From contig JAAZVX010000008.1 in NCBI GenBank assembly GCA_018623095.1, forward strand, positions 1-32,501: a DNA stretch of 32,501 nt, given 5' to 3'. Below are positions 1 to 32,501 of this stretch, piece after piece. The notes under the pieces are model-generated. The model was not told where the DNA came from and made no database searches. It was given only the letters and a program-made list of their open reading frames with translations. The position numbers and the translations under genes were made by a program. The number at the start of each line of letters is the position of its first letter. Position 1 is the first letter of the stretch. The stretch comes from Marinobacterium sp. (GTDB lineage: Bacteria; Pseudomonadota; Gammaproteobacteria; Pseudomonadales; Balneatricaceae).

Positions 1-27
1 GGGGTTCGAACCCCTCTTCGCCCACCA
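1..27 (+). tRNA. tRNA-Val (partial, 3' end only)
   Basis: ggggttcgaacccctcttcgcccacca is identical to the T-arm/acceptor/CCA end of the complete tRNA-Val at 226-301; the 5' part lies outside the window. Confidence 0.85.
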
Positions 28-31
28 TAAC

Positions 32-108
32 GGAGCGGTAGTTCAGTTGGTTAGAATACCTGCCTGTCACGCAGGGGGTCGCGGGTTCGAGTCCCGTCCG
101 TTCCGCCA
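32..108 (+). tRNA. tRNA-Asp (anticodon GTC)
   Basis: 77-nt cloverleaf ggagcgg...ccgttccgcca with anticodon loop ctgtcac, GTTCGAG T-loop and encoded CCA. Confidence 0.97.
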
Positions 109-143
109 TTTATGAGATTGCAGTTCTCAAATTCTGCACATCT

Positions 144-203
144 TGTAGGAGCGATCTTGCTAAGGTCGCGATATTCGCATCGTCACAGACAATGCTCCTA
201 CAG
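144..203. repeat. REPIN-like element: two REP-like hairpins in inverted orientation
   Basis: Forward copy GTAGGA-GCGATCTT-GCT-AAGGTCGC and reverse copy GTAGGA-GCATTGTC-TGT-GACGATGC (read on the minus strand). Each has a GTAG-type head and an 8-bp stem with a 3-nt loop; the pair is separated by palindromic gcgatattcgc. Confidence 0.7.
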
Positions 204-225
204 ATACGGCACACGCCTACGATAT

Positions 226-301
226 GGGCGAATAGCTCAGTTGGGAGAGCATCTGCCTTACAAGCAGAGGGTCGGGGGTTCGAACCCCTCTTCGCCCACC
301 A
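226..301 (+). tRNA. tRNA-Val (anticodon TAC)
   Basis: 76-nt cloverleaf gggcgaatagctcag...ttcgcccacca with anticodon loop cttacaa. Confidence 0.97.
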
Positions 302-317
302 TATCGAGTTCTGATTC

Positions 318-1223
318 ATGCAGACACCCTCAACCACCATCGACACTGTCAACTTGCCCAACGGCCTAAGTTTCGATGTTTTGCGTCTTGATCAGACGGA
401 TCATCTGATTTCGGGCAATAAATGGTTCAAATTGCTTCCTAATCTCGCGCATCTCAATCCGGGTACTCTAGTCGCCAGTTTTGGTGGCCCTCACTCCAAT
501 CATATCCATGCTCTAGCATACGCTGCTCAGAATCGAGGCCTGAGGTCGGTTGGTTTTATTCGTGGTGAACCTCAAAGCACGCCAACGCTCGATGATGCAC
601 ACTCCTGTGGCATGCAGTTAATTTTCATCGACCGTGATACCTATCGTGAAAAGCCTACCCAGTTGCTAGCCGGTCAATATCAGTTAATTGAACCTCATTG
701 GATTCCTGAAGGTGGCAGCAATCGAAAAGCGGTCCAGGGGTGTGCCACTATCTGGGATCAAGCCTGTTTGCAGGGACGCAAATATGATCAGGTCTATGTA
801 GCCGTTGGATCTGGGGGAACGATCGCGGGTCTCGTAGCGGGTGCTCCAGATGAGACAAAGCTGGTTGGAGTCTCTGCGTTAGGGAGTACGGCAGACCTAG
901 AAGATCGTATCAGTGAATTGTTGGCAGACCTGGCCCCTCAACAGGTGAATCCATGGTCTATTGAGGTGGCACTGCATCAACGCTACGGTAAGGTTTCATC
1001 TGAACTAGCAGCTACGCAGGTTCGAGCACAAGCTTTTGGGCTGGCGTTAGACCCAATCTATACGTTGCGAGTATTTCATTATTTAAACCGTCTTTACTTA
1101 GCTGGTCGATTAAAAAATAGGCGTGTACTCATGGTTCACACCGGAGGTATGCAAGGCCTGAGAGCTCAGCAACAACGTATCGATCGACTTGCAAAGGAGT
1201 TTGTTGGCCCACTCCCTTTTTAA
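318..1223 (+). CDS. PLP-dependent enzyme, 1-aminocyclopropane-1-carboxylate deaminase/D-cysteine desulfhydrase-like
   Basis: 301-aa ORF with SGNKWFKL, FGGPHSNHIHALAYAA and VAVGSGGTIAGL motifs typical of this fold-type II PLP family. Confidence 0.87.
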   Translation: MQTPSTTIDTVNLPNGLSFDVLRLDQTDHLISGNKWFKLLPNLAHLNPGTLVASFGGPHSNHIHALAYAAQNRGLRSVGFIRGEPQSTPTLDDAHSCGMQLIFIDRDTYREKPTQLLAGQYQLIEPHWIPEGGSNRKAVQGCATIWDQACLQGRKYDQVYVAVGSGGTIAGLVAGAPDETKLVGVSALGSTADLEDRISELLADLAPQQVNPWSIEVALHQRYGKVSSELAATQVRAQAFGLALDPIYTLRVFHYLNRLYLAGRLKNRRVLMVHTGGMQGLRAQQQRIDRLAKEFVGPLPF

Positions 1224-1318
1224 CGCTATTAACACCTAGGTCGTCTAACTTTATCACTCTACAAGCTTTATACTCACTTTAACTTATAAAATGATATCCG
1301 CAGGGAAACGCACAGGGT

Positions 1319-2203
1319 ATGTATCAATTTCGTAACATCGGTCTGATTGGCCGCCTAGGAAGCAAAAAAGTCATCGATACAATGAAGCAGCTCATTCGGT
1401 TTCTTGAGCAGCGTCACTTGAACATCGTAATCGACGATAAAATCTCAGAGTTGATGCCTGGTCATGGTCTGCAAGTATCGCCACAAAAACTGATGGGCGA
1501 AGTCGCTGATCTGGTGATTGTGGTGGGTGGTGACGGCAGTCTTCTGGGTGCTGCTCGCTCTTTGGCATCGTCCAATGTTCCCGTGCTCGGGGTAAACCGA
1601 GGTAACCTAGGCTTCTTGACCGATATTAAACCTGAAGAGATCGAAGAGATGGTCGATCAGGTTCTTGAGGGTCACTACATTGTTGATAAGCGTTTTTTGC
1701 TGGATGTATCCGTCAAGCGAAATGGCGAACCGATCGCTGAGACGACGGCACTTAACGACTGTGTACTACACCCTGGTAAAGCGACTCGAATGATTGAGTT
1801 TGAGCTCTGGATCGAAGGTCAGTTCGTCTACACACAACGTTCAGATGGTCTTATCGTTGCTACACCGACAGGCTCAACCGCCTACTCACTATCAGCCGGC
1901 GGCCCACTGATGCACCCTAAACTGGATGCGTTGGTTTTAGTGCCTATGTTCCCGCATACACTGTCAAGTCGACCCATTGTGGTGGACGGTAACTCAGAAT
2001 TGAAACTGGTGATCAGTGAAAACAATGATACTTACCCATCCGTCGCTTGTGATGGCCAAAGCAATATTGCCTTGGCGCCTGGGGATACTGTGACGATCAG
2101 TAAAAAACCACAGAAACTGCGCCTTCTTCATCCAGAAAGCTACGATTTTTACAGCACCTGCCGGACCAAGCTCGGTTGGAGCTCAAAGCTCTGGGATAAG
2201 TAG
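1319..2203 (+). CDS. nadK: NAD(+) kinase
   Basis: GGDGSLLGAAR, NRGNLGFLTD and TPTGSTAYSLSAGGPL motifs of NadK. Confidence 0.97.
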   Translation: MYQFRNIGLIGRLGSKKVIDTMKQLIRFLEQRHLNIVIDDKISELMPGHGLQVSPQKLMGEVADLVIVVGGDGSLLGAARSLASSNVPVLGVNRGNLGFLTDIKPEEIEEMVDQVLEGHYIVDKRFLLDVSVKRNGEPIAETTALNDCVLHPGKATRMIEFELWIEGQFVYTQRSDGLIVATPTGSTAYSLSAGGPLMHPKLDALVLVPMFPHTLSSRPIVVDGNSELKLVISENNDTYPSVACDGQSNIALAPGDTVTISKKPQKLRLLHPESYDFYSTCRTKLGWSSKLWDK

Positions 2204-2205
2204 TT

Positions 2206-3168
2206 TTGCAACGTCAGGGTATAGATTTAATTGGTGATATCCACGGCTGTGGCGAAAGCTTAAAGCTGCTGCTTAACCGTATGGGTTATAGGAAAATTGA
2301 TGGCGCTTACCGCCACCCTAGCCGCCGCGTTATTTTTCTGGGTGATATCATCGATCGTGGTCCGCGCATTGTTGAGACTTACGAGATTGTTCGTGCCATG
2401 GTTGAGAAAGCGGGTGCCGCCATTGTCATGGGCAACCACGAGTATAACTACTACTGTTTTAAAACTCCCAAGGGCGATGGCAGTGGTGATTACCTTCGTG
2501 AACACACGCCAAGACACCAGCGAATTGTTCAAGAGACCCTAGATCAATTTGCACATCGTCAATCGGATGAACAAGAGCTGTTGGATTGGATTGAATCGAT
2601 TCCACTGTTTATAGAACAGGATGATCTTAGAGTTGTTCATGCTTGTTGGCACTCAACATTGATCAACCGCTTACGAGAGCGGGTAGGTACAGCACCTGTC
2701 GTCGACAAGCAGTTTCTTTTGAACTCAGTTAAACCGCACAGTTTTGAGTTCCTAGTGATGGATCGATTGACTCGAGGTACACACTTACGTCTGCCTAACA
2801 ATGAAGTGATGATCAGTAAGGATGGTTTTAAGCGTCACTACTTTAGAACGCGTTTTTGGGCGCAAGAACCCAAGCGCATGGGGGATGTGGTGTTTCAGCC
2901 TGATCCGTTACCAGAGCATATAGCACGGACGGAGCTAACGCCGGCTGATTATGTGGATCTGCAGTTCTACTCTCGCGATGAGCGTCCACTGTTTATTGGC
3001 CACTACTGGTGTGAAGGTGAACCTAAGCCGGTTGCCGACAACATCGCCTGTCTGGATTACAGTGCCGTGAAGTATGGCAAGTTAGTTGCCTATCGTTTTG
3101 ATGGTGAAACTACACTCGATAGCAGCAAGTTTGTTTGGTTGGATGTCGATGCGGAGTTCCCTCGCTAG
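2206..3168 (+). CDS. Metallophosphoesterase (PPP/calcineurin-like)
   Basis: GDIHG, GDIIDRGP and GNHEYN motifs; TTG start 3 nt after the nadK stop. Confidence 0.9.
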   Translation: MQRQGIDLIGDIHGCGESLKLLLNRMGYRKIDGAYRHPSRRVIFLGDIIDRGPRIVETYEIVRAMVEKAGAAIVMGNHEYNYYCFKTPKGDGSGDYLREHTPRHQRIVQETLDQFAHRQSDEQELLDWIESIPLFIEQDDLRVVHACWHSTLINRLRERVGTAPVVDKQFLLNSVKPHSFEFLVMDRLTRGTHLRLPNNEVMISKDGFKRHYFRTRFWAQEPKRMGDVVFQPDPLPEHIARTELTPADYVDLQFYSRDERPLFIGHYWCEGEPKPVADNIACLDYSAVKYGKLVAYRFDGETTLDSSKFVWLDVDAEFPR

Positions 3169-4028
3169 TGTTACCTGTTGTGAAAACGGATCTAACCGTC
3201 GATCTAACCGAGTTCACTCATTTTTTATGGGCCAATGACATTCCACATCGGGTTGTGGAAGAGGATGACTGCCAAACACTGTTTGTAGCGGCACACATTA
3301 ATCGTGAAAAAGTACTTGATCTGTTTAACTATTGGCAAGAGGGTGGGGATCTCAACAAGATCAAGGTACAGGTTAAAAACCCTAAGAGCCTATCCTCTTT
3401 TAACATTGCAGAGCTAAAACAGCTGCCTGCAACAGCAGTGCTGATTTTCCTATCGGCCGTCATTACTCTGCTAATTGATTTTGGTGGCAATGCGAACTGG
3501 ATGGTCATTTTTAGTTTTGCAGACTTTTCACTCAACTCGAGTCAGATTGAGTATCAGACACTCAGCACCATGATCTCATCGGGTGAGCTATGGCGAATCT
3601 GGACGCCGATGTTTATGCACTTCTCGTTACTGCACATCCTGTTCAATCTACTGTGGGTTTGGATGATCGGAGGTGCGATAGAGAGACTTCAGGGAACGGC
3701 TCACTTTATTTTGTTGGTCCTTTTTTCCGCGGCGCTATCTAATCTGGCGCAGTTTTGGGTGACCGGCCCGCTCTTTGGTGGGCTCTCTGGTGTAGTCTTT
3801 GCTGTTTTGGGGTACACCTGGCTTTGGGATCAATTGAGCAGCAGGCCGCTTTTTAAACTGCCCAAAGCGCTGTTTGGATTCATGATTTTTTGGTTGGTCC
3901 TTGGCTATACCGGGACTCTGGAATTCATCGGTTTAGGAGCCATTGCAAATACCGCTCATTTGACCGGTCTCCTTTCGGGCCTCGCCTTCGCTTTAATTAG
4001 CAGAGTTTGGTTGCCCCGAGCGGCTTAA
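3168..4028 (+). CDS. glpG: Rhomboid intramembrane serine protease, GlpG-like
   Basis: GGLSGVVFAVLGY (catalytic Ser) and IANTAHLTGL (catalytic His), multiple TM segments, N-terminal cytoplasmic domain. GTG start at 3168 overlaps the preceding TAG by one base; the track ORF begins at 3135. Confidence 0.9.
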   Translation: MLPVVKTDLTVDLTEFTHFLWANDIPHRVVEEDDCQTLFVAAHINREKVLDLFNYWQEGGDLNKIKVQVKNPKSLSSFNIAELKQLPATAVLIFLSAVITLLIDFGGNANWMVIFSFADFSLNSSQIEYQTLSTMISSGELWRIWTPMFMHFSLLHILFNLLWVWMIGGAIERLQGTAHFILLVLFSAALSNLAQFWVTGPLFGGLSGVVFAVLGYTWLWDQLSSRPLFKLPKALFGFMIFWLVLGYTGTLEFIGLGAIANTAHLTGLLSGLAFALISRVWLPRAA

Positions 4029-4095
4029 AAGCCTCCCTAAAACTCCTCTCAAACGCTCCTCTCTATGGTATTCTGAGTGCTTCCAATTTGAATGA

Positions 4096-4377
4096 ATGGG
4101 TAGCGGTTTGAATTACGAAAAAATGATCGAAACCATGACGCCTGATGTCTACCAGGCGCTTAAAGTGGCTGTCGAAATCGGCAAGTGGCCCAATGGTGAA
4201 AAGCTCTCTCCTGAGCAGCGCGAAACCAGTATGCGTGCGGTCATTGCCTATGAAGTGGCCCGTAACGTTCCAGAAGACCAGCGTGTTGGCTTCATCGATC
4301 GTACTCGTCCCGACGGCAAGCAGCATGGTTCAGACCCAATGCAGCCTGATGTATTAAGAATTCTGACAGATGACTAA
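4096..4377 (+). CDS. DUF1315 family (YeaC-like) protein
   Basis: IETMTPDVYQALKVAVEIGKWPNGEKLSPEQRE resembles E. coli YeaC. Confidence 0.85.
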   Translation: MGSGLNYEKMIETMTPDVYQALKVAVEIGKWPNGEKLSPEQRETSMRAVIAYEVARNVPEDQRVGFIDRTRPDGKQHGSDPMQPDVLRILTDD

Positions 4378-5212
4378 CGACTCCTTATCAATGCGTGCCG
4401 AGGGCGTGCTAGAGAAGATGCGAGTGCATCTAGACTCACCTGTGCGTTATGAACTCTCCCTAAATGGCGAAGCTGGCCCCTTAGTTAACGACTTTATAGG
4501 GCAACCCATTCGCCTTGAGTACACCGGACAGATCAACTGTCTCTCTTGTGGGCGTAAATCGAATAAAAGTTTTAACCAGGGCTTTTGCTACCCCTGTTTC
4601 AAGAAACTGCCTAGCTGTGACACCTGTATCGTGAAGCCAGAAACCTGCCACTTTGCAGAAGGGACCTGCCGTGACGAGAGTTGGGGGCTTAAGAACTGTT
4701 TCGCCCCTCACATAGTGTATCTAGCGAACTCCTCGGGGCTAAAAGTGGGGATTACCCGCCAGACACAGATACCGACGCGTTGGATTGATCAAGGGGCAGT
4801 GCAGGCGCTCCCAATCATGGAGGTCAATAACCGCCTTCAGTCAGGTCTGGTTGAAACCATCTTTGCTAAACAGGTAGCGGATAAGACGAATTGGCGAGCC
4901 ATGTTGAAAGGGGATGTGCTTCCTCTTGATTTGAAACAGGAGCGAGATCGTCTATTTGAACTCTGTGATGAGCCATTGCAACAATTGATCAGTGCTCAAT
5001 CTGGCGATGCAATCCGTAAGCTTGATGCAGAGGTTGTTGAGATCAACTTCCCTGTACGGAATCACCCGATCAAGGTAACCAGTTTTAATTTCGATAAGAC
5101 GCCCGTCGTGGAGGGCATTCTTGAGGGGGTCAAAGGCCAGTACCTCATTTTAGATACAGGCGTGATCAACCTGCGCAAATTTGGCGCGTACAACATTAAA
5201 TTTTTCGCGTGA
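4370..5212 (+). CDS. DUF2797 family protein with Cys-rich zinc-binding-like region
   Basis: 280 aa; CLSCGRK...CYPCFK...CDTCIVKPETC cluster followed by IVYLANSSGLKVGITRQTQIPTRWIDQGA; overlaps the DUF1315 gene by 8 nt. Confidence 0.8.
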   Translation: MTNDSLSMRAEGVLEKMRVHLDSPVRYELSLNGEAGPLVNDFIGQPIRLEYTGQINCLSCGRKSNKSFNQGFCYPCFKKLPSCDTCIVKPETCHFAEGTCRDESWGLKNCFAPHIVYLANSSGLKVGITRQTQIPTRWIDQGAVQALPIMEVNNRLQSGLVETIFAKQVADKTNWRAMLKGDVLPLDLKQERDRLFELCDEPLQQLISAQSGDAIRKLDAEVVEINFPVRNHPIKVTSFNFDKTPVVEGILEGVKGQYLILDTGVINLRKFGAYNIKFFA

Positions 5213-7827
5213 TTGGAGATACCATCTTGAGTGAACAACCCAACACCATCTATCTGAAAGATTACCGTGTTCCTGAATTTTTAATCGACTCAGTTGCGCT
5301 TCGTTTTGAGTTGGATGAGGACGAGACGTTAGTGACTGCAACCTTGCAGATGCGTCGTAATCCCGATTCTCATCTGCGTAATGCGCCTCTGGTTTTAAAT
5401 GGCGATAAAGACCTTCAGCTCAAACGACTCTGTATCAACGATCAGCAGTTGCCAGAGGGTGAGTATGAAGTGACTGAAGAGTCACTGACGATTTCGGTAG
5501 TACCGGATCAGTTCACCCTGCAAACAATCTGTCGCATTCAACCCCAACTCAATACAGCGTTGGAAGGCCTCTACCGTTCTGATGGTGTCTTCTGTACCCA
5601 ATGTGAAGCCGAGGGCTTTAGGCGCATCACCTACTACTTAGACCGCCCAGATGTTATGTCCCTGTTCGAGACAACCATCGTGGCTGATTCACAACAGTAT
5701 CCTGTGTTGCTTTCCAACGGTAATGCCGTGGACAAAGGGGTAACGGATGATGGTCGTCACTGGGTCACTTGGCAGGATCCACACCCAAAACCAGCCTACC
5801 TATTTGCTCTAGTGGCTGGGGATTTAAGTTGTATTGAAGATCAATTCACAACCGCCTCTGGCCGTCAGGTTCAACTCCAGATATTTGCTGAGCCTAAAGA
5901 CCATGACAAACTCGCGTACGCAATGGACTCACTTAAACGTTCGATGCGTTGGGATGAAGAGGTCTATGGACGAGAGTACGATCTTGATATCTACATGATC
6001 GTTGCCGTCGACTTCTTTAACATGGGGGCGATGGAGAATAAGGGGCTTAATATATTCAACACCAGTTGTGTATTGGCTAGCCAAAAGACCACGACAGACC
6101 TTGGATTTCAACGTGTCGAAGCGGTCGTTGCGCATGAGTATTTCCATAACTGGTCAGGCAACCGAGTTACCTGTCGCGACTGGTTCCAGTTAAGTCTTAA
6201 GGAGGGGTTTACGGTATTCCGTGATGCTGAGTTCTCGGCCGATATGAACTCTCGCACCGTAAAACGAATTGAGGATGTGACACTCCTTAGAACTGCACAA
6301 TTTGCAGAAGACGCCGGCCCCATGGCTCATGCGGTGAGACCCGAGTCATTCATCGAGATCTCTAACTTTTACACGTTGACTGTCTATGAAAAAGGCGCCG
6401 AAGTCGTGCGCATGATTCACCAGCTCCTAGGTGAAGAGACCTTCAGAAAAGGTACCGATCTCTATTTTGATCGTCACGATGGCCAGGCTGTCACGACAGA
6501 CGACTTTGTTGCGGCGATGGAAGAGGCATCAGGGCGTGATTTAACTCAGTTTAAGCGCTGGTATTCGCAGGCAGGCACTCCAGTGGTTGAGGTCTCAGAT
6601 CAATGGGATGCTAAGTCAGGTCGTTACCAGCTCAGCTTTAAACAGAGCTGTCCAAGCACGCCTGGTCAAGAGAGCAAAGCGCCATTTCACATGCCTATCC
6701 GTTTCGGGCTCTTATCGCCAACGGGTAACGAACTCACTGCCGGTGTGGTTGAGCTGACGGAAGAGTTGCAGAGTGTCAGTTTTGAAGGGTTGCAGGAGAA
6801 GCCAATACCCTCTCTGCTTCGCGGATTCTCGGCACCGATTAAATTACGTTTTAACTACACGGATGAGCAGTTATTACATCTAATGCGATTTGATACCGAC
6901 GGTTTCAACCGTTGGGAATCTGGGCAGCGCTACTTGGTTAACAAACTGCAAGCGGGTATTGCGGGTGCGACGGTTGAACCCGATGCGGCACTCCTTGATG
7001 CTTGGAGTGCGTTACTGGAGGATGAATCCCTTGATGAGGCGATGCTGGCTAAGTTGTGTACCCTGCCAAGCGAAGCTTATCTGAGCGAATTAGCTGAGGT
7101 AATTGATGTAGAAGCGATTCACACGACACGCAGAGCCTTTGTTAAAGCACTGGGTAAAGCCCTAGCACCGCAGTGGTTGGTGGTTTATCAACGTTGCACC
7201 GCTAAAGATGCCTATCAACCTAGCGCGGATCAGGTTGCTATGCGCAGTCTGAAAAACCTAGCGCTCAGTTACTTGATCGCTGCCAACCATGAAGGCGCCA
7301 TTGATCTAGCAATGGAGCAGTTCAACAGTGCCGATAATATGACCGATCAACAATCTGCATTGGCGTCACTGGTTCATTCAGATGATATTGAAACCGCCCA
7401 ACAGGCACTGGCTGCCTTTAAGCAGCAGTGGTCAGGTGAGGCGCTGGTAATGAATAGCTGGTTCTCACTGCAGGCTTGTGACTCAAAAGAGGGCGCCTTG
7501 GATCGAGTGAAAGCTCTGGAGAACGATGAGCTATTTGATGCGAAAAATCCTAATAAATTGCGCAGTCTGATTGGTGCTTTCGCCAGTGGGAATCCCGTTC
7601 AATTTCATGCGCCAGATGGCTCAGGTTACCAATATCTAGCCGACTGGATTATTCGTCTGAATGAGCAAAACCCACAAATAGCATCGCGAATGTTAACGCC
7701 ATTAACGCGTTGGAAGCGCTATACTAGTGACAAGCAAAAGTTAATGAGAGCTCAGTTGGAACGAATCATGGCACAAAAAGGGCTATCGCCTGATGTCTAT
7801 GAGGTTGTCAGTAAGAGCTTGGTATAA
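5209..7827 (+). CDS. pepN: Aminopeptidase N (M1 family)
   Basis: 872 aa with GAMENKGLNIF and VAHEYFHNWSGNRVTCRDWFQLSLKEG. GTG start overlaps the DUF2797 stop (GTGA); a TTG at 5227 is an alternative start. Confidence 0.97.
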   Translation: MIGDTILSEQPNTIYLKDYRVPEFLIDSVALRFELDEDETLVTATLQMRRNPDSHLRNAPLVLNGDKDLQLKRLCINDQQLPEGEYEVTEESLTISVVPDQFTLQTICRIQPQLNTALEGLYRSDGVFCTQCEAEGFRRITYYLDRPDVMSLFETTIVADSQQYPVLLSNGNAVDKGVTDDGRHWVTWQDPHPKPAYLFALVAGDLSCIEDQFTTASGRQVQLQIFAEPKDHDKLAYAMDSLKRSMRWDEEVYGREYDLDIYMIVAVDFFNMGAMENKGLNIFNTSCVLASQKTTTDLGFQRVEAVVAHEYFHNWSGNRVTCRDWFQLSLKEGFTVFRDAEFSADMNSRTVKRIEDVTLLRTAQFAEDAGPMAHAVRPESFIEISNFYTLTVYEKGAEVVRMIHQLLGEETFRKGTDLYFDRHDGQAVTTDDFVAAMEEASGRDLTQFKRWYSQAGTPVVEVSDQWDAKSGRYQLSFKQSCPSTPGQESKAPFHMPIRFGLLSPTGNELTAGVVELTEELQSVSFEGLQEKPIPSLLRGFSAPIKLRFNYTDEQLLHLMRFDTDGFNRWESGQRYLVNKLQAGIAGATVEPDAALLDAWSALLEDESLDEAMLAKLCTLPSEAYLSELAEVIDVEAIHTTRRAFVKALGKALAPQWLVVYQRCTAKDAYQPSADQVAMRSLKNLALSYLIAANHEGAIDLAMEQFNSADNMTDQQSALASLVHSDDIETAQQALAAFKQQWSGEALVMNSWFSLQACDSKEGALDRVKALENDELFDAKNPNKLRSLIGAFASGNPVQFHAPDGSGYQYLADWIIRLNEQNPQIASRMLTPLTRWKRYTSDKQKLMRAQLERIMAQKGLSPDVYEVVSKSLV

Positions 7828-7841
7828 AAGGAGTCATTGTT

Positions 7842-8228
7842 ATGGCTATCTCTATCGATTCAGACATTAAGTTCGATCTGCAACAGAACTACCGCCGTTA
7901 CCTAAACTTTCTGGATCAGTATGGGGCTGAAAACGATGCACTGAAAAATGCACGAAGCTCTAAAGTCTGGATTGTGGCATTGGTTCTACTGATCTTCGCT
8001 CTGGCGTCTGATTTCTTCCTGGGTGCTAGTGCTGCCCTGTTTGGTATCTTCTTCTACCGGGTTGTAATGGCTTGGCTAGAGGTTCGTAAAGCAGAAGAGG
8101 GGCGTGAGCAGGCAGAACGTTGGTTCTCGACTAAAGGGTTTAAGTTTGAAGGACGCGTACTCTTCTTCAAAGAGGACGAAATGCTTGAGGAGCCTATCGA
8201 TCCATTTGATGAGCGAATCTACCAATAG
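7842..8228 (+). CDS. Small membrane protein of unknown function
   Basis: 128-aa ORF with ATG and upstream aaaggag; hydrophobic stretch WIVALVLLIFALASDFFLGASAALFGIFFYRVVMAW. Confidence 0.8.
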   Translation: MAISIDSDIKFDLQQNYRRYLNFLDQYGAENDALKNARSSKVWIVALVLLIFALASDFFLGASAALFGIFFYRVVMAWLEVRKAEEGREQAERWFSTKGFKFEGRVLFFKEDEMLEEPIDPFDERIYQ

Positions 8229-8237
8229 TCAGTAAGC

Positions 8238-8268
8238 AAAAGGGCAGGTCATTGATCTGCCCTTTTTT
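8238..8268. terminator. Bidirectional Rho-independent terminator
   Basis: aaaagggcag-gtcattgat-ctgcccttttttg hairpin with T-tract on both strands. Confidence 0.85.
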
Positions 8269-9880
8269 GAGCATTATCTTCCAGAATCATGTCCGAGGCC
8301 TTTTCGGCAATCATCGTAATCGGTGCATGGGTATTGCCTGAGGTCAGCGTTGGCATCACTGAGCCATCCACAACACGCAGACCGTCAATACCGTGCACTC
8401 TCAATCGCGCATCCACAACGGACATCTCATCGCTGCCCATTTTGGCGGTACCCACTGGGTGAAAGATGGTCGTGCCAACATCCCCCGCAGCTTTCGCTAG
8501 CTCTTCATCTGATTGTAGGTGAGCCCCTGGTTTTAACTCGATCGGGTTGAATTCTCTTAGACGCTGAGTTGCCATCAGTTTGCGAGCATGGCGTAGGCTA
8601 TCAGCCGCCACTTTTCGATCACCTTCCGTTGAGAGGTAATTCGGTTTAATCGCTGGAGGAACATTTGGGTCAGTGGATTGAATGTGACAGGTGCCGCGAC
8701 TCTCTGGGCGTAGGTTGCAGACAGAGACGGTGATGGCTGGAAACTCGTGAAGATCTTCACCGAATTTCTCAAGCGATAATGGTTGGACGTGATACTCAAT
8801 GTTCGCCGTAGCATGCTCATCCGAGGATTTAGTAAAGATCCCAAGTTGACTGGGCGCCATCGACATTGGGCCTGAGCGCTTTAAAAAGTACTCGGCAGCA
8901 ATCTGTGCCTTACCTAGTAGCGTCGACTGCCACTCGTTGAGTGTTTTAGTGTTTTCAACGGTGTAGATTGTACGAAGCTGAAGGTGGTCCTGTAGGTTTT
9001 CACCGACACCCGGAAGCTCGTGCACCATCTCGATATTGTGCTCTGCCAATACTTTGGCAGGGCCAATACCGGAAAGCTGAAGGATTTGTGGTGAATTGAT
9101 CGCACCGGCACTGAGCAGTAGCTCTTTACTGGTGGTCACGCTCGCGGCTTGCCCATTAATCATTAAGTCGGTACCCACAACGCGTCTGTTTTCGATGCGC
9201 AGCTTGGTGACATGAGCGTGAGTCATAATGGTCAGATTAGGTCGTGCCTTTACTGGATTGATAAAGGCCTTGCGGGCATTCCAACGGATGCCCTCTTTCT
9301 GGTTAACCGGGAAGTATCCTGAGCCCTCATTATCGCCACGGTTGAAATCTGAGGTTTTCGGAACATCTACCTCTTCGGCGGCCTCTCGAACCGCTTCAAG
9401 AATTGGCCAGCTCAAACGCTGCTCTTGGACGTACAGTTCCCCTTTATCATTGTGGAACTCATCAGCCGGCTGGTAGTGTCGTTCTGAACGTTTGAAATAG
9501 GGAAGTACCTCTTGCCAGCTCCAACCCTCGTTGCCCAGTGAGGCCCACTCATCATAGTCGCGCTCCTGGCCTCGCATATAGATCATGCCGTTAATTGAGG
9601 AGCAACCACCTAATACTTTACCGCGAGGGTAAATAAGTGAACGACCATTAAGACCCTCTTCCGAATTCGTTGAGAAACACCAGTCAGTTTTTGGATTGCC
9701 TATGCAGTAGAGGTAACCCACGGGAACATGGACCCAAAATTGGTTGTCACTGCCGCCCGCTTCAAGGAGAAGCACACGAGTATTTGGATCTTGACTCAAC
9801 CGATTGGCTAAAACACAGCCGGCCGATCCTGCGCCAACGATGATGTAGTCGTAAGTTCCAAGATCATCGACTGCGGACAT
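8249..9880 (-). CDS. GMC family oxidoreductase (choline dehydrogenase-like)
   Basis: DYIIVGAGSAGCVLANRLS FAD motif, GGCSSINGMIYMRGQ, and C-terminal VDGSVMPTLTSGNTHAPITMIAEKASDMI. Confidence 0.93.
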   Translation of the reverse strand: MSAVDDLGTYDYIIVGAGSAGCVLANRLSQDPNTRVLLLEAGGSDNQFWVHVPVGYLYCIGNPKTDWCFSTNSEEGLNGRSLIYPRGKVLGGCSSINGMIYMRGQERDYDEWASLGNEGWSWQEVLPYFKRSERHYQPADEFHNDKGELYVQEQRLSWPILEAVREAAEEVDVPKTSDFNRGDNEGSGYFPVNQKEGIRWNARKAFINPVKARPNLTIMTHAHVTKLRIENRRVVGTDLMINGQAASVTTSKELLLSAGAINSPQILQLSGIGPAKVLAEHNIEMVHELPGVGENLQDHLQLRTIYTVENTKTLNEWQSTLLGKAQIAAEYFLKRSGPMSMAPSQLGIFTKSSDEHATANIEYHVQPLSLEKFGEDLHEFPAITVSVCNLRPESRGTCHIQSTDPNVPPAIKPNYLSTEGDRKVAADSLRHARKLMATQRLREFNPIELKPGAHLQSDEELAKAAGDVGTTIFHPVGTAKMGSDEMSVVDARLRVHGIDGLRVVDGSVMPTLTSGNTHAPITMIAEKASDMILEDNAQKRADQ

Positions 9881-9956
9881 GGTGTTTTCCTTTATTTACT
9901 ACAGGTTTATTACCCTAGTATATAAAATTTAAACTCTTCATTGCGTGGCACGGCGA

Positions 9957-10571
9957 TCAGTTTTTGCTACGTTCCTGAAGGTAGCGTTCTACCGTATCGA
10001 CAATCGCTTGCGTTTGAGGGTCAATCTCTAGGTTGATGAGATCACCCACCTTGGCTTTGCCAAACAGTGTACGCTCCAAGGTTTCTGGGATGAGCCAAAC
10101 AGAGAAACGGTCATCCGTTACTTGTGTCATCGTCAAACTGCAACCGTTTAGTCCGACAAACCCTTTATCTAATAGGTATGGTGCCCATTGAGCAGGTCGC
10201 TCAAACTCAACTCGGCAGTTTGTCTCTGTTTTGTCGATCGCTGTTATCGCTACTCGGTCACAAATATGGCCCGACATCAGGTGTCCACCGATCTCATCGC
10301 CAATCTTAGCGGCACGTTCAAAATTGACGGTCGAACCAACCTGTAACTCCCCTAGATTAGTCAACGCCAGTGTCGATTGAATCGCATCGAACGTTGCTCT
10401 ATTTCCGTCAAACGAAGTAATGGTTAGGCAGGTACCATTAAGGCCGACACTCGCTCCGATTTGGAAGTTGTCGCAACAATCAGCCGGGAACTCAAGCTGC
10501 AGTTTCATAAAGTTATCAGCTGGGGTGAGAGCAGTGACAGTCGCTACACCCTGAACAATACCAGTAAACAT
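9957..10571 (-). CDS. ribE: Riboflavin synthase alpha chain
   Basis: MFTGIVQG start and two lumazine-binding repeats (SVGLNGTCLT, FVGLNGCSLT). Start set at the MFTGIV Met (10571) rather than the longer track ORF. Confidence 0.95.
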   Translation of the reverse strand: MFTGIVQGVATVTALTPADNFMKLQLEFPADCCDNFQIGASVGLNGTCLTITSFDGNRATFDAIQSTLALTNLGELQVGSTVNFERAAKIGDEIGGHLMSGHICDRVAITAIDKTETNCRVEFERPAQWAPYLLDKGFVGLNGCSLTMTQVTDDRFSVWLIPETLERTLFGKAKVGDLINLEIDPQTQAIVDTVERYLQERSKN

Positions 10572-10651
10572 GATTGATTCTTCCTTTAGCTTTAGCAGTC
10601 CGAACGCTAGCATGGGACGTAGATAAAGCAAACAGTTAAGGGTTTAACAGC

Positions 10652-11536
10652 ATGCACATTCTTATAACAGGCGGTACAGGGTTTATCGGTGAATCAGTCG
10701 CTAAGGCACTCATCGCCAGAGGAGACCGAGTGACATTGTTGATTCACAAGCGAGCCTCATCGGTCGCGGGTGCTCAATCTATTACCAACCTGTCAGAAGT
10801 GAACTCAGCCGTTGATGCCGTCGTTAATTTAGCCGGTTTACCGATCGCCGATAAGCCTTGGACTAATTCACGAAAGTTGGCATTGCGTGCCAGTCGTGAA
10901 GGAATTACGGGGCAGTTGGTTCGTTGGATCGCTCAGCAAGAGGTCAAGCCCAAGGTGTTTTTGAGCGGTTCAGCGATCGGTTTTTATGGCGCCACCCGCA
11001 GTAATCAGAGCTTGTCTGAATCTGATCAACCTTTGATACAAGACTTCTCAAATGAACTTTGTCAGAGCTGGGAAAAGATTGCGTTAGGCGCTGAACAGCA
11101 GGGTGTTAGGGTAGTGTTACTAAGAACAGGCATCGTTCTTGGCAAAGGTGGGGCGCTTAAGAAAATGTTACCCGCCTTTAAACTGGGCTTAGGCGGTCGA
11201 ATTGTTGATGGTCAACAGATGATGTCTTGGATACACCTAGACGATGAGGTGAATGCCATCCTGTTTTTGATCGATAACCCAGAGGCTAGCGGGCCCTATA
11301 ATTTAACGGCACCGAATCCCGTATCGAATCAGGTATTTACAGAGGCGCTTGGAAGCGTGTTGAATCGCCCAACACTTCTACCCATGCCTGCCCTAATGCC
11401 GAGGTTGATGTTGGGTAAAGAGGGTGCTTCACTCTTAACGGAGGGTTTGGCTGTTACTCCTTCAAAATTAGTGCAACACCAATTCTCATTTAAATACCCG
11501 CAGCTAGAAGAGGCATTAGAAGCCGTCGTTCACTAA
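10652..11536 (+). CDS. TIGR01777 family NAD-dependent epimerase (YfcH-like)
   Basis: MHILITGGTGFIGESVAKAL, SGSAIGFYG, LRTGIVLGKGGALKKMLPAFKLGLGG, MSWIHLDDEV. Confidence 0.93.
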   Translation: MHILITGGTGFIGESVAKALIARGDRVTLLIHKRASSVAGAQSITNLSEVNSAVDAVVNLAGLPIADKPWTNSRKLALRASREGITGQLVRWIAQQEVKPKVFLSGSAIGFYGATRSNQSLSESDQPLIQDFSNELCQSWEKIALGAEQQGVRVVLLRTGIVLGKGGALKKMLPAFKLGLGGRIVDGQQMMSWIHLDDEVNAILFLIDNPEASGPYNLTAPNPVSNQVFTEALGSVLNRPTLLPMPALMPRLMLGKEGASLLTEGLAVTPSKLVQHQFSFKYPQLEEALEAVVH

Positions 11537-11537
11537 G

Positions 11538-12389
11538 CTACTCTTTGGGTGAACGCTTTTGCGCTTCTAATGTTTGAATCTGCTCTAATGAGGTGACAGC
11601 CTTGTTGAGATTCAGCTCGATTCGTTCCAAGCGCGCCTCAAGCATTTGCAGCCTACGTACCATGGCATCTTCACGGTCGTTTTTCTCCTCTTCCTCTTTT
11701 TCGATAAAAAAGACTGAGAAGCTAGCGGTCAGCATCGAAAAGATCGCGATACCGACCAAAATCAGTAGCATGCCAACAATTCGGCCCTCAAGGGTTGTAG
11801 GCACAAGATCGCCATATCCGACCGTCGTCATCGTCACCCAGGCCCACCAGAAGCCGTCAATTGGATTTCTAAACGCAGGGTCCAATCCAGAGATAAGAAA
11901 GGCCGCTAGGATCAGAAAGCCAAATGCAATCGCCAGAGTCACCCCTAAGTTGTGACGGCCCAATACAGATCGAAGATCACTGGAGAGTCGTGTGAATATG
12001 CTGGCAAAAATCAGCAGTCGAAGTGATCGTAAGGCGCCGCTTTGAAGGCTTAAAGCGTTCAATAGAATCGGAATCCCAGTCAAAACGATGACCAAACTCA
12101 TCCAGTTACCTTTCAAGTAACGCAGCTTGTTATCCACTAACGACAGCATGACAACCAGATCCAGAGCAAAGAAGCCCCATATCACCCAGTCATTTAACCC
12201 GATAATGGCGAATTGCTCTTGATGGTGTGTCGTTTGAAAGTACCAGTCGACCAGTATCCAAAACGCGAGAAATAGGAGCGGCCACTCAAAAATTCTTTCC
12301 CACTGTTTAGCCCTATGGTTCTCTCGAACATCAACGCCTTGAACACCCACAAGGCCCATTAAACGGTTGTGCTTACTGTGCTGAGTCAC
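11538..12389 (-). CDS. Potassium channel/voltage-gated ion channel family protein
   Basis: Multiple TM segments, TMTTVGYGDLVPTT selectivity filter, C-terminal coiled coil. Confidence 0.92.
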   Translation of the reverse strand: MTQHSKHNRLMGLVGVQGVDVRENHRAKQWERIFEWPLLFLAFWILVDWYFQTTHHQEQFAIIGLNDWVIWGFFALDLVVMLSLVDNKLRYLKGNWMSLVIVLTGIPILLNALSLQSGALRSLRLLIFASIFTRLSSDLRSVLGRHNLGVTLAIAFGFLILAAFLISGLDPAFRNPIDGFWWAWVTMTTVGYGDLVPTTLEGRIVGMLLILVGIAIFSMLTASFSVFFIEKEEEEKNDREDAMVRRLQMLEARLERIELNLNKAVTSLEQIQTLEAQKRSPKE

Positions 12390-12450
12390 CTGTTGATCTC
12401 CCGACTTGATAGATGAATATTATTTATGACACCAGTGACTTAAGCAAACT

Positions 12451-12465
12451 GTCATTCAGAATGAC
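12451..12465. promoter_or_regulatory. Perfect dyad GTCATTC-A-GAATGAC overlapping the putative pyrD -35 region
   Basis: Perfect 7-1-7 inverted repeat just upstream of TATAAT at 12473-12478; pyrD ATG at 12508. Confidence 0.5.
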
Positions 12466-12507
12466 CACTCTGTATAATTCGCCCAATTAAATTTCGATTG
12501 GATAATC

Positions 12508-13545
12508 ATGTTATACGACTTAGCCCGCTCTTTGATGTTTCGCTTAGATGCAGAGAAGTCTCACGATCTTGCTCTGAGCAGTATGAATCTGGCCGCCGAT
12601 TTGGGTATGCCGAAACTTCTTGGTGCGAAAATGGTGGATGCGCCGACAGAAGTGATGGGGATCCGTTTTCCAAACCCAGTTGGATTGGCTGCAGGCTTGG
12701 ACAAAAATGCAGGGGCCATTAATGGTTTATCAGCCATGGGGTTTGGTTTTGTTGAGGTAGGTACCGTGACACCTCGTCCGCAGCCGGGCAATCCTAAGCC
12801 ACGTCTATTTCGTATTCCTGAGCATAGCGCGATCATCAATCGCATGGGGTTTAACAACCTAGGTGTAGATCGACTGATTGAGAATGTTGAGGCCTCTAAC
12901 TTCAAAGGTGTTCTGGGCATCAACATTGGTAAGAATAAAGATACACCCAATGAGAATGCGGCTGACGATTACCTAATCTGTTTGCGTAAGGTCTACCCAT
13001 ACGCTACTTATATAACGGTTAACATCTCTTCACCTAATACACCGGGCCTTCGTGATCTTCAGCAGGGCGATAGTCTCAATCTTTTACTGGATATGTTGAA
13101 GAATGAACAGGCGCGCTTGGCAGGCATTCACGGAAGATACGTACCGATTGCAATAAAGATTGCTCCAGATATGGATGAAGAGGGTTTCGTGACAACGGCT
13201 AATCTACTCAAAACCTACGAGATGGATGGTGTGATCGCAACCAATACCACCATCGAACGCGGTGGTGTAGAGAGCTCAGAGTTTGCTAAAGAGGCAGGTG
13301 GTTTAAGTGGCGCACCAGTTCGAAACCTATCGACTCGTGCGATTCAAATTTTAGCGCGCGAACTGGATGGAGCTTTGCCTATCATTGGTGCTGGCGGTAT
13401 TACCGAAGGTTTTGATGCTGTCGAGAAAATCGAAGCTGGCGCCAGTCTGGTTCAGGTCTACACAGGATTTATCTACCGCGGTCCAAAATTAATCACCGAA
13501 GCGGCCGAGGCGATACGTGATCGCCGTCTATTGGGGCATCGTTAA
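12508..13545 (+). CDS. pyrD: Dihydroorotate dehydrogenase (quinone)
   Basis: [63 protein letters not shown]. Confidence 0.97.
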
Positions 13546-13563
13546 GGTTCGAATTTTGACATT

Positions 13564-13594
13564 AAAAAAGCCGCTATTATTTAGCGGCTTTCTT
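13564..13594. terminator. Bidirectional terminator between pyrD and msrA
   Basis: aaaaaagccgct-attattt-agcggctttctt hairpin; T-tract on the minus strand. Confidence 0.8.
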
Positions 13595-14065
13595 GTATTT
13601 ATGAAGAAGGTCTAAGGGGATGTGGCAGACACTGTGATCTTCTGGGTGACGTGTCAATCGATCTTGGTGTTCCTCGTCACTTTTGACATAGTTTGATAGT
13701 GGAAGCACCTCAATAGCTAGGTTTTCATAATCATGGCGACCTTTGAGCACTCTGCTCGCCTCGTCCAAGTGTTTGCTATCTCGACTGTAGATTCCGGTTC
13801 TATATTTTAGCCCAATATCTTGACCCTGCTGGTTGATGCTGTAGGGGTCGATGATCTCAAACAAGCACTCGATCAGCTCGCGCAAGCGTATCCGTTCGGG
13901 GTCGAAGTGGATCTGCACGCACTCAGCATATCCATCGTACTCTCCCTTAGTATTATGTGAAGAGCCATTGGCTCGACCCGCTTCGGTAGAGATAACACCA
14001 GGTACGTGCCTCATGAACTCCTGAACGCCCCATAGGCAGCCACCGGCTAGATAGATCTGTTCCAT
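13577..14065 (-). CDS. msrA: Peptide-methionine (S)-S-oxide reductase
   Basis: LAGGCLWGVQEFMRHVPGV, GEYDGYAECVQIHFDP, YRTGIYS, KSDEEHQDRL. Confidence 0.9.
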   Translation of the reverse strand: MEQIYLAGGCLWGVQEFMRHVPGVISTEAGRANGSSHNTKGEYDGYAECVQIHFDPERIRLRELIECLFEIIDPYSINQQGQDIGLKYRTGIYSRDSKHLDEASRVLKGRHDYENLAIEVLPLSNYVKSDEEHQDRLTRHPEDHSVCHIPLDLLHKYKKAAK

Positions 14066-14113
14066 GAACCCTATTCAATGTTGTTTTATCGATATACGTT
14101 GAGAGTGTAAAAC

Positions 14114-14147
14114 GAAAAAGGCCCCTTTGAATATCAATAGGAGCCTT
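14114..14147 (-). terminator. Putative terminator downstream of rmf
   Basis: Minus strand aaggctcct-attgatattcaa-aggggcctttttcgtttt: imperfect stem with T-rich tail. Confidence 0.6.
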
Positions 14148-14166
14148 GAGGACTGAATTAATAGGG

Positions 14167-14373
14167 TTAGTGATAACTTGGATTGGCCTGTATAGCAGAG
14201 ACACCTGATTGGCCATTCCAGTGAGCTTCTCGCCCTTCGCGCCAACCGGTCATCCAGTGGCTGCGTAAGTCTGTTGTTGATACCGGACAATCTGACTGTG
14301 ATTTACCCTCCAGTCCGGCAGTGAAACCGCGTTTGTATAGGGAGTTGCTACGTTCTCGTTTCTGTCTTTTCAT
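14167..14373 (-). CDS. rmf: Ribosome modulation factor
   Basis: MKRQKRERSNSLYKRGFTAGLEGKSQSDCP...SHWMTGWREGRE matches RMF. Start set at the MKRQKR Met (14373), not the upstream extension in the ORF track. Confidence 0.95.
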   Translation of the reverse strand: MKRQKRERSNSLYKRGFTAGLEGKSQSDCPVSTTDLRSHWMTGWREGREAHWNGQSGVSAIQANPSYH

Positions 14374-14648
14374 ATATACGCCTCGAGTTGAGTGAGTATC
14401 TGCATGAGCAGTGTTCTTTTGGCGACAACAATTGGTAGTCACATCTAATTAATAGACCAGAATGGCAGCAGAAAGTAATTGTATTGCTCAATCTAAAACG
14501 AATCGCTAATAGCTTTAACCATTTCGCGTCAGCAGCAAAGTCGGCTGAATCAGTGACTTACAGACGAAGCGTAATGCTTTAAAATAGTGCCATTATTGCG
14601 GATGAAAATTTTTCATTTCATTCGCCGCTAACCAAATTGAGTGTTGAG

Positions 14649-16811
14649 ATGAAATTATTCGTTACCTGCCCTAAGGGTGTTGAGTCCATGCTTCTGGCCG
14701 AGTTGAAGTCGATCGGTATAGAGGGGTTAAAAGAGACTCAAGCAGGAGTGCAGGTAGAGGGTGATCTCGCCACGGCTTACACAATCTGTTTGTGGTCTCG
14801 CCTTGCCAACCGTGTACTGTTACTACTAAAAGAGGCGGATGCGACTTCGACAGAAGCACTATACAACGACATAAAATCGATCAACTGGTTGGAGCACATT
14901 CGGGCTGAAGGAACCTTAGCGGTCGATTTTAATGGTCGAAATGACTCAATTAACAACACGCACTTTGGTGCACTGAAAGTAAAGGATGCCATTGTCGACT
15001 CTGTTCGAGAGGAGACTGGCCGTCGACCCTCTGTTGCTAAGCAGTATCCGGATCTTCGCATTAACGTGCATCTGCGCAGAACCACTGCTCAGGTGGCAAT
15101 TGATCTTTCAGGCGAGAGTCTGCACCGTCGTGGTTACAGACTTCAAACAGGCGCGGCACCACTGAAAGAGAACTTGGCAGTAGCGTTATTAATGCGAGCC
15201 GGTTGGTCCAATCAAAACGACTTCAAACAGCTGGTTGATCCTATGTGTGGATCGGGTACGTTAATCACCGAAGCCGCACTGATGATGGCGGATATTGCGC
15301 CTGGCCTGTTACGCCGTCGCTGGGGGTTTGATCGTTGGTGTCAGCACCAGCCCTCTATCTGGCAAGAGATCTATCAAGAGGCGAAACAACGCCGCGATGC
15401 AGGTTTAAAAAGAGAGGGGTATCCGCGGTTGAGTGGTTTTGATGCGGATTCAAGTGTTCTGCAGCGTGCAAACAATAATGCTCAAGCCTTGGGTGTTGAG
15501 TCACTCGTCAATTTTGAACGTTGTGATTTAGCCAGCTTGTCACTCCCATCACCTGAAGATAAAGGGCTGTTAATTACTAACCCACCTTATGGCGAGCGAT
15601 TGGGTGATCGATCAAGTTTAAGATTTTTGTACAGCCAACTGGGCGATTTCCTTAAAGCACAAGCGCATCACTGGCGTGTCGGGGTATTCACGTCCAATCC
15701 CGAGCTCGGCAAGGTGATGGGGCTGCGAGCAGATAAGCTCTATAAGCTCTTTAATGGCGCACTGCCAAGTCAGCTACTGCTATTTACAGTCTACCCACAA
15801 AAGGCTATGCAACAAAATAGTGCGGATTCTGAATCGGATGTTTTGCACCAGAAAGGTGCACCGCTGTCGGAAGGCGCTTTAATGTTAGAGAACAGGCTTA
15901 AGAAAAATCTCAAACAGCTCTCTAAATGGGTCAAACGTGAATCGATTCAAGCCTATCGCGTTTATGATGCAGATTTGCCCGAGTACGCCGTCGCCATCGA
16001 TCGATACGCTGATCAGATTGTGGTGCAAGAGTATGCGCCGCCCGCCAAGGTGGACCCAGTGAAAGCCTTTAAACGTTTGCAAGATGTGATGGCTGTGGTT
16101 GGTCGCGTGTTTGCCCAAGGTACGGATTCGATTGTGTTGAAGCAGCGTAAACGTCAGCAGGGCAGTGATCAGTATCAACGTCAGACAGAGCAGGGTGAAA
16201 CGCTTACGGTTCAAGAGCATGGATGTCTGTTTGAGGTGAACCTACGAGACTACCTAGATACAGGTCTGTTTTTGGATCATCGCCCAGTTCGAAAGCAGAT
16301 TCAGAGCTTAGCGAAGGGTAAGCGTTTTCTCAATCTTTTCTGTTACACGGCCACCGCCAGCGTTCACGCAGCAGCCGGTGGTGCGGTGAGTACGACCAGT
16401 GTCGATATGTCGGCAACCTACTTAGATTGGGCTCGACGCAATTTTGAATTGAACAAACTCGATGTTAAACGTGCCAACTTTGTTCAAGCCGATTGCATTC
16501 AGTGGCTCGATCGCCCACGTTCGGAAACGTTTGATCTTATCTTTATGGATCCTCCAACCTTTTCTAACTCGAAAAGAATGTCGGACATCTTAGATGTACA
16601 GCGTGATCATATCATGCTGATTAAAGGGGCAATGGCGCTTCTTGAACCGGGTGGGCTTTTGATCTTCTCAAACAACTATCGCCGCTTTAAGTTGGACTAC
16701 GAACAACTCGATGATTTTGAAATTGTGGATACCTCTCACTGCACGATTGATCCTGATTTCAAGCGCAACTCAAAAATTCACTACAGTTTTGAGATACGTC
16801 ATAAAGCGTAA
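14649..16811 (+). CDS. rlmL: Bifunctional 23S rRNA methyltransferase RlmKL
   Basis: MKLFVTCPKGVESMLLAEL, DPMCGSGTLITEAALM, ITNPPYGERLG (N-terminal MTase) and NLFCYTATASVHAAAGG, FMDPPTFSNSKRM (C-terminal MTase). TTG at 14637 is an alternative start. Confidence 0.95.
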   Translation: MKLFVTCPKGVESMLLAELKSIGIEGLKETQAGVQVEGDLATAYTICLWSRLANRVLLLLKEADATSTEALYNDIKSINWLEHIRAEGTLAVDFNGRNDSINNTHFGALKVKDAIVDSVREETGRRPSVAKQYPDLRINVHLRRTTAQVAIDLSGESLHRRGYRLQTGAAPLKENLAVALLMRAGWSNQNDFKQLVDPMCGSGTLITEAALMMADIAPGLLRRRWGFDRWCQHQPSIWQEIYQEAKQRRDAGLKREGYPRLSGFDADSSVLQRANNNAQALGVESLVNFERCDLASLSLPSPEDKGLLITNPPYGERLGDRSSLRFLYSQLGDFLKAQAHHWRVGVFTSNPELGKVMGLRADKLYKLFNGALPSQLLLFTVYPQKAMQQNSADSESDVLHQKGAPLSEGALMLENRLKKNLKQLSKWVKRESIQAYRVYDADLPEYAVAIDRYADQIVVQEYAPPAKVDPVKAFKRLQDVMAVVGRVFAQGTDSIVLKQRKRQQGSDQYQRQTEQGETLTVQEHGCLFEVNLRDYLDTGLFLDHRPVRKQIQSLAKGKRFLNLFCYTATASVHAAAGGAVSTTSVDMSATYLDWARRNFELNKLDVKRANFVQADCIQWLDRPRSETFDLIFMDPPTFSNSKRMSDILDVQRDHIMLIKGAMALLEPGGLLIFSNNYRRFKLDYEQLDDFEIVDTSHCTIDPDFKRNSKIHYSFEIRHKA

Positions 16812-16832
16812 AATCTATTGATTGCCCAAAGT

Positions 16833-16848
16833 TGGTACGCTAATTGCT
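16833..16848 (+). promoter_or_regulatory. Candidate sigma54 (-24/-12) promoter
   Basis: TGGTACG-CTAA-TTGCT versus consensus TGGCACG-N4-TTGCW; GG and GC separated by the canonical 10 nt. Confidence 0.5.
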
Positions 16849-16981
16849 AATTAATGCACAGTCTTGAAGCACAGGCTGTGCTGATAGTGAGTGATTGGCT
16901 TTTAACTTATTGAAAAATATATAGAAATATATCCTTTCTGTTTTTCTTGTTAAGCATCAGCCCCATCACAAGATTATTAAA

Positions 16982-16998
16982 TGCACCAAAAGTGTGCA
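16982..16998. promoter_or_regulatory. NtrC-like binding site 1
   Basis: TGCAC-CAAAAGT-GTGCA, perfect TGCAC-N7-GTGCA dyad, upstream of amt. Confidence 0.65.
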
Positions 16999-17011
16999 TA
17001 AAACATAGAGT

Positions 17012-17028
17012 TGCACTTATTGTGTGCA
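17012..17028. promoter_or_regulatory. NtrC-like binding site 2
   Basis: TGCAC-TTATTGT-GTGCA, second perfect dyad exactly 30 bp from site 1. Confidence 0.65.
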
Positions 17029-17055
17029 TTTCTAAGTCATTTGAGGAGATAAAGG

Positions 17056-18270
17056 GTGGAAACGATTAACAGTGCCGTTGAAACGCTGGTACAAAGTTCC
17101 AATACACTATTCATTTTGATGGGTGCCATCATGGTATTCGCGATGCACGCAGGCTTCGCATTCCTTGAGGTTGGTACCGTTCGTCACAAAAACCAAGTCA
17201 ATGCTCTGGTTAAGATCATGACCGATTTCGGCTTCTCTGCTGTGGTCTACTTCTTTGTCGGTTACTGGATCGCCTATGACGTGACCTTCTTTGCCGATGC
17301 GGCAACGCTAGCGGAAGGTAACGGCTATGAGTTAGTGAAGTTCTTCTTCCTAATGACCTTCGCCGCAGCGATTCCTGCGATTATCTCGGGTGGTGTGGCT
17401 GAGCGTGCTCGTTTCTACCCAATGCTTATCGCTGCTGCACTCTGTGTTGGTCTTGTCTACCCATTCTTTGAAGGCATTATCTGGAACGGTAACTACGGTT
17501 TCCAGGGCTGGCTTGAAGAGACCTTTGGCGCGGGCTTCCACGACTTTGCGGGTTCCGTGGTCGTTCACGGCGTAGGCGGTTGGATCGGTCTAGCGGCCGT
17601 TCTAGTTCTTGGTTCGCGTAAAGGTCGTTACCGTAACGATCGCGTTGTTGCTTTCCCACCATCAAACATTCCATTCCTTGCGCTAGGTGCATGGATCCTC
17701 TGTATTGGTTGGTTTGGCTTCAATGTGATGTCGGCTCAAACACTGGACGGTATCTCTGGCCTTGTGGCCGTTAACAGCTTGATGGCTATGGTCGGTGGCA
17801 TCATCGTAGCGACACTGCTAGGTAAAAACGACCCAGGCTTTATTCATAACGGTCCTCTAGCGGGTCTTGTTGCGATCTGTGCAGGTTCTGACGTGCTTCA
17901 TCCAATCGGCTCACTAGTAGTCGGTGGCGTTGCAGGCGCACTATTTGTTTGGCTATTTACACTGGCTCAAAACAAATGGAAGATTGATGACGTTCTGGGT
18001 GTATGGCCTCTACACGGTCTATGTGGTGCTTGGGGCGGTATCGCAGCAGGTATTTTCGGTAGCGAAGCGTTAGGTGGTTTAGGTGGCGTGAGCCTGGGTG
18101 CGCAGGTTGTCGGTACACTGGCAGGTATTGCGGTCGCTTTGATCGGTGGTTTCCTGGTCTACGGTATCGTCAATGCGATCGCGGGCATTCGTCTGGGTGA
18201 AGAGGAAGAGTTCCGTGGTGCGGATCTAAGTATTCACCGCATCGAAGCAACATCGGATGATCGTAACTAA
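17056..18270 (+). CDS. amt: Ammonium transporter (Amt family)
   Basis: 11-TM-like 404-aa ORF with GVAERARFYP, FAGSVVVHGVGGWIGLAAVLVLG, ICAGSDVLHP, WPLHGLCGAWGGIAAGIFG. GTG start with strong SD gaggag. Confidence 0.95.
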   Translation: METINSAVETLVQSSNTLFILMGAIMVFAMHAGFAFLEVGTVRHKNQVNALVKIMTDFGFSAVVYFFVGYWIAYDVTFFADAATLAEGNGYELVKFFFLMTFAAAIPAIISGGVAERARFYPMLIAAALCVGLVYPFFEGIIWNGNYGFQGWLEETFGAGFHDFAGSVVVHGVGGWIGLAAVLVLGSRKGRYRNDRVVAFPPSNIPFLALGAWILCIGWFGFNVMSAQTLDGISGLVAVNSLMAMVGGIIVATLLGKNDPGFIHNGPLAGLVAICAGSDVLHPIGSLVVGGVAGALFVWLFTLAQNKWKIDDVLGVWPLHGLCGAWGGIAAGIFGSEALGGLGGVSLGAQVVGTLAGIAVALIGGFLVYGIVNAIAGIRLGEEEEFRGADLSIHRIEATSDDRN

Positions 18271-18302
18271 GCGACATATCCTCCTGCGATAATAGCAGAC
18301 AT

Positions 18303-18334
18303 AAAAAAGCCGAGTTAATTAACTCGGCTTTTTT
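18303..18334. terminator. Bidirectional terminator between amt and slyD
   Basis: Perfect palindrome aaaaaagccgagttaattaactcggctttttt. Confidence 0.92.
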
Positions 18335-18354
18335 GTATCTGAATCGATGATCGA

Positions 18355-18837
18355 TTAGTGTTGATGGCCGCCTGGTCCATGAACGTGACCGTGTTCAACT
18401 TCTTCTGAAGTGGCTTCACGTACTTCAACGACTTCAACGTCAAAGTTTAGTGTCTCACCAGCAAGTTGGTGGTTACCATCTAGAGTGATCTGGTCTCCTT
18501 CAACCTTTACGACGGTCACTGGTTGCTCACCCCAAGGAGTTTGAGCCATGAACTGCATGCCAACTTCGATATCATCAACGCCTTGGAAAGCACTACGATC
18601 AACTTCTTGGATCAACTCATCACGAATCTCGCCGTAACCTTCAGCTGGTTCAACCGTCACTTGAAGTGCGTCACCAACTGTTTTACCAGTTAGTGCATTT
18701 TCAAGACCAGGAATGATGTTTTGAGCGCCTTGTAGGTAGACAAGAGGATCCTGTCCTACAGAGCTATCGATAGTCTCACCTAGAGCATTGGTGAGCGTGT
18801 AGTGAATAGAGACAACAGTTTTGTCGGCGATTTGCAT
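18355..18837 (-). CDS. slyD: FKBP-type peptidyl-prolyl isomerase, SlyD-like
   Basis: VVSIHYTLTNALGETIDSS, NIIPGLENALTGKTVGD, insert-in-flap region and His-rich tail HGHVHGPGGHQH. Confidence 0.92.
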   Translation of the reverse strand: MQIADKTVVSIHYTLTNALGETIDSSVGQDPLVYLQGAQNIIPGLENALTGKTVGDALQVTVEPAEGYGEIRDELIQEVDRSAFQGVDDIEVGMQFMAQTPWGEQPVTVVKVEGDQITLDGNHQLAGETLNFDVEVVEVREATSEEVEHGHVHGPGGHQH

Positions 18838-19039
18838 CTTTCTCTCCTTGTGTTGGAGATGCAGACGTTCATTGACTCGCAGTGCTCCGTGAATTTAGCC
18901 GCCTATCCTAACAAACAACAACGCTAGGTTGTAGAGTAAATTGTCGCTGACTAAGGTCAGCTCGTTACCCGCGTTTTGAATCATCCAAAACTACTCAATA
19001 ACCGTACTTTGTTGTATTGAAAAAACATCGAGGCGCAAA

Positions 19040-19603
19040 ATGAAGTTTATGAAGATATTAACCCTACTGGCGGCCGTTTTTGGTTTTAAAACGGCCTCGG
19101 CTGACAGTTGCACTAATGTGTTGAACCATACGGTTCGTGAGCTTGCTGGTGAAAAAGAGATCAATCTTTGCGAAGAGTACAAAGATAAAGTGGTGTTGAT
19201 CGTAAACACAGCCAGTAAATGCGGATTTACCGGGCAGTACGAAGGCCTTGAAGCGATGCATGCCAAATATAAAGACCAAGGTTTTGCGGTATTGGGTTTC
19301 CCTAGCGGGGATTTTGCTAATCAGGAGTACCGTGAAGAGGGGCAAATCAGAGAGTTTTGTCGTTTGACCTATGGCGTCAAGTTTCCGATGTTCGAAAAGT
19401 CCGTGGTTCGAGGGGATCAGGCGAGCCCTCTTTGGGCTGATTTGATTGCCGTAACGGGCACGGCACCTAAATGGAATTTCTATAAGTATTTGATTGGGCG
19501 CGATGGTAAAGTCATTGATGTCTACTCAAGTGTTACCTCACCCGAAAACAAAGGCTTTATTAAGACCGTTGAAAAAGCGATAGCGGTAGAGCCAAATTCA
19601 TAG
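19040..19603 (+). CDS. Glutathione peroxidase family protein with N-terminal signal sequence
   Basis: KILTLLAAVFGFKTASA signal-like N-terminus; VNTASKCGFTGQYEGLE; KWNFYKYLI. Confidence 0.9.
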   Translation: MKFMKILTLLAAVFGFKTASADSCTNVLNHTVRELAGEKEINLCEEYKDKVVLIVNTASKCGFTGQYEGLEAMHAKYKDQGFAVLGFPSGDFANQEYREEGQIREFCRLTYGVKFPMFEKSVVRGDQASPLWADLIAVTGTAPKWNFYKYLIGRDGKVIDVYSSVTSPENKGFIKTVEKAIAVEPNS

Positions 19604-19610
19604 GAACGAT

Positions 19611-20600
19611 ATGCCAAGGATTGCCATTATCGGTGCCGGTATCGCCGGCGCCACTCTTGCCCATAGACTGACAGCATCTGGTTTTACTGTTGATCTGTTT
19701 GAAAAATCACGGGGCACCGGTGGACGTTTAGCCTCTACACGTTTGGGTCAATTCTCTGCTGATTTGGGAGCACCCTATCTTGATGGCTGCTCCAGTGAAT
19801 TTGAACGGTTTTTAAACGGCTTCATTGAGATGGGCGTAGTTGAGACTTGGAGTACAACGGGTTCGGATTTTAGCCTGACACAACACCACCCAATTGATTA
19901 CAAAGTTGGCGTGGGTCGTAACAGTCTGTTTACTCGTGAACTATTAAAAGGCGCTACTCTTCACACTGAAACCCGCATCGGTGTGGTTTGGAGTGATAAG
20001 CAGGGTGTACTGATCAGAGACGACCAAGGTGAATTGATCGACTATTTTGATGCAGTGGTTGTCGCTGCACCCGCCCCTCAGGCAGTTCCGCTTCTGGAAA
20101 CCTCACCACGCTTTGCTCATCGAGCCGAGCAAGCCGCTACCTCTGCTAATTGGGTTGCCCTGTTTCAGCTAGATCAACGCCCATCACGATTAGAGGGCGT
20201 CTCTGTCATTGACGGCGAGCACCCAGACTTCTATCGCATCATTGTAGAGAGCGATAAACCGGGTCGCGATGGGGTGCTCATTCGGGTAGAGATGCGCGAA
20301 TATTGGAGTGAATCCCACATTGATGATGATCGAGAGCTGTTGTTACAAACCATTCAAGAGATGCTCTCCGATTGGCTCGGTGAATCACTTGATCCAACGG
20401 CATCCAAAATTCATCGTTGGTTATATAGTCGAACGCTACAGAGCGCTCAATTAACTGAGCCTCTATGGGATGCTGAACTTTCGATTGGCGCTTGCGGTGA
20501 TTGGATAAATGAGCCTGGTTTGGAGGGTGCTTGGAAAAGTGCCAATGAATTGGCCGATGTCATAATTGACTCTTTTAACGCAGCCGGTACTCTGGCGTGA
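19611..20600 (+). CDS. FAD/NAD(P)-dependent oxidoreductase, renalase-like
   Basis: MPRIAIIGAGIAGATLAHRLTASGFTVDLFEKSRGTGGRLAS Rossmann motif; C-terminal GACGDWINEPGLEGAWKSANELAD. Confidence 0.87.
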   Translation: MPRIAIIGAGIAGATLAHRLTASGFTVDLFEKSRGTGGRLASTRLGQFSADLGAPYLDGCSSEFERFLNGFIEMGVVETWSTTGSDFSLTQHHPIDYKVGVGRNSLFTRELLKGATLHTETRIGVVWSDKQGVLIRDDQGELIDYFDAVVVAAPAPQAVPLLETSPRFAHRAEQAATSANWVALFQLDQRPSRLEGVSVIDGEHPDFYRIIVESDKPGRDGVLIRVEMREYWSESHIDDDRELLLQTIQEMLSDWLGESLDPTASKIHRWLYSRTLQSAQLTEPLWDAELSIGACGDWINEPGLEGAWKSANELADVIIDSFNAAGTLA

Positions 20601-20627
20601 CACTAGCGTTATTAAAGATGGCACAAC

Positions 20628-21314
20628 TTGATGGAGTTCGAATATACCGTAGAGCGATCCCGTAGACGTCGAACGCTATCGATTCAAATTGATATGGGCA
20701 GAGTGGTTGTAAGAGTACCGTACCTCGTCAATGATGCTGATATCCACCAATGGGTGTTGAGTAAACAAGAGTGGGTCACTCCCAGGCTAGCTAAACAGCA
20801 ACAAGCACTGTTAAATCACAGCGTTGATCTCCAGTCAGACAGACTGGCTATCAACGGGTTTGATTACCAACTCGAACAGGTCTCTCATTTAGCGCCTCAG
20901 GATCCTAATGTCTGCCACAGTCGCCGCATCATTAGAGTGAAAGTGAATGCACGCTCAACGGAACAGTCCATTAAGCGTCAACTGCAATCTTCGCTTAAGA
21001 GTGCTGCCCAAGAGCAGTTCATTCCACGAACTCGGCAGTTAGCGAGTTCTACTGCCCTAACACCTTCATCCATCAAGATTGGTAGCTACACGAGCAAGTG
21101 GGGCCAATGTTCCAGCCGAGGTGAGATCACACTTAATTGGCGTTTGATACACCTTTCAAGCACGCTGCAAGATTATGTGATCATCCATGAGCTGTGCCAT
21201 TTGCGAGAGATGAACCACGGCCCCCGATTTTGGGCCCTCGTTAGCCGCCATTATCCTGACTACCAACTGGCCAAACAGGAGATAAAAGATCGTGCTGCCT
21301 ACTTAAAGTGGTAG
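20628..21314 (+). CDS. YgjP-like metallopeptidase (DUF45 / M48-like)
   Basis: SYTSKWGQCSSRGEITLNWRLIHL and HELCHLREMNHGPRFWALV zinc-binding motif. Confidence 0.9.
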   Translation: MMEFEYTVERSRRRRTLSIQIDMGRVVVRVPYLVNDADIHQWVLSKQEWVTPRLAKQQQALLNHSVDLQSDRLAINGFDYQLEQVSHLAPQDPNVCHSRRIIRVKVNARSTEQSIKRQLQSSLKSAAQEQFIPRTRQLASSTALTPSSIKIGSYTSKWGQCSSRGEITLNWRLIHLSSTLQDYVIIHELCHLREMNHGPRFWALVSRHYPDYQLAKQEIKDRAAYLKW

Positions 21315-21358
21315 GAGTAAGTTGTTAGACTGACATTAATGTTTCTAAGAGGTGTAGA

Positions 21359-21562
21359 GTGAAATCGTTTCTATTTTCGACTGATGATGATCGTGGTGGT
21401 GTGATTTTGTGTGACATAGACACCCTAGAAGAGGTTGTGCCATATCTACAAGCAAGATTCAAAGGAGTGAACCGAGTCGAACAGGGACGCCGTGCTTGGA
21501 CCCTAGAAAATGGGATCGCAGATTTTACGCCGCGTCCAATTACAGATGAAGATCTGGTTTAA
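21359..21562 (+). CDS. Small hypothetical protein (67 aa)
   Basis: GTG start with upstream aagaggtg SD-like sequence; MKSFLFSTDDDRGGVILCDIDTLEEVVPYLQ... Confidence 0.65.
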   Translation: MKSFLFSTDDDRGGVILCDIDTLEEVVPYLQARFKGVNRVEQGRRAWTLENGIADFTPRPITDEDLV

Positions 21563-21693
21563 CGACGACGCTTGCTTTCGTTACGCTCTTCAATACGAAT
21601 CGGCTGCAGAGCAGGCTTTTTCGACTGGGCATTTGTGCTCAAGATGTATAGTGCAGCAGCTGCACACAGGGTACCAAGAATAACCATTTCCAT
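21559..21693 (-). CDS. 44-aa single-TM small membrane protein (not in the ORF track)
   Basis: Manual translation: MEMVILGTLCAAAALYILSTNAQSKKPALQPIRIEERNESKRRR*; upstream agagag SD-like sequence; stop overlaps the stop of 21359..21562. Confidence 0.65.
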   Translation of the reverse strand: MEMVILGTLCAAAALYILSTNAQSKKPALQPIRIEERNESKRRR

Positions 21694-21718
21694 ACTCAAT
21701 TCTCTCTGTCCTAGTTAA

Positions 21719-22294
21719 TTAGAACCACTCATCCTGTCTTTTCTTACGACGAGGAAGGTGGGGAAGGATCAATCCAACGATTAAGCCGGCTAACGCAATC
21801 AAGCCACCATGGGTTAGCCAGCGCATCAAATTTGACTGATCCATATTAGCCACTTGAAACTCAAGCTCTCTTATACGTTTATCTTTGATGACAAGTTCTG
21901 TGGTCGAGTCAGTCGCTTCATCACGATAGCTTGCTAACTCAACCTCAAGCTGAGCGATCTGATTGTTTCGCTTTGCTAAATCGTCACTGAGCGAGGCTAC
22001 CTGCTGTTTTAAGCTCGGTAATTCGGTTTGCAGGGTAATCAGCTTGCTCTGCCCCTCCGCTAAATAGCGAGTCAGAACATAACCCTCTTTGCCATCAGCC
22101 AGTTTGATCTTGGAGTAGTCTTTGCCGCGCTCTAATAGTGTCACGGAGTCGCCACTGCGCACTCTAGAGACTATGCGGTATTCATAAGAGGGGCCGCTGT
22201 GCATGAAGAGCTGGACGTCATCAGCGATATGGTAATCGGCTGCATAGAGTTGGCTTGAAGCGATAAGAAATAAAAGAGAAAAAACTGAACGCAT
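21719..22294 (-). CDS. TIGR04211-type SH3 domain-containing protein (YgiM-like)
   Basis: Signal peptide, SH3b region (YHIADDVQLFMHSGPSYEYRIVSRVRSGDSVTLLERG), coiled coil and C-terminal TM WLTHGGLIALAGLIVGLILP. Confidence 0.9.
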   Translation of the reverse strand: MRSVFSLLFLIASSQLYAADYHIADDVQLFMHSGPSYEYRIVSRVRSGDSVTLLERGKDYSKIKLADGKEGYVLTRYLAEGQSKLITLQTELPSLKQQVASLSDDLAKRNNQIAQLEVELASYRDEATDSTTELVIKDKRIRELEFQVANMDQSNLMRWLTHGGLIALAGLIVGLILPHLPRRKKRQDEWF

Positions 22295-22398
22295 AGATGG
22301 GAAACTGTTTGACCTAAGTTATAGTGTATATATGGGGTTGAATATATCAGTATCAACCTTACCCTCAGCTTAAATATAGCTTTTTTGGATGTGTAACA

Positions 22399-23211
22399 AT
22401 GCCTGATTTGCAAACGCTAACCGATTCCTACCTTGTCCCATGGTCCATCAACATTGCCACAGCACTCGCCATTTTTGTGGTGGGGCGTTGGCTAGTTAAA
22501 TTTGTGACTCGACTGCTTGAAAGGGGACTACACAGAACCTCAATGGACAACATGCTGGTCAACTTTGTCCGTTCCGTGATCAGTATTCTGTTAACTCTTC
22601 TGGTCGTTGTCGCGGCATTGGGTCAACTGGGCGTGGATACGACTTCTCTTATCGCGCTGGTCGGTGCAGCAGGTTTGGCTATAGGCCTAGCGTTGCAGGA
22701 CTCTTTGAAGAACTTTGCTGCGGGGGTCTTGCTGATATTCTTTCGTCCGTTTAAAGAGGGTGACTTTGTTGAAGTAGCAGGCATATCTGGTGTTGCTGAA
22801 GAGATAACCATTTTTAACACCGTGATGCGTACCGGTGATAATCGCGAGGTTATTGTCCCTAATGGATCGATCTATTCAGGAATCATTACCAACTACAATC
22901 GTCGGCCGACTCGCCGTATCGATATGATTTTTGGTATCGGTTATGACGATGATCTGAGAAGAGCTAAGCAGATTCTTAACGAAGTAGTGACAGCGGATGA
23001 TCGAGTTTTGCAGGACCCAGCCCCAACCATCGCAGTGTCAGAACTGGCCGAAAGTAGTGTCAACTTCATTGTGCGTCCTTGGGTTAAAACGGAAGAGTAC
23101 TGGAATGTTCGCTGGGCGCTGACTGAAGAGGTTAAAGTGCGCTTCGATGCTGAAGGTATATCAATCCCATTCCCACAAATGGATGTTCATTTTAAAAAAG
23201 AGGAGGCCTGA
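22399..23211 (+). CDS. mscS: Small-conductance mechanosensitive channel (MscS family)
   Basis: LVGAAGLAIGLALQDSLKNFAAGVLLIFFRPFKEGDFVEVAGISGVAEEI pore/TM3 and beta-domain motifs. Confidence 0.95.
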   Translation: MPDLQTLTDSYLVPWSINIATALAIFVVGRWLVKFVTRLLERGLHRTSMDNMLVNFVRSVISILLTLLVVVAALGQLGVDTTSLIALVGAAGLAIGLALQDSLKNFAAGVLLIFFRPFKEGDFVEVAGISGVAEEITIFNTVMRTGDNREVIVPNGSIYSGIITNYNRRPTRRIDMIFGIGYDDDLRRAKQILNEVVTADDRVLQDPAPTIAVSELAESSVNFIVRPWVKTEEYWNVRWALTEEVKVRFDAEGISIPFPQMDVHFKKEEA

Positions 23212-23220
23212 GCCTCCTCT
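23193..23220 (-). terminator. Terminator of the minus-strand SSF gene, embedded in the 3' end of mscS
   Basis: Minus strand agaggaggc-tcag-gcctcctct-tttttaaaa; 9-bp perfect stem followed by T-tract. Confidence 0.8.
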
Positions 23221-23240
23221 AATTCTTTGGCTTGCATGGG

Positions 23241-25400
23241 CTAACTGTCATCGGTTAAATGCCCTAAACGAGCTTTAAGTGTCTGGTTCTCGTGGGTAAG
23301 CTTCTGTATCTCTAAACGGTGCCCATGTATCACTTCGTACTGTCGATCGACTTTATCCTCTAATATTTTATTCGCATTTTTTAGCTTGGCTAACTCGTTG
23401 CTGAGCTGTTCGTTGTTGTCCTGAAGCGACTCAAACAGTGGATTGTGTTCGGCTTCTGAACTGCTCAGTTTTAATTCGCTTGCGATGTGCGAAAAGAGTG
23501 CTTTAAGATCAGCCGACTCTCTGTCTGAATAGCGAATAGACTCTTCAATTGCAGAGTGTGCGCCCGCAGCACCGATAGAGCCCGCCAGACGTTGCTCGAG
23601 CAGGCGGTGAAACTCCATTAACTCTACAATGGTGAAATGAGTACGAGCCCCCAACTGCAGATCCGTTAGAATACTGCCCAGTACTTGATCCGCAGCATCG
23701 GTACTTAAAAAGCGATTAAGAAGGAGTTCGGCCTCTTGGGTTTTGGGTTCTCTCTCAATGTACGCTTCAAGGCCCGTAGGGCGGGCATTGCGGTATCGAT
23801 CCGTTAATACTTCATTGGTCGCGTTAAATAGCTCGTCTGTCTGGGCTCTCTCAACTTTGCGAGGTTTGTAAAGCGTGCTGCCAACAACATACAGAGTAAT
23901 GTTGAAAACGAGTGACCAGAATACGCCGTGAGCTAGTGGCGGTAAGAACTCGAATCCAAACAGTGCATTAGGGCGAAGCCATTGATGGCCAAAAAGGCCT
24001 TCAGACATAACGCTGTCATCGATCCACCCTTCACCGACCATCGGAGGCAGCACCAGTGTGAAGCCCCACAGTATAAAGCCGGACAGTAGCCCCAGAGCCG
24101 CACCTAAGCTATTGCCGTTGCGCCAAAATAGACCGATTAACCCCGCTGGCGCTAATTGAAGTACCGCGGCGAAAGATATCAAACCCAGTGCAACCAGCAG
24201 GTAAGGCGTATCAAGTTGATTAGCAAACAGGTGGGCAATGAGTGCAATGCCTAGAATGAGTATCCAGCGAAGATGAAGTATTGAAGCGCCCAAGTTGAGA
24301 TCAGGCTTAAATCGACGCCATACAGGTATCACCAAGTGGTTTGATGTCATGGTTGCTAGAGTAATGAGCGTAACGATCACCATTCCCGTCGCGGCGGCAA
24401 AGCCACCTAAGTAAGCCACCAGTGCCATCAATTCACTGTTGGCAAACTTGGGTATCAGTAGAACGAACTGATCGCCTGAGCTTTTTGGAAGCCCGAGCAA
24501 CAGGCCTGCCAGTGCAATAGGAATGACAAACAGGTTGATGGCCAGAGTGTAGATTGGGAATAGCGTCAGAGCGCTCTTGATGTGTGCGGTGCCAGGGTTT
24601 TCAACCACTGTGACATGAAACTGTCTTGGCAACATTAAAATGGCTGCAGCGCCTAGTATGATTAAGGCAATCCAAGTAAAGATGCTCTCAGCTCCACCGA
24701 AGCTGTAAACCGACGTTAAGTTGGCCTGTTCAGCCTGTTGAATCAGATCACCAAAGCCGTCAAACAGACCAAAGGTGACAAACAGGCCTAAGGCAATAAA
24801 GGCGAACAGCTTGACCAGACACTCGGCCGCTAACACAGCAATGATGCCCTGATGACGCTCGGTGGGATCGATCTTACGAGCACCAAAAATAATCGTGATG
24901 ACTGCAAGTGTCAGAGTGATGATGACGGCCGACCAACTCCCTTGGGCGGCCGAATCGTTAGTTAGAACCGCAAATGCACTGTTGATCGCACGAAGCTGAA
25001 GAACGATGTAAGGCAGTAACCCCAAAATAGCAATGATCGTTACTAATGCCGCAATCCGCTGAGATCGTCTGTAACGTGTTGATATCAAATCGGCAATGGA
25101 GGTTAAACGGAAACTCTCTTTGGCCAGAACCATCTTTTTGATCGCCTTGGCACCAAACAGAAGACCGAGAATCGCGCCGATGTAGATGGCAAAGAACTGG
25201 AGGCCATTTTCCAACGCGAAACCGACACTGCCATAAAAAGTCCAAGAGGTGAAAAAGACAGCCAAGGAGAGAGCATAAATAGGCCCTTGAAAGCCAAGCC
25301 CTGACTGTTTCCTTACCTTGCGCTCAACAACAATAGCCAAGGCGAATAGAAGTGCCATATAGAGCAGTGCAATAGCTGTGAGGCTGGCAGTAGAAAACAC
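23241..25400 (-). CDS. SSF/SLC5-type transporter fused to a STAC-like domain and C-terminal coiled coil; no histidine kinase domain
   Basis: 719 aa; multi-TM SSF N-terminus (AVFFTSWTFYGSVGFALENG, SIADLISTRY), then FTIVELMEFHRLLEQRLAGSIGAAGAHSAIEESI (STAC-like), then heptad-rich tail ending in a stop. GTG start. Confidence 0.85.
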   Translation of the reverse strand: MFSTASLTAIALLYMALLFALAIVVERKVRKQSGLGFQGPIYALSLAVFFTSWTFYGSVGFALENGLQFFAIYIGAILGLLFGAKAIKKMVLAKESFRLTSIADLISTRYRRSQRIAALVTIIAILGLLPYIVLQLRAINSAFAVLTNDSAAQGSWSAVIITLTLAVITIIFGARKIDPTERHQGIIAVLAAECLVKLFAFIALGLFVTFGLFDGFGDLIQQAEQANLTSVYSFGGAESIFTWIALIILGAAAILMLPRQFHVTVVENPGTAHIKSALTLFPIYTLAINLFVIPIALAGLLLGLPKSSGDQFVLLIPKFANSELMALVAYLGGFAAATGMVIVTLITLATMTSNHLVIPVWRRFKPDLNLGASILHLRWILILGIALIAHLFANQLDTPYLLVALGLISFAAVLQLAPAGLIGLFWRNGNSLGAALGLLSGFILWGFTLVLPPMVGEGWIDDSVMSEGLFGHQWLRPNALFGFEFLPPLAHGVFWSLVFNITLYVVGSTLYKPRKVERAQTDELFNATNEVLTDRYRNARPTGLEAYIEREPKTQEAELLLNRFLSTDAADQVLGSILTDLQLGARTHFTIVELMEFHRLLEQRLAGSIGAAGAHSAIEESIRYSDRESADLKALFSHIASELKLSSSEAEHNPLFESLQDNNEQLSNELAKLKNANKILEDKVDRQYEVIHGHRLEIQKLTHENQTLKARLGHLTDDS

Positions 25401-25402
25401 GA

Positions 25403-25750
25403 TCAGTGCTCCTTCTTCTCTGGGTTCGAACAGCCGCAGCTTTGCTCGGCAATTTCTTGTTGATAACTGGTCTCAAGTTCACTGCCTGGCACGGGATCTA
25501 TTCCTCCCTCTGAGCCCGGATGACAGCGTCCGATGCGTTTTAAGCCGAGCAGTGAGCCTTTAACGGGACCGTGAAGCTGAATTGCTTCGATCATATAGCT
25601 AGAGCAGGTTGGGTAGAATCGACAGCGCGGTCCCAGAATAGGACTGATGAACAGTTGATAAAACCGAACAATTAGAACGAGAAGTTGTTCAAAAAAATGT
25701 TTAACCACACCGGACTCCTTATTGACGCAATGGTAGTCCTTTAGCGCCAA
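25403..25750 (-). CDS. yidD: Membrane protein insertion efficiency factor YidD
   Basis: [59 protein letters not shown]. The true start is probably an internal GTG/ATG nearer ...VVKHFFEQ. Confidence 0.93.
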
Positions 25751-25786
25751 TAAACCAATCCGGTGGGGTCTCAGAAATGGACAGAG

Positions 25787-27289
25787 TTAAGCCGCTTCAG
25801 ATGCTTTTTTCTCATCCAGTAGCAATGTCTCAAGTGTTTGAGCACGCACTGTGCGAAGAAGATCGCTGTTTGTTGCCAGTGATTCACCATACGATGGAAT
25901 CATCTGTTTTAGCTTGTCAGCCCAGTTTGACTTCTGCATGCGCTCAGCAAAGCACTTCTCGATGATAGAGATCATTGTGCTGGTGGCTGTTGAGGCACCA
26001 GGCGAAGCACCCAGAAGAGCTGCTATTGAGCCATCGGCTGCAGAGATCACTTCCGTACCGAACTCTAGCTTACCCTTGGTTTCGTTACCCGGTTTAATAA
26101 TCTGAACGCGCTGACCCGCAAAAGAGAGTTCCCAATCATTCTCCTCAGCTTCTGGGAAGAAGTTGCGGAGTGACTCAACACGAGATCCGTGTGTCTGCAT
26201 CACTTCACTGATGAGGTATTTGGTTAGATCCATGTTGTTGCGAGCAACCGACATCATAGGCAAGAGGTTATCTGGACTGAGCGACATTGGCAGATCCATC
26301 AACGAGCCGGTTTTAAGGAACTTAGTGGTGAATCCTGCAAATGGACCGAATAACAGTGCTTTTTCACCATTGATGATGCGGGTATCCAAGTGCGGTACTG
26401 ACATCGGTGGCGCACCAATCGGTGCCATGCCATAGACCTTGGCTTGGTGACGTTTGATCACCTCTTTGTTCTTACAGATTAACCATTGTCCGCTGACAGG
26501 GAAGCCGCCATACCCTTCACCCTCTGGGATGCCCGATTTTTGTAGCAGAGGCAGTGCACCACCACCGGCACCCAAGAAGACAAACTTCGCACGAACCTTG
26601 AAGGTATCGGCCTTAGCAGAATGTTTTAGTTTGACGCACCAACGGCCATCTTCTTCCTGCTTAAGATCTTGAACAGTGGACGACAGTTTGAGTTCAAAGT
26701 TTCCGCTAACTTCCAGGAAGTTAACCATGAAGCGAGCCAACTCACCAAAGTTTACGTCCGAGCCATAACGCACTCGGGTTGCCGCGATCGGTTGATTATC
26801 TTCGCGGTTTTGCATGACCAGTGGCATCCACTCGCGGATCTGTTCAGGATCTTCGCTGTATTCCATTGCATCAAAAAGAGGATGCTGTGACAGAGCTTGG
26901 TGGCGTTTACGAAGGAAATCGACGTTATCTTCACCCCAGACAAAGCTGCAATGGGGAGTCGTATTGATGAACTTTTTAGGGTGAGGTAGCGCACCTTTGT
27001 TCACAAGGTATGACCAGAACTGCAGGCTGATCTCAAAACACTCGTTGATTGAGAACGCTTTGCTACAGTTGATTGAACCATCTGATAGACGCGGGGTGTA
27101 GTTCAGCTCGCAGTAGGCCGCATGTCCGGTACCCGCGTTATTAAGACCGTCGGTGCTTTCGCTAGCCACGTGGTTGAGACGTTCGACCATCATCATTTTT
27201 AGATTAGGGTCTAGTTCCTGAAGCATAACGGCAAGAGTTGTACTCATTGCACCAGCGCCAACTAACAATACATCTACTTCTGAATCCAT
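25787..27289 (-). CDS. mqo: Malate:quinone oxidoreductase
   Basis: DVLLVGAGAMSTTLAVMLQELDP, STDGLNNAGTGHAAYCELNYTP, LLGASPGASTATSTMISIIEKCF. Confidence 0.96.
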   Translation of the reverse strand: MDSEVDVLLVGAGAMSTTLAVMLQELDPNLKMMMVERLNHVASESTDGLNNAGTGHAAYCELNYTPRLSDGSINCSKAFSINECFEISLQFWSYLVNKGALPHPKKFINTTPHCSFVWGEDNVDFLRKRHQALSQHPLFDAMEYSEDPEQIREWMPLVMQNREDNQPIAATRVRYGSDVNFGELARFMVNFLEVSGNFELKLSSTVQDLKQEEDGRWCVKLKHSAKADTFKVRAKFVFLGAGGGALPLLQKSGIPEGEGYGGFPVSGQWLICKNKEVIKRHQAKVYGMAPIGAPPMSVPHLDTRIINGEKALLFGPFAGFTTKFLKTGSLMDLPMSLSPDNLLPMMSVARNNMDLTKYLISEVMQTHGSRVESLRNFFPEAEENDWELSFAGQRVQIIKPGNETKGKLEFGTEVISAADGSIAALLGASPGASTATSTMISIIEKCFAERMQKSNWADKLKQMIPSYGESLATNSDLLRTVRAQTLETLLLDEKKASEAA

Positions 27290-27380
27290 AACTCGAATAC
27301 CATCTGTGTGTTGAACAAATGTGCCTTACTACTCAATCTCCTATATGCTTTTGGCAAATAGGCCTTGGAAATAAGGCGCT

Positions 27381-27404
27381 GGGTAACAGATATATGTGTC
27401 ACCC
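27381..27404. promoter_or_regulatory. Operator-like dyad upstream of mqo
   Basis: GGGTaACAgATATATgTGTcACCC: 24-bp imperfect palindrome 92-115 bp upstream of the mqo start codon. Confidence 0.4.
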
Positions 27405-27573
27405 ATATTTCAGTGACGCCAATTATATTGCGGCGCACCATGGTTTCTAGTCTCTTTCTTCTAACTGTTTTGTTATACAGCTATTACAGATGACTATAAG
27501 CCCCGTCGTTACTGGATCTCGGCTAAACGGGTGGTTTTTCAAGATAGACCAATGTCTCAGGTGGATGTATCGA

Positions 27574-28113
27574 ATGATCGACTTAAATAGCTTAAAACCC
27601 CTTGATCTATGGGGGATTGTCAAGGATTCGTTGGTTGAAAAAGGTCACCCTTGGAGGGTGTTTACACTCTCTACGGTCGATAAAGAGTGTCGACCACAAT
27701 CACGCTCTGTTGTGCTTAGAGAGGTTGAACCGCAAAGTTGGCTTGTGCGGTTCTACAGTGACTCACGTTCGCCAAAAATTTTGCAGCTGCAACATAACCC
27801 TCATGTCTCACTCTGCTTTTGGAATCCACAGTTAAAACAGCAGTTGCGTGCAGAGGGTGTCGCTACCCTCATGAGTGACCCAGCAGGTATTCAGCAACGC
27901 TGGCAGAGTGTCAAAGATGGCCCGACAGCAGGGGACTACACAACCACGTTAGCACCTGGGTCAGCAGTCGATCCACTCGTCGAGTTTTCTGAGCAGAATT
28001 GGTTCTGCGTGGTGGAGATTAAGATCAGATCGTTTGATCTTCTTCAGCTTAGTCGTGAAGGTCATCAAAGAGTGGCTGTGACCCCAGATGGAGTCACAGC
28101 GCTGGTTCCTTAA
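27574..28113 (+). CDS. Pyridoxamine 5'-phosphate oxidase-like FMN-binding protein
   Basis: GHPWRVFTLSTVDKECRPQSRSVVLREV...RFYSDSRSPKILQLQHNPHVSLCFWNP. Start set at the ATG at 27574; the ORF is open from 27490. Confidence 0.85.
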   Translation: MIDLNSLKPLDLWGIVKDSLVEKGHPWRVFTLSTVDKECRPQSRSVVLREVEPQSWLVRFYSDSRSPKILQLQHNPHVSLCFWNPQLKQQLRAEGVATLMSDPAGIQQRWQSVKDGPTAGDYTTTLAPGSAVDPLVEFSEQNWFCVVEIKIRSFDLLQLSREGHQRVAVTPDGVTALVP

Positions 28114-28123
28114 AAGCCTAAAG

Positions 28124-29512
28124 CTAGAGGTGTTCTTCGGCGTACTCGGCGAGTTTAGAGCGGAAGATACCCTCAAAGTGGACGCTCGCAGAGCCTTCAT
28201 AGTCTCTAAAACGTTCAACGATGTAGGTAAGGCCGGACGTTAAAGCGGTCAGGTAGTTCGAATCGATCTGGGCTAGGTTACCCAAGCAGACCATCTTGGT
28301 GTTTTTACCACAGCGAGTCAGAATCGTTTTCATCTGTTGTGGTGTCAGGTTTTGAGCTTCATCGATCAACACGATGGCGTTCTGAATGCTTCGTCCACGA
28401 ATGAAGTTAAGTGACTTGAACTGAATGTTAGCCTTCTCGATCGCATACTTTACGCTGCTTTGGGGGCGTTCATCCTGTTCGTGCATCGCCTCCAAGTTAT
28501 CGTTAATGGCACTCATCCAAGGGGTCATCTTCTCCTCTTCGGTGCCCGGTAAGAAGCCGATATCTTCAGCCACTGGTGGCGTCGATCGAGTGACAATGAT
28601 TTTGTTGTAACGACGCTGTTCAATCACCAACTCCAACGCACTGGCAAGCGCAACCAGGGTTTTACCCGAACCAGCCGAGCCGAGCAGAACCGCTAGATCG
28701 ATGTTGGGATCCAGCATCGCTTCCATTGCAAAGGCTTGTTGAATGTTGATTGGTGAAATACCCCAACAGTTTTGCTGCATCAGGTTTTGGTAACCCAGAT
28801 CCTGAAGAATGACCTTGTCGCCTTCAACACGGCTGGTCTTAGCTGCAAAATCTTGAGAGTCATCCCAGATGTATTCATTCGGGTAGGTTTCGGGGAGAAC
28901 CTCACGATCTACTCGGTGACAAGTGTGTTCGTTTTCGTGATAACTCTCAACAGAATCAACACCGTCCCAAAAAGGAGTCTCTAGATGAAGGTGGCCTGCA
29001 GGCAACAGATCAATATCAGAGACCAGCTGGTCTGTGCGGTAATCTTCAACACGTTTCAAGCCCGCGCCCATCGCCTTCAGGCGCATGTTCAAATCTTTAG
29101 TGACCAGAATCACCTGACGCTTGGGAAGAACCCGCTGCAAATGAAGAGCACAGTTAATGATGCGGTTGTCTTTGTTATGTTCCGATGGCAAGAAACCTTT
29201 GTCATGTGCAAGCTCATGATCGGGGTAAATAGAGAGTTTGCCGAACACAATCTCTCGTTCTCTCCCCTCAAGTAAAATTTGCACGCCGTCGAGTATTTCG
29301 GACGGATCTTTGGCGTTGCTGAGTATTTTGTCAATCTCGCGAATCGCGGCACGCGCTTCTGCTGCCACGTTCTTCTTCCGATCTTTGATGTCATCGAGCT
29401 CTTCAAGGACGGTCATCGGAATGGAGATGTCTTGCTCTTTAAATTCGACAAGACACTTTGGATCGTGCAACAGCACGTTGGTATCAAGGATATAAAGCTT
29501 GGATGCGCTCAT
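28124..29512 (-). CDS. PhoH family ATPase with N-terminal PIN domain
   Basis: KLYILDTNVLLHDP PIN motif; LLGSAGSGKTLVALA Walker A; IVLIDEAQNLTPQQMKTILTRCG. Confidence 0.95.
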   Translation of the reverse strand: MSASKLYILDTNVLLHDPKCLVEFKEQDISIPMTVLEELDDIKDRKKNVAAEARAAIREIDKILSNAKDPSEILDGVQILLEGREREIVFGKLSIYPDHELAHDKGFLPSEHNKDNRIINCALHLQRVLPKRQVILVTKDLNMRLKAMGAGLKRVEDYRTDQLVSDIDLLPAGHLHLETPFWDGVDSVESYHENEHTCHRVDREVLPETYPNEYIWDDSQDFAAKTSRVEGDKVILQDLGYQNLMQQNCWGISPINIQQAFAMEAMLDPNIDLAVLLGSAGSGKTLVALASALELVIEQRRYNKIIVTRSTPPVAEDIGFLPGTEEEKMTPWMSAINDNLEAMHEQDERPQSSVKYAIEKANIQFKSLNFIRGRSIQNAIVLIDEAQNLTPQQMKTILTRCGKNTKMVCLGNLAQIDSNYLTALTSGLTYIVERFRDYEGSASVHFEGIFRSKLAEYAEEHL

Positions 29513-29681
29513 TGGCGGTTCCTTCTGCAGCAGAGAGGGATCGATGAAAAGATCACCGATAACTTTAAACTAATCGATGCAACACTCTTTGGCAAATAGG
29601 TTCTGCCGATTTGCTGAATGTCATCTATCCTTCATATATAAACGTAAATAATGACATCGTGATTACGCGAAGGAGAGTGTT

Positions 29682-31049
29682 ATGAGCGATCTATTTGTCA
29701 CGGCCAGTGTTAAGCCCCTAGAGAGTCTAGATATGCTCTCGCCCTATGAAGTAGAGCGTATTCAGGATCGAAGCGATTCAGGTCTCTACCCTCTCTTTCG
29801 CCAATGCGCATTGGCGGTTCTAAATTGCGGCAGTGAGATGGACTGTACGGCTGAAGTGCTCGATAAACACCGAGATTTTGATGTTCATATAGTGAATAAA
29901 CACCGCGGTGTTCAGCTTGATCTTATTAATGCACCGGCATCCGCTTTTGTCGATGGAGAGTTGATCGATGGCATACGCGAACACCTCTTCTCGGTATTGC
30001 GAGACCTTGTCTACGTCGTAGATGAGCTAAATGATGTTTGTGAGGGTCTTACACCGGGTGAAACGCTGACCAATACCGTGTTTCATATCCTAAGGCACGC
30101 TAAATCATTAAGGCCAAACATTAAACCCAACATTGTGGTCTGTTGGGGTGGTCACTCCATTGCTCGCCACGAGTACGCTTACACCAAAAAAGTGGGTTAT
30201 GAGTTGGGCTTAAGAGGCCTCAATATATGTACCGGCTGTGGTCCAGGGGCCATGAAAGGTCCAATGAAAGGGGCCACCATCGCGCACGCCAAGCAGCGCA
30301 TTGCGAATCCTCGGTACATTGGCATAACGGAACCAGGCATCATTGCGGCAGAGTCGCCCAATCCGATCGTCTCTGAGTTGATCACAATGCCTGACATTGA
30401 AAAACGGTTAGAGGCTTTTGTCCGTCTCGGTCACGGCATCATCGTCTTTCCTGGGGGGGCAGGGACAGCCGAAGAGATTCTTTACATGCTCGGTATACTG
30501 CTTCAAGAACCTAACCGCAGTGTAGAGATGCCCTTTATTTTTACAGGCCCTGCAGGGAGCGAAGCCTACTTCGAACAGATCGATCAATTTGTTAAAGCAA
30601 CGCTCGGTGAAGAAGCCAGCAAGCTGTACCAGGTTGTTATTGATAATCCATCGAAGGTGGCCGCTTTAATGAAGGTGGGGCTTAACCAGGTCACGGAGCA
30701 GCGCAAAGAGTCAGGCGAGGCCTATCACTTTAACTGGCAGCTGCAGATCCCCTATGAGCTACAACTACCTTTTGAGCCGACTCACGCTAAGATGGCTGCG
30801 CTGAATCTTCACAAAGATCAGCCGATTTCTGAATTGGCCTCAGAGCTTCGTAAAGCACTATCGGGTATTGTCTCGGGCAACGTTAAAGAGCCCGCCGTCA
30901 AAGCGGTTGCGGAAAAAGGGCCTTTCATCCTGGATGGCGACCCCGAGGTGATCGAAGCGCTCGATAAATTGTTGAATGGATTCATTGAGCAGCGTCGAAT
31001 GAAGATCGATTTTGCGGGCTACGTTCCCTGCTTTAAGCTAGCAAGTTAA
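29682..31049 (+). CDS. ppnN: Pyrimidine/purine nucleotide 5'-monophosphate nucleosidase (LOG family, YgdH-like)
   Basis: 455 aa; CWGGHSIARHEY, GCGPGAMKGPMKGA and FPGGAGTAEEILYMLGILL. Confidence 0.93.
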   Translation: MSDLFVTASVKPLESLDMLSPYEVERIQDRSDSGLYPLFRQCALAVLNCGSEMDCTAEVLDKHRDFDVHIVNKHRGVQLDLINAPASAFVDGELIDGIREHLFSVLRDLVYVVDELNDVCEGLTPGETLTNTVFHILRHAKSLRPNIKPNIVVCWGGHSIARHEYAYTKKVGYELGLRGLNICTGCGPGAMKGPMKGATIAHAKQRIANPRYIGITEPGIIAAESPNPIVSELITMPDIEKRLEAFVRLGHGIIVFPGGAGTAEEILYMLGILLQEPNRSVEMPFIFTGPAGSEAYFEQIDQFVKATLGEEASKLYQVVIDNPSKVAALMKVGLNQVTEQRKESGEAYHFNWQLQIPYELQLPFEPTHAKMAALNLHKDQPISELASELRKALSGIVSGNVKEPAVKAVAEKGPFILDGDPEVIEALDKLLNGFIEQRRMKIDFAGYVPCFKLAS

Positions 31050-31090
31050 CTTAGAAGGGTGACTGGCTAGGCTTGTCATCCGCAATCCTG

Positions 31091-31135
31091 TGAAGCTCAA
31101 TGTTTTTAAAAAGCTTCAAAATAGGGGTCAGCCCC
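31091..31135. repeat. Tandem hairpins between ppnN and the amidotransferase gene, second containing GGGGTCAGCCCC
   Basis: tgaagct...agcttca (31091-31118) followed by gggg-tcag-cccc (31124-31135). Confidence 0.45.
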
Positions 31136-31185
31136 CGGTTATGTAATCAGTTATACTTTCACAAGCTAAAAGACAGGGAGTCGCT

Positions 31186-31968
31186 ATGTGTGAGTTAATG
31201 GGTATGAGCGCTAATGTACCCACCGATATCTGTTTCAGTTTTGCCGGCTTGATGCAACGTGGCGGTGGTACCGGACCGCACAAGGATGGATGGGGTATCG
31301 GTTTCTACGAGGGTAAGGCTCAGCGAGCATTTCATGACCCACAACCCAGTGTCGACTCGCCAATTGCTCAGCTAGTCTGTAATTACCCAATTAAAAGTAA
31401 GAACGTCATCAGTCACATTCGGCAAGCGAATGTGGGCTCGGTCAATCTAGAAAATACCCACCCTTTCAGTCGCGAACTCTGGGGGTTTACCTGGACCTTT
31501 GCCCATAATGGACAGTTGGATCCGGTGATTTTTGATTGGCCGCTGCACTTCTATAAACCCGTGGGTACCACCGATTCGGAGTATGCCTTCTGTTGGTTGT
31601 TGGATCAGGTTCGACTAGCCTTTCCAGAACCTCCTCAAAAAACGGAACCTCTGTTTGATCTGATAACCCAATGCTGTCACAAGCTTCGTGCGTTAGGGGT
31701 ATTCAATATGTTGCTCTGTGACTCAGACTGGTTGTTCTCCTATTGCACCACTAAATTGCACTGGATTACCCGACGCGCGCCCTTTGGGGTCGCTCAGTTG
31801 AAAGATTGTGATTTAACAGTCGATTTTCGAGGAGAGACACAAGCAAATGATGTCGTTACAGTGATCGCAACCGAACCACTGACCGATAACGAGGTGTGGC
31901 AACCGCTAGTGACAGGTGAAGCTCGAGTGTTTAAAGAGGGAGAAACCTGCTTCTATCGCAGTGAATAA
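31186..31968 (+). CDS. Class II glutamine amidotransferase, YafJ-like
   Basis: Met-Cys N-terminus (MCELMGMSANVP), GTGPHKDGWGIGFYEG, HIRQANVG, HPFSRELWGFTWTFAHNGQL. Confidence 0.92.
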   Translation: MCELMGMSANVPTDICFSFAGLMQRGGGTGPHKDGWGIGFYEGKAQRAFHDPQPSVDSPIAQLVCNYPIKSKNVISHIRQANVGSVNLENTHPFSRELWGFTWTFAHNGQLDPVIFDWPLHFYKPVGTTDSEYAFCWLLDQVRLAFPEPPQKTEPLFDLITQCCHKLRALGVFNMLLCDSDWLFSYCTTKLHWITRRAPFGVAQLKDCDLTVDFRGETQANDVVTVIATEPLTDNEVWQPLVTGEARVFKEGETCFYRSE

Positions 31969-31969
31969 G

Positions 31970-32501
31970 ATGCCTGAATCAACGCCCCGTATTAATAGCC
32001 TTGCTCAACTGGTTCAATGGATGTCGAATCGATATGGCAATACGCCTGCGGTTCGTGAAGCCAACATCCAGCTTACCTATTCAGATCTTAACAACCACTG
32101 TCGTAACGTCTCGCAGTGGTTTGTTGACGTGCTCAATCTCTCCGCAGGTGATCGGGTTATTGTACAAATGCCCAATGGGGCTCACTATCCAGTGCTATTG
32201 ATGGCTTTTTGGCGAGTTGGTCTGGTGCCAGTCTGCTTGACGACATCAGCCGATCTTTCAGAGTTAGAGCGGGTCGCAAAATTAACCGAAGCAAAAGCGT
32301 TCGTTGCCTGCCACGCGCACCCTAACTTAGCTGAGTTAGCCGTCCGCCGTGGCCATGGATTAACCACCGTCAGTTGCTCCCCTGAAGATTTTTCGAGTTG
32401 GTTGTTGTTTCCTTTGAAACGACTCTGGCGCCATATACCTAAGCGTTCGACCCATTTTGCCGATTTTCATTTTCGTGATGGAATTGTGTATCACTCCGAC
32501 A
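31970..32501 (+). CDS. AMP-binding/acyl-CoA synthetase-like protein (partial, continues past window end; not in ORF track)
   Basis: Open frame from ATG 31970 to the window end: MPESTPRINSLAQLVQWMSNRYGNTPAVREANIQLTYSDLNNHCRNVSQWFVDVLNLSAGDRVIVQMPNGAHYPVLLMAFWRVGLVPVCL..., typical N-terminus of the ANL superfamily. Confidence 0.85.
   Translation, partial: MPESTPRINSLAQLVQWMSNRYGNTPAVREANIQLTYSDLNNHCRNVSQWFVDVLNLSAGDRVIVQMPNGAHYPVLLMAFWRVGLVPVCLTTSADLSELERVAKLTEAKAFVACHAHPNLAELAVRRGHGLTTVSCSPEDFSSWLLFPLKRLWRHIPKRSTHFADFHFRDGIVYHSD

Follow-up and report, generated by a model that had tools for sequence, protein, structure and literature searches.

Proteins in which an SLC5 transporter domain is joined to a STAC domain are almost invariably fused to two-component domains (PMC4834066), and SLC5-STAC modules with different output domains, GGDEF among them, have also been described (PMC5715377). 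The closest described systems are CbrA of Pseudomonas (SLC5-STAC-PAS-DHp-CA; PDB 10ed) and the CrbS/MxtR-type and RpuS-type hybrid kinases, which carry PAS, HisKA, HATPase and REC. In CbrA a lysine (K196) within the Na2 site has been proposed to act in proton coupling, and STAC inserts at the base of the transporter (PMC13022988). Histidine is still transported when the cytosolic domains of CbrA are removed (PMC7918813), and deletion of STAC from CbrA or CrbS resulted in no or weak phenotypes (PMC5715377, PMC7918813). The role of STAC is unsettled, and proteins that combine transport with signalling make it difficult to study either by itself. A split arrangement is found in UhpC-UhpB, a transporter-like sensor of MFS fold with an adjacent kinase gene.

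The gene described here lies in a window (the whole stretch of DNA that was analysed) of 32,501 nucleotides from Marinobacterium sp. Its product shares with CbrA the SLC5 domain with the Na2-site lysine (K197 for K196) and a STAC domain past a linker, but lacks PAS, HisKA and HATPase and has a conserved C-terminal coil instead. The same module is present in the CrbS/MxtR-type and RpuS-type kinases (the genome's own paralogue, of 1306 aa, is 36-38% identical), whereas the window protein ends past the coil. A split-sensor reading would liken it to UhpC-UhpB, where a transporter-like receptor works with a separate kinase, but the window protein is of the SLC5 type and has no adjacent partner gene.

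Results and Discussion

Gene and immediate setting

The following features were located:
23241..25400 (-): kinase-less SLC5-STAC-coiled-coil protein, 719 aa, GTG start
23868..25400 (-): SLC5 domain (13-TM, LeuT-fold), residues ~1-511, including K197, the counterpart of CbrA K196 (PMC13022988)
23463..23783 (-): STAC domain, residues ~540-646, motif LAGSIGAAGAH at 605-615 (PMC4834066)
23259..23420 (-): coiled coil at the C-terminus, spanning residues 661-714, with its a/d core and a conserved b/e face (Y688, F/H692, R695, Q699)
23199..23220 (no strand): terminator-like hairpin of 9 pairs, common to both convergent genes
25403..25750 (-): yidD, separated by 2 nt from the SLC5-STAC gene on its upstream side; given for context, with no part in the proposed mechanism
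22399..23211 (+): convergently oriented gene for an mscS-type channel; likewise given for context

The SLC5-STAC gene starts 2 nt past the yidD stop, and the two are probably co-transcribed. yidD is a frequent neighbour in relatives and adjoins the SLC5-STAC gene in several other genera. Its usual setting is rnpA-yidC, from which the yidD of the window (25403-25750, minus strand) lies away. A CbrX-like peptide was not seen upstream of the window gene, where yidD is found in its place. At the other end, the convergent mscS gene stops at 23211, leaving a gap of 29 bp, and the hairpin at 23199-23220 is flanked by T-runs on both strands. The original prediction, made from the window sequence alone, had described just this ending, a stop followed within 30 bp by convergent mscS and a terminator.

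Domain architecture

The protein had been taken for the membrane half of a CbrA-like sensor, an SSF/SLC5 domain followed by STAC, and the comparisons below agree with this assignment. A phmmer search against PDB matched the cryo-EM chain of Pseudomonas CbrA (10ed_A) to residues 2-454 (E 5.7e-57), and a profile of the family found CbrA chain 10ed at E 1.1e-96. The AF2 model (pLDDT 80) comprises an SLC5 fold, short STAC helices (550-646) and a single long helix (654-718), and its best Foldseek matches were SGLT2, NIS, CHT1 and DUR3, all SLC5-type. The count of 13 transmembrane helices is taken from this model and from homology to CbrA. The fold match, together with the alignment of K197 with 10ed, identifies the LeuT-type fold with a defined Na2 site that characterises SLC5/SSS transporters.

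Profile-profile comparison between the STAC of the window family and CbrA-class STAC domains gave a probability of 93% (pairwise E 3.4e-7) and put LAGSIGAAGAH on LSGxxGPxxA. The CbrA-class profile in turn matched 10ed residues 517-601 (E 1.1e-27), while a mixed STAC profile (A6) searched directly against PDB found the CbrA chain weakly (E 1.4), ranked under unrelated helical proteins. LGPx(x)A is the motif that STAC domains share (PMC4834066); the window protein has IGAAGA at this place in a four-helix domain, as is typical of SLC5/STAC kinases. On the strength of the first two comparisons we assign segment 540-646 as STAC, as had been predicted for the segment past the transmembrane region.

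Pfam and NCBIfam searches of the 719-aa protein detected no HisKA, HATPase or PAS and returned weak coiled-coil matches only. The HisKA and HATPase pair that marks SLC5/STAC histidine kinases such as CbrA and CrbS is absent, and the three downstream frames contain no kinase remnant, in line with the claim that no kinase is encoded behind the gene. The domain search suggested as a check thus confirmed the missing kinase; its other half failed with Pfam, since SSF gave no hit to the window protein even at E <= 10 and STAC was matched by no Pfam model, and both domains were identified through CbrA in PDB and through profile-profile comparison instead. A plain Pfam search would therefore miss SLC5 and STAC alike. 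Proteins of this kind may be poorly annotated.

Distribution and selection

Homologues of equal length (~720-785 aa; counted at E <= 1e-125) occur in 88 of 117 genomes searched from the organism's own family and in 11 of its 16 genera, including Marinobacterium and Nitrincola. Some genomes encode a second kinase-less copy with 39-44% identity. The kinase-less protein is absent from five genera of the family, so the gene is dispensable. Outside the family, no intact kinase-less form was found among the matches listed when the order, class and phylum were sampled, a scope within which rare kinase-less forms may still occur elsewhere. These matches had reading frames of ~890 aa or more, a length compatible with kinases, save three shorter ones (G782, G231 and G693), which were rejected as frame-split or contig-end cases. 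In G231 (g30), an SLC5-STAC-PAS hybrid kinase (L178:846-4785) is apparently broken by a frameshift, its two frames overlapping.

Comparison of the window gene with two close relatives (93% identity) gave dN/dS values of 0.035-0.039 for SLC5, 0.005-0.008 for STAC and 0.02-0.05 for the tail, ratios that are approximate with dS > 1. These values indicate that all three parts are under strong purifying selection. The original prediction had named a strain-specific truncation or a sequencing error as what would undo it; the survey of equal-length homologues, with relatives in 11 genera, and the purifying selection rule this out. The related view, that a kinase-bearing gene has decayed here or was misassembled, could point to the frame-split and contig-end cases in other families (G231, G782, G693) and to G053, a genome of the own family with internal stops in the gene. 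We consider it highly improbable, given that length is conserved across 11 genera, that dN/dS is well under 1, that the tail is conserved and that no remnant lies downstream.

The lysine K197 is present in all 109 aligned SLC5-STAC proteins, and nearly all kinase-less ones retain the (F/Y)TSW pocket pattern. At pocket position 73, L018, L057, L058 and L093-L099 carry Asp/Glu where others have Tyr, which suggests a different substrate for these copies. Most of these proteins are the second kinase-less copy of their genome, but G008 has L018 alone.

Ancestry and loss of the kinase

In a tree of 109 SLC5-STAC sequences (632 columns; quick search, SH-aLRT support without bootstraps, some long branches), the 47 kinase-less proteins group in a single clade (SH-aLRT 99) that branches from within the kinase-bearing ones, and from this nesting it follows that the kinase was lost within the family. 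Presence or absence of the kinase changes three times in all on the tree. In the sister group, L085 and L086 (genus g13) have the same module at ~40% identity followed by a coil, GAF, PAS, HisKA and HATPase, so that the kinase is present in them. Two further members of the sister group in the same g13 gene setting, L087:1555-4317 (+) and L089:2075-4702 (-), stop past the GAF region with no kinase behind; GAF is clear in L089, and in L087 no Pfam model scores, its GAF region being degenerate. Judged from gene setting and domain content, these two represent a further kinase loss in g13, independent of the 47-protein clade. The next branch out holds SLC5-STAC-coil-kinase proteins (L049, L084, L088, L090). 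At L084:1469-1753 (+), an ORF of 94 aa with two hydrophobic stretches and no Pfam match abuts the start of the SLC5-STAC kinase gene, a layout that resembles the CbrX hairpin peptide upstream of CbrA.

The coiled-coil tail

A heptad-rich tail past STAC was part of the original prediction, and the long helix at 654-718 of the AF2 model is matched by a heptad bias above that of shuffled sequences in 25 of 25 homologues tested (p <= 0.005). Residues 661-714, a coil of 54 residues, align without gaps in all 47 kinase-less proteins, with the preceding linker varying in length. With V684 set as position a, hydrophobic residues predominate at a and d, and this a/d heptad core, as expected of a parallel dimeric coiled coil, is kept across relatives. 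Positions a, b, d, e and g are conserved and c and f are free, b and e matching the core in conservation; R695 (e) and Q699 (b) are invariant in the 47 proteins, and position 705 (a) is Asn in 31 of them. Searched against 23 genomes, the tail profile matched only kinase-less SLC5-STAC proteins. The pattern is as expected of a dimer core with a second contact face, whatever that face may contact.

We favour, at a probability of roughly one half, a dimeric proton-coupled SLC5 transporter or receptor in which STAC would serve as reading element and the second face of the coil as docking site. Its ancestor would have been an SLC5-STAC histidine kinase that lost the kinase in an ancestor within the family, retaining the proton-coupled SLC5 transporter/receptor and STAC, and a lineage-specific C-terminal coil would have taken over dimerisation and docking from the kinase. 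Binding of substrate and proton would move SLC5, STAC would read this movement, the coil would hold a parallel dimer, and the second face (E/D685, Y688, F692, R695, Q699) would be offered to a cytoplasmic partner, with output by docking and not by an attached kinase. The architecture, the single-clade ancestry, the purifying selection, the conserved lysine and pocket pattern and the gapless two-faced tail support this reading; transport, dimerisation, docking and a partner, whatever its identity, are what it predicts. Against it, the b/e face could pack on the protein's own STAC domain or join a higher-order homo-bundle, and five genera of the family do without the gene. More tentatively, the protein may be a family-wide split transceptor that signals in trans through the docking face of the coil, to a partner that is possibly no histidine kinase.

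The main competing explanation is a plain regulated transporter, in which STAC gates from below and the coil only holds the dimer, with no signalling. It is in keeping with the retained proton-coupling lysine and pocket pattern, and transport by CbrA needs no kinase domain (PMC7918813). Since the STAC of CbrA sits in the transporter base and CbrA lacking the cytosolic domains transports, docking and plain transport are both reasonable readings. However, a coil that only dimerises has no obvious need for the invariant b/e residues R695 and Q699 of the 47 proteins, and SLC5-STAC of CbrA alone gave no growth on histidine (PMC13022988), although that result concerns signalling as much as transport. 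We regard a plain transporter as possible, but the less probable of the two.

Search for a partner

The genes around the kinase-less gene are mostly housekeeping (yidD, phoH, mqo, mscS and a TIGR04211-like SH3 protein, in some genomes also a CBS-PAS-GGDEF-EAL protein). Conserved neighbourhood yielded no partner gene, and no cognate response regulator was present among the window neighbours examined. The CBS-PAS-GGDEF-EAL protein was rejected as obligate partner, being absent from the genus of the window and present in genomes without the kinase-less protein. A homologous tail was not found on any kinase or other protein at E <= 0.001 in the 23 genomes, and the kinase with a matching coiled coil that had been envisaged did not emerge. 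Separate kinases are plentiful, as shown by 25 HATPase matches in the window's genome and 32 in the single-contig relative G001. None of the separate kinases of the genome could be tied to the kinase-less protein by neighbourhood, tail profile or the candidates examined.

Two of these candidates are soluble coiled-coil kinases of the window's genome that seem to have their own sensors and were therefore dismissed as dedicated partners. At L156:1489-2977 a small coiled-coil histidine kinase overlaps an H-NOX-looking gene, and at L160:117-2897 a hybrid kinase lies past a FIST-like protein and near a LuxR-type regulator, all of these names being given by eye. The CrbS-like paralogue does not fit as dedicated partner either, as it also occurs in genomes without the kinase-less protein.

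That neither conserved neighbourhood nor a shared tail nor co-occurrence, tested for one neighbour, revealed a partner counts against the preferred docking reading and is what a plain transporter would lead one to expect. What remains of the original prediction is the SLC5-STAC-coil architecture without a kinase; its suggestion of docking to a separate kinase fits the second face of the coil, though no partner was found. The protein might also act as modulator of kinase-bearing paralogues, either by pairing with the CrbS-like hybrid kinase (1306 aa) in heterodimers or by competing with it for substrate. That kinase is the only other SLC5-STAC protein found in the genome, and SLC5 and STAC are common to both. 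We consider this role unlikely, since the hybrid kinase is also found in genomes without the kinase-less protein (G006, G009, G018, G021), the two are just 38% identical and the tail profile matches nothing in the hybrid kinase.

Conclusions

A conserved kinase-less SLC5-STAC family was not described in the literature searched, the founding 2015 STAC paper being outside its scope. The organism's family provides an evolutionary series from kinase-bearing to kinase-less proteins with more than one loss. With the kinase removed naturally and SLC5 and STAC under very strong selection, the functions of transport and STAC become open to tests free of a fused kinase; cultured strains exist for such species (Nitrincola, Marinobacterium), and the conserved face of the tail is a defined bait for partners. 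The family offers a natural system in which to examine how transporters communicate with signalling proteins.
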